DNA from: Pseudomonas sp. R76
Lineage (GTDB): Bacteria > Pseudomonadota > Gammaproteobacteria > Pseudomonadales > Pseudomonadaceae
DNA length: 64,000 nucleotides
Assembly: GCF_009834565.1 (NCBI RefSeq)
Contig: NZ_CP019428.1
Span: 5,766,001-5,830,000, forward strand
Direction: 5' to 3'
Within the stretch, counting starts at the first letter, position 1; every line of letters starts with the position of its first letter. Positions 1 through 64,000 of the stretch are shown in pieces. The notes beneath the pieces were generated by a model that saw only the letters and a program-made list of their open reading frames with translations, was not told the DNA's origin and did no database searches. The translations under genes were made by a program, and so were the position numbers.

Positions 1-2
1 GC

Positions 3-125
3 CAGCCGGCCGGCGCTGAACTGCTGCACGCCAGCCCGCGCGAACTGCTGGATTGGGGCATTGCGCACTGGGATGCCAGCCGGATCCCGCGCACACTCAC
101 GCTGGCCGAAGCGCAATTGAGCTGA
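3..125 (+). CDS. gluQ: Glutamyl-Q tRNA(Asp) synthetase, C-terminal end (partial)
   Basis: The window opens inside an ORF whose last 40 codons end at TGA 123-125. The residues, including WGIAHWDASRIPR and a final LAEAQLS, match the C-terminus of GluQ, the truncated GluRS paralogue that glutamylates queuosine in tRNA(Asp). The catalytic domain lies upstream of the window. The position just before cbrA is the usual one in Pseudomonas. The assignment rests on a short tail plus context, so it is good but not certain. Confidence 0.75.
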   Translation, partial: QPAGAELLHASPRELLDWGIAHWDASRIPRTLTLAEAQLS

Positions 126-187
126 AGGCGCTTGCAGCTTGCCAGCCATCCGTTACCATCGCCGCAGTTTTTTAATCAGAGGCCAAC

Positions 188-364
188 ATGTACATCTATC
201 GATTGGTCCTGCTGCTGGTCGTCGGGATCTACCTGTTTTCCCCCGCCATCATGGATTGGTGGATCGACGCCACGGGCGCCTGGTATCGCCCTTATCTGCT
301 GTGGCTGATCCTGATTGTCGTGACCTTCATCCTGCAGAGCCAAAAAGATGCCGATGAGCTTTAG
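188..364 (+). CDS. Small two-helix membrane protein overlapping cbrA
   Basis: This 58-codon ORF starts at ATG 188, a few bases after an AGAGG-like ribosome site, and ends at TAG 362-364. It therefore overlaps the first codons of cbrA (ATG 348) by 17 bases. Two hydrophobic stretches (about residues 4-20 and 37-52) flank a short Trp-rich segment, suggesting a small inner-membrane protein. The overlap suggests translational coupling to the CbrA kinase. I recall an ORF in this position in P. putida being called cbrX, but I cannot confirm that from sequence. The biochemical function is unknown. Confidence 0.7.
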   Translation: MYIYRLVLLLVVGIYLFSPAIMDWWIDATGAWYRPYLLWLILIVVTFILQSQKDADEL

Positions 365-3302
365 CCTCACCCAGATGCTGCTGATCAGCGCCGCCTACCT
401 GGCCGCGCTGTTCGCCGTGGCCTGGATCAGTGAGCGCGGAATGATTCCGCGGGCGATCATTCGCCATCCGTTGACCTACACCTTGTCCTTGGGCGTTTAC
501 GCCAGCGCCTGGGCGTTTTATGGCACCGTAGGCCTGGCCTATCAGTACGGCTACGGCTTCCTGTCCAGTTACCTCGGGGTGTCCGGCGCGTTCCTGCTGG
601 CGCCGGTGTTGCTGTATCCGATCCTGAAGATCACGCGCACCTACCAGCTGTCATCCCTGGCGGACCTGTTTGCCTTCCGCTTTCGCAGCACCTGGGCCGG
701 CGCACTCACCACGATTTTCATGCTGCTCGGCGTGCTGCCGCTGCTGGCCTTGCAAATCCAGGCCGTGGCGGACTCCATCAGCATCCTCACCCGCGAGCCG
801 GTGCAGCATCGCGTCGCGCTGGCGTTTTGCGCGTTGATCACGCTGTTCACGATTTTCTTCGGCTCACGCCATATCGCCACCCGCGAAAAACACGAAGGCC
901 TGGTGTTTGCGATTGCCTTCGAATCGGTGATCAAGCTGATCGCCATTGGCGGCGTCGGCCTGTATGCGCTGTACGGCGTGTTCGACGGCCCGCAACAGCT
1001 GGAGTTGTGGCTGCTGCAAAATCAGACCGCCCTCGCCGCCTTGCACACGCCGCTGCAAGAAGGCCCATGGCGCACGCTGCTGCTGGTGTTCTTCGCTTCG
1101 GCGATTGTGATGCCGCACATGTACCACATGACGTTCACCGAGAACCTCAACCCGCGCTCATTAGTGAGTGCAAGCTGGGGCTTGCCGCTGTTCCTGCTGC
1201 TGATGAGCCTGGCAGTGCCGCTGATTCTGTGGGCCGGCCTCAAGCTGGGAGCGACCACCAACCCCGAATACTTCACCCTCGGCGTCGGTATTGCGGCCAA
1301 CAGTAAATCCCTGGCGTTGCTGGCCTACGTCGGCGGTTTGTCGGCGGCCAGTGGCTTGATCATTGTCACTACGCTGGCGCTGTCGGGCATGGCGCTCAAT
1401 CACCTGGTGCTGCCGCTGTATCAGCCGCCAGCCGAAGGCAATATCTACCGCTGGCTGAAGTGGACGCGTCGCGCGCTGATCGTTGCGATCATCATGGCCG
1501 GTTATGGCTTCTACCTGTTGCTGGGCGCCGGGCAGGACCTGGCCAACCTCGGCATCGTCGCGTTTGTCGCCACCTTGCAGTTCCTGCCCGGCGTGTTGTC
1601 GGTGCTGTACTGGCCGACCGCCAACCGTCGGGGCTTCATCGCCGGGCTGCTGGCGGGGATTCTGGTATGGATCGTCACCATGCTGCTGCCGCTGGTCGGC
1701 AATTTGCAGGGCTTCTACATCCCACTGCTGAACATGATTTACGTGCTCGACGACACCAGCTGGCACATGGCGGCGATTGCTTCGCTGGCGGCCAACGTGC
1801 TGATGTTCACCTTGATCTCGCTGTTCACCAACGCCAGCCCCGAAGAAACCAGTGCCGCCGAAGCCTGCGCGGTGGACAACGTGCGCCGCCCGCAACGCCG
1901 CGAACTGCATGCCGCCTCGCCCCAGGAATTTGCCACGCAACTGGCCAAGCCGCTGGGCGCCAAAGCCGCACAGAAGGAAGTCGAACAGGCGCTGCGCGAT
2001 CTGTACCTGCCCTTCGACGAACGCCGCCCGTATGCGCTGCGGCGCTTGCGCGACCGGATCGAGGCCAACCTGTCCGGGCTGATGGGGCCGAGCGTGTCCC
2101 AGGACATGGTTGAAACCTTCCTGCCTTACAAGGCCGGCGGCGAAAACTACGTCACCGAAGACATCCACTTCATCGAGAGCCGGCTGGAGGATTACCACTC
2201 ACGCCTCACCGGTCTCGCTGCCGAACTCGATGCATTGCGCCGCTACCACCGCCAGACCCTGCAGGAGCTGCCGATGGGTGTGTGCTCCCTGGCCAAGGAT
2301 CAAGAGATCCTGATGTGGAACAAGGCCATGGAAGAACTGACCGGTATCGCCGCCCAGCGGGTAGTGGGTTCGCGCCTGAACACCCTGGGCGACCCGTGGA
2401 AAGAACTGCTGCAAGGCTTTATCAACCTGCCCGACGAGCATTTGCACAAGCAGCACCTGGCGCTGGACGGCCAGACCCGCTGGCTCAACCTGCACAAAGC
2501 CGCGATCGACGAGCCGCTGGCGCCCGGCAACAGCGGCCTGGTGTTGTTGGTCGAAGATTTGACCGACACGCAAATGCTCGAAGACAAGCTGGTGCACTCC
2601 GAGCGCCTGGCCAGCATTGGTCGTTTGGCCGCAGGCGTGGCCCACGAGATTGGCAACCCGATCACCGGTATCGCGTGCCTGGCGCAGAACCTGCGCGAAG
2701 AGCGCGAAGAGGACGGTGAGATCACCGAAATCAGCGGGCAGATCCTTGAGCAGACCAAGCGCGTTTCACGCATCGTGCAGTCGTTGATGAGCTTCGCCCA
2801 TGCCGGCGCGCATCAGAATCAGGATGAGGCCGTGTGCCTGGCCGAAGTCGCGCAGGATGCCATTGGGCTGCTGGCCTTGAACCGGCGCAATTTCGAAGTA
2901 CAGTTCTTTAATCTGTGCGACCCGGACCACTGGGTCGACGGCGACTCCCAACGCTTGGCGCAGGTGTTGATCAACCTGCTGTCCAACGCCCGTGACGCGT
3001 CCCCGCCGCACAGCGCGGTACGCGTCAAGAGCGAGGCTTTCGAGCACACGGTCGATCTGATCGTGGAAGACGAAGGCAGCGGTATTCCACAGAACATCAT
3101 GGATCGATTGTTCGAACCTTTCTTCACCACCAAGGACCCAGGTGAAGGCACCGGTCTGGGCCTTGCACTGGTCTATTCCATCGTTGAAGAGCATTATGGA
3201 CAAATCACCATCGACAGCCCGGCTGACACCGAAAGCCAACGCGGCACCCGTATTCGGGTGACCTTGCCGCGTCATGTCGAAGCGACGTCCGCTGTGAACT
3301 GA
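348..3302 (+). CDS. cbrA: Sensor histidine kinase CbrA
   Basis: CbrA is the membrane sensor of the CbrA/CbrB system controlling carbon-nitrogen balance and catabolite repression in Pseudomonas. The N-terminal half (about residues 5-500) is a multi-pass SSF-type sodium/solute symporter-like domain. It is followed by a PAS-like segment (about 640-740), a HisKA domain with the phospho-acceptor in GVAHEIGNP (His766), and a HATPase domain with an N box (NLLSNARDA) and the glycine boxes EDEGSGIP and [10 protein letters not shown]. At 984 residues it has the family length. The start at 348 lies inside the preceding small ORF; an in-frame ATG at 354 is possible. cbrB follows after 22 bases, so the pair is co-transcribed. 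Its natural signal is not apparent from sequence. Confidence 0.96.
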
Positions 3303-3324
3303 GACCGTCGAGAGAATTGAATCA

Positions 3325-4755
3325 ATGCCGCACATTTTGATCGTCGAAGACGAAACAATTATCCGCTCTGCCTTGCGTCGCCTGCTTGAACGTAATCAGT
3401 ACCAGGTCAGCGAAGCCGGCTCGGTGCAGGAAGCCCAAGAGCGGTTCAGCATTCCCACGTTCGACCTGATTGTCAGCGACCTGCGTCTGCCGGGCGCGCC
3501 CGGTACGGAGCTGATCAAGCTTGGCCAGGGCACCCCGGTGCTGATCATGACCAGCTACGCCAGCCTGCGTTCGGCCGTGGACTCGATGAAGATGGGCGCG
3601 GTGGACTACATCGCCAAGCCTTTCGACCACGACGAAATGCTCCAGGCCGTGGCCCGCATCCTGCGCGACCGCCAATCGGCTGGCAGTGCGCCCGCCGAAC
3701 AGCGCCCCGCCGGCAAGGCCGCCGAGAAACCGGGTGTCGACAACAGCAACGGCGAGATCGGCATTATCGGCTCCTGCCCACCGATGCAGGATCTGTACAG
3801 CAAGATCCGCAAAGTCGCGCCAACCGATTCCAATGTATTGATTCAGGGCGAATCGGGCACCGGTAAAGAGCTGGTGGCCCGCGCCCTGCACAACCTGTCC
3901 AAACGCGCCAAGGCGCCGATGATTTCGGTGAACTGCGCGGCGATTCCTGAATCCCTGATTGAGTCCGAACTGTTCGGCCACGAGAAAGGCGCGTTTACCG
4001 GCGCCAGCGCCGGGCGTGCGGGCCTGGTGGAAGCGGCGGACGGCGGCACCTTGTTCCTTGACGAAATCGGCGAACTGCCCCTGGAAGCCCAGGCGCGCCT
4101 GCTGCGTGTGTTGCAGGAAGGCGAAATTCGCCGCGTAGGTTCGGTGCAGTCGCAGAAGGTCGATGTACGCCTGATCGCCGCGACCCACCGTGACCTGAAG
4201 AGCCTGGCCAAGATCGGCCAGTTCCGTGAAGACTTGTATTACCGCCTGCACGTGATTGCTCTCAAGCTGCCGGCCCTGCGTGAGCGTGGCGCCGACGTCA
4301 ACGAGATCGCCAGCGCTTTCCTGCTGCGCCAGAGTGCGCGCATCAACCGTACCGACCTCAAGTTTGCTCCGGACGCCGAGCAAGCCATTCGGCATTACTC
4401 GTGGCCGGGTAACGTGCGCGAGCTGGAGAACGCAGTTGAGCGCGCGGTCATCCTGTCGGAGAGCCCGGAGATTTCTGCCGAGCTGCTGGGCATCGACATC
4501 GAGCTGAGCGACTTGGAGGACGACGATTTCATCGGCCTGGCCCCACAACAGGGCGGCGGTAGCAATACCAGCCATGAGCCAACGGAAGATTTGTCACTGG
4601 AAGATTACTTCCAGCATTTCGTCCTTGAGCACCAGGACCACATGACCGAGACCGAGCTGGCGCGCAAGCTGGGCGTGAGCCGCAAGTGCCTGTGGGAACG
4701 GCGCCAGCGCCTGGGCATTCCACGGCGCAAGACCGGGGTGGCCAGCGAGAGTTGA
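3325..4755 (+). CDS. cbrB: Sigma-54-dependent response regulator CbrB
   Basis: This NtrC-family activator is phosphorylated by CbrA. Residues 1-120 form a receiver domain with acidic pocket E8-D9, phospho-acceptor Asp52 and Lys near residue 98. The AAA+ domain (about 145-380) has Walker A GESGTGKE and the sigma-54 contact motif GAFTGA. The C-terminal end carries a Fis-type helix-turn-helix ([20 protein letters not shown]). In pseudomonads the best-known target is the sRNA CrcZ, whose promoter lies directly downstream here, so regulator, binding site and target RNA are all in one place. Length is normal. Confidence 0.96.
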
Positions 4756-4796
4756 GGGCGCGCCCCCACAGGTAACACCCTCAGATGTGAAAAAAC

Positions 4797-4822
4797 TGTT
4801 ACCGCAGCTTTTTCACGTAACA
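4797..4822 (+). promoter_or_regulatory. CbrB binding site (UAS) upstream of crcZ
   Basis: An exact TGTTAC-N14-GTAACA palindrome lies about 100-125 bases upstream of the sigma-54 promoter. This is the form reported for CbrB activator sites in P. putida. Further GTAAC half-sites lie at 4772-4777 and 4839-4843, giving the multi-site arrangement typical of enhancer-type activators. Confidence 0.82.
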
Positions 4823-4826
4823 GAAG

Positions 4827-4861
4827 CCGGGGCTTACGGTAACGAAGCCTCGGTTTTTTTT
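4827..4861 (+). terminator. Intrinsic terminator after cbrB
   Basis: CCGGGGCTT (4827-4835) pairs with AAGCCTCGG (4845-4853), with one G-U pair, and eight T follow. The loop includes a GTAAC half-site, so the terminator overlaps the upstream activator region of crcZ. Confidence 0.75.
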
Positions 4862-4920
4862 GGCCCTCAAAAAACCCGAAACCACCTAAAACCCCCGGTT
4901 TTGCTGGACGGCACAAAAGT

Positions 4921-4936
4921 TGGCACGCACCCTGCT
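4921..4936 (+). promoter_or_regulatory. Sigma-54 promoter of crcZ
   Basis: TGGCACGCACCCTGCT matches the -24/-12 consensus TGGCACG-N4-TTGC, with the invariant GG (4922-4923) and GC (4934-4935) at the correct spacing. Transcription should begin about 12 bases after the GC, near 4946-4948. Confidence 0.88.
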
Positions 4937-4946
4937 ATATGCTTAG

Positions 4947-5312
4947 TACAAAAACAATAACAAGCTCAGTACCAGACAATAAAAATAAGACGAATCGACT
5001 CACGCACAATAAAAACAACACGGCGGAGGCGCAGCTAACTGATTCTTTTGGAGAGGCGTTGCATTTGGGGCTTGCCCCGCAACCAGGCCGAGAACAACAA
5101 AAACTGCCCTAAGGCAGAGCCTGAACTGGTTGGATCGTAGATCAGCAACACAGCGACCAAAGCAATCCGTTTGCTCTTGACTCCCGATTGGGAGTGTCAT
5201 GAAGGTGAAATGTCATGGCGAGGGCGATCAACAAAAACAAGAAGCCCGCAATCAATAATAAAAATAGAGCACGCAACTACTTCTGGGGGAGCTTCGGCTC
5301 CCCTTGTAGTTT
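4947..5312 (+). ncRNA. crcZ: CrcZ, Hfq/Crc-sequestering small RNA
   Basis: CrcZ titrates Hfq and Crc away from target mRNAs and so relieves catabolite repression. The stretch has no convincing gene but has the expected sigma-54 promoter and CbrB site. At least six A-rich CA motifs of AAnAAnAA type lie near 4948-4963, 4975-4990, 5005-5019, 5091-5104, 5230-5242 and 5252-5266. It ends with GGGGAGC-TTCG-GCTCCCC (5286-5303) followed by TTGTAGTTT. The predicted length of about 365 nt fits CrcZ of fluorescent pseudomonads. The 5' end is inferred from the promoter and the 3' end from the hairpin. Confidence 0.88.
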
Positions 5313-5464
5313 CCGGCGTTTGACCGGCCCAGCCCTTCTTTTAAGCATATGGCGCAACGCCTGCAGCTTGTTCCTACACCATCCCTCGACTAAATGCTAG
5401 AATCCCGGCCCATCATGCGGTCATTCTTCGTTATGGCCGAACATTCCTTCAAACAGTGCATCCC

Positions 5465-6868
5465 ATGCTGAAGAAGTTGTTCCAGTCATTCCGTTCTCCC
5501 TTGCGTCGTACGCAACACATTCGCAGCACGCCTGAAGTGCTTAACAGCAATCAGCATTCATTGCAGCGCGCTCAGTTCAGCCGTTATGCGGTGAACATCG
5601 TCGAACGTTTGCAGAACGCCGGCTACCAGGCCTATCTGGTGGGCGGCTGTGTACGTGACATGATGCTCAATATCACGCCCAAGGATTTCGACGTCGCCAC
5701 CAGCGCCACGCCCGAGCAGGTACGCGCCGAGTTTCGCAATGCGCGCATCATCGGCCGTCGCTTCAAATTGGTGCACATCCACTTTGGTCGCGAAATCATC
5801 GAGGTCGCGACCTTCCGCGCCGGCCATCCGCAAAACGATGACGAGGAAGACACTAACCAGTCCTCCCGCAACGAGAGCGGCCGTATCCTGCGTGACAACG
5901 TTTACGGCACCCTGGAAGAAGATGCGCAACGCCGCGACTTCACCATCAATGCCCTGTATTACGACCCGGTCAGCGAACGCATCCTCGATTACGCCAATGG
6001 CGTACACGATATTCGCAACAACCTGATCCGCCTGATCGGCGACCCGACCCAGCGCTATCAGGAAGACCCGGTGCGCATGCTGCGAGCGGTGCGTTTTGCC
6101 GCCAAGCTGAACTTCGGTATCGAAAAACATACTGCCGCGCCAATTCGCGAGCTGGCACCGATGCTGCGGGAAATTCCCTCGGCACGCCTGTTCGAAGAAG
6201 TGCTCAAGCTGTTCCTCTCGGGGTATGCCGCCGACACCTTCGAAATGCTCGTCGACCTGCAGTTGTTCGATCCATTGTTCCCGGCCAGCGCCGAGGCCCT
6301 GGAATACAACCCGACGTACACCCACACGCTGATCAGCGAAGCCTTGATCAACACCGACCTGCGCATCAAACAGAACAAACCGGTGACCCCGGCGTTCCTG
6401 TTTGCCGCCCTGTTGTGGCCAGCCCTGCCCAAGCGTGTACTGCGCTTGCAAGACCGTGGCATGCCGCCGATCCCAGCCATGCAAGAGGCTGCGCACGAGC
6501 TGATCGCCGAGCAGTGTCAGCGCATTGCTATCCCGAAACGTTTCACCCTGCCGATCCGCGAGATCTGGGACATGCAGGAGCGTCTGCCGCGCCGCAGTGG
6601 CAAACGTGCCGACCTGCTGCTGGACAATCCGCGCTTCCGCGCCGGCTACGACTTCCTGCTGCTGCGTGAAAGCGCCGGCGAGCAGACCGACGGCCTGGGC
6701 GAATGGTGGACCGATTACCAGGACGCCAATGACAGCCAGCGCCGCGACATGATTCGTGACCTTGGCAGCAAAGGCGATGGTGCGGGCGAAGGCCCGAAAA
6801 AGCGTCGCCGCAGCTCCGGCAGCAAGCGTAAGCGCAGCGCTGATGCCTCGGGCGCTGCAGGCGAATAA
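5465..6868 (+). CDS. pcnB: Polynucleotide adenylyltransferase (poly(A) polymerase I)
   Basis: PcnB adds 3' poly(A) tails that promote RNA decay. The nucleotidyltransferase head carries GGCVRDMML followed by the metal-binding DFDVATSATPEQ segment (about residues 60-85), then the tRNA-NT/PAP RNA-binding region with EDPVRMLRAVRFAAKL. The C-terminal tail is rich in Lys, Arg and Ser (KKRRRSSGSKRKR), as in gamma-proteobacterial PcnB. ATG 5465 gives 467 residues; a GTG three codons earlier (5456) is possible. folK begins two bases after the stop, so the genes are coupled. Confidence 0.94.
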   Translation: MLKKLFQSFRSPLRRTQHIRSTPEVLNSNQHSLQRAQFSRYAVNIVERLQNAGYQAYLVGGCVRDMMLNITPKDFDVATSATPEQVRAEFRNARIIGRRFKLVHIHFGREIIEVATFRAGHPQNDDEEDTNQSSRNESGRILRDNVYGTLEEDAQRRDFTINALYYDPVSERILDYANGVHDIRNNLIRLIGDPTQRYQEDPVRMLRAVRFAAKLNFGIEKHTAAPIRELAPMLREIPSARLFEEVLKLFLSGYAADTFEMLVDLQLFDPLFPASAEALEYNPTYTHTLISEALINTDLRIKQNKPVTPAFLFAALLWPALPKRVLRLQDRGMPPIPAMQEAAHELIAEQCQRIAIPKRFTLPIREIWDMQERLPRRSGKRADLLLDNPRFRAGYDFLLLRESAGEQTDGLGEWWTDYQDANDSQRRDMIRDLGSKGDGAGEGPKKRRRSSGSKRKRSADASGAAGE

Positions 6869-6870
6869 AC

Positions 6871-7356
6871 GTGGAACGCATCTACATCGGCATGGGCAGC
6901 AACCTGGCTGCCCCGGAGCAGCAATTGCGCATCGCCACCCAGGCGCTGGCGCAGTTGCCAGGCACTACGCTGGCTGGCGTGTCGGCCTTCTATCAAAGTG
7001 ATTCCCTGCTCCCAGGCCAACCGCGCTACACCAATGCGGTCGCGGCCCTGGACAGCACCCTCGCACCACTGGCGCTGCTTGATGCGCTGCAAGCCATCGA
7101 AAACGACCAGGGCCGCGAACGCCTTGAGCGTTGGGGCCCACGCACCCTTGATCTGGATATCCTGTTGTTTGGCGAGCGTCTTATCGACGAGCCGCGCCTG
7201 AAGGTGCCTCATTACCAGATGCACCTGCGCGCGTTTGTGTTGTACCCGCTGGCTGAGCTCGCACCCGCCGACCTGCAATTGCCAAATGGCCAAACGCTTG
7301 AAGAGCTGCTGACGGCCTGCCCGTTTGTCGGCCTGGAACGCCTCCCCACTGCTTGA
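6871..7356 (+). CDS. folK: 6-hydroxymethyl-7,8-dihydropterin pyrophosphokinase
   Basis: FolK transfers pyrophosphate from ATP to 6-hydroxymethyl-dihydropterin in folate synthesis, supplying the substrate of FolP (encoded at 31079 here). The 161-residue protein begins MERIYIGMGSN and contains RWGPRTLDLDILLFG and the PHYQMHLRAFVLYPL segment typical of the family. It starts with GTG directly after pcnB. The pair pcnB-folK is widely conserved and probably one transcript. Confidence 0.95.
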   Translation: MERIYIGMGSNLAAPEQQLRIATQALAQLPGTTLAGVSAFYQSDSLLPGQPRYTNAVAALDSTLAPLALLDALQAIENDQGRERLERWGPRTLDLDILLFGERLIDEPRLKVPHYQMHLRAFVLYPLAELAPADLQLPNGQTLEELLTACPFVGLERLPTA

Positions 7357-7366
7357 CTCGATCCCT

Positions 7367-7406
7367 GTAACAGCGGTAACACCGCCCTCGTAACAATGCG
7401 GTAACA
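7367..7406 (+). repeat. Four copies of GTAACA between folK and panB
   Basis: GTAACA occurs at 7367, 7376, 7390 and 7401, all in the same orientation within 40 bases. The second copy sits in a small GCGGT-aac-ACCGC hairpin. GTAACA is also the half-site of the CbrB operator, but no TGTTAC partner is present. The rest of 7407-7585 holds the panB leader and no gene that I can support. Confidence 0.6.
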
Positions 7407-7585
7407 CATCCAATTGACTTCCCGAGTCCTCATCACGACTATAGGCGTCCCGCTGCCGCCAACCCGGCGCTGAAGGGCGCAATCCAGGCCTTATAAGCAC
7501 TGCTCTCAAGACGGTGCGCCTGTATAGAACGAAGACTCACGCGCGTTACTCGCTGTTTCCAAGCGCCTGAACGAGGACCCTTTTC

Positions 7586-8386
7586 ATGCCAGACATTACC
7601 CTGACCACCTTGCAGAGCCTCAAGCTCAAAGGTGAAAAAATCACCATGCTGACCTGCTATGACGCCACCTTCGCCCAGGCCAGCTGCCAGGCCGGGGTCG
7701 AGGTGCTGCTGGTGGGTGACTCCCTGGGCATGGTTCTTCAAGGGCATGACAGCACCCTGCCCGTCACCACCGATGAACTCGCCTACCACACCGCCAGCGT
7801 CAAGCGCGGTAACGACGGCGCCTTTATCATCGCCGACCTGCCGTTCATGGGTTACGCCACGGTGGAACAGACATTCCAGAACGCCGGCAAACTCATGCAG
7901 GCCGGTGCGCACATGGTCAAAGTGGAAGGCGCCGTATGGCTCGCCGAGTCGATTCGACTGCTGGCTGAGCGTGGCGTCCCCGTGTGTGTGCACATGGGCC
8001 TGACGCCACAGTCGGTGAACATCCTCGGCGGCTATAAAGTACAAGGCCGTAATGAAGCCCAGGCGCGCCAGATGCGTGCGGACGCCATCGCCCTGGAGCA
8101 AGCAGGTGCCGCGATGATTCTGCTGGAGTGCGTACCGAGCGAACTGGCGGCGGAGATCACCCAGGCTGTCAAAGTGCCGGTGATTGGCATCGGCGCAGGT
8201 TCCGCCACCGACGGCCAGGTCCTGGTTGTGCACGACATGCTCGGTCTGTCGCTGACCGGCCGAGCGCCGAAGTTCGTGAAAAATTTCATGGCGGGAAAAG
8301 ACAGCATTCAGGCTGCACTGAGCGCCTACGTCGATGAAGTCAAAGCCGTGACATTCCCTGGCGACGAACACGGATTCTCTGCATGA
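7586..8386 (+). CDS. panB: 3-methyl-2-oxobutanoate hydroxymethyltransferase
   Basis: PanB makes ketopantoate from alpha-ketoisovalerate and methylene-tetrahydrofolate, the first step towards pantothenate and CoA. The 266-residue TIM-barrel protein has the family signatures [34 protein letters not shown] near the N-terminus, KVEGA, and VIGIGAG near the C-terminus. The stop overlaps the panC start in an ATGA, showing translational coupling. Length is normal. Confidence 0.96.
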
Positions 8387-9234
8387 ACACCGTTAAAACC
8401 GTAAGAGAACTGCGCTCCGCCGTCGCCCACGCGCGCAGTGCCGGCAAACGCATCGGCTTTGTGCCCACCATGGGCAACCTGCACAGCGGCCACGCCACGC
8501 TGGTGACCAAAGCCGCGCAGCAATCGGACTTCGTGGTGGCGAGCATCTTCGTCAACCCGTTGCAATTCGGTGCCGGCGAAGATCTGGACAAATACCCGCG
8601 CACGCTGGCTGCCGACCAGGAAAAGCTGCTGCAAGCCGGCTGCAACCTGTTGTTCGCGCCCACCGTCGAGGAAATGTACCCCGGCGGCATGACCGGCCAG
8701 ACCCGCGTCAGTGTTCCGCAACTGTCCGAAGGCCTGTGCGGCGCCAGCCGTCCGGGGCACTTCGAAGGTGTGGCCACGGTGGTCAGCAAGCTGTTCAATA
8801 TGGTCCAGCCGGACATGGCTGTGTTTGGCCAGAAGGATTACCAGCAACTGGCGGTGATCCGCGCCATGGTGCATGACCTGAACATGCCTATCCAGATCAT
8901 CGGCGAGCCGACCGTGCGGGCTGCCGACGGCCTCGCGCTGTCGTCGCGCAACGGCTACCTCACCGACGAGCAGCGCGCCATTGCACCGGTGCTGTACCGC
9001 AGCCTCAGCCAGATTGCCGACGCGATAAAAGCGGGTGACCACGATTTTGCCAAGCTGCGTGCCGAGCAGATCCAGCACATCGAAGCCGCCGGGCTGCGCA
9101 TGGATTACCTCGAAGTGCGCCAAGGCGTGCACTTGCGCCCGGCCACGGCTGAGGATCGCGATGTGGTGATCCTGGTGGCCGCGTACCTGGGTGCGACGCG
9201 CCTGATCGACAATTTGCACCTGAACCTGGCCTGA
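8383..9234 (+). CDS. panC: Pantoate-beta-alanine ligase
   Basis: PanC joins pantoate and beta-alanine with ATP to give pantothenate. The 283-residue protein shows the nucleotidyltransferase motif [14 protein letters not shown] (HxGH), [28 protein letters not shown] and the KMSKS-like loop ALSSRNGYL. It overlaps panB by four bases. The aspartate decarboxylase gene panD, present after panC in P. aeruginosa, is not in the 242 bases before pgi. Confidence 0.96.
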
Positions 9235-9288
9235 CCACTCCCGCCTTTTCTGCTTCAAAAACAGCGCACCTGTTGCCCTCCCCGCTGT

Positions 9289-9310
9289 GCCGGTATAAAA
9301 AAGTACCGGC
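9289..9310 (+). terminator. Hairpin after panC
   Basis: GCCGGTA (9289-9295) and TACCGGC (9304-9310) enclose an A-rich loop. There is no T run after the stem, so it may be a weak terminator or an RNA-stabilising hairpin. The rest of the gap (9235-9476) shows no gene. Confidence 0.4.
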
Positions 9311-9476
9311 TACAGCGCAGACAAAGCCAAGACATATCGACACGCTAGGTTTAATGTAATCGCCCTGCGCTCTTGGTTAGCGCTGTCCGGAACCCAGCGC
9401 TTGAGAAAAGACTGGACGTTCCGAACCCTGAAGTGTCCTAAAGGCAGTCCCCGTAATAAAAAGGAAACCCGCAGCG

Positions 9477-11141
9477 ATGGCGTACTACCGCACTCCTCAT
9501 GACGTTACCGCTCTGCCCGCCTGGCAAGCGCTCAATCAACATCGCCAAGCCATGCAGGATTTCAGCATGCGCGAAGCCTTCAATGCCGATCCCCAGCGCT
9601 TTTCGCAGTTCACCCTGAGCAGCTGCGGGCTTTTCCTCGATTATTCGAAAAACCTGATCACCACCGAAACCCGCGACCTGTTGGTGGGGCTGGCCAAGGA
9701 AGTCGACCTTAAAGCCGCCATCGACGCGCTGTACGCGGGCGAACCGGTCAACTCCTCCGAAGGCCGCCCGGCCCTGCACACCGCTCTACGCCGCCCGGTG
9801 GGTGACAAGTTGTCGGTCAATGGCGTGAACATCATGCCCGACGTGCACAAGGTGCTGAACCAGATTACCGACCTCGTGGGCCGCATCCACGATGGCCTGT
9901 GGCGTGGCTACACCGAGAAGCCGATCACTGACGTGGTGAACATCGGCATCGGTGGCTCGTTCCTCGGCCCGGAGCTGGTCTCCGAAGCGCTGTTGTCCTA
10001 CGCGCATAAAGGCGTGCGCTGCCACTACCTGGCGAACATCGACGGCAGCGAGTTCCACGAGCTGACCATGAAGCTGCGCGCCGAGACCACGTTGTTCATC
10101 GTTTCGTCGAAATCCTTCAATACGCTGGAAACCCTGAAAAACGCCCAGGCCGCGCGCGCCTGGTACTTGGCCCAGGGTGGCTCGGAAGCCGAGCTGTACC
10201 GCCACTTCATCGCCGTATCGAGCAACAACGCGGCAGCCGTGGCGTTCGGTATTCGCGAAGAAAACATTTTCCCGATGTGGGACTGGGTCGGCGGCCGTTA
10301 CTCGCTGTGGTCGGCCATTGGTTTGCCAATCGCCCTGGCCATCGGCATGTCCAACTTCAAGGAACTGCTGTCCGGTGCCTACACCATGGACCAGCACTTC
10401 CAGAACGCCCCGTTCGAACAGAACATGCCGGTGCTGCTGGGCCTGCTGGGCGTGTGGTACGGCAACTTCTGGGGTGCGCAGAGCCATGCGATCCTGCCGT
10501 ACGACCACTACCTGCGTAACATCACCAAACATTTGCAGCAGCTGGACATGGAATCCAACGGCAAAAGCGTGCGCCAGGACGGCACGCCGGTGTCCACCGA
10601 TACCGGCCCGGTTATCTGGGGCGGCGTAGGCTGCAACGGTCAGCACGCGTACCACCAGTTGCTGCACCAAGGGACCCAACTTATTCCGGCTGACTTCATC
10701 GTGCCGATCGTCAGCTTCAACCCGGTTTCCGATCACCATCAGTGGCTGTACGCCAACTGCCTGTCCCAAAGCCAGGCACTGATGCTCGGCAAGACCCGCA
10801 GCGAAGCCGAAGCCGAGCTGCGCGAGAAGGGCCTGCCGGAAGCCGAAGTACAGAAGCTGGCCCCACACAAGGTGATCCCGGGCAACCGTCCGAGCAACAC
10901 CCTGGTGGTGGAGCGCATCAGCCCGCGGCGCCTGGGTGCACTGGTGGCCATGTATGAACACAAAGTGTTCGTGCAGAGCGTGATCTGGGGCATCAACGCC
11001 TTTGACCAATGGGGCGTGGAGCTGGGCAAGGAGCTGGGCAAGGGCGTTTACAACCGCCTGACCGGCGCCGAAGAAACTGTGGCTGACGATGCGTCGACCC
11101 AGGGTTTGATCAACTACTTCCGCGGCCGTCACCGCGGCTGA
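9477..11141 (+). CDS. pgi: Glucose-6-phosphate isomerase
   Basis: Pgi interconverts glucose-6-phosphate and fructose-6-phosphate. In pseudomonads, which use Entner-Doudoroff glycolysis, it serves mainly gluconeogenesis and the EDEMP cycle. The 554-residue protein contains [30 protein letters not shown], the signature [19 protein letters not shown] and the catalytic-lysine region near [17 protein letters not shown] ribosome site precedes ATG 9477. A GC-rich hairpin follows the gene. Confidence 0.97.
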
Positions 11142-11154
11142 GGCCGGTAGCCCG

Positions 11155-11182
11155 AGGCCAACGTCCGTTTGGACGTTGGCCT
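11155..11182 (+). terminator. Terminator hairpin after pgi
   Basis: AGGCCAACGTCC (11155-11166) and GGACGTTGGCCT (11171-11182) form a perfect 12-bp stem with a 4-base loop. The T run is almost absent, so terminator efficiency is uncertain. Confidence 0.6.
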
Positions 11183-11246
11183 TGAACCCTCTTCCCACAG
11201 CGTGCATCTTTATGCCTTGTCCCGAAAACAAGAATAAGGACCGCTC

Positions 11247-13184
<1,938 letters not shown>

Positions 13185-13200
13185 GAACCTCTGAGTCGCC

Positions 13201-14070
13201 ATGGAATTTATCCGCAGCCGCATCGAATCCCAGTTGATGAGCCTTACCGGCCTGTCGCTGGGCCAGCTGGACCTGGAAAACCCCAAAGGCGACCCAGGCC
13301 TGTTCGGGCCGGACTCGGTCTGTTGACAAGTGCATGGCGACTTCAGCAGCATGCTTATTGGCGGCATCAGCGCCTTGATGCTGCAAGCGCTGCATCCGCT
13401 GGCGCTGGCAGGCGTGTGGGACCACTCGAACTTTCGCCAGGACATGCTCGGGCGCCTGCGGCGCACGTCGCAATTTATTTCCGGCACCACCTTCGGTTCG
13501 CGCAAAGACGCCGAATGGCTGATTGAGAAAGTGCGCACCATCCACTTGCAGGTAACAGGGCATGCCCCGGACGGGCGGCCTTACGCGGCCAGCGACCCGG
13601 AATTGCTGACGTGGGTGCATGTGGCGGAAGTCAGCAACTTCCTCGCGGCCCACTTGCGTTATCGCAACCCACATCTGTCGGGCCGCGACCAGGACCGCTA
13701 CTACAGTGAAATCGCGCTGGTGGCCGAACGCTTGGGCGCGCGGCATGTTCCGCGTTCACGGCAGGAAATTTCGGATTACCTGGCGCGTATTCGTCCGCAA
13801 CTGCTGTGCGACGAGCGCAGCCGCGAGGTGCTGCGCCTGCTGGTCAATGCGCCCGCGCCCAGCGCGCTGGCCAAACCTTTTGGCAGCTTGATGATGCAGG
13901 CCGGCATCGACCTGCTGCCAGACTGGGCGAGCAGCCTGCTCGAACAGCACCAGAGCCCGCTGCAGCGCCAGATGATCCGCCTCGGGGTCAAGCGCAGCGC
14001 GCCGATGCTGCGCTGGGCAATGCGCAATGGTTCGGTGCAGCGCGCCCATCGGCGGATGGGGTTGATGTAG
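13201..14070 (+). pseudogene. Oxygenase MpaB/DUF2236 family gene with in-frame TGA
   Basis: From ATG 13201 the frame encodes 41 residues ending GPDSVC, then reads TGA at 13324-13326. It continues in the same frame with QVHGDFSSMLIGG and another 245 codons to TAG 14068-14070. From memory, MpaB/DUF2236 proteins have a tryptophan at this point (SVTW-VHGD type), so a single TGG to TGA change explains the stop. The downstream part keeps family-like segments such as EWLIEKVRTIHLQVTGHAPDGR and LLTWVHVAEVSNF. An internal start (ATG 13333 or 13351) would lose the conserved N-terminus. Treat as a nonsense-mutated gene unless readthrough or a base-call error is shown. Confidence 0.75.
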
Positions 14071-14128
14071 GCGGCGCCCCATAACTGTTAAACTCCGCGC
14101 CCATATTTACGCAAGCAAGGCGCGCTCC

Positions 14129-15145
14129 ATGACTCCCTTGAATCAGGCGCTGCGCGCCGCCCTCGATCACCGCGAAGATCTGATCAACCAGCTGCACGCC
14201 CAGGGCACCGACTGCTACCGGTTGTTCCACGGCAGCCAGGAAGGCGCCGGCGGCCTGACCATCGACCGTTACGGCCCGCAATTGCTGGTGCAGAGCTTTC
14301 ACCAGTCGCTGGAAACCGCCGACCTTTTGGACCTGCACCAGCAGATCAACCAGTTCATGGGCCTGGAATTGCTGCTGGTGTACAACGACCGCTCCCGTGG
14401 CAACTCGCGGATCGACCGTGAAGACACGGTGTACCGCGCCGAACCTGCGGCGCTGGAAGACTTGGTCGGCCACGAATGGGGCCTCAATTACCGCGTGCGT
14501 GGGCGCCACGCCGGGCAAGACCCGCTGCTGTTTCTCGACCTGCGCAACACCCGCGGTTGGGTCAAGGACCACAGCGCCGGCAAAAGCGTGCTCAACCTGT
14601 TCGCCTACACCTGCGGCGTCGGCCTGAGCGCAGCAGCCGGTGGCGCCCGCGAGGTGTGCAACCTGGACTTCGCCGAAGGCAACCTGGCAGTCGGTCGCGA
14701 AAACGGCCTGCTCAACCCGCAGTTGCCGGCCATGGAATTCGTGCAGTCCGACTACTTCCCGGCGATTCGCCAACTGGCGGGCTTGCCGATCACCCAGCGG
14801 CGCGGGCAAAAACTGCCGAGCTATCCGCGCCTTGAGCAGCGCCAGTTTGACCTGGTACTGCTCGACCCGCCGGCCTGGGCCAAAAGTGCCTTCGGCACCG
14901 TCGACCTGTTGCGCGACTACCAAAGCCTGCTCAAGCCTGCGCTGTTGGCTACTGCCGACGATGGCGTGCTGATCTGCTGCAACAACCTGGCAAAAGTCAG
15001 CATGGAGGATTGGCGTGAACAGGTGCTGCGTTGCGCCGAAAAAGCCGGTCGGCCGGTACGCGACTGGCAAATCATGACGCCGGGAGCGGACTTCCCCTCG
15101 CAGGACCAACAGCCGCCGTTGAAAACCCTGATCCTGCAGTTGTAG
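14129..15145 (+). CDS. Class I SAM-dependent methyltransferase (RlmI-like)
   Basis: This 338-residue protein resembles 23S rRNA cytosine methyltransferases of the RlmI/PUA-MTase group. It has GGLTIDRYG and LLLVYNDRSR in the N-terminal part, the SAM-binding segment SVLNLFAYTCGVGLSAA (about residues 155-171), NLDFAEGNLAVGREN, and the catalytic motif LVLLDPPAWAKSAFG (about 251-265). CCNNLAKVS follows the DPP motif. The exact target nucleotide is not deducible. It stands alone between the broken MpaB-like gene and the large DUF748 gene, with a short gap on each side. Confidence 0.8.
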   Translation: MTPLNQALRAALDHREDLINQLHAQGTDCYRLFHGSQEGAGGLTIDRYGPQLLVQSFHQSLETADLLDLHQQINQFMGLELLLVYNDRSRGNSRIDREDTVYRAEPAALEDLVGHEWGLNYRVRGRHAGQDPLLFLDLRNTRGWVKDHSAGKSVLNLFAYTCGVGLSAAAGGAREVCNLDFAEGNLAVGRENGLLNPQLPAMEFVQSDYFPAIRQLAGLPITQRRGQKLPSYPRLEQRQFDLVLLDPPAWAKSAFGTVDLLRDYQSLLKPALLATADDGVLICCNNLAKVSMEDWREQVLRCAEKAGRPVRDWQIMTPGADFPSQDQQPPLKTLILQL

Positions 15146-15220
15146 TACTTTTCCCAAGAGCTCCGGTGCTTCGGAACCGAAAACCCGTGCCATACTCCAA
15201 GGCACTCCTGTTCGACATAG

Positions 15221-18166
15221 ATGGCGTCACTCATGCCCAAAGGATTGATCCGCGCCGCTGGCGCCTTGTTGACCGCCCTGGCTCTGTACAGCTTGCTGGG
15301 CTTTCTGATTCTGCCGGGCATCGCCCTTCGCATTGCCAACCAACAGTTGGCCAACTACGCCACGGTGCCGGCCCGCCTCGAGCGCATCGAGCTCAACCCG
15401 TTCAGCCTGGAAGTCACGGCATGGGGCTTGAAGATCGGCGAACCGGGCAAGGAGCAAGTGGGTTTCGAGCGCCTTTACGCCAACCTGCAGATCGACAGCC
15501 TCTGGACCCGCGCCCTGCACCTGGCCGATGTGCAACTCGACCAGCCCAAGACCGAGCTGCTGTTCGACAAGTCCGGCAAGTTGAACCTGGCGCAATTGTT
15601 CAAGCTCCCACCGAGTGAACCCACCCCGACCGACCCTAACGCCAAGCCGTTTCCGCTGCGCATCGACAGCATCAAGCTGGCCGGTGGCTACGTGCACTTT
15701 CAGGATTTGCGCCCCAGCGAACCGATCGAATTCCTCTACAACAAACTCGACTTTGAGCTGAAAAACCTCAGCACCTTACCGGAAGACAATGCCAACATGA
15801 CCTTGGTCGCGGCCGGCCCTGAGGGCGGGCAAATCGACTGGAAAGGCAATTTCAGCCTGGTGCCGATCACGTCCGAAGGCACGCTGAAAGTCACCGACGG
15901 CAAGATGAAAGCCTGGTGGCCGTATGTGCGGGACTCGGTTCCGCTGGTGCTTGAAGACGGCGTGCTGAATTTCAGCACCGACTACAAATTCAGCCTGGCT
16001 AAAGAAACCGAACTGAACCTGACCAACACCGCCGCCAGCATCGCGCCATTTGCGATCAAGGCACCGGATGGTCGGCCACTGGTGCGCCTGGAACGCCTGG
16101 ACGTCAGCGAAACCACAGTCGACCTGGCCAAGCAGCAGGTCGTAGTCGGCAAGATACGCAGTAACAAGCTGGAAACCTGGGCGGCCCGTGAGGCCGATGG
16201 CCAGCTGGACTGGCAGAAACTTTTTGCCAGCCAGCCGAGCAAACCAGCCAAGGCGCCGGAGCCTGCTACAGCGCCGGCGACTGCCGACTCGCCGAAAGCT
16301 GAACCTGCGGCCCCAAGCAAACCTTGGCAAGTACTGCTCAAGGATGTGCAACTGCGTAACTATCAAGTGCACCTGGCTGACCGTGCGGCCAAGCCTGCCG
16401 TGGCGCTGGAACTGGGCCCATTGAATGTCGACGTGCAGAACTTCGACAGCCTCAACAAAAGCCCTTTTACCTTGAAGGTCGACACCGGCCTGGGTAAACA
16501 AGGCAAGATCCAGGCAACCGGCGAGGTCAACCTCAACCCGGTCAGCGCCAAACTCAAAGTGAATACACAGGACATCGACCTGCGCGTCGCCCAGTCCTAC
16601 ATCAGCCCGTTCATTCGCCTGGAATTGCGCAGCGGCATGCTGGGTAGCAACCTGGATGTGAACCTGAAAAGCACTGAGCCATTGGCGCTTCAGGTCACCG
16701 GCCGCGCTCAGGTCGACCAATTGCATACCCTGGACACACTCAAGACCCGCGACTTCCTCAAGTGGCAGCGGCTGGTGCTCGAAGGTGTGAACTACCAGCA
16801 CGGCGATAGCTTGTCGATCGACAAGGTGAACCTGCTGCAGCCGTATGCGCGTTTCATGATCAACGATGACCGCACCACCAACATCGACGACTTGCTGATT
16901 CCGCAGCCGGCCGACAGTGGCGCTAAATCAGCAGGCAAACCTGCGGCCAGTAAAGACAAGCCGTTGGGCATTCATATCGGCCAGATCACGATCAACGACG
17001 GCTCGGCCAACTTCGCCGACTTCAGCCTCACCCCGAACTTCGCCACGGCCATTCAACAGCTCAACGGCCAGATCGGCACCATTGACAGTCGCCAGGCCAA
17101 ACCGGCCAGCGTCGACATCAAGGGTAAGGTTGATCGCTATGCGCCGGTGACTATCAAAGGCAGCGTGAACCCGTTTGATCCGATGGCGGCGCTGGACATC
17201 GCCACCAGCTTCAAACGCGTCGAACTGACCACGTTGACGCCGTATTCCGGCAAGTTCGCCGGTTTCCGCATTCGCAAGGGCCGCCTCAACCTTGACCTGC
17301 ATTATGTGATTACCAAAGGCCAGTTGAAGGCTGAAAACAAAGTGGTGGTTGAACAGCTGCAACTCGGTGAGAAAGTCGACAGCGCCGATGCCGTGGACTT
17401 GCCGATTCGCCTGGCTATCGCCCTGCTCAAGGACTCTGACGGCAAGATCTCCATCGAACTGCCAGTGACCGGCGACCTGAACAACCCGCAATTCAGCGTG
17501 ATGCCGATCGTGTGGCAGACCCTGCGTAACCTGGTGGTGCGCGCAGCGACGGCGCCGTTCAAGTTTATCGGCGGGCTGGTGACTGGCGGGGGCTCGGAAG
17601 ACCTGGGCAATGTGTCGTTCGCCCCAGGCTCCAGCGAATTAAACAAAGACGCCGAAGGTGCGCTGAACACCCTGGCCAAAGCGCTGAAAGAGCGCCCTAC
17701 CCTGCGCCTGGAAATCGAAGGCAGGGCGGCGGCCAGCAGCGACGGGCCGTTCCTGGCCGCTGAGCGTCTGGAACGTGAATATCAGTACAACTACTACAAA
17801 ATCCTCCAGCGCCGTGGCGACAAAGTCCCGGCCCAGGCTTCGTTGCTGGTGGTGCCAGAGAAGGAAAAGGCGCCGTTGCTGGAAGGCATCTACCGCACGC
17901 GATTGAAACAACAGCCGCCAGCCGAATGGAAAGACTTGAGCAGCGATGAGCGCACCGCGAAGCTGCGTGATGGCTTGATCAAGTTCTGGGGCGCCAGCGA
18001 CGTACTGCTGCGCCAGCTGGGCCAAGACCGGGCCAGCACCATCAAGGACTACTTGGTGGACAAGGGCCAGTTGGAAGATGACCGGGTGTACTTCATTGAC
18101 GCCAACCTTGGGCAGGCGGAGAAGGATGGTCGAGTGGTAACGCCGATGCATCTGGATGCTGAGTAA
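15221..18166 (+). CDS. Large AsmA-like DUF748 envelope protein
   Basis: This 981-residue protein has one N-terminal hydrophobic helix (about residues 10-35) and then a long region of beta-rich AsmA/DUF748 repeats, with an Ala/Pro/Lys-rich linker near 345-370. The last 150 residues resemble an OmpA-like C-terminal region (VSFAPGSSELNKDAEG, TLRLEIEGRA, LGQDRASTIKDYLV). The family is thought to act in the periplasm in lipid transport or outer-membrane homeostasis; no specific role is shown here. ATG 15221 is used, with ATG 15233 possible. A REP element follows directly. Confidence 0.8.
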   Translation: MASLMPKGLIRAAGALLTALALYSLLGFLILPGIALRIANQQLANYATVPARLERIELNPFSLEVTAWGLKIGEPGKEQVGFERLYANLQIDSLWTRALHLADVQLDQPKTELLFDKSGKLNLAQLFKLPPSEPTPTDPNAKPFPLRIDSIKLAGGYVHFQDLRPSEPIEFLYNKLDFELKNLSTLPEDNANMTLVAAGPEGGQIDWKGNFSLVPITSEGTLKVTDGKMKAWWPYVRDSVPLVLEDGVLNFSTDYKFSLAKETELNLTNTAASIAPFAIKAPDGRPLVRLERLDVSETTVDLAKQQVVVGKIRSNKLETWAAREADGQLDWQKLFASQPSKPAKAPEPATAPATADSPKAEPAAPSKPWQVLLKDVQLRNYQVHLADRAAKPAVALELGPLNVDVQNFDSLNKSPFTLKVDTGLGKQGKIQATGEVNLNPVSAKLKVNTQDIDLRVAQSYISPFIRLELRSGMLGSNLDVNLKSTEPLALQVTGRAQVDQLHTLDTLKTRDFLKWQRLVLEGVNYQHGDSLSIDKVNLLQPYARFMINDDRTTNIDDLLIPQPADSGAKSAGKPAASKDKPLGIHIGQITINDGSANFADFSLTPNFATAIQQLNGQIGTIDSRQAKPASVDIKGKVDRYAPVTIKGSVNPFDPMAALDIATSFKRVELTTLTPYSGKFAGFRIRKGRLNLDLHYVITKGQLKAENKVVVEQLQLGEKVDSADAVDLPIRLAIALLKDSDGKISIELPVTGDLNNPQFSVMPIVWQTLRNLVVRAATAPFKFIGGLVTGGGSEDLGNVSFAPGSSELNKDAEGALNTLAKALKERPTLRLEIEGRAAASSDGPFLAAERLEREYQYNYYKILQRRGDKVPAQASLLVVPEKEKAPLLEGIYRTRLKQQPPAEWKDLSSDERTAKLRDGLIKFWGASDVLLRQLGQDRASTIKDYLVDKGQLEDDRVYFIDANLGQAEKDGRVVTPMHLDAE

Positions 18167-18188
18167 CCGGCAACCAGCACTGATCTAA

Positions 18189-18294
18189 ATGTGGGAGCGG
18201 GCTTGCTCGCGAATGCGGTGGGCCAGTCGGTACATCTGGTGACTGACACTCCGTCTTCGCGAGCAAGCCCGCTCCCACATTTGCTCCCACATTT
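18189..18294. repeat. REP-type inverted repeat
   Basis: GTGGGAGCGGGCTTGCTCGCG begins at 18191 and its reverse complement lies at 18258-18278, with about 45 bases between. This is the REP doublet common in P. fluorescens genomes. The right arm is followed by a second GCTCCCACATTT, giving a 12-bp tandem duplication (18271-18282 and 18283-18294). Confidence 0.85.
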
Positions 18295-18342
18295 GTCTGA
18301 TCTTTGTGGGCCTGGCAATTTTGTGTTCTGACCACAATAGAA

Positions 18343-18370
18343 CAGGCCCCGACACAAGTGCCGGGGCCTG
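18343..18370. terminator. Bidirectional terminator-like hairpin
   Basis: CAGGCCCCG and CGGGGCCTG flank CACaaGTG, making a near-perfect long stem between the convergent DUF748 and BON genes. There are few T residues on either side. Bases 18371-18475 contain nothing else that I can identify. Confidence 0.55.
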
Positions 18371-18475
18371 TAATGACCACATCCGTGTGGCCGGTCGCAT
18401 GAACTCCAGAGGTGCTGGGTGGATAACTAACTCACCTTAAGCCGCCGCCGTCTCGTTCAGACGAATAGTTAAGCG

Positions 18476-19096
18476 TTACTCTGCTTTCAGGCCATCGGCC
18501 GATACAGCTTTAACGCCTTTGATTTTCTTGGTGATGTTCACCGCAGTAGTTTTCTGAGCTTCAGTCACAGCGACGGAAGAGGACAGGGAAACTACGCCTT
18601 TGTTGGTTTCGACTTTGATGTCGGTGCCAGGAATGCCTTTCTCGGTTACCAGGTCAGCTTTCACTTTGGTGGTGATCCAGGTGTCAGAGGTAGCACCCTT
18701 GGCGTCAGCGGCTGCGCCTTTGGTTTTGTCGATGTTGTCTGCTTTAGTAGCGCCGCCAGCCATCAGGCCGTCAGCGGAAACAGCGGTAACACCTTTGATT
18801 TTCTTGGTGATCGCTACGGCAGTTGCTTTCTGCGAGTCAGAGATCGCAACTGTCGAGGACAGGGAAACCACACCTTTGTTGGTCTCAACCTTGATGTCCG
18901 AGCCAGGAATGCCTTTTTCAGTCAGCAGGTCGGATTTAACTTTGGTGGTGATCCAAGTATCCGAAACGCTTTCTTTAGCCTTGGTAGCTTCACCAGCCGC
19001 CATGGTCATTGGGGCTTGGGAAGTCTGAGCAAAGGCTACGTTAGCACCCATGGCCAGAGTCAGAGCGGTAGCAGTAGCGAGAGCGAACTTCTTCAT
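18476..19096 (-). CDS. Periplasmic double BON-domain protein (OsmY-like)
   Basis: The 206-residue protein has a signal peptide (MKKFALATATALTLAMG, cleavage after AFA near residue 23) and two BON domains at about 45-113 and 136-204. The two domains are 56/67 identical, indicating an internal duplication. BON proteins such as OsmY bind phospholipid or act as periplasmic stress chaperones. The gene stands alone, with 245 bases of upstream sequence before the pnp terminator. That stretch must carry its promoter, but I see no clear operator. Confidence 0.85.
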   Translation of the reverse strand: MKKFALATATALTLAMGANVAFAQTSQAPMTMAAGEATKAKESVSDTWITTKVKSDLLTEKGIPGSDIKVETNKGVVSLSSTVAISDSQKATAVAITKKIKGVTAVSADGLMAGGATKADNIDKTKGAAADAKGATSDTWITTKVKADLVTEKGIPGTDIKVETNKGVVSLSSSVAVTEAQKTTAVNITKKIKGVKAVSADGLKAE

Positions 19097-19341
19097 ACGA
19101 GTAACTCCTGTTTTATTAAAAGTCTGCAGTGTGTATACCTTGATGCTGCAGCGTTAACAGGGTTATTGCAGGCAGCGTGCCAAGTACTAATTGAAAATAT
19201 TATCCATACAAATCAATGACTTATGAAAACAGCCGATTTTCGGAATCGTGCAACTTGCATGAAGTCGATCGTGACTGCGTGCAAGTTGCGGCTTTTGGGA
19301 TTTACTAAGCGACTGATTTCCCGGCATTTTCCTATGGGCAT

Positions 19342-19370
19342 AAAAAAAGGACTCCGAAGAGTCCTTTTTT
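19342..19370. terminator. Bidirectional terminator at the end of pnp
   Basis: AAAAAAAGGACTC and GAGTCCTTTTTT form a stem around CGAA, with A and T runs on both sides. It lies 20 bases past the pnp stop and so ends the long minus-strand transcript. Confidence 0.9.
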
Positions 19371-19390
19371 CAGCGTGAGCTGGCGGGTGA

Positions 19391-21496
19391 TTAAACGCCC
19401 GAAGCCTTGGCTGCTGCTACGTCCTTGATGGACAGCTTGATACGGCCGCGGTTGTCCACGTCCAGTACCAGTACTTCCACTTCCTGGCCTTCTTTCAGAA
19501 TGTCGGTCACTTTCTCAACACGAGCGTCGCTCAGCATGGAGATGTGAACCAGACCGTCTTTGCCCGGCAGGATGTTGACGAATGCGCCGAAGTCGACGAT
19601 GCGCTCAACTTTACCGACGTAGATCTTGCCGATCTCGGCTTCAGCGGTGATGCACAGAACGCGCTGACGTGCAGCTTCAGCAGCTTCCTTGGTTTCGCCG
19701 AAGATCTTGATCGAGCCGTCGTCTTCGATGTCGATCGAAGCCTTGGTCTCTTCACAGATCGCACGAATGGTCGCGCCGCCTTTACCGATAACATCACGGA
19801 TTTTGTCGGTGTCGATTTTCATCGCGATCATGGTCGGAGCATTTTCCGACAGTTCGGTACGGGACTGACCGATGATCTGGTTCATCTGACCGAGGATGTT
19901 CAGGCGCGCTTCCAGGGCTTGGCCCAGAGCGATTTCCATGATTTCTTCGGTGATGCCTTTGATCTTGATGTCCATCTGCAGCGCGGTAACACCTTTAGCG
20001 GTACCGGCTACTTTGAAGTCCATGTCGCCCAGGTGGTCTTCGTCACCCAGGATGTCGGTCAGGATGGCGAACTTCTCGCCTTCTTTAACCAGGCCCATGG
20101 CGATGCCGGCAACCGGTGCCTTCATCGGTACACCAGCGTCCATCAATGCCAGGGAAGCACCGCAAACGGAGGCCATGGAGCTGGAACCGTTGGACTCGGT
20201 GATTTCCGACACAACACGAATGGTGTACGGGAACACGTCGGCGGCAGGCAGCATGGCGGCAATCGAACGACGGGCCAGACGGCCGTGACCGATTTCGCGA
20301 CGACCAGCACCCCCCATGCGACCACACTCACCTACCGAGAACGGAGGGAAGTTGTAGTGCAGCATGAACGGGTCTTTTTTCTCGCCTTCCAGGGTGTCCA
20401 GCAGCTGTGCGTCACGGGCGGTGCCCAGGGTCGCGACTACCAGGGCCTGAGTTTCACCACGGGTGAACAGGGCCGAACCGTGAGTTTTCGGCAGAACGCC
20501 GACTTCGATGTTCAGCGGACGTACGGTGCGGGTGTCGCGACCGTCGATACGTGGCTTGCCGTTAACGATGTTTTCGCGAACGGTGCGGTATTCGATTTCG
20601 CCGAATGCAGCTTTGACGTCGCTGGCGGAAGGCTGGCCTTCTTCACCGGACAGCTTGGCCACAACCTGGTCCTTCAACTCGCCCAGGCGAGCGTAACGGT
20701 CAGCCTTGACGGTGATGGTGTAGGCGTCGGAGATGGCTGCGCCGAACTCGGAGCGGATCGCGCCCAGCAGTTCAGTCGCTTCAGCTTGTGGAGCCCAGGA
20801 CCAAGTAGGCTTGGCAGCTTCAGCGGCCAGCTCTTTAACGGCATTGATCACAACCTGGAACTCGTCGTGAGCAAACAGTACCGCGCCCAGCATCTGGTCT
20901 TCGGTCAGCTCTTTGGCTTCCGATTCAACCATCAACACGGCTTCCGAAGTACCGGCAACGACCATGTCCAGGCTCGAAGCTTTCTGTTGTTCGTAAGTCG
21001 GGTTCAGCAGGTAGCCAGTGCTTTCGTGGAACGCAACGCGGGCAGCGCCGATCGGGCCATCGAAAGGAATACCGGAGATGGCCAGGGCAGCCGAGGTACC
21101 GATCATCGCAGCGATGTCCGGATCGGTCTTTTTGCTGGTGGAAACGACGGTGCAGACAACCTGCACTTCGTTCATGAAGCCTTCTGGGAACAGCGGACGG
21201 ATTGGACGGTCGATCAGTCGGGAAGTCAGGGTTTCTTTTTCGGAAGGACGGCCTTCGCGCTTGAAGAAACCGCCAGGGATCTTACCGGCAGCGTAAGTCT
21301 TTTCCTGGTAGTGAACGGAAAGAGGGAAGAAGCCTTTGCTTGGGTCAGCGGTCTTGGCGCCAACAACGGTCACCAATACGGTGACGTCGTCGTCAACGGT
21401 AACCAGCACTGCGCCGGAGGCTTGACGGGCGATACGGCCTGTCTCGAGGGTAACGGTCGACTGACCGAACTGGAATGTTTTGATAACCGGGTTCAC
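19391..21496 (-). CDS. pnp: Polynucleotide phosphorylase
   Basis: PNPase is the phosphorolytic 3'-5' exoribonuclease of the RNA degradosome. The 701-residue protein has two RNase PH domains (about 1-130 and 310-540), a KH domain with [15 protein letters not shown], and an S1 domain (about 620-690) with [20 protein letters not shown]. It is the last gene of the rpsO-pnp pair. In enterobacteria pnp is autoregulated through its leader; the 195-base gap to rpsO would hold such a leader, but I do not see a definite structure. Confidence 0.97.
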
Positions 21497-21691
21497 GGTG
21501 TCCTACCTTCTTTGTGGCTCTTGGGGGAACTTGTTTTCTTGCGAAATTCTTGGGCAATGTCGGGAATCGGCCCGACCCTCGTCCAGGGTAAAACGTGTAT
21601 CCAGATAAAACTTGAGGCTGGGAGCCTGCCATGGGCCAGCGGGAATCCCACTGACACACGGCAAACAACCAACCTCTAGCGCAATCGCTTA

Positions 21692-21961
21692 TTAGCGACG
21701 CAGACCCAGGCGACCGATCAGAGCCTGATAACGACCCAGATCCTTGCCTTTCAGGTAGTCCAGCAGCTTACGGCGCTGGTTTACCATGCGGATCAGACCA
21801 CGACGGGAGTGGTGGTCTTTACCGTTGGCCTTGAAGTGACCTTGCAGCTTGTTGATGTTGTGGGTCAGCAGTGCAACTTGCACTTCTGGCGAACCAGTGT
21901 CACCAACAGCTTGCTGATAGTCAGCAACGATTTGTGCTTTTTCTTGAACGTCGAGAGCCAT
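21692..21961 (-). CDS. rpsO: 30S ribosomal protein S15
   Basis: S15 binds the central domain of 16S rRNA early in 30S assembly. The 89-residue protein has the normal length and the family segments [30 protein letters not shown] and RRKLLDYLK. It lies between truB and pnp, as in most gamma-proteobacteria. Confidence 0.98.
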
Positions 21962-22076
21962 GAGGCAATCCTTTTTTCAGGAAACCACCCAAAGGGCAGT
22001 TTCAACAGGCCAGGGACAAATCCCTGTATCTAAAAATGAGTGTTGACCGTGCCTGTTAACAGCCACACTCGTTCGG

Positions 22077-22994
22077 TCATTCTGACCGAATCAGTCGACG
22101 CGGCGCGATGCGCCCGTCTTCGCTCACTTCACCGATACCGATGAAGCGACCGTTATGATCCTGTACCCGCACCATGCCGAACTTCGGAGCGTCCGGGGCA
22201 CGTACCGGCTGGCCGTTGAGCCAGTAGAACGCGCTGTGCTCAGAGAAGTGCAGCAATGGCCAATCGAGCAAACCGCTGTCCGATGGCATCAGGAAGCGAT
22301 CAACTGCTTCATTGCCGCCTTCGGCGTGTACGGCTTCCAACTCTTCCAGCGTAACCGTCTGGGCCAGGCTGAAAGGCCCGGCCTGGGTGCGTCGCAGTTC
22401 TGCAACGTACGCGCCGCAACCGAGCTTTTCACCAATATCTTCCACCAGGGTACGGATATAGGTGCCTTTGCTGCAGTCCACGGCCAGTCGGGCAGTGTCG
22501 CCTTCATGGGCGAGCAATTCCAAGCGCGCAATAGTAACAGAACGCGGTTCGCGCTCCACTACTTCGCCCGCACGTGCCAGCTTGTAAAGAGGCTGGCCAT
22601 CACGCTTGAGTGCCGAGTACATCGGCGGTATCTGACTGATTTCCCCACGAAAACCGGGTAAAGCAGCTTCAATATCAGCACGACCAACGGTCACATCGCG
22701 AACCTGCAAAACATCACCCTCGGCGTCGGCCGTGGTGGTGGTCTTGCCCAGCTGCATCAGGGTTTCGTAACCCTTGTCGGAATCGAGCAGGTATTGCGAG
22801 AACTTGGTCGCCTCACCAAAGCACAACGGCAGCACGCCGGTGGCCAGTGGGTCGAGGCTGCCGGTGTGCCCGGCCTTCTCCGCATTGAGCAGCCAGCGAA
22901 CCTTCTGCAAGGCAGCATTGGAGGTAAAGCCAATGGGCTTGTCGAGCAGAATGATGCCGCTGACGTTGCGACGGATACGTTTGACCTGAGCCAC
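22077..22994 (-). CDS. truB: tRNA pseudouridine-55 synthase
   Basis: TruB makes pseudouridine 55 in the T-loop of tRNAs. The 305-residue protein has [14 protein letters not shown], the catalytic motif [19 protein letters not shown] (nucleophile Asp47), [10 protein letters not shown] and [14 protein letters not shown], plus a C-terminal PUA-like end. The gene starts three bases after the rbfA stop and is part of the nusA-infB operon. Confidence 0.97.
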
Positions 22995-22997
22995 CGC

Positions 22998-23393
22998 TTA
23001 CTCCTTGGCGTCTTCAGGTGTGGACGGGTGCTGGCTGTCTTCAGCCACGGCGCGCTCGATCAGGGCCGACAGGTGCGCGCCACGCACGACGCTTTCGTCG
23101 TAGTGGAAGTGCAACTGAGGCACGCTGCGCAGCTTCATTTCACGGGCCAACTGCATACGCAGGAAACCTGCGGCCGAATTGAGCACCTTGATGCTTTGCG
23201 CGATTTCTTCGCTGCTGTCCTGCCCCATCACGGTGATGAAGATTTTGGCGTGACCCACGTCACGGCTCACTTCAACGGCGGTGATGGTGACCAGGCCAAC
23301 ACGGGGATCTTTGACTTCGCGACGGATCAGTTGGGCCAGCTCGCGCTGCATCTGATCGCCGATACGCTGGGTACGGCTGTATTCTTTTGCCAT
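22998..23393 (-). CDS. rbfA: Ribosome-binding factor A
   Basis: RbfA is a cold-shock 30S maturation factor that binds near helix 1 of 16S rRNA. The 131-residue KH-fold protein starts [20 protein letters not shown], with [18 protein letters not shown] and [11 protein letters not shown] as in the family. It lies between infB (159-base gap with a hairpin) and truB. Confidence 0.96.
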
Positions 23394-23446
23394 GTCTTGT
23401 TACCTGTTACTGCCACACGGTGAAACCCGTGGGGTCTGAAAGCGGC

Positions 23447-23483
23447 AAACGCCCGGCCTGACAAAAGCCAGACCGGGCGTTGC
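23447..23483 (-). terminator. GC-rich hairpin between infB and rbfA
   Basis: AACGCCCGG and CCGGGCGTT pair around an inner stem in the 159-base infB-rbfA gap. On the minus strand no U run follows, so it is more likely an mRNA processing or stability element than a full terminator. Confidence 0.45.
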
Positions 23484-23552
23484 GTTTAGAGTCCGTACGC
23501 TGCGCGGGGCATTTGCATGCCCACACGCGGCGTGGCTCCGGAAGTGCGCGAG

Positions 23553-26078
23553 TTAGAGGCTGCGAGCAACCTGAACCTTCTCGTAGACTTCGATCTTGTC
23601 GCCAGCCTTGACGTCGTTGTAGCTCTTGACGCCGATACCGCACTCCATGCCGGCACGTACTTCAGACGCGTCATCCTTGAAGCGGCGCAGGGATTCCAGC
23701 TCGCCTTCGAAGATAACGATGTCTTCACGCAGTACACGGATTGGACGGTTACGGTACACGGTGCCTTCGACAACCATGCAGCCGGCAATCGCGCCGAACT
23801 TCGGCGAACGGAACACGTCACGCACCTCTGCGATACCCAGGATGTTCTCCCGAACGTCGCTGCCAAGCATGCCGGTAAGGGCTTTCTTGACGTCTTCGAT
23901 GATGTCGTAGATGACGTTGTAGTAACGCATGTCCAGGCCTTCCTGCTCGACGATCTTGCGAGCGCCAGCATCGGCACGCACGTTGAAGCCGAACAGTACA
24001 GCGTTGGAAGCCAGTGCCAGGTTGGCGTCGGATTCGGTGATACCACCGACACCGCCACCGACAACGCGCACTTGCACTTCGTCGTTACCCAGGCCGTTCA
24101 AGGCGCCGTTCAACGCTTCGAGGGAACCACGAACGTCAGATTTGAGGACGATGTTAAGCGTCTTCTTCTCTTCCTGGCCCATGTTCTCGAAGATGTTTTC
24201 CAGCTTGCCGGCGTGAGCACGGGCCAGTTTGACTTCGCGGAACTTGCCTTGACGGAACAGAGCCACTTCACGGGCTTTCTTCTCGTCGGCAACTACGCTC
24301 ATCTCGTCGCCAGCGTCCGGGGTGCCGTCCAGGCCGAGGATCTCGACCGGGATAGCCGGGCCGGCTTCCTTGATTGGCTTGCCGTTCTCGTCGAGCATGG
24401 CACGTACACGGCCGTAGTTCGAACCGACCAGCACCATGTCGCCTTGGCGCAGAGTACCGTCTTGAACCAGAACGGTCGCAACCGGGCCACGGCCCTTGTC
24501 CAGGCGGGATTCAACAACAACACCACGGCCAGGAGCCGATGGAGTCGCGGTCAATTCCAGAACTTCGGCTTGCAGCAATACGGCTTCGAGCAGTTCGTCA
24601 ACGCCGGTACCCATTTTCGCGGAAACCGATACGAATGGCGTCTCGCCGCCCCACTCTTCAGACGTCACGCCGTGAACCGACAGTTCGCTACGGATGCGAT
24701 CGAGATCAGCGCCCGGCTTGTCGATTTTGTTCACAGCCACAACCAGAGGAACACCGGCAGCCTTGGCGTGCTGGACAGCTTCAATGGTCTGCGGCATCAC
24801 GCCGTCGTCCGCTGCAACTACCAGAATCACGATGTCGGTCGCCTTGGCACCACGGGCACGCATCGCGGTAAACGCGGCGTGACCAGGGGTGTCGAGGAAG
24901 GTGACCATGCCGCGCTCGGTTTCAACGTGGTACGCACCGATGTGCTGGGTGATACCGCCGGCTTCGCCTGCAGCAACCTTGGCACGACGGATGTAGTCGA
25001 GCAGGGAAGTTTTACCGTGGTCAACGTGGCCCATTACGGTCACAACCGGTGCACGGGAAACTGCCTCACCTTCAAACTTCAGGGACTCAGCCAGGGAATC
25101 TTCCAGGGCGGTGTCGCTGACCAGGGTCACTTTGTGGCCGAGCTCTTCAGCAACCAGTTGGGCAGTTTCCTGATCCAGTACCTGGTTGATGGTGGCCGGA
25201 GTACCCAGCTTGAACATGAACTTGATGATTTCAGCTGCCTTGACCGACATCTGCTGGGCGAGATCGCCAACAGTGATGGTCTCGCCGATCTTCACTTCAC
25301 GCACGACAGGGCCGGTTGGGCTCTGGAAACCGTGGGCGTTGCGTTTTTTCAGCTTGGCCTTGCCGCGACCACCACGACGGAAGCCATCGCTTTCTTCGTC
25401 GGTAGTACGTGGAGCAACGCGTGGAGCAGGCGCTTTCTCTTTGACCGAGGCACGATGTGGAGCGTTTTTACGCTCGCCATCGCCACCACCACCGCGACGA
25501 TTGTTATCGTCGGCACGTGGCTTGTCCGGACGACGAGGCTCGTCGCGCTTGCGAGCGTCTGCTGCAGGAGCAGGTGCAGCGGCAACCGGAGCGGCCTCAC
25601 GCACAGCTTCAACAGGCGCTACAGGCGCGGCGGCCGCTTCAGTACCAGCAGGTTGCGCAGCAGCAGGCTGGCGACGCGCTTCTTCTTCGGCGCGACGCTT
25701 GGCTTCTTCTTCAGCCTTCTGACGAGCAGCATTTTCTACTGCGCGACGTTCTTCCAGTTCGCGTTTGCGCTCGGCTTCGATTTCTTCCGGGCTGCGCTGT
25801 ACGAAGACTTTCTTCTTGCGTACTTCAACGCTGATGCTCTTGCTGCCAGCAACACGCAGGGTGCTGGTGGTTTTGCGCTGCAATGTAATCTTGCGCGGTT
25901 CTTCCACTTTCGCCTTGTGGCTGCTCTTCAAGTGAGTCAGCAAAGACTGCTTCTCACTGTCGCTCACACCTTCGTCGGCGGCGGTGTGCGGCAGACCTGC
26001 CTCACGCATCTGCTGCAACAGGCGCTCCACCGGTGTTTTGACCTCATCGGCCAGTTGTTTCACCGTGACTTGCGTCAT
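23553..26078 (-). CDS. infB: Translation initiation factor IF-2
   Basis: IF-2 is the GTPase that places initiator tRNA on the 30S subunit. The 841-residue protein has two short N-terminal IF2 domains, a long charged Ala/Glu/Arg/Pro linker (about 90-290), then the G domain with G1 [10 protein letters not shown]3 DTPGHAAF and G4 NKID (about 340-510), followed by the beta-barrel and C-terminal domains. It follows nusA by 27 bases. The initiator tRNA used by this factor is encoded at the head of the same cluster. Confidence 0.97.
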
Positions 26079-26105
26079 GCACTTCTCTCCTCAGGCCGCG
26101 CCTAG

Positions 26106-27587
26106 TTACTCGAACCAATGGGCTCGGGCGGCCATGATCAACTTGCCGGCACGATCATCGTCAATGCCGTCGATGTCGAGCAGATCGTCAATAGACTGCT
26201 CGGCCAGGTCTTCGCGGGTAATTACGCCGCGCACCGCCAGTTCCATCGCCAAATCCTTGTCCATACCCTCAAGCGAGAGCAGGTCTTCGGCCGGATGGGC
26301 GTCTGCCAGCTTTTCCTCAGTAGCGATGGCTTTAGTCAACAAACGATCCTTGGCCCGAGCGCGAAGCTCGTTGACGGTGTCTTCGTCAAAGCCGTCGATG
26401 TTGAGCATTTCTTCCAACGGTACGTAGGCAATCTCTTCCAGGCTGGTGAAGCCTTCATCTACCAGCACCTGTGCCAGGTCTTCGTCGACTTCCAGCTCGT
26501 CGATGAAGTTGCGCAGGATGTCACCGGTTTCAGCTTGCTGCTTAGCCTGGATGTCCGATTCGGTCATCACGTTCAGGGTCCAGCCGGTCAGTTGGCTGGC
26601 CAGACGCACGTTCTGACCACCACGACCAATGGCCTGAGCCAGATTGTCTGCGCCAACGGCGATGTCCATTGCATGGGCATCCTCGTCAACGATAATTGCC
26701 GCCACTTCAGCTGGCGACATGGCGTTGATCACGAACTGCGCCGGGTTATCGTCCCACAGGACGATGTCCACACGCTCACCGCCCAATTCGCCCGACACTG
26801 CCTGGACGCGCGAACCGCGCATACCAATGCAAGCGCCCTGCGGGTCGATGCGTTTATCCTTGGAGCGGACCGCGATCTTGGCGCGCGAACCCGGGTCGCG
26901 GGACGCAGCCATGACTTCGATCAGGCCTTCGGCGATTTCCGGCACTTCGATACGGAACAGCTCGATCAGCATTTCCGGCGCGGTACGCGACAGGATCAAC
27001 TGAGGGCCGCGGTTCTCGGTGCGGATTTCCTTGAGCAGCGCACGCAGACGCACGCCGACACGGAAGGTTTCGCGAGAGATGATGTCTTCGCGAGCCAGCA
27101 ACGCTTCAGCGTTGTTGCCCAGGTCGACGATCACGTTGTCGCGGGTTACTTTTTTCACGGTGCCGGAGATGATTTCACCCAGGCGTTCGCGATAAGCGTC
27201 AACGACTTGAGCGCGCTCGGCTTCGCGAACCTTCTGCACAATGACCTGCTTGGCGGTCTGTGCAGCAATACGGCCGAATTCGATCGACTCGATCTTTTCT
27301 TCGACGACATCACCGACCTTGGCGCCAGGGTGCGTTTCGGCAACCTTGCTCGGCCAGGTTTCGATGGCCGGATCATCAAGATCGGCTTCTTCGACGACCG
27401 TCCAGCGACGGAAAGTCTCATAGGCACCGGTGTGGCGGTTGATTTCCACACGCAGATCAACTTCGTCTTCAAAACGCTTTTTGGTAGCAGTGGCCAGGGC
27501 CAGCTCGAGCGCTTCAAAAATCACGTTTGCCGGTACGCCCTTTTCATTGGATACCGACTCAACAACCAGCAGTACTTCTTTGCTCAT
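26106..27587 (-). CDS. nusA: Transcription termination/antitermination factor NusA
   Basis: NusA binds RNA polymerase and modulates pausing, termination and antitermination. The 493-residue protein starts [10 protein letters not shown] and has an N-terminal polymerase-binding domain, an S1 domain (about 130-200), KH domains (around [14 protein letters not shown] and [13 protein letters not shown]) and two C-terminal acidic repeats ([20 protein letters not shown] and the [12 protein letters not shown] end). ATG 27587 is chosen because the family begins there; an upstream in-frame start at 27608 is not needed. Confidence 0.96.
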
Positions 27588-27634
27588 CGTACGCCTCGCC
27601 TTTCGCAAGCCATTGGATCCGCGGGATCCGCGTC

Positions 27635-28093
27635 TCAGTCAAAACTGGGAATAATGTTGGCCTTGTCGATCATATCGATCGGCAACAGGAACTCATGGTC
27701 TTCTACCTGCACCACGACATCCTGTTCTTCTACACCGCGCAGAAGGCCCTGAAAGTTGCGTCGCCCTTCAAAGGGAGAACGCAGCTTGATCTTCACTTGT
27801 TCACCGGCAAATTTTGCAAACTGATCAATAGTGAACAGTGGGCGTTCCATGCCAGGCGAGGAAACTTCGAGGGTGTATTCAACGGAGATCGGATCTTCTA
27901 CATCCAGGACACCGCTGATCTGACGGCTGACAATGGCACAATCGTCCACCAGCACGCCGCCCTCTTTATCGATATAAACGCGCAACATTGAGTGGCGACC
28001 TTGAGCCGAAAACTCAATACCCCAGCATTCATAGCCTAGGGCCACGACCACCGGGGCCAGCAAGGCCTGCAACTCTTCTAGCTTGCTCGACAC
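27635..28093 (-). CDS. rimP: Ribosome maturation factor RimP
   Basis: RimP is needed for maturation of the 30S subunit. The 152-residue protein has [11 protein letters not shown] at its start, GIEF and [35 protein letters not shown], then a C-terminal SH3-like barrel. I place the start at GTG 28093 because AGGGGG lies six bases upstream and because the family starts at this residue. ATG 28111 and a longer frame to 28156 are less likely. The fMet-rimP-nusA-infB order matches E. coli. Confidence 0.92.
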
Positions 28094-28133
28094 CTGAACC
28101 CCCTCGTGCATGTATGTGCATGCTGTGCAAAAT

Positions 28134-28155
28134 AAAAAAATGGGCGAAACGCCCA
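28134..28155 (-). terminator. Terminator-like hairpin in the rimP leader
   Basis: Read on the minus strand, TGGGCG-TTT-CGCCCA is followed by seven U. It lies about 40 bases upstream of the rimP GTG and downstream of the fMet terminator. A second stem (28163-28184, AACGCCG and CGGCGTT) lies just upstream. It may be an attenuator for the nusA-infB operon. Confidence 0.6.
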
Positions 28156-28201
28156 TCCTTGAAACGCCGTCGAACAGCGGCGTTGAAAGTGTCCAGCTAA
28201 C

Positions 28202-28223
28202 AAAAAGCCCCTTAAAAGGGGCT
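28202..28223 (-). terminator. Terminator after the fMet tRNA
   Basis: On the minus strand AGCCCCTT pairs with AAGGGGCT and TTTTTG follows. It lies eleven bases beyond the CCA end of the tRNA. Confidence 0.8.
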
Positions 28224-28233
28224 CCGCTAAAAC

Positions 28234-28310
<77 letters not shown>

Positions 28311-28374
28311 ACAAAGCTGGGGCGGAAGTATACGACCGATCCCTTACAGGGTCAATGTAACCTTCCACCTACAA

Positions 28375-28395
28375 GAAAGCCCGCAACAGCGGGCT
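28375..28395 (-). terminator. Terminator after tRNA-Leu
   Basis: On the minus strand AGCCCGC-TGTT-GCGGGCT is followed by TTCTTG, starting eleven bases past the tRNA CCA end. Confidence 0.7.
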
Positions 28396-28406
28396 CTCCT
28401 GATAAT

Positions 28407-28492
28407 TGGTACCGAGAAGGGGACTCGAACCCCTACACCCTATGGGCACAACCACCTCAAGGTTGCGTGTCTACCAATTCCACCACCTCGGC
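28407..28492 (-). tRNA. tRNA-Leu (GAG)
   Basis: The minus strand folds as an 86-nt class II tRNA with encoded CCA. It starts GCCGAGGTGGTGGAATTGG, has anticodon GAG in ACCTTGAGGT, and has a long variable arm. It lies between secG and the fMet tRNA, separated from each by a short spacer, and is probably co-transcribed with secG. Confidence 0.94.
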
Positions 28493-28514
28493 AATACAGC
28501 GTTTACAACCCTTC

Positions 28515-28898
28515 TTACTTCTGCTCTTGAGCTGGAGGCACGTCAGTCGCTGGAGTAGCCGACTTTTGCTCTTGAAGCACCGGGACATCATCAGAAGCCG
28601 GTTTTGCTTTTGGTACTTCCAACACTCCTGGGTTTGGGAGACCTACTTGAGTCAGCACATGAGCTTTCTCTTTAGCAAAGTAACCTAACCCTAAGCTGGT
28701 TATGAAGAAACCGGCGGCAAGTATAGCAGTAAACTTACTAAGAAAGGTAGAGGAACCTTGGCTTCCGAACACAGTATTTGAAGCACCTGCACCGAAAGAC
28801 GCACCAGCATCCGCACCTTTACCCTGTTGCAACAAAACCAGGGCAACTACGCCCAGGGCAGCCAACAGATGAAAAACGACTACGACTGTTTCCAGCAT
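28515..28898 (-). CDS. secG: Preprotein translocase subunit SecG
   Basis: SecG is the auxiliary subunit of the SecYEG channel. The protein has two membrane helices (about residues 2-20 and 55-72) joined by the conserved loop [22 protein letters not shown], followed by an Ala/Pro/Gln tail that ends in QEQK. ATG 28898 gives 127 residues and starts [12 protein letters not shown] as in the family; the longer frame to 28946 would overlap tpiA. secG starts four bases after the tpiA stop. Confidence 0.95.
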
Positions 28899-28902
28899 TT
28901 TT

Positions 28903-29658
28903 TCAGTTTCCCGCGGCGCGACAGATCGCACCGAACTCATCTGCATTCAGGGAAGCTCCACCAATGAGCCCCCCATCGATATCCGGCATGCCGAACAGTT
29001 CGACCGCATTGGCCGCCTTCACGCTGCCGCCGTATAGAAGCCGCACACCTTGTGCGACTTCAGAATTCTCTGCCGCCAACTGAGCGCGGATGGCTGCGTG
29101 CACATCCTGCGCCTGTTGCGGTGTAGCAGTCAGCCCGGTACCAATGGCCCAGACCGGCTCGTAAGCAATTACTGCCTTTGCAAATGCACCGACACCCAGC
29201 TCCTCGATGATGCTGCCCAGCTGACGCGAGACAACTTCAAGAGTCTTGCCTGATTCACGCTGTTCAAGGGTCTCCCCTATGCACAACACCGGAATCAAGC
29301 CACAAGCCTGTGCCGCTGCGAACTTGCGGTTGAGTGTCCCATCACGCTCGCCCATCATCTGACGGCGCTCGGAGTGCCCGACAAGCACATAGGAACAACC
29401 CGCATCAACCAGCTGACTCGGTGAAATCTCACCGGTCAACGCACCTTGCATGGGCTCCACCGCAGAATTCTGCGCGCCGACCTGAATCGACTTGCCTTTC
29501 AAGCCATCAACCACTTGGTTGATATGCAAGCAAGGCGGGAAAACCGCAACATCAACACCGCTAGGCAAGGCCAAGTGACGAAGGCCATTGATCAGCTCAG
29601 CGACACTGGCGCGGGTACCGTGCATCTTCCAGTTACCAGCTACCATAGTGCGACGCAT
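28903..29658 (-). CDS. tpiA: Triosephosphate isomerase
   Basis: TpiA interconverts dihydroxyacetone phosphate and glyceraldehyde-3-phosphate. The 251-residue barrel has the catalytic Lys in AGNWKMHG (Lys11), His95 in LVGHSERR and Glu167 in [11 protein letters not shown], and the phosphate loop [10 protein letters not shown]. It sits between glmM and secG on the minus strand, the usual Pseudomonas arrangement. Confidence 0.97.
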
Positions 29659-29724
29659 GCTGTACCTCGTCGGTCAAAGTGGGCGCAGATGTTACCCAAC
29701 CACATCATCACTGGCAAGCCGAAT

Positions 29725-31062
29725 TCAGGCGCAAATTTCAGTTACCAGTTTTGCCAGGTCTTCGGCATGGCCGCGAACCTGTACTTCGTCTTCACCTTCG
29801 ACCATGACACGCACCAGTGGCTCTGTGCCGGACTTGCGCAACAACACCCGCCCGCGCCCCGCCATTGCCAGGGTTACACGCTCGCAGGCATCTTTGACAG
29901 CAGGGTGCTCGATAGGGTTTTCGCCGCCCGCAAAACGCACATTGAGCAAAACTTGCGGGCACTTGCGCAGCGCTTGACGCGCCTGAGCCAGACTCTCTTC
30001 ACGGCGACGCAAAGACAGCAACACTTGCAGCGCGGCAATAATGGCATCGCCTGTGGTGGTGTGCTGGAAGCAGACAACATGCCCGGAGTTCTCACCGCCC
30101 ACCTGCCAGTTACGCTCCAGCAACTCGGCGATCACATAACGGTCGCCGACATTGGCACGCACAAACGGGATCCCCAGCTCAGCCAGGGCCAGCTCAAGCC
30201 CAAGGTTGCTCATCAGCGTACCGACGACACCGCCTTGCAGCTTGTTACGCTCGTGCAGGTCGCGAGCAATAATGAATAACAGGTCATCACCGTCAACCAC
30301 CGTACCGGTGTGATCCACCATCAGCACACGGTCACCGTCGCCGTCAAAGGCGATACCCAGGTCGGCATGCTCAGCCAGGACCGCAGCCTGCAGTTGCTCC
30401 ATATGGGTGGAGCCGCAATTTTCGTTGATGTTCAAACCATTCGGCTGAGCCGACAGCACCGTTACGTCCGCGCCCAGCTCTTTGAAGACACTCGGCGCGA
30501 CCTTGTAGGTTGCACCGTGGGCACAATCGACAACGATCTTCAGCCCGGCGAAATTGGTGCTGGTAGGCACGCTGCTCTTGCAGAATTCGATATACCGGCC
30601 AGACGCGTCGTTGATGCGTGACACCTTGCCCAGCTTGCTGGACTCGACCACCGTCATCGGTGCATCCAGCAGCTCTTCGATCATCAGCTCGATCTCGTCC
30701 GGCAATTTGGTGCCCTGGCCCGAGAAAAACTTGATGCCGTTATCATCATGAGGGTTATGCGAGGCGCTGATCACGATACCGGCTTCAGCGTGAAAGGTAC
30801 GCGTCAGGTAGGCGATAGCAGGCGTCGGCATTGGCCCCAACAGCATCACATCAGCACCGGCGGCGGACAAACCCGCCTCAAGTGCGGACTCAAACATATA
30901 CCCCGAAATTCGGGTGTCCTTGCCTACCAAAATGCGGCACGCGCCCATGCTGCGGAACGCCATACCTGCCGCCCAACCCAGCTTGAGCATGAAATCAGGA
31001 GTAATCGGAAACTCGCCGACCCGACCACGAATACCGTCGGTGCCAAAATATTTTTTAGTCAT
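29725..31062 (-). CDS. glmM: Phosphoglucosamine mutase
   Basis: GlmM turns glucosamine-6-phosphate into glucosamine-1-phosphate for peptidoglycan and LPS. The 445-residue protein starts [11 protein letters not shown], has the phosphoserine motif [14 protein letters not shown] (Ser101), the metal loop DGDGDR and the C-terminal phosphate-binding segment [17 protein letters not shown]. folP ends 16 bases upstream of its start, so folP and glmM share a transcript. Confidence 0.97.
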
Positions 31063-31078
31063 AAGTGCTCCATCATTC

Positions 31079-31930
31079 TTATTCGGCTGATTCTACAGCG
31101 GCAATCATGCGCACCACATCAACCGTCTCGGCGACGTCATGCACACGCAAAATACGCGCACCCTTGGTCACGGCAAGCGCCGCCAACGCCAGACCACCGT
31201 AAAGCCGCTCGCCGACGGGACGGTTCAGGGCCAGACCTATCATGCTCTTGCGCGAAACGCCGACCAACAGGGGCCGACCAAGGGCGTGCAAGGATTCCAT
31301 ATGCTTGAACAGACTCAAATTGTGCTGCAGGGTCTTGGCGAAGCCAAACCCGGGATCAAGGATGATCTTTTCGGCCGCAATGCCCACCGTTGCGCATTGA
31401 GCGATCCTTTCAGCCAGAAAGCCACTCACCTCGCCAACAAGGTCATCGTAGTGTGGGCTGTCCTGCATATTCCCGGGCTCTCCGAGCATATGCATCAGGC
31501 ACACAGGAAGACCGGTTGCCGCCGCTGCATCCAGGGCACCATCGCGTCGAAGAGCTCGCACATCATTGATTAACCCCGCCCCCAGGCGCGCCGTCTCACG
31601 CATCACTGCCGGGGTCGACGTATCAACCGAGATGATCACATCCAACTCGCGAGCAATAAGCTCGACAATTGGCGCCACTCGCTCAAGCTCCTCCAGGGGA
31701 GAAACCACACGAGCACCGGGACGAGTCGACTCGCCACCCACATCAATCAACGTGGCGCCAGCCAGAACCATCGCTTCGGCATGACGCAGTGCGGCATCCA
31801 GCTGGTTGAAACGGCCACCATCGGAGAAGGAATCGGGGGTTACGTTAAGAATGCCCATGACATGCGTATGGGCCAAATCAAGAACCCGGTTGCCGCAAGG
31901 CAACCGGGTGGAGGACAACACAGAAGTCAT
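31079..31930 (-). CDS. folP: Dihydropteroate synthase
   Basis: FolP condenses the pterin pyrophosphate made by FolK with p-aminobenzoate; it is the sulfonamide target. The 283-residue barrel has [43 protein letters not shown] and the end [15 protein letters not shown]. It lies eight bases after the ftsH stop, as in most gamma-proteobacteria. Confidence 0.97.
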
Positions 31931-31938
31931 TTCAAACC

Positions 31939-33849
31939 TTAGTGGTCAGCTGCCGGGCCGCCGATCGGGGTTTCAGGGCGTTCGCTCTGTACTACCGGCG
32001 GAGTTCCCGAAGTACCCGAACCACCTTCCCAATCGCGAGGCTCACGCGGTGTACGACCCGCCATGATGTCGTCGATCTGGTCGGCATCAATGGTTTCGTA
32101 CTTCATCAGCGCATCAGCCATGGCGTCCAGTTTGTCGCGGTTGTCGGTCAGGATTTGCTTGGCCGTGCCGTAGCACTGGTCAATGATGCTGCGCACTTCG
32201 GAGTCGATCAGCTTGGCTGTCTCACCGGAGAAGCTCGCGCTTTGACCGCCACCGCCACGACCCAGGAACACTTCACCTTCTTCCTCGGCATACATCAAAG
32301 GACCGAGTTTTTCCGACAAGCCCCACTTGGTCACCATGTTCCGCGCAATCTGGCTGGCACGCATGATGTCGTTGGAAGCACCGGTGGTGACACCGTCAAA
32401 GCCCAGGGTCATTTCTTCGGCAATTCGACCACCGTACAGCGAGCAGATCTGGCTGATCAGCGCACGCTTGGAGAGGCTGTAGCGATCCTCCTCCGGCAGG
32501 AACATGGTGACACCCAGCGCCCGACCACGAGGAATGATCGACACTTTGTAGACCGGGTCGTGCTCAGGCACTACGCGACCGACAATGGCGTGACCGGCTT
32601 CGTGATAAGCGGTGTTCTGCTTCTCTTTCTCGGACATGACCATGGATTTGCGCTCAGCGCCCATCATGATCTTGTCTTTCGCCAGTTCAAACTCTTTCAT
32701 TTCTACGATGCGCTTGCCGGTACGGGCTGCGAACAACGAAGCCTCGTTCACCAGGTTGGCAAGGTCCGCACCGGAGAAGCCCGGCGTACCACGGGCAATC
32801 ACGGCCGGAGCCACGTCGTCACCCATCGGCACTTTGCGCATGTGTACTTTCAAAATCTGCTCACGACCACGGATGTCCGGCAGGCCAACCACAACCTGGC
32901 GGTCGAAACGGCCTGGACGCAGCAGCGCAGGGTCCAAAACGTCGGGACGGTTAGTTGCAGCGATGACGATGATGCCGTCATTCATTTCAAAGCCGTCCAT
33001 CTCCACCAGCAACTGGTTGAGTGTCTGCTCACGCTCATCGTGACCACCGCCCATGCCAGCACCACGATGGCGACCAACGGCGTCGATTTCGTCGATGAAG
33101 ATGATGCAAGGCGCGTGTTTCTTGGCCTGCTCAAACATATCGCGAACACGGCTGGCACCGACACCGACGAACATCTCGACGAAGTCAGAACCGGAGATAG
33201 TGAAGAAAGGTACTTTGGCTTCGCCGGCAATCGCCTTGGCCAGCAAGGTTTTACCCGTACCCGGAGGGCCGACCATCAGCACACCACGAGGAATACGGCC
33301 GCCCAAGCGCTGGAATTTGCCCGGATCGCGCAGGAACTCAACCAGCTCGCCAACTTCTTCCTTGGCTTCGTCGCAACCCGCGACGTCAGCCAGGGTGGTC
33401 TTCACCTGATCTTCGGAGAGCAGGCGTGCCTTGCTCTTGCCGAAACTCATCGGCCCGCCCTTGCCTCCCGCACCACCTTGCATCTGGCGCATGAAGAACA
33501 TGAACACGGCGATAATCACCAGGATCGGGAAGCTCGCCACCAGGAGTTGAGTCCAGATGCTCTGCTGCTCAGGCTGCTTGCCCTCAACGACCACGTGGTT
33601 ATCTACCAGGTCGCCGATCAGACCGTTGTCCTGGATTGCCGGACGGATGGTCTTGAAGCTATCGCCATCGTTACGCTTGCCGGTAATCACGTAGCCATCA
33701 ACCGCTACGCGCTCGACCTTGCCATCCTTAACTTGCTGGATGAAGTCGGAATAGTTGAGGGTCTGCGGCTCGTTAGGGCTGGAGAAGTTGTTCATCACCG
33801 TCACCAGGACTGCCGCGATGATCAACCACAGGATCAGATTCTTTGCCAT
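31939..33849 (-). CDS. ftsH: Membrane ATP-dependent zinc protease FtsH
   Basis: FtsH degrades membrane and short-lived cytosolic proteins such as sigma-32 and LpxC. It has two membrane helices (about residues 4-22 and 102-122), an AAA domain with [16 protein letters not shown] and the second region of homology ([19 protein letters not shown]), and the zinc site HEAGH with a downstream Asp ligand. ATG 33849 gives MAKNLILW as in relatives and 636 residues. A TTG three codons upstream (33858) is seven bases after AGAGGG and may be the real start. The roughly 200-base gap to rlmE holds the promoter region; I see no consensus sigma-32 box in it. Confidence 0.96.
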
Positions 33850-34049
33850 ATCGTTCAATTAACTACCCTCTGAAGCAAGCTCCGCTAGTGGCGCGTGCTT
33901 CGCATGATATTCACCGGCCTAACTTACTACATTACCTACAACTCTGGCAGGCGCCGTCTGTAACCCTTTGTGAAACTTTGACTACACAATATTCGTAAAG
34001 CTTCGTGTCGAAAGCGATATAAAAAAACCTATCGCCCCCCTCAAATTCC

Positions 34050-34700
34050 TCAAAAACGCTCTTCGCTCGCTGCCCCTTCAACACCGCGGAAGCCACGGCA
34101 CAGCAGGTATTGCTCGCGAGACCTGTCCCGGGAAGAGTCAGGCTTGCGTGTTTGCACCTTGTCGAACAACTTGCGGATGTTCTTGTGGTACTCGTCAAAA
34201 CCTTCGCCCTGGAAGACTTTCACCAGAAAATCCCCCCCAGGACGCAACACCCGACCTGCCAAATCCAGCGCCAGTTCACACAGGAACATTGCGCGCGGCA
34301 TATCGACAGCCGGTAATCCACTCATATTGGGGGCCATGTCGGAAATCACAAGGTCTACCTGCGAATTTCCCACAGCTTCAAGAATCTGTGCGAGCACGGC
34401 GTCCTGGGTAAAGTCGCCATGAACAAAGGTCACATCGGGGATGCTGTCCATTTCCAGGATGTCGGAAGCGATCAAGCGACCCTGCCCACCAATCAGACGA
34501 CTGGTCACTTGGGACCAGCCACCGGGGGCCGCGCCAAGGTCAATAACGCTCATGCCCGGCCGGATCAATTTGTCCTTGTCCTGGATCTCCAGCAGCTTGT
34601 AGCTGGCCCGCGAACGGTAGCCGTCCTTCTGCGCCTTTTTGACGTAAGGATCGTTGAAATGCTCTTGCAGCCACTTAAGGCTAGTTTTGGAACGGGCCAC
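34050..34700 (-). CDS. rlmE: 23S rRNA (uridine-2552-2'-O)-methyltransferase
   Basis: RlmE (FtsJ/RrmJ) methylates U2552 in the A loop and aids 50S assembly. The 216-residue protein has the [12 protein letters not shown] start segment, the SAM motif [22 protein letters not shown], and [17 protein letters not shown] with the catalytic Lys. It is upstream of ftsH as in E. coli and divergent from yhbY. Confidence 0.96.
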
Positions 34701-34806
34701 GGGCCACCTCGAAAAATAAAACGGGTCGTGATTAACTGGGCGGTCCCGGACTCGCTCGGGTAAACTGGCCGCCGCTTTTTACAAGATCAGACGCAGGGGT
34801 CAGATT

Positions 34807-35115
34807 ATGCCGCTCACTCAAGAGCAGAAGAAACAGTACAAATCCATTGGCCACCATCTGAAACCAGTTCTGATTGTGGCAGACAACGGTTTGACTGAAG
34901 GTGTGTTAGCCGAACTTGAACGCGCATTGGGCGATCACGAACTGATCAAGATCAAGGTCAACATCCTTGACCGCGAAGCGCGTTTGGCCGCCATTGCAGA
35001 ACTGTGCAAGGTCGGCAAAGCGGACCTGGTTCAGGTCATCGGCAAGATGGCGCTGCTGTATCGCAAGAATTTCAGCGTCAACAAGCAACTGTCGAACGTA
35101 CACCGCTTCAAGTAA
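34807..35115 (+). CDS. yhbY: YhbY/CRM-domain ribosome-associated RNA-binding protein
   Basis: The 102-residue protein is a single CRM domain with the signature GHHLKPVLIVADNGLTEGV, followed by ALGDHELIKIKV and a GKMALLYRKN end. YhbY binds pre-50S particles. Divergent pairing with rlmE, another 50S-assembly gene, is conserved. The start ATG 34807 follows CAGGGGTC. Confidence 0.93.
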   Translation: MPLTQEQKKQYKSIGHHLKPVLIVADNGLTEGVLAELERALGDHELIKIKVNILDREARLAAIAELCKVGKADLVQVIGKMALLYRKNFSVNKQLSNVHRFK

Positions 35116-35124
35116 CAAAAAGGG

Positions 35125-35529
35125 TCACGGGCGTGCTTCGCGCGCCCCGCCACTCCATCCCGGCGCCGGCTGTATCACCAGCACCAGGCCGGAGAACCCT
35201 AGCACAAGATAGCTGAAAAGCTGCCAGCGCAACGCTTCCGGCAGCCACACATGCACCACGCAAAACATTGCACATGCATACAGCGCCATCAACAGCAGTT
35301 GGCCGCGAATATCCCGCCACAAACTCCCCAAGCCTTCGGCCTTGATCAGCACCAGCACCTGGAGCGTCACGCACGCCGCCGCAAAACCCACCAGCAGCGC
35401 ACTCAGCAATCCGTCGATCTCATCGATCAGCAACGGCGCCAGGCCAATCAGGCCCAGCGTCGGCAATATACCAATGTGCAACAACCACACGCCGCCAACC
35501 CAAAGCATCTGGGCTAGCTGCCAAAGCAT
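35125..35529 (-). CDS. DUF4149-type small membrane protein
   Basis: This 134-residue protein has four hydrophobic segments (about residues 6-28, 38-58, 76-98 and 104-124) and the motif WVGGVWLLHIGILPTL. It is the membrane protein usually found between greA and yhbY in pseudomonads. Function unknown. ATG 35529 lies directly next to a strong hairpin (35530-35552) that would hide the ribosome site; a TTG at 35580, overlapping the end of greA, is an alternative start. Confidence 0.75.
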   Translation of the reverse strand: MLWQLAQMLWVGGVWLLHIGILPTLGLIGLAPLLIDEIDGLLSALLVGFAAACVTLQVLVLIKAEGLGSLWRDIRGQLLLMALYACAMFCVVHVWLPEALRWQLFSYLVLGFSGLVLVIQPAPGWSGGAREARP

Positions 35530-35552
35530 GGCGCCCGCACGAAGCGGGCGCC
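35530..35552 (-). promoter_or_regulatory. GC-rich hairpin between greA and the DUF4149 gene
   Basis: GGCGCCCGC and GCGGGCGCC form a nine-base stem with a five-base loop, ending one base before the downstream ATG. No U run follows. It could end greA transcripts or limit translation of the next gene. Confidence 0.5.
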
Positions 35553-35557
35553 GTCTT

Positions 35558-36030
35558 TCAGATGTGACGAACTTCAACAATCTCGTACTCGATTACGCCA
35601 CCAGGCGTTTTCACAGCCACCACGTCACCCTCTTCCTTGGCAATCAAGGCACGGGCGAGTGGCGAACCGACGGAGATTTTGCCGAGTTTGAAGTCGGCTT
35701 CGTCTTCACCCACGATGTGGTAAACAACGCGCTCATCGGTCTCGACGTTGGCGATTTCTACGGTAGTACCGAAAATAACCTTGCCGGTATGCGGGATGGT
35801 CGTGACGTCGATGATCACCGCATTCTGCATACGGCCTTCGATGTCACGGATACGCGCCTCAACCATACCCTGCTGCTCGCGAGCAGCGTGGTATTCAGCG
35901 TTTTCCTTCAAGTCGCCCAGCTCGCGGGCCGTCCCGATGTCCTGGCTCAGCTTCGGACGGACGACCTTGGTCAGATGGGCGTGTTCCTCTTCCAGGGCCT
36001 TGGCGCCCTGGACGGTCATTGGGTATTTGG

Positions 36031-36034
<4 letters not shown>
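35558..36034 (-). CDS. greA: Transcription elongation factor GreA
   Basis: GreA rescues backtracked RNA polymerase by stimulating transcript cleavage. The 158-residue protein has an N-terminal coiled coil (residues 1-75) ending in the acidic tip region, then a FKBP-like domain with [15 protein letters not shown]. It overlaps the carB stop by four bases, so it ends a carA-carB-greA operon like that described in P. aeruginosa. Confidence 0.96.
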
Positions 36035-39252
<3,218 letters not shown>

Positions 39253-39357
39253 GGGTTTGTCACTCAAATCCGCAGGTCAGTCGGCAAGCCGTCTTGAACA
39301 ATCTTTGAAGAGCCTGCGGGGGCCACCGACATTCGGGGCCGCCCGCACGCCACTCAG

Positions 39358-40494
39358 TCAGCGTCGCTTGGCCATCTCATTGATGAAACGGTCGAACAGC
39401 GGCGCTACGTCGTTCGGGCCCGGGCTTGCTTCAGGGTGGCCCTGGAAGCTGAACGCGCTCTTGTCGGTGCGTTCGATACCTTGCAGGGAACCGTCGAACA
39501 GCGACTTGTGAATCGCGCGCACGTTAGCCGGCAAGGTCGCTTCATCCACCGCAAAGCCGTGGTTCTGGCTGGTGATCATCACCACACCTGTGTCCAGGTC
39601 TTGCACTGGGTGGTTGGCACCGTGATGGCCATGACCCATTTTCAGGGTCTTGGCGCCGGAGGCCAGGGCCAGCAGTTGGTGACCGAGGCAAATACCGAAC
39701 ACCGGGATCTCGGTTTCCAGCACTTCCTTGATGGCCTGGATGGCGTAGTCGCACGGCTCCGGGTCACCCGGGCCGTTGGACAGGAACACGCCGTCCGGTT
39801 GCAGGGCCAGTACGTCGCTGGCCGGCGTTTGCGCCGGTACGACGGTCACGCGGCAGCCGCGCTCAACCAGCATGCGCAGGATGTTGTACTTAACGCCGTA
39901 GTCATAAGCGACCACGTGATAAGGCAACTCGCTGGCTTCGATGGTCGCATGGCTGTCGGTCTTCAAGTCCCAGACAGTGGAGCGCCACTCGTACTTCTCT
40001 TTGACGCTGACAACTTTCGCCAGGTCCATGCCCTTCAGGCCAGGGAAGCCTTGCGCTGCAGCAATCGCTGCTTCTTCGGAAATATTGTCACCGACCATGA
40101 TGCAGCCGTTCTGCGAGCCTTTTTCACGCAGGATGCGCGTGAGGCGGCGCGTATCGATACCGGCGATCGCCACAACGTTGTTGGCTTTCAGGTAATCGGA
40201 CAGCGACATCGTGTTACGCCAGTTGCTCGCAACCAGTGGCAGGTCACGAATCACCAGACCGGCCGACCAGACACGATCAGACTCGACGTCTTCCGGTGTA
40301 GTACCGGTGTTGCCGATGTGCGGATAGGTCAGGGTAACGATCTGTTGGGCGTAGGAAGGATCGGTAAGGATTTCCTGATAGCCGGTCATGGCAGTGTTAA
40401 ACACTACCTCTCCAACGGTTTGACCGTCGGCTCCAATGGCTTCGCCGCGAAAAATGCTGCCATCAGCAAGGGCGAGTATGGCTGGCTTAGTCAA
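39358..40494 (-). CDS. carA: Carbamoyl-phosphate synthase small subunit
   Basis: CarA is the class I glutamine amidotransferase subunit that feeds ammonia to CarB. The 378-residue protein has the N-terminal CPSase domain and a GATase domain with the nucleophile Cys269 in [10 protein letters not shown] and His in [11 protein letters not shown]. It starts with TTG 40494, five bases after GGGAGG. A hairpin with a U run sits in the leader. Confidence 0.96.
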
Positions 40495-40583
40495 GAAGAC
40501 CTCCCGTAAATAAAGCCTGAAAGGGCGATCGCAGGTTGTAAAAAAGCGGAGTGACGTATGGACACGTCACCCCGCTTCTTCAC
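40491..40583 (-). promoter_or_regulatory. carA leader with terminator hairpin and possible leader ORF
   Basis: On the minus strand AAGCGGGGTGACGT (40577-40564) pairs with ACGTCACTCCGCTT (40557-40544) and is followed by six U in all (TTTTTTAC), which makes an intrinsic terminator before carA. A 30-codon frame, GTG 40583 to TGA 40491, runs through the hairpin. It contains KKRGD, three Arg codons and ends in a TTGA overlap with the carA start. Attenuation has been discussed for Pseudomonas carAB, so an attenuator is likely. The leader ORF lacks a clear ribosome site and is speculative. Confidence 0.6.
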
Positions 40584-40707
40584 TGAATTATTCTGCGCGC
40601 TTTTAGTGGACACACTAAAGCTGTAGCTTACAGAAAAAGGCTTTTTTGGTCCACCGCTAATGAGCCTTAAAGGCAGGGGAATGCGACAGGACGTCGCTTA
40701 GCGGGTA

Positions 40708-40744
40708 AAAACGGGGCCTCAGGATAATCCTGAGGCCCCGTTTT
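40708..40744 (-). terminator. Terminator after dapB
   Basis: A perfect palindrome (AAAACGGGGCCTCAGGA and its complement) with U and A runs on both sides sits ten bases past the dapB stop, separating dapB from the carA promoter region. Confidence 0.9.
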
Positions 40745-40753
40745 AGCTACTGA

Positions 40754-42695
<1,942 letters not shown>

Positions 42696-43011
42696 AAGTC
42701 TTTGCACTCTTAAGGACGTTCGGCGAGACCCTCCTGAGCCTTGCCAAACTCGTTGAGCCCCAATACAGGCCCGGACCCAACTCACGTCAATTCAACGATC
42801 CTGGTCATTACTGCTTTTAGCCAGGGACCCGGCCAAAAACGCGGTGACTGTCGCCAGGAAGCAGGAGCATTCCCGATCACACCGCCAACATCCGAACCTT
42901 GTCGCATGTTGTAAAAATTCGCATACCCCAGACACGCCAACGCGGGAGCAAGCTCCCGCGCGGCGACATCCTACCAGTCACCGCTTGATAGCGGTCAACC
43001 GGGCGACCAAC
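42696..43011. other. dnaJ-dnaK intergenic region
   Basis: These 316 bases carry no gene that I can support. A GC-rich hairpin (CGCGGGAG-CAAG-CTCCCGCG, 42941-42960), resembling half of a REP element, lies 50 bases past the dnaK stop and may end or stabilise dnaK mRNA. I see no clear sigma-32 box for dnaJ. Confidence 0.55.
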
Positions 43012-44925
<1,914 letters not shown>

Positions 44926-45004
44926 GATTTACTCTCCCGAAACTTTAATTTGGTTGCCGCAGCAGTGGTGGCTAACTGCGGTAGCACTTAAACGCTTGAC
45001 TTAT

Positions 45005-45032
45005 AAATGGGGGCCTTGCGGCGGATTTCAAG
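45005..45032 (-). promoter_or_regulatory. Sigma-32 heat-shock promoter of dnaK
   Basis: On the minus strand CTTGAAA (45032-45026), a 13-base spacer and CCCCATTT (45012-45005) match the sigma-32 consensus. The -35 box overlaps the grpE stop codon, so dnaK can be expressed on its own. Confidence 0.88.
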
Positions 45033-45588
45033 CCTGCTCATCAATAGAAGGTGCAACAGGTGCAGGAGCCTTGCTCACCACCACCATTGCCGGGCGCAGC
45101 AAGCGACCGTTGAGCTGGTAACCCTTCTGGAATACTTTCAATACGCTGTTCGGCTCAAGGTCATGGCTTTCCTGCATGGCCATGGCTTGGTGATGCTCTG
45201 CATTGAACGGCTCGCCGCCTTGCGGATCGATGGCTTCCAACTGATAACGCTTCAGGGTGTCCTGGAACATTTTCAGGGTCAGCTCGATCCCTTCGCGCAT
45301 TGGGCGGATGTTTTCATCGTTCGGGCTGGACAATTCAAGGCCACGCTCCAGGCTGTCGATAACCGGCAGCAGGTCATTGGCGAATTTTTCCAACGCGAAT
45401 TTGTGAGCCTTCTCGACATCCTGCTCGGCGCGGCGGCGGACGTTCTGCAGATCAGCGGCGACACGCAACGACTGATCCTGCGCAGCAGCCAATTGCTCTT
45501 CGAGCACTTGCACACGAGTCGCCAGTTCATCACCGACAGCCGAATTGGCGTCTGGAGTTTGCGTATCCTGCGTCTGTTCGTCAGCCAT
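45028..45588 (-). CDS. grpE: Nucleotide exchange factor GrpE
   Basis: GrpE releases ADP from DnaK. The 186-residue protein has a long N-terminal coiled coil (about 20-95, with [15 protein letters not shown]) and the C-terminal beta domain with [25 protein letters not shown]. It is the first gene of grpE-dnaK-dnaJ and has its own sigma-32 promoter. The ATG at 45588 follows AGGAGAAA. Confidence 0.96.
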
Positions 45589-45641
45589 AGATTTCTCCTT
45601 TCAAAATCATGCGCGAACTCAACTCGCGCTTCTGTTCCGGT

Positions 45642-45669
45642 ATATGGGGCCACAATTTCCAGGTTCAAG
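45642..45669 (-). promoter_or_regulatory. Sigma-32 heat-shock promoter of grpE
   Basis: On the minus strand CTTGAA (45669-45664) and CCCCATAT (45649-45642) are separated by 14 bases, a near-consensus sigma-32 promoter 54 bases upstream of the grpE ATG. Confidence 0.85.
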
Positions 45670-45841
45670 AGCGCAAGCGTTACCAAAAGTCTTTCACCTG
45701 TCATGGATCAATTCCTGCGCGCTCATTCCCCATCGCGCTAAAAAAGCGACTCAATCAAGCAAATCGAGCTAAGCCTCAGGATTGTCAGCCCCGAACAAAA
45801 CACTGTATAAATAACCAGACCTAACGCCTGGGAGCGCCGTC

Positions 45842-47515
45842 ATGCTCGTGCACCTGTCTGTACATAACTACGCCATCGTTGAACATCTGGACCTCGAACT
45901 GGATCGCGGAATGAGCGTAATCACAGGCGAAACCGGTGCCGGCAAGTCGATCATGCTCGACGCCCTGGGCCTGACGCTCGGTGACCGAGCCGACAGTGGC
46001 GTAGTGCGCCCCGGTGCGGACAAGGCCGATATCCTGGCCACCTTTGACCTGGCGGACATCCCCGAAGCCGAAACCTGGCTGGCCGAGCGCGACCTAAATA
46101 ATGAAGGCCCGTGCATCCTGCGCCGTGTTATCACTGCGGAGGGGCGCTCGCGCGGCTACATCAACGGCACGCCCTGCCCCCTGGGCGACTTGAAAGCCCT
46201 GGGCGAGTTGCTCATCGATATCCACAGTCAGCATGAACACCAGTCCCTGCTGAAAACCGACACCCATCGCCGCCTGCTCGATGAATACGCCGGCGCCACC
46301 GACCTGGCCCGACAGGTCCAGCTTGCCGCCCAGCGCTGGCGCCAGACCCGCCAGGAGCTGGAGCGTCTCTCCAACTCCGGCGACGAGCAGCGCGCCCGCC
46401 ATCAATTACTGAGCTATCAGCTTGAAGAGCTGGAAAGCCTCGGCCTGGGCGAAACCGAGCTGGAGCAGTTGGAGCAGGAACACAAGAACCTCACCAATGC
46501 CGAGACCTTGCTGGGCATTTGCCGCCAAGTGGTAGAGCAATGCAGCGAAAGTGATTCAGGCAATGTGCTTAACGCGCTGACGGCAAGCCTCAATCGCCTG
46601 TCCAGCGTGAACAACGCCTCCGGCTCGCTGAATGAAGCCACCACGCTGCTGACCAGCGCACAGATCCAGGTCGAAGAAGCCGTAGGAGAGTTGAACCGCT
46701 TCCTCGATCACTTCGATGCTGACCCGGCTCGTTTGCAGGAGATAGAAGAACGCCTGGATACCATCTACACCCTGGCGCGCAAGCATCGCATCCAGCCCAC
46801 CGAAGTGGCGACAATGCAGCAAAAACTGCTGGATGAAATCGAAACCCTGAACGCCAATGACGAATCCATTGAGCGCCTGGGCGACGAACTCGCTTCTTTC
46901 GCCAGGCATTATCACGAGAAAGCCCGCGAACTGAGCGAGCTGCGCCAACAAGCCGCCACAAGCCTGGCCAATGCCGTAGAGCAGGAGATTCAGCGCCTGG
47001 GCATGCCCGGCGGGCGCTTCACTATCGAGTTGCATGCCAACACCAGCAACGAACTGCAACCTCACGGCCTGGAGCAGGTAGAGCTGCTGGTCAGCGCCAA
47101 CCCTGGCCAGCCACTCAAGGCACTGGCGAAAGTGGCGTCTGGTGGCGAGCTGTCGCGAATCAGCCTGGCGATCCAGGTGATTACCGCACAGACCTCTCGC
47201 GTCCCTACATTAGTGTTCGATGAAGTGGACGTGGGTATCGGCGGGCCGACTGCGGAGATTGTTGGCCAATTGCTGCGCCGTTTGGGGGAACGCGGCCAGG
47301 TCTTGACCGTGACTCACTTGCCACAAGTGGCCGCCCAGGGGCATCAACATTTATTTGTACATAAAGTACGCGGCAGCGATGCGACGCACACCGCTGTGTC
47401 GAAGCTGAATAAGTCGGAACGCGTGGAAGAAGTGGCACGAATGCTCGGCGGCATCGACCTGACCAAAGAATCTTTGGCACACGCGAAGAAAATGGTCGTG
47501 GCAGCCAAGGCGTAA
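45842..47515 (+). CDS. recN: DNA repair protein RecN
   Basis: RecN is an SMC-like ATPase acting early in double-strand-break repair. The 557-residue protein has Walker A GETGAGKS (residues 29-36), a long central coiled-coil region (about 150-370), the ABC signature VASGGELSRISLA and Walker B TLVFDEVDVGIGG. It is divergent from grpE. In many bacteria it belongs to the SOS regulon, but I do not see a clear LexA box in its short upstream region. Confidence 0.97.
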   Translation: MLVHLSVHNYAIVEHLDLELDRGMSVITGETGAGKSIMLDALGLTLGDRADSGVVRPGADKADILATFDLADIPEAETWLAERDLNNEGPCILRRVITAEGRSRGYINGTPCPLGDLKALGELLIDIHSQHEHQSLLKTDTHRRLLDEYAGATDLARQVQLAAQRWRQTRQELERLSNSGDEQRARHQLLSYQLEELESLGLGETELEQLEQEHKNLTNAETLLGICRQVVEQCSESDSGNVLNALTASLNRLSSVNNASGSLNEATTLLTSAQIQVEEAVGELNRFLDHFDADPARLQEIEERLDTIYTLARKHRIQPTEVATMQQKLLDEIETLNANDESIERLGDELASFARHYHEKARELSELRQQAATSLANAVEQEIQRLGMPGGRFTIELHANTSNELQPHGLEQVELLVSANPGQPLKALAKVASGGELSRISLAIQVITAQTSRVPTLVFDEVDVGIGGPTAEIVGQLLRRLGERGQVLTVTHLPQVAAQGHQHLFVHKVRGSDATHTAVSKLNKSERVEEVARMLGGIDLTKESLAHAKKMVVAAKA

Positions 47516-47600
47516 CCCGACAATTTCTTCTATTTAGAAAGCACGAAGGCGACCCTAGGGTCGCCTTCAATCGTTTTGCAGAGCAAATCTGCGTCGATTT

Positions 47601-48005
47601 TTACTTTTTCTTACGGATGTAAAGAACCAGATTATGGTCCACCAAATCGAAACCATGTTGCTCAGCGATCTGATGCTGGAGCTTCTCGATTTCCGGACTG
47701 GTGAACTCGATAACCTCATTGGTATCCAGGTCAACCATGTGATCGTGATGACCACCGTCAGCCAATTCGAACACCGCATGACCGCCGTCGAAATTATGAC
47801 GAACCACCAGCCCTGCGGCTTCAAACTGGGTCAGCACACGGTAAACCGTGGCCAGGCCAACGTCCTCGTTAGACTCCATCAGCGCCTTGTAAACATCCTC
47901 GGCACTCATGTGGCGCTGCTCAGCAGAATCGAGCATTTGTAGAATCTTGACTCGTGGCAGAGTCACTTTAAGACCGGCTTTGCGTAGTTCGCTATTTTCA
48001 ACCAT
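47601..48005 (-). CDS. fur: Ferric uptake regulator Fur
   Basis: Fur represses iron-uptake genes when bound to Fe(II). The 134-residue protein has the winged-helix DNA-binding domain (about 1-82, LATVYRVLTQFEAAGLV) and a dimerisation domain with the metal site HHDHMVD. It lacks the CxxC zinc motifs of E. coli Fur, as in other Pseudomonas Fur proteins. ATG 48005 is the conserved start; the longer frame to 48101 is unlikely. It is divergent from bamE, the usual Pseudomonas arrangement. Confidence 0.96.
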   Translation of the reverse strand: MVENSELRKAGLKVTLPRVKILQMLDSAEQRHMSAEDVYKALMESNEDVGLATVYRVLTQFEAAGLVVRHNFDGGHAVFELADGGHHDHMVDLDTNEVIEFTSPEIEKLQHQIAEQHGFDLVDHNLVLYIRKKK

Positions 48006-48103
48006 GGTTAGCTTTCTCGCGGATGCTGCTTCGCAGCTTCTCTTAATACGGGTATGATCGGCGTTTACGTTGTCCCAGCCAAGATAGTGGAAGTCGCCCA
48101 CCG

Positions 48104-48631
48104 ATGCAAAACACCAAGCTCTTGCTAACCAGTTTCACCCTTGTGGGACTGCTCGCACTCGCCGGTTGTTCATTCCCCGGGGTTTACAAAATCGACATCC
48201 AGCAGGGCAATGTCGTCACGCAGGACATGATAGACCAGTTACGTCCGGGAATGACCCGACGGCAAGTACGGTTTATCATGGGCAATCCCCTGCTGACCGA
48301 CACTTTTCATGCCGATCGCTGGGATTATCTCTACAGCATCCAGCCTGGTGGCGGTGAACGCCAGCAGGAGCGCGTCAGCGTCATCTTCAATGGCAATGAC
48401 CAGCTTGTCAGCCTGTCCGGTGACTTCATGCCCGGCGTAAGCCGTGATGAAGCCTTGCTGGGCAAGGACAACGGCACCAACGTGACTGCGCCTGCGCAGG
48501 AAGCGGAGAAGCCGAAGTCCGAGGTTCCGGCCAAGCCTGGCTCCTTGCTGGATCAGATCCAGAAGGACGTCGACGGCGTGCAAACCGTTCCAGTCCCGAC
48601 GCCACAGCCTCTGGACACCGCCCCGCAGTAA
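48104..48631 (+). CDS. bamE: Outer-membrane assembly lipoprotein BamE (OmlA)
   Basis: BamE is a lipoprotein of the beta-barrel assembly complex. The 175-residue protein has a lipoprotein signal with lipobox LALAGC (Cys22), then [32 protein letters not shown], the BamE/SmpA fold, and a low-complexity Pro/Ala/Glu/Lys tail (about 130-175). It is divergent from fur and ends at a strong bidirectional terminator. Confidence 0.94.
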
Positions 48632-48647
48632 TTTTGCGGCGCACAAC

Positions 48648-48673
48648 AAAAAGCCCGGCATGCCGGGCTTTTT
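48648..48673. terminator. Bidirectional terminator between bamE and rnfH
   Basis: AAAAAGCCCGGCA and TGCCGGGCTTTTT form a perfect palindrome with A and T runs on both sides, between convergent genes. Confidence 0.92.
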
Positions 48674-48694
48674 GTTGCCTGCCGATTGGCAGAC

Positions 48695-48997
48695 TCAGGA
48701 ATTGCGTTGCTTGGCCATCGCCGCCTTGACCGCGCGTAGCCTGCGCACTTCTTTAGGGTCTGCCAGCAAGGGCCGATAAATCTCAATACGATCACCCGGC
48801 TGCACGGCGCGCGCATCCGCATCGGCAACTACTTTACCGAATATCCCCAAGGGGCAATCAGCCAGCGTCAGTTGCGGAAACTGCGCTGCAATTCCCGACG
48901 CCTGCACCGCCGCCCTCAGGCTCGTGCCCGACGGCACCGTCACCGCCAACAGGACCTGGCGATCCTCAGCGGCATACACCACTTCAATCTCAACCAT
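48695..48997 (-). CDS. rnfH: RnfH family ubiquitin-like protein
   Basis: This 100-residue protein has the beta-grasp fold sequence of the RnfH/PF03658 family: IEVVYAAEDRQVLLAVTVPSG at the start and GIFGKVVADADARAVQPGDRIEIYRPL near the end. Its exact role is unclear. ATG 48997 lies inside the end of ratA, overlapping by eight bases; the ratA-rnfH pairing is conserved. Confidence 0.9.
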   Translation of the reverse strand: MVEIEVVYAAEDRQVLLAVTVPSGTSLRAAVQASGIAAQFPQLTLADCPLGIFGKVVADADARAVQPGDRIEIYRPLLADPKEVRRLRAVKAAMAKQRNS

Positions 48998-49424
48998 GCA
49001 GTTGCTTGGCCCGCTGACAAAATGCATCCACCAACGTATTGGCAGCCTGATTGAACAAAGGCCCCAACGTCGCCCGCACGATGGGCCCCGCGTAATCAAA
49101 GGACAAATCGAGGCTTATCTTGCAGGCCTTGTCAGTCAGCGCCTTGAATACCCACACACCGTGCAGTTGGGTGAACGGCCCTTCCTGCAGGTTCATTTCA
49201 ATGGATTGCCCAGGCACCAGGATATTGCGCGTAACAAAATGCTGACTCATACCCGCCTTGGCGACGCCGACACTGGCAACCATATGCTCGTCGCTGCTCT
49301 CCAGCACCTCGGCGGCAGAGCACCACGGCAGGAATTCCGGGTAACGCGCCACGTCGTTGACCAGGTCATAGAGCGCCTGTGCCGGATAAGGCAGTAAGGC
49401 CGAACGTTGAATGTGCGTCGTCAT
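48990..49424 (-). CDS. ratA: RatA family START-domain protein (coenzyme Q-binding type)
   Basis: The 144-residue protein is of the polyketide cyclase/START family named RatA in E. coli, where it was described as interfering with 70S association; close relatives (Coq10) bind ubiquinone. It has the signature [24 protein letters not shown]. The neighbouring smpB and rnfH genes are the same as in E. coli. The molecular function is not settled. Confidence 0.88.
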
Positions 49425-49590
49425 GTGCGCGTTACTTCCACTGCTGAGGCAAACATCGCGAAAGAACAGCCCAATCCGCGAGAGAAAAAAACCGAAGAAC
49501 TGCCGGTATTGTCCGGGATTCGTCCAACACGCTCAAGCACGCAGGTTGACCGTAGCCGACACGCTCGCAACTCCCTATAATGCCGCCCCT

Positions 49591-50073
49591 ATGGCTAAAC
49601 AAAAGAAACACCCCACAGGGACCATCGCGCAAAATAAAAAGGCGCGACACGATTACTTCATCGAACATCGGTTCGAGGCTGGTCTGGTCCTGGCCGGCTG
49701 GGAAGTAAAAAGTCTGCGCGCCAGCAAGCTGCAACTGGTCGACAGCTACGTATTGCTCAAAGATGGCGAGGCCTGGCTGCTCGGCAGTCATATCACCCCG
49801 CTGACCACCGCGAGCACCCACGTGATTGCCGACCCGGTGCGCACGCGCAAGCTATTGCTCAACGCACGCGAACTGGAAAAGCTCGCCGCCGCCGTACAGC
49901 AGAAAGGCTATGCCTGCATCTGCCTGTCCTGGTATTGGAGCAAGCACCTGGTCAAGTGTGAGATCGCACTGGGCAAGGGTAAAAAGGAATACGACAAGCG
50001 CGATACCGAGCGTGAACGCGACTCCAACCGTGAGCTGCATCGCGCCGTGCGCAACAAGGGCAAGGAAGACTAG
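49591..50073 (+). CDS. smpB: SsrA-binding protein SmpB
   Basis: SmpB brings tmRNA to stalled ribosomes in trans-translation. The 160-residue protein starts [10 protein letters not shown] and has [34 protein letters not shown] and the basic C-terminal tail [17 protein letters not shown] 49591 is chosen because the family starts here, although the frame is open to 49411. Its partner RNA ssrA is at 56225-56621. Confidence 0.96.
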
Positions 50074-50110
50074 CCCTTGTGACGATGTAGCCTGGGGTGA
50101 ACACCCCGGG

Positions 50111-50878
50111 CTATATGCCTTTACGCCGCTCCGCCCGAGCCACGCGCTGAACTTCCTGACGCACTTCTTCCAACACTTCCTGCACATACAGCAGGTGACG
50201 TGTTGAGACTTCTCGCGCCTGCTCGGCCCGCCCCTCAATAATCGCCAGGTACAAATCCCGATGCTGACCGATCAGCATGTCGCGGGTTTCCGTGCGCTGC
50301 TGGTACATGCCGCCGATGTTGGTCACCACATTACGCTTGAGCAGGTCGAACAACCCGCGAATGGTGTGCAGCAACACGGCGTTATGACTGGCCTCGGCAA
50401 TGGCCAAGTGAAACCGCGCATCCGCCGCGCCCTCTTCCGCCCGGCTCACTTCATCAACGCGCGTGTAGCAATCCTGTAACGCCTCAAACGCTGCGGTCAA
50501 ACGCTCGCGGTCGACCTCCGTGGCGCGCTGCGCGGCGTAATACGCACATGACGCTTCAAGGGTCTGGCGAAACTCCAGCAGATCACGCTGAGCCTCGGGG
50601 TTATTTTCCAGAAGGTGCAGCAGCGGGTCACTGAACGTCGACCCCAAGGAATCCGCCACATAGTTGCCGCCGCCCTGGCGGCTGACCAGCAACCCCTTGG
50701 CCGCCAGCTTCTGGATCGCCTCACGCAACGATGGGCGCGACACGCCAAACTGCTCGGCCAGAGCGCGCTCGGCCGGCAAGCGCTCGCCCGACTTCAGCGT
50801 GCCCTCAAGGATCATGCCCTCAAGCTGCTCGACGATATCGTCAGACAAACGGCGCTGACGCACCTGATCAAACCCCAT
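50111..50878 (-). CDS. lldR: FadR/GntR-family regulator, probable LldR
   Basis: This 255-residue protein has an N-terminal winged helix (residues 8-75, with GERLPAERALAEQFGVSRPSLREAIQKL) and an all-helical FCD ligand domain with metal-binding His residues (FHLAIAEASHN). It is divergent from a lactate permease gene, and a 17-bp palindrome of the LldR/PdhR type lies between them, so it probably represses lactate uptake and oxidation until lactate is present. The identity depends on context. Confidence 0.85.
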   Translation of the reverse strand: MGFDQVRQRRLSDDIVEQLEGMILEGTLKSGERLPAERALAEQFGVSRPSLREAIQKLAAKGLLVSRQGGGNYVADSLGSTFSDPLLHLLENNPEAQRDLLEFRQTLEASCAYYAAQRATEVDRERLTAAFEALQDCYTRVDEVSRAEEGAADARFHLAIAEASHNAVLLHTIRGLFDLLKRNVVTNIGGMYQQRTETRDMLIGQHRDLYLAIIEGRAEQAREVSTRHLLYVQEVLEEVRQEVQRVARAERRKGI

Positions 50879-51071
50879 AACTCACTCTCCACAATCCCGA
50901 CCACTCGCCGGGCCCTCTATTCTGGCCTATCCCCGCGCTTGCAGCACCTATCAGAACGCCTTCGATTGATCAGACCAGATCCCCTCGCCGCCTCACCAGC
51001 GCCTCATATTTCGCGAGCGGCAAATTGACACACCCCACCCAAGGCTTTTACTCTAGCCGACAGCGACTGTA

Positions 51072-51088
51072 AATTGGTATTACCAATT
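51072..51088. promoter_or_regulatory. LldR/PdhR-type operator
   Basis: AATTGGTATTACCAATT is a 17-base perfect palindrome about the central T and matches the AATTGGTnnnACCAATT form of PdhR/LldR sites. It lies 41 bases upstream of the lldP start in the 251-base divergent gap. Confidence 0.85.
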
Positions 51089-51129
51089 ATCCAAGCTGAC
51101 CAAACAACAACAATCAGGGGCCACCCCAT

Positions 51130-52824
51130 ATGCAAACCTGGCAACAGCTCTACAGCCCTCTCGGCAGCCTCGGCCTGTCCGCACTGGCCGCCGTTATTCC
51201 GATCGTGTTCTTCTTCCTCGCGCTGGCGGTTTTTCGGCTCAAAGGCCACGTCGCCGGCAGCATCACCTTGGCGCTGTCGATCCTGGTAGCGATCTTTGCC
51301 TTCCAGATGCCCGTGGACATGGCGCTGGCTGCTGCCGGTTATGGATTTGCCTACGGCCTGTGGCCTATCGCGTGGATCATCGTTGCGGCCGTATTCCTTT
51401 ACAAACTGACGGTCAAGAGCGGTCAGTTCGAGATCATCCGCAGCTCGGTTTTGTCGATCACTGACGACCAACGTTTGCAGGTCTTGCTGATCGGCTTCTG
51501 CTTCGGTGCCTTCCTGGAAGGTGCCGCCGGTTTCGGTGCACCCGTGGCCATCACCGCTGCACTGCTGGTCGGCCTGGGTTTCAACCCACTGTACGCCGCC
51601 GGCCTGTGCCTGATCGCCAACACCGCGCCAGTGGCCTTCGGCGCACTGGGCATTCCGATCATTGTCGCCGGGCAAGTCACCGGCATCGACGCGTTTAAAA
51701 TCGGCGCCATGACCGGTCGCCAGCTGCCACTGCTGTCGCTGTTCGTGCCGTTCTGGCTGGTGTTCATGATGGACGGCCTGCGCGGCGTTCGCGAAACCTG
51801 GCCAGCCGCACTGGTGGCCGGCCTGAGCTTTGCCGTTACTCAATACTTCACTTCCAATTTCATCGGCCCGGAACTGCCGGACATCACCTCAGCCCTGGCC
51901 AGCCTGATTGCCCTGACGCTGTTCCTGAAAGTCTGGCAACCCAAGCGCACCGCGGGCGCGCAGATTGCCGGCGCCACGTCCAGCGCCGCGGTTACCGCCA
52001 GTGTCGGCGGCTTCGGTCAGCCTCGCCAAACGGTCGCTTCGCCCTACAGCCTGGGGCAAATTTTCAAGGCCTGGTCGCCGTTCCTGATCCTGACCGTATT
52101 GGTCACCATCTGGACGCTCAAGCCGTTCAAGGCAATGTTCGCGGCGGGCGGTTCGATGTACAGCTGGGTCTTCAACTTTGCGATCCCGCACCTGGATCAA
52201 TTGGTGATCAAAGTCGCCCCCATCGTTACCAACCCGACGGCGATCCCAGCCGTGTTCAAGCTGGACCCGATTTCAGCCACCGGCACCGCGATTTTCTTTT
52301 CCGCATTGATTTCGATGCTGGTGCTTAAAATCGACGTTAAAACTGGTCTTACCACTTTAAAAGAGACCTTCTACGAGCTGCGCTGGCCGATTCTGTCGAT
52401 CGGCATGGTGCTGGCGTTCGCCTTCGTCACCAACTACTCCGGCATGTCCTCGACCATGGCACTGGTGTTGGCTGGCACCGGCGCGGCTTTCCCGTTCTTC
52501 TCGCCTTTCCTCGGCTGGCTGGGGGTTTTCCTGACGGGCTCCGACACCTCGTCCAACGCCCTGTTCAGCTCGCTGCAAGCCACCACTGCGCACCAGATCG
52601 GCGTCAACGACGTGTTGTTGGTCGCCGCCAATACCAGCGGCGGCGTGACCGGCAAGATGATCTCGCCGCAGTCGATCGCCGTGGCCTGTGCGGCTACCGG
52701 CCTGGTCGGCAAAGAATCTGATCTGTTCCGCTTTACCCTCAAGCACAGCCTGTTCTTCGCCACCATCGTCGGGCTGATCACGCTGGCGCAGGCCTACTGG
52801 TTCACCGGTATGCTGGTGCACTGA
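51130..52824 (+). CDS. lldP: L-lactate permease
   Basis: LldP imports lactate (also glycolate) with protons across the inner membrane. The 564-residue protein is hydrophobic throughout, with about a dozen membrane helices and the family segments [17 protein letters not shown] and [13 protein letters not shown]. Next to lldR and followed after 70 bases by the lactate dehydrogenase gene dld. No lldD gene lies between. Confidence 0.95.
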
Positions 52825-52894
52825 GACGTGCACGTAATAGGGTAAGAATCGACGCCGGACAACCATGCCGGCGTCTGCCATTTCTGGAGGACCG

Positions 52895-55705
52895 ATGAGC
52901 CTGCCTGCTGCTTTCCTGAGCAACGTCGCACAACTGATCCCGAAAGATCGCCGCTTCGACGATCCACTTTCCACCCTCGCTTTCGGCACCGACGCCAGCT
53001 TTTACCGACTCATCCCACAGCTGGTGGTTCGCGTGGAGTCGGAGGACGAAGTGGTGGCACTGCTGCAATTGGCCCAACGTGATCGCGTGCCCGTGACCTT
53101 CCGCGCGGCGGGCACCAGCTTGTCCGGTCAAGCCATCAGCGACTCGGTGCTGATCGTGCTGGGTGACAACTGGAATGGCCGCGAGATTCGCGGCCAAGGC
53201 ACGCAGATTCGCCTGCAACCCGGCGTGATCGGCGCACAGGCCAATGCCTGGCTCGCACCGTTCGGGCGCAAGATCGGGCCGGACCCGGCGTCGATCAATG
53301 CGTGCAAAATCGGTGGCATCGTCGCCAACAACGCCAGCGGCATGTGCTGTGGCACGGCGCAAAACACCTACCACACGCTGGCCGGTATTCGCCTGGTACT
53401 GGCTGACGGCAGCCGCCTGGATACCGAAGACGCCACCAGCGTCAGCGCGTTTCGCAACCAACACGGCGCGCTGCTTGAGCGCCTGGCCACACTCGGCCGC
53501 GAGACGCGGGCAAACGCTGAATTGGCCGCCAAAATCCGCCACAAATACCGTCTGAAAAATACCACCGGCCTGTCACTCAATGCCTTGGTGGATTTTGACG
53601 AGCCCCTGGATATCCTCAGCCACCTGCTGGTGGGTTCCGAAGGCACCTTGGGCTTTATCAGTGCGGTGACGTACGACACGGTGATTGATCACCCGAACAA
53701 AGCCTCGGCGCTAATTGTGTTTCCGAATGTCGAGACCTGCTGCAACGCCGTTACGGTGCTCAAGACCCAACCGGTCTCGGCCGTCGAGCTGCTCGACCGG
53801 CGCAGCATGCGCTCGGTACAGGACAAACCGGGTATGCCCGCTTTCGTACAGCAGCTATCGGAAAATGCCTGCGCGCTGCTGATCGAATCCCGCGCCGCGT
53901 CGCCGTCATTGCTGCACGAACAACTGGCGCTGATCATGGCGTCGCTGGCGCCGTTCCCTGTAGAAAAACAGGTCGACTTCACCGAAGACCCAACCGAAAA
54001 CGCGCGCTTGTGGGCCATCCGCAAAGACACCTTCCCCGCCGTCGGCGCCGTGCGTAAAACCGGCACCACGGTGATCATCGAAGACGTCACCTTCCCGGTC
54101 GAGCAGTTGGCCATCGGCGTGAACCGCCTGATCGAGCTGTTCGACAAACATCACTACGACGAAGCCATCCTTTTCGGACACGCCCTGGAAGGCAATCTGC
54201 ACTTTGTGTTCACCCAGGGCTTCAACAGCAGCGAAGAAGTCGCACGCTACCAAGCATTCATGGACGACGTAGCTCAGTTGGTGGCGGTGGAGTTCGGCGG
54301 TTCGTTGAAAGCCGAGCACGGCACCGGCCGCAACATGGCGCCGTTCGTCGAGCTGGAATGGGGCAGCGACGCGTATCAGTTGATGTGGCAGCTCAAACGC
54401 CTGCTCGATCCGAACGGCATTCTCAACCCCGACGTGGTGCTTAGCGAAGACCCGCAAATTCACTTAAAACATCTCAAGCCATTGCCTGCCGCCGACGAGA
54501 TTGTGGATAAGTGCATCGAGTGCGGTTTCTGCGAGCCGGTCTGCCCATCGAAGGGCCTGACCTTGAGCCCGCGCCAGCGCATCGTGATCTGGCGCGACAT
54601 TCAGGCGAAGAAACGCGCAGGCGTCGACACCACCGAATTGGAAGCGGCCTACCACTACCAAGGCATCGACACCTGCGCCGCCACCGGGTTGTGTGCGCAA
54701 CGCTGCCCTGTGGGCATCAATACCGGCGACCTGGTGAAAAAGCTGCGCGCACGTGATGCCGACCGTACGAAAACTGCCGACTGGCTGGCCAGCCATTTCG
54801 CCACCGCGCTGCAAGGTGCGCGGTTTACCCTGCATGTCGCCAATGGCGCGCGCATGCTCCTGGGCGCGCCGCGCCTGGCCAAGTTGTCAGCAACGGTGAC
54901 CAAACTGTCCAAGGGGCACATCCCGCAGTGGACCAACGCCATGCCGCAGCCGGAAAAAGCCATTCGCTTCAGCCCGGCCGTGGCCGATGAGCGACCACGG
55001 GTGGTCTACCTCGCAGCTTGCGTCTCACGCGCCATGGGCCCGGCGGCGGGTGATAAAGAGCAGATGTCGCTGTACGACAAAACCCGTGGCCTGTTGGAAA
55101 AAGCCGGTTACCAAGTCGTGTTTCCGGACAACCAGGACAGCCTGTGCTGCGGCCAGCCCTTCGCCTCCAAAGGCTATGCCGAACAGGCCGAACACAAACG
55201 CCAGGAACTGATCGGCGCGTTGCTCCACGTCAGCCGAGGCGGCCTCGACCCGATCTATTGCGACACCAGCCCGTGCACCCTGCGATTGGTGCAAGACCTC
55301 GCCGAAACGCGCCTGGACCTCTACGACCCGGTGCGCTTTATCCGCACCCACCTGATGGACCGTCTCGACTTCACACCGCAGGAAGCCCCCATCGCCGTGC
55401 ACGTCACCTGCAGCACCCAGCACCTGGGCGAAAGCCAGGCATTGATTGATCTCGCGCGGCGCTGCTCAAAAAACGTGGTGATCCCGGAAGGCATCCACTG
55501 CTGCGGCTTTGCCGGCGACAAAGGCTTTACCACGCCCGAACTCAACGCCCATTCACTGCGTTCGCTCAAGGACGCGGTGCAATATTGCAGCGAAGGCATC
55601 TCCACCAGCCGCACGTGCGAGATCGGCCTGAGCCAGCATGGAGGCATTGATTATCACGGCTTGGTGTACCTCGTGGACCGCGTTACCCAGGCGCGGGCGC
55701 ATTAA
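52895..55705 (+). CDS. dld: FAD/Fe-S D-lactate dehydrogenase (quinone-linked type)
   Basis: This large flavoprotein probably oxidises D-lactate to pyruvate with electrons going to the quinone pool. About 936 residues: an FAD-binding PCMH domain (about 30-270, with PVTFRAAGTSLSGQAISDSV), an FAD-linked oxidase C domain, an Fe-S region with CIECGFCEPVCPS and CAATGLCAQRCPVGINTG, and two CCG-type domains (CCGQPFASKGY, CCGFAGDKGF). ATG 52895 follows GGAGG; an earlier ATG at 52865 lacks a site. It matches the lldE/dld gene that normally ends lldP-lldD-dld in pseudomonads. Confidence 0.9.
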   Translation: MSLPAAFLSNVAQLIPKDRRFDDPLSTLAFGTDASFYRLIPQLVVRVESEDEVVALLQLAQRDRVPVTFRAAGTSLSGQAISDSVLIVLGDNWNGREIRGQGTQIRLQPGVIGAQANAWLAPFGRKIGPDPASINACKIGGIVANNASGMCCGTAQNTYHTLAGIRLVLADGSRLDTEDATSVSAFRNQHGALLERLATLGRETRANAELAAKIRHKYRLKNTTGLSLNALVDFDEPLDILSHLLVGSEGTLGFISAVTYDTVIDHPNKASALIVFPNVETCCNAVTVLKTQPVSAVELLDRRSMRSVQDKPGMPAFVQQLSENACALLIESRAASPSLLHEQLALIMASLAPFPVEKQVDFTEDPTENARLWAIRKDTFPAVGAVRKTGTTVIIEDVTFPVEQLAIGVNRLIELFDKHHYDEAILFGHALEGNLHFVFTQGFNSSEEVARYQAFMDDVAQLVAVEFGGSLKAEHGTGRNMAPFVELEWGSDAYQLMWQLKRLLDPNGILNPDVVLSEDPQIHLKHLKPLPAADEIVDKCIECGFCEPVCPSKGLTLSPRQRIVIWRDIQAKKRAGVDTTELEAAYHYQGIDTCAATGLCAQRCPVGINTGDLVKKLRARDADRTKTADWLASHFATALQGARFTLHVANGARMLLGAPRLAKLSATVTKLSKGHIPQWTNAMPQPEKAIRFSPAVADERPRVVYLAACVSRAMGPAAGDKEQMSLYDKTRGLLEKAGYQVVFPDNQDSLCCGQPFASKGYAEQAEHKRQELIGALLHVSRGGLDPIYCDTSPCTLRLVQDLAETRLDLYDPVRFIRTHLMDRLDFTPQEAPIAVHVTCSTQHLGESQALIDLARRCSKNVVIPEGIHCCGFAGDKGFTTPELNAHSLRSLKDAVQYCSEGISTSRTCEIGLSQHGGIDYHGLVYLVDRVTQARAH

Positions 55706-55754
55706 ATAGCCAATGAAACCGAACCCCTGCGCGCCGGCGTAGTCATCTGCATAG

Positions 55755-55771
55755 GCCTCGTTGAACGAGGC
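55755..55771 (+). terminator. Hairpin after dld
   Basis: GCCTCGT-TGA-ACGAGGC is a seven-base stem 50 bases past dld, without a clear T run. Confidence 0.4.
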
Positions 55772-55841
55772 TCATCAGTGATGTCACTGGCAGCCCTTGA
55801 ACGCCAGTAGCGTCGAGCCCTTTTTCGCAAGGAGATACCCT

Positions 55842-56120
55842 ATGAAGCGTTCCGCTCTTGCTGGCTTGTTCATTACCGCTGCGATGATGGCCGCCCCTGT
55901 GTTTGCAGCCGGTGACAAAGACCTCTGCCAGATCAACCTGGACAAAATCAACAACGGTAAAGCGCTGCTCGCCACCGACACCAGCGGTAAAAGCGGCGAG
56001 ATTGACACTGCGGTCTCCCAGGCAAAGGCCGCCCACGCGGCCGGTGATGACAAGAAGTGCATCGAGATCACCTCCAAAGCCATCCAGGATTTGCAGAACA
56101 GCGAGAAAGGCGGCCAGTAA
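55842..56120 (+). CDS. Small secreted periplasmic protein of unknown function
   Basis: The 92-residue protein has a signal peptide (KRSALAGLFITAAMMAAPVFA, cleavage after AFA-like VFA near residue 22) and a mature part of about 70 residues with two Cys (LCQINL and KKCIEI) that could form a disulfide. AAGGAGATA lies seven bases before ATG 55842. It resembles small conserved Pseudomonas exported proteins near ssrA; function unknown. Confidence 0.8.
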   Translation: MKRSALAGLFITAAMMAAPVFAAGDKDLCQINLDKINNGKALLATDTSGKSGEIDTAVSQAKAAHAAGDDKKCIEITSKAIQDLQNSEKGGQ

Positions 56121-56224
56121 GCCCCTAACTGGCTCGCGGCCAACCTTCGGGTTGGCCTTCTGCGAACGTTTGGCGTACACTGCATAGGCTTGTCACTCAC
56201 TAAGAAACAACGAGTTACAAGCAC

Positions 56225-56621
56225 GGGGCCGTTTAGGATTCGACGCCGGTCGCGAAACTTTAGGTGCATGCCGAGTTGGTAACAGAACTCGTAAATCCAC
56301 TGTTGCAACTTCTTATAGTTGCCAATGACGAAAACTACGGCCAGGAATTCGCTCTCGCTGCGTAAGCAGCCTTAGCCCTGAGCTTCTGGTACCTTCGGGT
56401 CCAGCAATCACCAGGGGATGTCTGTAAACCCAAAGTGATTGTCATATAGAACAGAATCGCCGTGCAGTACGTTGTGGACGAAGCGGCTAAAACTTACACA
56501 ACTCGCCCAAAGCACCCTGCCCTTCGGGTCGCTGAGGGTTAACTTAATAGAAACGGCTACGCATGTAGTACCGACAGCGGAGTACTGGCGGACGGGGGTT
56601 CAAATCCCCCCGGCTCCACCA
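56225..56621 (+). ncRNA. ssrA: tmRNA (ssrA)
   Basis: The 397-nt RNA starts GGGGCCGTTTAGGATTCGACG and ends with a T-arm and acceptor finishing in CCACCA. The resume codon GCC 56321 begins the tag reading frame ANDENYGQEFALAA followed by TAA 56363-56365, so the tag on proteins is A plus these 14 residues. The tRNA-like ends pair (GGGGCC with GGCTCC). The intact 3' end is next to an integrase gene and so forms the attachment site. A terminator follows at 56633. Confidence 0.97.
56595..56621 (+). other. Probable attL core in the tmRNA 3' end
   Basis: Integrative elements that use ssrA recombine in its 3' T-arm/acceptor part. The integrase gene is 185 bases downstream in the same direction, so this 3' end is the likely left attachment core. 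The right copy must lie beyond 64000, so the exact core cannot be read here. Confidence 0.6.
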
Positions 56622-56632
56622 CCTCAACATCT

Positions 56633-56660
56633 AAAGACGTCCACGGACGTCTTTTTTTGT
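56633..56660 (+). terminator. Terminator of ssrA
   Basis: AAAGACGTCC-AC-GGACGTCTTT is followed by a run of T. The 10-bp left arm recurs at 56706-56715 in the element, where no stem forms. Confidence 0.85.
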
Positions 56661-56734
56661 GCCTGAAATCCAGCAAATACAGGGCTTTCAGGGCCATCAG
56701 TGTCCAAAGACGTCCGATAGAATCTACGACCATT

Positions 56735-56804
56735 GGTATTCCACATGGTATTCCAAGCCCTTCAGTGGTAATTTTTGGAATACCGAACGATGTCGTGGAA
56801 TACC
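56735..56804. promoter_or_regulatory. Four-copy GGTATTCC/GGAATACC motif before the integrase
   Basis: GGTATTCC lies at 56735 and 56747 and its reverse complement GGAATACC at 56777 and 56797. The last copy ends two bases before ATG 56807, covering the ribosome-binding region. The two-plus-two inverted arrangement suggests an operator or integrase arm sites. Confidence 0.6.
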
Positions 56805-56806
56805 TC

Positions 56807-58063
56807 ATGTGCGCCCAAGCCACCCGCCTCTCTGATCGTCAGCTCAAAGCTATCAAGCCGAAAGATAAAGATTACGTCCTCAGCGATGGCGACGGCCTTC
56901 AATTACGAGTGAGAATCAATGGCTCTACGCTATGGAACTTCAACTACCGCCATCCGGTAACGAAGAATCGTATCAACATGGGACTCGGCACCTACCCAGA
57001 GCTCTCTCTCGCGCAAGCAAGAAAGAAAACGGTCGAAGCCAGAGAACTGCTTGCACAAGCCATCGACCCGAAAGAGCAACGCAATGCGTTGACGCAAACA
57101 AAAAAAGCAGCAACTGAGCACACGTTCGAGAACGTAGCTGCTACTTGGTTTGAGCTAAAGCAGGATGTCGTTACACCGGCCTATGCCGAAGACATATGGC
57201 GCTCTCTCATCCTGCACGTATTTCCAAAGCTCGGAACTACACCTCTCTCGCAAATCACTGCGCCCATGGTCATCGAATTGCTCCGCCCCTTGGAAGCGAA
57301 AGGCAGCTTGGAGACAGTGAAGCGACTGACTCAAAGGCTCAATGAAATCATGATCTATGGCGTGAACTCGGGGGTGATCTTCGCCAATCCTCTCAGCGGC
57401 ATCCGGGGCGTTTTCAAGAAACCGAAAAAGCAGAATATGGCGGCTCTTCGACCAGAAGAACTGCCAGAACTGATGATTGCAATCGCCAACGCGAGCATCA
57501 AAAGGACAACCCGCTGCTTAATCGAATGGCAGCTTCACACCATGACGCGCCCTGCGGAAGCCGCTACAACTTGCTGGGCTGACATCGACCTCGAAAGGAA
57601 GATCTGGACAATCCCTGCCGAACGCATGAAAAAGCGACGCCCACACGCCATACCGCTGACCGAGCACGCACTTGCTCTGCTGGAGACCATCAAACCCTAT
57701 AGCGGCCATCGAGAGTTTGTATTCCCTGCTGACAGAGACCCACGCACTCACTGCAACAGCCAGACAGCCAATATGGCGCTGAAGCGGATGGGCTTCGAAG
57801 GGCGCTTGGTAAGTCATGGTATGCGTTCAATGGCGAGCACCATCCTCAACGAGCAGGGCTGGGATCCTGAATTGATAGAAGTCGCACTTGCACACGTCGA
57901 TAAAGACGAGGTTCGAAGCGCCTATAACCGAGCGGACTACATCGAGCGCAGACGCCCAATGATGGCCTGGTGGAGCGACCACATTCAGGAAGCCGCTACC
58001 GGCAATCTTTCTGTGTCAGCTATCAGAGAAAAACGGGATTTAAAAGTCGTTTCGATACGCTGA
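56807..58063 (+). CDS. Tyrosine integrase of an ssrA-linked element
   Basis: This P4-type integrase (418 residues from ATG 56807) has the N-terminal DUF4102 arm-binding domain (about 1-90, with RLSDRQLKAIKP and GLQLRV), a SAM-like core-binding domain (about 105-200) and the catalytic domain with Arg248 (HTMTRPAEA), HGMR (His337, Arg340), His363 (LAHVDKDEVR) and the Tyr373 nucleophile (SAYNRADYIERRRPMM). The same frame is open back to GTG 56657, but that extension crosses the operator-like repeats and shows no family motif. Position and direction fit site-specific integration at ssrA. Confidence 0.93.
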   Translation: MCAQATRLSDRQLKAIKPKDKDYVLSDGDGLQLRVRINGSTLWNFNYRHPVTKNRINMGLGTYPELSLAQARKKTVEARELLAQAIDPKEQRNALTQTKKAATEHTFENVAATWFELKQDVVTPAYAEDIWRSLILHVFPKLGTTPLSQITAPMVIELLRPLEAKGSLETVKRLTQRLNEIMIYGVNSGVIFANPLSGIRGVFKKPKKQNMAALRPEELPELMIAIANASIKRTTRCLIEWQLHTMTRPAEAATTCWADIDLERKIWTIPAERMKKRRPHAIPLTEHALALLETIKPYSGHREFVFPADRDPRTHCNSQTANMALKRMGFEGRLVSHGMRSMASTILNEQGWDPELIEVALAHVDKDEVRSAYNRADYIERRRPMMAWWSDHIQEAATGNLSVSAIREKRDLKVVSIR

Positions 58064-58069
58064 CCCAAA

Positions 58070-58275
58070 GGCAGCTATCGGCCGATTGTGTTGAAAAAGT
58101 CAATCCTTCCAGGCTGCGCATGTACTGACTGCTGAAGATGCCTTTTTTGTGTCCGGCTACGCGAAATCTGAGCCCGGAACCCTCTGCTCCAAGTGAAGAT
58201 TTCAATCTCAAGCGCATACTTTTCTGCCGTGGAAACCATGGCCGACTTTTTCAACACAATCGGCCAGAAGCAGCC
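58070..58275. mobile_element. MITE-like element with long inverted repeats
   Basis: A 22-base perfect inverted repeat (58080-58101 and 58244-58265), extended by about ten imperfect bases on each side, bounds roughly 206 bases with no transposase gene. The repeats contain GATTGTGTTGAAAAAGTC, a motif I associate with ends of some IS families in Pseudomonas. It begins seven bases after the integrase stop. A clear target-site duplication is not visible. A minus-strand frame reading through it and ending in FFNTIGR is probably a by-product. Confidence 0.75.
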
Positions 58276-58366
58276 ATTTAAATAAGTTGAATTGGCCTCT
58301 CTCTGGAGCATATATTGGAGGCAGCAGTATGAGCTGCGACACCACCCACCATAGGTAGACGTAACC

Positions 58367-58879
58367 ATGAACCGCCCTAAACCCAACACCACAGCCATAG
58401 AGGAGAGTGCTCATGCTTCTCCGGCTGAGTCCTGGGGCGAAAGGGAGTTAGCTCGCGAGATTGCGCTGCTAGAAGCGCATGTTCATGAAGACAGGATCAG
58501 TCGACTGATCGATGAAGCGCATGTTGCAGTAGAGGCCAACAACCCAGAAGGACTCAAAGGCCTCCACTACGAAATCCTCCCAGTCAATATCGAGGAAGAG
58601 CTTAAGCAAAGCTACCTGGATTACGCGATGTCCGTGATCGTAGGTAGAGCGCTGCCCGACGGCAAAGCAGTGAACACTCTCCGTGATTTATCGCGTAGAG
58701 GGATATCGCTTTTCACAAGCTTTGCGCATCGCCTTTCAGCAGCCATTGCCATCTGTCGCCTACAAAAAGCTGCCCTCACCTTCATGAGTCTCAGTAAAGC
58801 TGCTGAGATCGCTCGCAACCGAATCCCTCTCTTCGCCTACGGTCCAGAGCTCAGTGAGTTCCGACATAGGCTCCGGTAA
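58367..58879 (+). CDS. Small protein carrying a GyrA N-terminal arm segment
   Basis: The 170-residue protein has a charged N-terminal half (residues 1-68), then residues 69-98 (beginning [12 protein letters not shown], containing [14 protein letters not shown]) that match the very start of DNA gyrase subunit A, then an unrelated C-terminal half (99-170, two short hydrophobic helices near 114-145). The GyrA match stops exactly where GyrA would continue with DGLKPVHRR. In GyrA this arm contacts GyrB and the partner subunit. No ribosome site is clear before ATG 58367. It may be a gene fusion remnant or a gyrase-binding mimic; function unknown. Confidence 0.65.
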
Positions 58880-58933
58880 CACCCGCCGCTTCAAAAAGAC
58901 TTCCAACATCTTTTTTTAGAGGAGGGGTCAATC

Positions 58934-59281
58934 ATGACTACCCGCATTACTTCGGCTGAGTACGAATCAGCCGCCACCATACGCTGTGCCCACTCGTGGG
59001 ATCATCACGCTACACACATTGAGGTTTCGCATACGCACGATCACGATCCGATCGAGCATATCGTAGTCTGCGCCGAATGCGCTCGCCTTGCGGGACTTGT
59101 GCTGTGCTGCGCCTGCGTCGATGAGGCGCTGCTAGTACATGCAGGCTCTGCATCTTGTGAAATGACTCCGGTGTACGCCCCTAATGAGCTGGTCGATGGC
59201 TGCTGCGCCAAACATATCGCGCTGCGTCTTCAACTTGCGCTGACCAGCGACTTGTCTTCGCCGCAGGCTCGTGGTGGCTGA
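58934..59281 (+). CDS. Cys/His-rich small protein
   Basis: The 115-residue protein starts at ATG 58934 after AGAGGAGGGG. It has a cluster of potential metal ligands: CAHSWDHHATH, SHTHDHD, VCAECARLAG, LCCACVDEAL and GCCAKH. A zinc-binding role is plausible, but I recognise no family. It follows the GyrA-arm gene by 54 bases and may be in the same transcript; a hairpin lies 22 bases after its stop. Confidence 0.65.
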   Translation: MTTRITSAEYESAATIRCAHSWDHHATHIEVSHTHDHDPIEHIVVCAECARLAGLVLCCACVDEALLVHAGSASCEMTPVYAPNELVDGCCAKHIALRLQLALTSDLSSPQARGG

Positions 59282-59302
59282 CGCCGATTAAACCAAAGAA
59301 AA

Positions 59303-59324
59303 GGGTCGCCTACTGAAGCGACCC
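59303..59324 (+). terminator. Terminator-like hairpin
   Basis: GGGTCGC and GCGACCC pair around CTACTGAA, 22 bases past the preceding gene; few T residues follow. Confidence 0.55.
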
Positions 59325-59677
59325 TCGTTGATGTGCCCACTCTCAATCAACAATGTCTAATCTAGGTGTCTGAATTGCCACCGATTGAACTGTACCGTCT
59401 TATCTAGATACTTGATGACCGCAGTTAGCCGAAAGCTGACTGTTGCGAAGGGCAGCTGTCGGTCAAAAGGAGCCAGTCGACGGCGTCTAGGAAATTAGGA
59501 GCGACTCAATACATCCTGCAGAGCTTTCAAACAAATTTGCTGCACGCGAAAAGTTAACTGAGTATCTTGAGCTGGCCGTACGAGGTGTTGATGCTTTCAT
59601 GCGAGACATCTAACTACTGTATGCAGCCGACTAGCTAAAGCAGTTGGCTGATTTCTGGCATCGTGGGAGCGTGGTAA
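59325..59677. other. Gene-poor stretch with a possible gene remnant
   Basis: No complete gene is present. A 40-codon plus-strand frame (59491-59613) without a start codon, containing ELSNKFAAREKLTEYLELAV and ending RDI, looks coding-like and may be the tail of a lost gene. The rest shows nothing I can identify. Confidence 0.4.
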
Positions 59678-60352
59678 ATGTTTACATATTCAGACCGTGA
59701 CTTTATGTCGAAAAGCATGAAGGTAGTTGTTGAGTCAATTGAGTCAAAGCTGAGTGAGCCATTCTTTTCGGAGTTCAAGGAGGTCGCGATAGCCGCAATA
59801 TCAAGATCCATAGAAACAATTAAGGCATTTGAGGCGTCTGGGGTGCATCGAGACCTTTCGTGCTTCAGAGGCAATCAGGCCGAAGACTTGATAAATGCGC
59901 TTTTCTGCGAGATCACTGACGAGATAGTAAATAGCGAAGCGTTTCAGGTGCTCGACGCCTTGCGACATTCATTTGTGTGTTATGCATACAATGGCCTGCA
60001 TCAACTTTATACGCGTCAAGAAAATGAGTGTTGGCACCCCCAAATAGTGCTCACAGAAGTGCTTGAGCCAAACGATATTGACTCATTGCCTCGGGTTTTG
60101 ACCCTATATCGAGGCTGCGATAGAAGCGAGCTTGAAAACCGCTCCTTCGGACAAGCGTGGTCTACATCGTTAGAGTCAGCTCAAAAATTTGCGTATGCTC
60201 ATTATTTAGGCCAGGACTGGTTTGATGAAAATAACAGGGTCGTATTGGAAACGAGATACCGAAAAGACTATGTTTTATTTTCGGATCAATCAATAGAGTA
60301 TGAGGTGGTAGTTGATATCAACAAATTGGATGGAGTACACAAACACGCTTAA
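59678..60352 (+). CDS. Candidate R-S-E class ADP-ribosyltransferase
   Basis: The 224-residue protein has an N-terminal helical part (1-135) and a C-terminal part with the three signature elements of R-S-E mono-ADP-ribosyltransferases in order: LTLYRGC (Arg145), WSTS (Ser162-Thr163-Ser164) followed by AQKFAYAHY, and the ExE pair in SIEYEVVVD (Glu207, Glu209). This pattern marks enzymes that transfer ADP-ribose from NAD to protein side chains, seen in toxins and in phage-host conflict. No signal peptide is seen. ATG 59678 is used; ATG 59705 is possible. The codon use is AT-richer than the core genes, and an antitoxin is not seen nearby. Confidence 0.6.
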   Translation: MFTYSDRDFMSKSMKVVVESIESKLSEPFFSEFKEVAIAAISRSIETIKAFEASGVHRDLSCFRGNQAEDLINALFCEITDEIVNSEAFQVLDALRHSFVCYAYNGLHQLYTRQENECWHPQIVLTEVLEPNDIDSLPRVLTLYRGCDRSELENRSFGQAWSTSLESAQKFAYAHYLGQDWFDENNRVVLETRYRKDYVLFSDQSIEYEVVVDINKLDGVHKHA

Positions 60353-60385
60353 TAATTCGCTGTAGATGCGACGCCCTTAGCTCAG

Positions 60386-60411
60386 ACGTCAACGTCAACG
60401 TCAACGTCAAC
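60386..60411 (+). repeat. Hexanucleotide microsatellite (GTCAAC)4
   Basis: GTCAAC is repeated four times without error at 60388-60411, between the stop codons of two convergent genes. Bases 60353-60603 hold no gene I can support. Confidence 0.8.
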
Positions 60412-60603
60412 TTTGGCTGATAGCGGTTATACCTCCTAACCGACCGACTGCCCTTCATGATCTCGGCTCAAACCGCTCCGTTAGACGTCACGAGTCTAAG
60501 CCGACCTACTACATAATTGATTACCAGAGTGCCGCTAGAAGTTTCGCCTGCTTTCCTCCCCCACGTTTTGTGTCGTCAAGTCGATGCAGGCGACTTCAAT
60601 TTT

Positions 60604-63600
60604 TCACTCTTTGCCGAAAAGGGCTCTTGCCAATTTCTGCATGCGTCCCTTGTTCCCATGCTGCTCGGACAGGTTAGTGTAGATATTTGGGAGGCGTTCC
60701 TTAAGCTTGGTTACCTGGGAAGCGTACGTGTCTTTATGTTCATTAGAAATTTTCCAGTCAGCGAATTGAGACGCTCTTGAATCTATAAAACTCGCTGCGG
60801 ATCTTGTGCCCTCAGGATCATTGTTCATCTGCAGTAGTATCTGAAGAAGGCGTTCCTCCTCTTCAGGTGTTCTAGGGGTGATGCTCGGCAACAGCTCGCC
60901 GTATTCGCCCAGAATAAAGATTGAGGCCTCCACAGAGACTTTGAGATCGTATACAGATGGTCGAAGCATGGTGCCAGTAATGGCGCGGGTGTCTTTTTCA
61001 AAGAGGTTGAGCAGTAGCTTTGAATTCTGAATGATCGTGGAGGAAGGTTTGGCGAACGTGGCTTGTTTGACTGCAGCTATAAGCCAGACGGACATAGCTT
61101 GGTGAGCCGAAGTCTCACCCGCAAAATCGATTTTGTGGTCGATCATGTATCTCAACGCAGTTCGCTCATTGGTGCTGGCAGCTTCAATGAGGTTCGTCCA
61201 TCCAGAAGCATCAATACCTATCCCAAAGCTTCGATCAAGTATGGCGGCTCGCAACTCCAGCAACTTGGCGTTGGATCCCTCAAGGACGTGCCTCAAGAAC
61301 AGCGTGTCGATATCTGGCAGCGCGGGTACTTTCTCGGATGCCAAGTTGAACGAGGTGAACCAATCAAGAAATTCATTATCCGTTAGGTCGTAGCCACTCA
61401 GCCTATCCGCAAGGGTCGAATACGACTCATAGACGTGGTCAGAGGCAACGTTTCCGATGGCTCCGACCTTAATCAGCCTAGATAGAATCGGTGCCACTAG
61501 GTGTGAAGACTCATCTTCAATCGTCAGTTTGAACAGGTTTTCAGAGATGATCGCTGCCCGAACCAACGCGTCCAGATAATCCTGTTCGGCTTCAAGGGCC
61601 TCCTTGATGCCTGGAATCTCGCTTAGTGGTACCCCCGTGTTCAGCCTCATGTACATGACTGCAATTGAGACTTTGATGCGGTTGGATTTCACGTTAGGTA
61701 GATGAACCAGAATCAGCTGTGGTATCGCGCTGGAAAGCTTTCCGAACAGGGCTGCTGCGAACCAGACCCTATGTTCAGTAGGGTTCAAATCAATTGCCGT
61801 CGTAACTGCCGTAGTGGCCTCAACACCTAAGAAATAAGGCCTAGGGATAGTGCTCAGTCTTTTTTGGCCAAAATAGGCTGTGAAACATGGCAGCCAATCG
61901 CTTTCATTGAGTGGCACTCGATTCAGCTTTGCATGCTCAGTCGCTGCCAGTTGCAGCACTGCGTCCCTCAAGCCATTGTCGTTGAGGCTGATTTTACTCG
62001 TATCAATCTTTTTGAGATCTGGATCGGGCATCACCATATGGAACAACAGTTCAGCACCACCCATGGTCAAGGGTTCAAAGAGGGCGTTCACAGAATCCAG
62101 GTAGCTGTCGTACCTGGAAATGGTCTCTGTATAGCGTTCAACAGACTCAGGATCATAGGCCTCTTCTGCCATTTCTTCGAACGCGGTTTTGGCAGTCGCC
62201 AGTGCTTTATCGAAGATGTCTCTGCGTAGGCCTAACCCAATCAGTCCTTTGATGGATTCAAAGTAACCGGGTTCTGTGCTTACCGTATTCAACTGATCCC
62301 CATTCCCGAATTTCGCACTCACGTGCGGCAGCAGGTCATCAATACTGCATCCTTCCATTTGAGACGCTTGACGGAGGGTTTTCAGAAGACTGACCGGGGA
62401 AACAGGTGTCTCCAAGCGGCGAACAAAAGAGTCTTTGAACCCAAAGTAAGGGACGAGTGCGGCGAGCTTTTTACCGTCCTGGGATTCGATAGCATCTTCA
62501 AGTGGCTGGTCGATCAGCTCAGCGATGGCGATATCCGAAGATGTCTGGAAATGGATCTGTAGGATCTGGATGGGCCAGCCTGTTTTCATGTCCTCTCCCA
62601 GAAGTGCCTTCAGGGAGCGTTTGGTTTTATCGATGTTCAGCGCCACGGCTTGGGCGGTTTCATCTTCAGCCTCTGTGGCGCTCTTAGCGCTCTCACCGAT
62701 CGTCGGAGCATCTGGGTCTTTCAGCATCTCCTCGATGGCCACGCTATTATATTTGCAGATTGCCAGGTAGGCGGCGATGCAGATTACGCTTGGTCTATCT
62801 GCAGTGACCAGCAGTGTGGTTGCGATGTCGTTGATGAATCTTTTCTGTAGGCGAGGAGTCACCAACCCGCCAGCCATGGGGCTATGACGCTGGAGAATCA
62901 CGCTGCACGCATCAGCATCCAACAGGTTGGATGCACCAAAACTCTCACTCCAAAGTTTCCTGAATGCATCTTTCCAGCCGGATGTGATGATCGGCGGGGT
63001 ACGGAACACCACAGGGAACTTTTTGGCGATGAAGTCCTTCGAGTCGTAGCTCTGCTCGTTATCACCATTGAGATATTTGGATACCTTTGTGGAGCAGAAT
63101 GGCACTATGACACTGAGATTTTCCTCGCCTGTGACGGACGTGAAAATTTCTAGATCGCTCCATACCGCTCGTAAGACATCCCGTGGGAGCCTGTCCAAGT
63201 TATCGATCACAATGATGATGTGGTAATCCTTCACTGCATGTAGCTGCTTCCGGAGGGCCTGCTTCAAATCGAGAGGGCTTACCTCTTTGCTGACTTCGAT
63301 AGTTTCGGTGATTCGATCATCTGAGCTGCCTTTGAGCAGACTGGCCAAGTTCCAGCGCTTCTTAGGATCCTCTTCTCTTCGGTTAGCCAGATACGCGAAC
63401 AGAAGAATAATCCCAGGCGCTGTGCACGCCAGCAGGTAAAGAGCATGGAGCCCTAGGGCGAGAGAATCGCTGCCATGAAGGCGAATTAGATAGTCACGAA
63501 TAAAGGTCGGCGTAAGTACACCACTTGCGATCAGTAGCACTGCCCAGATACTGATATGACTGCGGGTGTCCTTCGTGTAGCTGTAGTGCCGACCTAAGGC

Positions 63601-63957
63601 GATGTCGCGGCTGGTTTCGACCTCCGCGATTTGCTTTTCTCGCCCCAATGTCTTGAGCAGTTCTGTCACTTGCTCGGTCAGTTGTTGGATAAAATTGCTT
63701 TTGATCGAGCCTTGATAATTCTGCTCGCAGTCAAAGAGCCACAGCTTCGTCTTCGACTTCTCCGTAACGATCTTCTTTTCGAGCATCTGAAGGATCGAGC
63801 TCTTCCCTGAGCCGAATTCACCGTCCAATCCAATCACCCGGTGATTGGTTTTAGGCTTTAGATAATCATGCATCGCTTGAGCCACGCGGTCGTGACTCTC
63901 GCCCTTGAAAACATCGACATCGGACGGGCTTTCATTTTGAAAGTTTAGGTTGTTCAT
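60604..63957 (-). CDS. KAP-family membrane P-loop NTPase
   Basis: The 1117-residue protein is an STAND-like KAP NTPase. It has Walker A in GLDGEFGSGKSSIL (residues 46-53), two membrane helices (about 135-153 and 167-192) inserted between the Walker motifs as is typical of KAP, and Walker B HIIIVIDNLDRL (247-256). The C-terminal 600 residues are mostly helical and of unknown function. KAP NTPases include phage-exclusion protein PifA of plasmid F and several predicted defence proteins. AAGGGA precedes ATG 63957. Convergent with the ADP-ribosyltransferase gene. Upstream neighbours lie beyond the window. Confidence 0.85.
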   Translation of the reverse strand: MNNLNFQNESPSDVDVFKGESHDRVAQAMHDYLKPKTNHRVIGLDGEFGSGKSSILQMLEKKIVTEKSKTKLWLFDCEQNYQGSIKSNFIQQLTEQVTELLKTLGREKQIAEVETSRDIALGRHYSYTKDTRSHISIWAVLLIASGVLTPTFIRDYLIRLHGSDSLALGLHALYLLACTAPGIILLFAYLANRREEDPKKRWNLASLLKGSSDDRITETIEVSKEVSPLDLKQALRKQLHAVKDYHIIIVIDNLDRLPRDVLRAVWSDLEIFTSVTGEENLSVIVPFCSTKVSKYLNGDNEQSYDSKDFIAKKFPVVFRTPPIITSGWKDAFRKLWSESFGASNLLDADACSVILQRHSPMAGGLVTPRLQKRFINDIATTLLVTADRPSVICIAAYLAICKYNSVAIEEMLKDPDAPTIGESAKSATEAEDETAQAVALNIDKTKRSLKALLGEDMKTGWPIQILQIHFQTSSDIAIAELIDQPLEDAIESQDGKKLAALVPYFGFKDSFVRRLETPVSPVSLLKTLRQASQMEGCSIDDLLPHVSAKFGNGDQLNTVSTEPGYFESIKGLIGLGLRRDIFDKALATAKTAFEEMAEEAYDPESVERYTETISRYDSYLDSVNALFEPLTMGGAELLFHMVMPDPDLKKIDTSKISLNDNGLRDAVLQLAATEHAKLNRVPLNESDWLPCFTAYFGQKRLSTIPRPYFLGVEATTAVTTAIDLNPTEHRVWFAAALFGKLSSAIPQLILVHLPNVKSNRIKVSIAVMYMRLNTGVPLSEIPGIKEALEAEQDYLDALVRAAIISENLFKLTIEDESSHLVAPILSRLIKVGAIGNVASDHVYESYSTLADRLSGYDLTDNEFLDWFTSFNLASEKVPALPDIDTLFLRHVLEGSNAKLLELRAAILDRSFGIGIDASGWTNLIEAASTNERTALRYMIDHKIDFAGETSAHQAMSVWLIAAVKQATFAKPSSTIIQNSKLLLNLFEKDTRAITGTMLRPSVYDLKVSVEASIFILGEYGELLPSITPRTPEEEERLLQILLQMNNDPEGTRSAASFIDSRASQFADWKISNEHKDTYASQVTKLKERLPNIYTNLSEQHGNKGRMQKLARALFGKE

Positions 63958-64000
63958 CAGTCCCTTGCACCTCGGCCGGCCAGTACCGCATGGCCAATGG

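Follow-up and report, generated by a model that had tools for sequence, protein, structure and literature searches.

A two-gene cassette of Pseudomonadaceae whose first protein carries a captured GyrA N-terminal arm

The window, that is, the whole stretch of 64,000 nucleotides of Pseudomonas sp. R76 DNA that was analysed, contains a two-gene cassette, A-B, for which no description was found. Protein A (58367..58879, + strand; an ORF with 54 aligned family rows) is a helical protein of 170 residues that contains an N-terminal-arm helix of gyrase subunit A (GyrA), and protein B (58934..59281, + strand), its zinc-finger-like partner of 115 residues, is encoded 54 nt after it. The arm segment is of GyrA origin and represents an old capture. 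Judging from the sequences, we give a little less than an even chance to the reading that protein A is a GyrB-directed mimic with protein B as its antidote or regulator.

The arm segment (58571..58660, + strand) corresponds to residues 69-98 of protein A, and 29 of these 30 residues are identical to residues 7-36 of the host GyrA. The first-pass annotation had matched it to the first 30 residues of GyrA; the segment is real, but the match begins at GyrA residue 7 and the leading MGELAK lies outside it. BLASTP aligned residues 69-111 of protein A with residues 7-47 of GyrA (32/43 identical, E 2e-17 for that single comparison), the match being extended weakly as far as residue 111 of protein A, and the NCBIfam model TIGR01063 (gyrA) matched over its positions 1-31 only (41.8 bits, E 3.4e-11). 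When the host's own genome was searched with protein A, gyrA was recovered through the arm stretch (E 1.0e-12), and the arms of four homologues (P0002, P0005, P0006, and P0009) were identical to GyrA at 30/30 positions; a chance match is therefore excluded.

The similarity to gyrase did not extend beyond the arm. With 41.8 bits against a gyrA-model cut-off of 877 bits, protein A failed as a full-length GyrA, a Pfam search of it returned no family, and a profile of residues 99-151 did not report GyrA, giving no homology past the arm into the winged-helix domain. Thus, since the match to the gyrA model covers positions 1-31 only and neither Pfam nor the profile pointed elsewhere to GyrA, protein A contains an isolated GyrA N-terminal arm within another protein, as the claim that both flanks are unrelated to gyrase had implied. 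AlphaFold2 gave an all-helical prediction (pLDDT 74.2, pTM 0.59) with helices at residues 23-58, 73-93 (the arm), 98-113, 119-151, and 160-165. Protein A therefore resembles GyrA in the near-identity over GyrA 7-36 and in the predicted helix within that stretch, and it differs from GyrA in lacking all the rest of it, the stretch being embedded in an unrelated helical protein.

At the DNA level, 71 of 93 nucleotides of the arm, and 15 of 31 third codon positions, were equal to the host gyrA, whereas the gyrA genes of seven compared genomes had 81-93 of these 93 nucleotides in common with each other. These values make the capture an old one, in agreement with the earlier remark that the third positions differ and that the copy is not very recent.

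Sequence comparison places protein A in an undescribed Pseudomonadaceae family with helical flanks. Among the best 120 of 2045 matched proteins, 46 homologues (P0002-P0047, of which P0021 is incomplete) were ranked above the block of GyrA fragments, with E values of at most 1.9e-12 and identities of 33-94%. A second search, with arm-poor members as queries chosen to avoid a flood of GyrA matches, gave six further members and confirmed the member at locus L041. The alignment of 54 rows consists of the members from both searches and one from locus L067, without P0021. All organism names shown were Pseudomonas or Metapseudomonas except for that of P0021. This UniRef entry, which holds a piece of the Pseudomonas family, bears the name of the nematode Steinernema glaseri, probably through bacterial contamination of the assembly. 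Scattered weak matches in single rows were all that Pfam found in the alignment of family A, protein A matched neither CcdB, ParE, nor other catalogued toxin families in Pfam, NCBIfam, and PADLOC searches, and the PADLOC models gave no family for A and B of the window or for P0122 and P0123.

Full-length relatives of protein A were present in 5 of 398 genomes sampled from the genus. Some match to it occurred in 396 of the 398, and among the matches listed, those in non-carrier genomes came from distant relatives or from the arm within a long GyrA frame. Searching with the partner gene, we found the cassette in 5 of 398 genomes sampled from the family, belonging to 3 of 19 genera, and no family member was found in the plasmids, phage records, and viral contigs searched.

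The arm could also have arisen by a local gyrA duplication without function inside an unrelated ORF. Its DNA is indeed still recognisably gyrA-derived, and dN/dS over gene A was not low (0.54) between the close pair formed by the window and L004. The same ratio was, however, 0.18-0.37 in six distant pairs, full-length open homologues with the arm exist in many lineages, and partner and spacing are conserved. The protein is conserved as a whole. A duplication without function is contradicted by the conserved family, and we regard it as scarcely credible.

Gene B was found 50-78 nt 3' of gene A, in the same direction, in all nine distinct loci compared (the window, L004, L038, which equals L005, L006, L039, L040, L008, L041, and L067; L040 is from the same contig as L007, and L008 from the same contig as L066), and it encoded 99-119 residues; in L040 an internal ATG was taken as its start. 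Eight of the loci were found through A, and every one of them had B after A; L067 was found through B, and A was present in all five genomes found in that way. The pair thereby shows the feature of two small adjacent genes kept together that characterises type II toxin-antitoxin systems. By eye, a ribosome site of the GGA(GG) type lies ahead of gene B. In eight aligned partners 28 columns were invariant, including C18, H20, H37, H42, C46, C49, C58, C61, C91, and H94; in 39 partner rows C18, H20, and C46 were invariant and H37, H42, and C49 nearly so. The AlphaFold2 model of protein B was confident (mean pLDDT 87.8) and matched no solved fold at a usable score. No Pfam family was found above the cut-off for protein B, and seven sub-threshold matches were obtained over the eight members, the best being Zn_ribbon_9 (E 0.0057). 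Sub-threshold zinc-ribbon matches together with the Cys/His pattern make it likely that protein B binds zinc.

We built a family tree without the arm columns, rooted it at the midpoint, and scored an arm as GyrA-like when at least 12 of 18 core residues were as in GyrA. Such an arm was present in 39 of 54 rows, all inside the main group of 49 rows and in each of its larger clades. The remaining 15 rows, with a weak (11) or absent (4) arm, were scattered on the tree. Homologues lacking the GyrA segment, one of the findings that the first-pass annotation had named as refuting its reading, thus exist in part of the family. The deepest rows under the midpoint root were armless (P0129 and L067) or had a weak arm (P0122, P0126, and P0128), the arm of P0128 being still marginally matched to GyrA at the expected position (E 0.07, model positions 6-29). 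The arm label required seven changes by parsimony, five of them forced by well-supported branches, on a tree with several long end branches, the joins of which may be false according to a warning of the program. We read this as what one old capture followed by several losses would leave; since the root is not fixed, a capture after the split of the armless branch is equally possible.

In the three loci with a weak or missing arm that we examined (L006, L041, and L067), the pair of A and B persists. As the cassette thus also exists without the arm, the arm is not its only function. That the arm has eroded in several lineages while A and B were retained also speaks for the main rival account, in which the 5' end of gyrA was taken up as an amphipathic helix, or replaced an existing helix, and serves the fold of protein A itself or the A-B complex with no contact to gyrase. 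We consider this account quite possible, though well short of even chance.

The pattern of conservation within the arm bears on both readings. Among 27 representatives, picked by a flank identity below 70% with the arm not looked at, we counted matches to GyrA at 12 'other-face' sites, which lie in the arm but away from its likely packing face; eroded members had been inspected before the faces were defined, and D/E at 77 and K/R at 80 were scored as equal to GyrA. The counts were bimodal, two binomials (0.24/0.84) being 44 log units better than one (lnL -62.3 vs -106.2). Their variance was 14.2. Sets of flank sites with a comparable overall conservation, which were scored against the family consensus and not against GyrA, averaged 4.3, and none of 2000 such sets had a variance as high. 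The bimodality is imperfect (P0028 had 6/12, P0020 and P0036 8/12), and the counts followed flank conservation with r 0.75; rows of similar flank divergence nevertheless still fell into two groups. At a flank conservation of 0.37-0.60, seven rows (P0018, P0029, P0036, P0038, P0040, P0042, and P0046) matched at 8-11 of the 12 sites and six (P0039, P0043, P0044, P0047, P0122, and P0127) at 2-4. Other-face arm sites thus tend to be kept or lost together, unlike the control flank sites, and two groups at similar flank divergence are what one would predict for an arm that functions as one unit, either used or lost.

Residues S82, L84, D85, M88, and S89 are free in eroded members and GyrA-like in most others, and a helix that served only the fold or the A-B complex would leave it unexplained why they stay GyrA-like or go together. 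The inner face (E78, L79, Y83, Y86, A87, V90, and I91), on the other hand, was kept at 7/7 positions even in the eroded arms of P0039 and P0128, which is in favour of that account. With the inner face surviving where the remainder of the arm has disappeared, part of the conservation serves protein A's own fold, and one face of the arm probably serves protein A itself.

In pairwise DNA comparisons, the arm between the window and L039 (genome G010) had a pS of 0.85 and a pN of 0.14, compared with flank pN values of 0.35 and 0.39, so that it has stayed close to GyrA despite saturated synonymous sites, a result that sits poorly with a purely internal role of the helix. Arm pN was 0.29 between the window and L040 (G079; flanks 0.42 and 0.44) and 0.17 between L004 and L039, also below both flanks (0.34-0.44 over the three deep pairs). 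Three of the four deep pairs of arm-bearing loci therefore had an arm pN lower than both flanks; in the fourth, the window and L038, the arm value (0.24) was higher than the flank values (0.18 and 0.21). Against the arm-eroded L006 the arm was the fastest part, with a pN of 0.55 in both pairs (flanks 0.31 and 0.49 in the comparison with the window). Over the whole family, arm-core sites were not slower than those of protein A's own helices (p 0.19, or 0.16 when the five deepest rows were removed), and these equal rates are again what a helix serving protein A alone would show. Close relatives (flank identity at least 0.70) had an arm-core identity of 0.83, within the range of the other helices (0.75-0.84), and residues 69-76 evolve fast. 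Taken together, the comparisons support a constraint on the GyrA segment in several lineages.

The slowest-evolving part of the family, by rates and DNA pairs, is the C-terminal tail of protein A, residues 154-170 (58826..58876, + strand). The median relative rate of residues 152-170 was 0.12, compared with 0.70-1.00 for the helices, and tail pN was 0.00-0.05 in all eight DNA pairs with a pS of 0.49-0.85 in seven of them (0.08 in the close pair of the window and L004). The tail is thus near-invariant and conserved at the protein level. Among 293 genomes sampled across the order it was found in one, the genome of the window itself, and a search with the tail alone led to five further Pseudomonas genomes in which it is joined to other bodies (G366, G140, G311, G163, and G169). 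No arm was present in the frames read of G366, G140, and G311; G163 and G169 had only shorter open frames. A search of the five genomes for partner B, run without a positive control, did not find it. As the tail-only relatives are armless, the arm belongs to a single branch of a superfamily defined by the tail, which also agrees with the helix having been acquired for protein A's own structure.

At L075, L076, L078, and L079 (G366, G140, G311, and G169) we observed proteins without an arm whose C-terminus is a variant of this tail. Small ORFs lie 3' of some tail-only relatives (72 residues at L091, 6679-6897, and 83 residues at L078, 1616-1867); they contain Cys and seemingly have a hydrophobic end stretch, and a wider two-gene pattern among these relatives is possible. 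A protein of 1017 residues (L091, 3030-6083, - strand) near a tail-only relative has a start that appeared SIR2-like by eye.

In the window, the cassette lies 303 nt 3' of a tyrosine integrase (56657..58063, + strand; PF00589, E 9.9e-28, with Arm-DNA-bind_3 and Phage_int_M), which adjoins a tmRNA gene (56225..56621, + strand). By inference, the tmRNA gene is the probable insertion site; for the far island end, no exact tmRNA-end repeat was found in the remainder of the window or in the 40 kb that follow it. A promoter-like TTGAAT-18-TATATT is present at 58287..58316 (+ strand; one found, mean 0.8 in shuffles of this stretch), and by eye 8 of 9 aligned loci, all but L067, have a TTGA[AG] - TATA[TG]T pair with a spacing of 16-18 ahead of gene A. 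Just 3' of the promoter-like site, a short inverted repeat seen by eye, gcagc-7-gctgc (58321..58337, no strand assigned), is a possible operator. The cassette is followed by a protein of 224 residues (59678-60352, + strand) that matched nothing in Pfam, NCBIfam, or PADLOC, and whose YRG...STS pattern, as we take it by eye, recalls mono-ADP-ribosyltransferases. Next comes a KAP-family P-loop NTPase of 1117 residues (60604-63957, - strand; PF07693, E 3.8e-15); it weakly resembles PifA and QatA at their N-termini and is possibly an uncatalogued defence protein.

Other loci have other neighbours: an AbiEi/AbiEii-type pair at L040, near what by eye is an apparent glmS; three large ORFs at L039, of which one has a clear integrase match and another a weak one; TniB and TniQ at L041; a PLD-type protein at L008 and, below the cut-off, at L038; and a UvrD-type helicase at L038. 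Some of the loci thus have neighbours of mobile or defence type. When the neighbours of eight loci (without L067) were compared all against all, only A and B were common to all; L008 and L038 both have transposase-like pieces (by eye), L038 and L039 share a small ORF (34%), and there is one weak pair between L004 and L041 (29%). The A-B cassette thus behaves like a portable accessory module with patchy occurrence.

The AbiE pair, the PLD-type proteins, and the KAP NTPase also invite the thought that protein A imitates the arm as a decoy or guard, catching phage or plasmid proteins that attack gyrase at this site and either protecting the enzyme or triggering a B-dependent response. An arm that is used or lost would fit such a logic. 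Igy is a protein of phage LUZ24. Phage gyrase inhibitors of its kind exist, but the available part of the review covering them describes none that binds to the arm of GyrA (PMC10886550); a decoy seems improbable to us.

In E. coli gyrase, according to the available part of the source, the N-terminal arm of GyrA is the element around which the GyrB TOPRIM insertion turns (PMC6821735). This makes the arm a GyrA-GyrB contact, and its earlier placement at the subunit interface is borne out. That the outer faces of the arm have stayed GyrA-like after long divergence would most simply mean that they meet the same partner, GyrB. If protein A is a GyrB-directed mimic, it would display the captured arm and dock on GyrB where the arm of GyrA sits, and by holding GyrB or gyrase it would restrain or inhibit the enzyme. 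Protein B would be its cognate partner, acting as antidote, co-factor, or regulator, since a fixed second gene suggests control of the activity of A. The pair would form a portable accessory module, most likely of conflict type (addiction or anti-phage). We infer the binding of GyrB, the inhibition of gyrase, the role of B, and the role in conflict from these patterns.

By analogy, YacG, Igy, Qnr, and MfpA would be closest in action to A-B, and the family searches made showed no sequence relation of A or B to any of them. Like the predicted action of A, that of the small protein Igy and of the pentapeptide proteins Qnr and MfpA on gyrase relies on mimicry; they are DNA mimics according to the part of the review available (PMC10886550), whereas in A an interface helix of GyrA is copied. 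YacG, a zinc finger of 65 residues described there as a gyrase inhibitor that binds GyrB and blocks DNA binding (PMC10886550), is comparable as a small zinc-finger protein acting on GyrB, since here a zinc-finger-like B partners a protein with the GyrA arm; it is, however, a single small endogenous protein in that account (PMC10886550), whereas A-B is a gene pair, and the YacG model was not among the Pfam matches of eight B members. CcdAB, ParDE, and TsbAT share with A-B two small adjacent genes, a patchy occurrence, and a possible gyrase target; they differ in that no sequence relation was found and that A would act through a copied subunit interface. The protein inhibitors reviewed act through DNA damage from cleavage complexes, DNA mimicry, modification of GyrB, or a YacG-type block, and in the available text of that review the word 'arm' is absent and no arm mimic is described (PMC10886550). 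Among the titles and abstracts listed as matches in the open literature, there was no description of the A-B family or of a GyrA-arm mimic.

A more specific proposal, that A-B is a new conflict module in which the captured arm blocks gyrase assembly or gate motion from the GyrB side under the control of the zinc-finger partner, we hold to be doubtful. Its corollary, that such a module would work by mimicry of a target subunit and not by DNA mimicry or active-site poisoning, is put forward just as tentatively.

If protein A binds GyrB through its arm, the GyrA-GyrB docking site would be a natural point of attack on gyrase, and the arm protein would offer a compact lead for inhibition at that site. 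Even without binding to GyrB, the family clearly exemplifies how a segment of a housekeeping gene was captured long ago into an accessory protein and has been conserved there.
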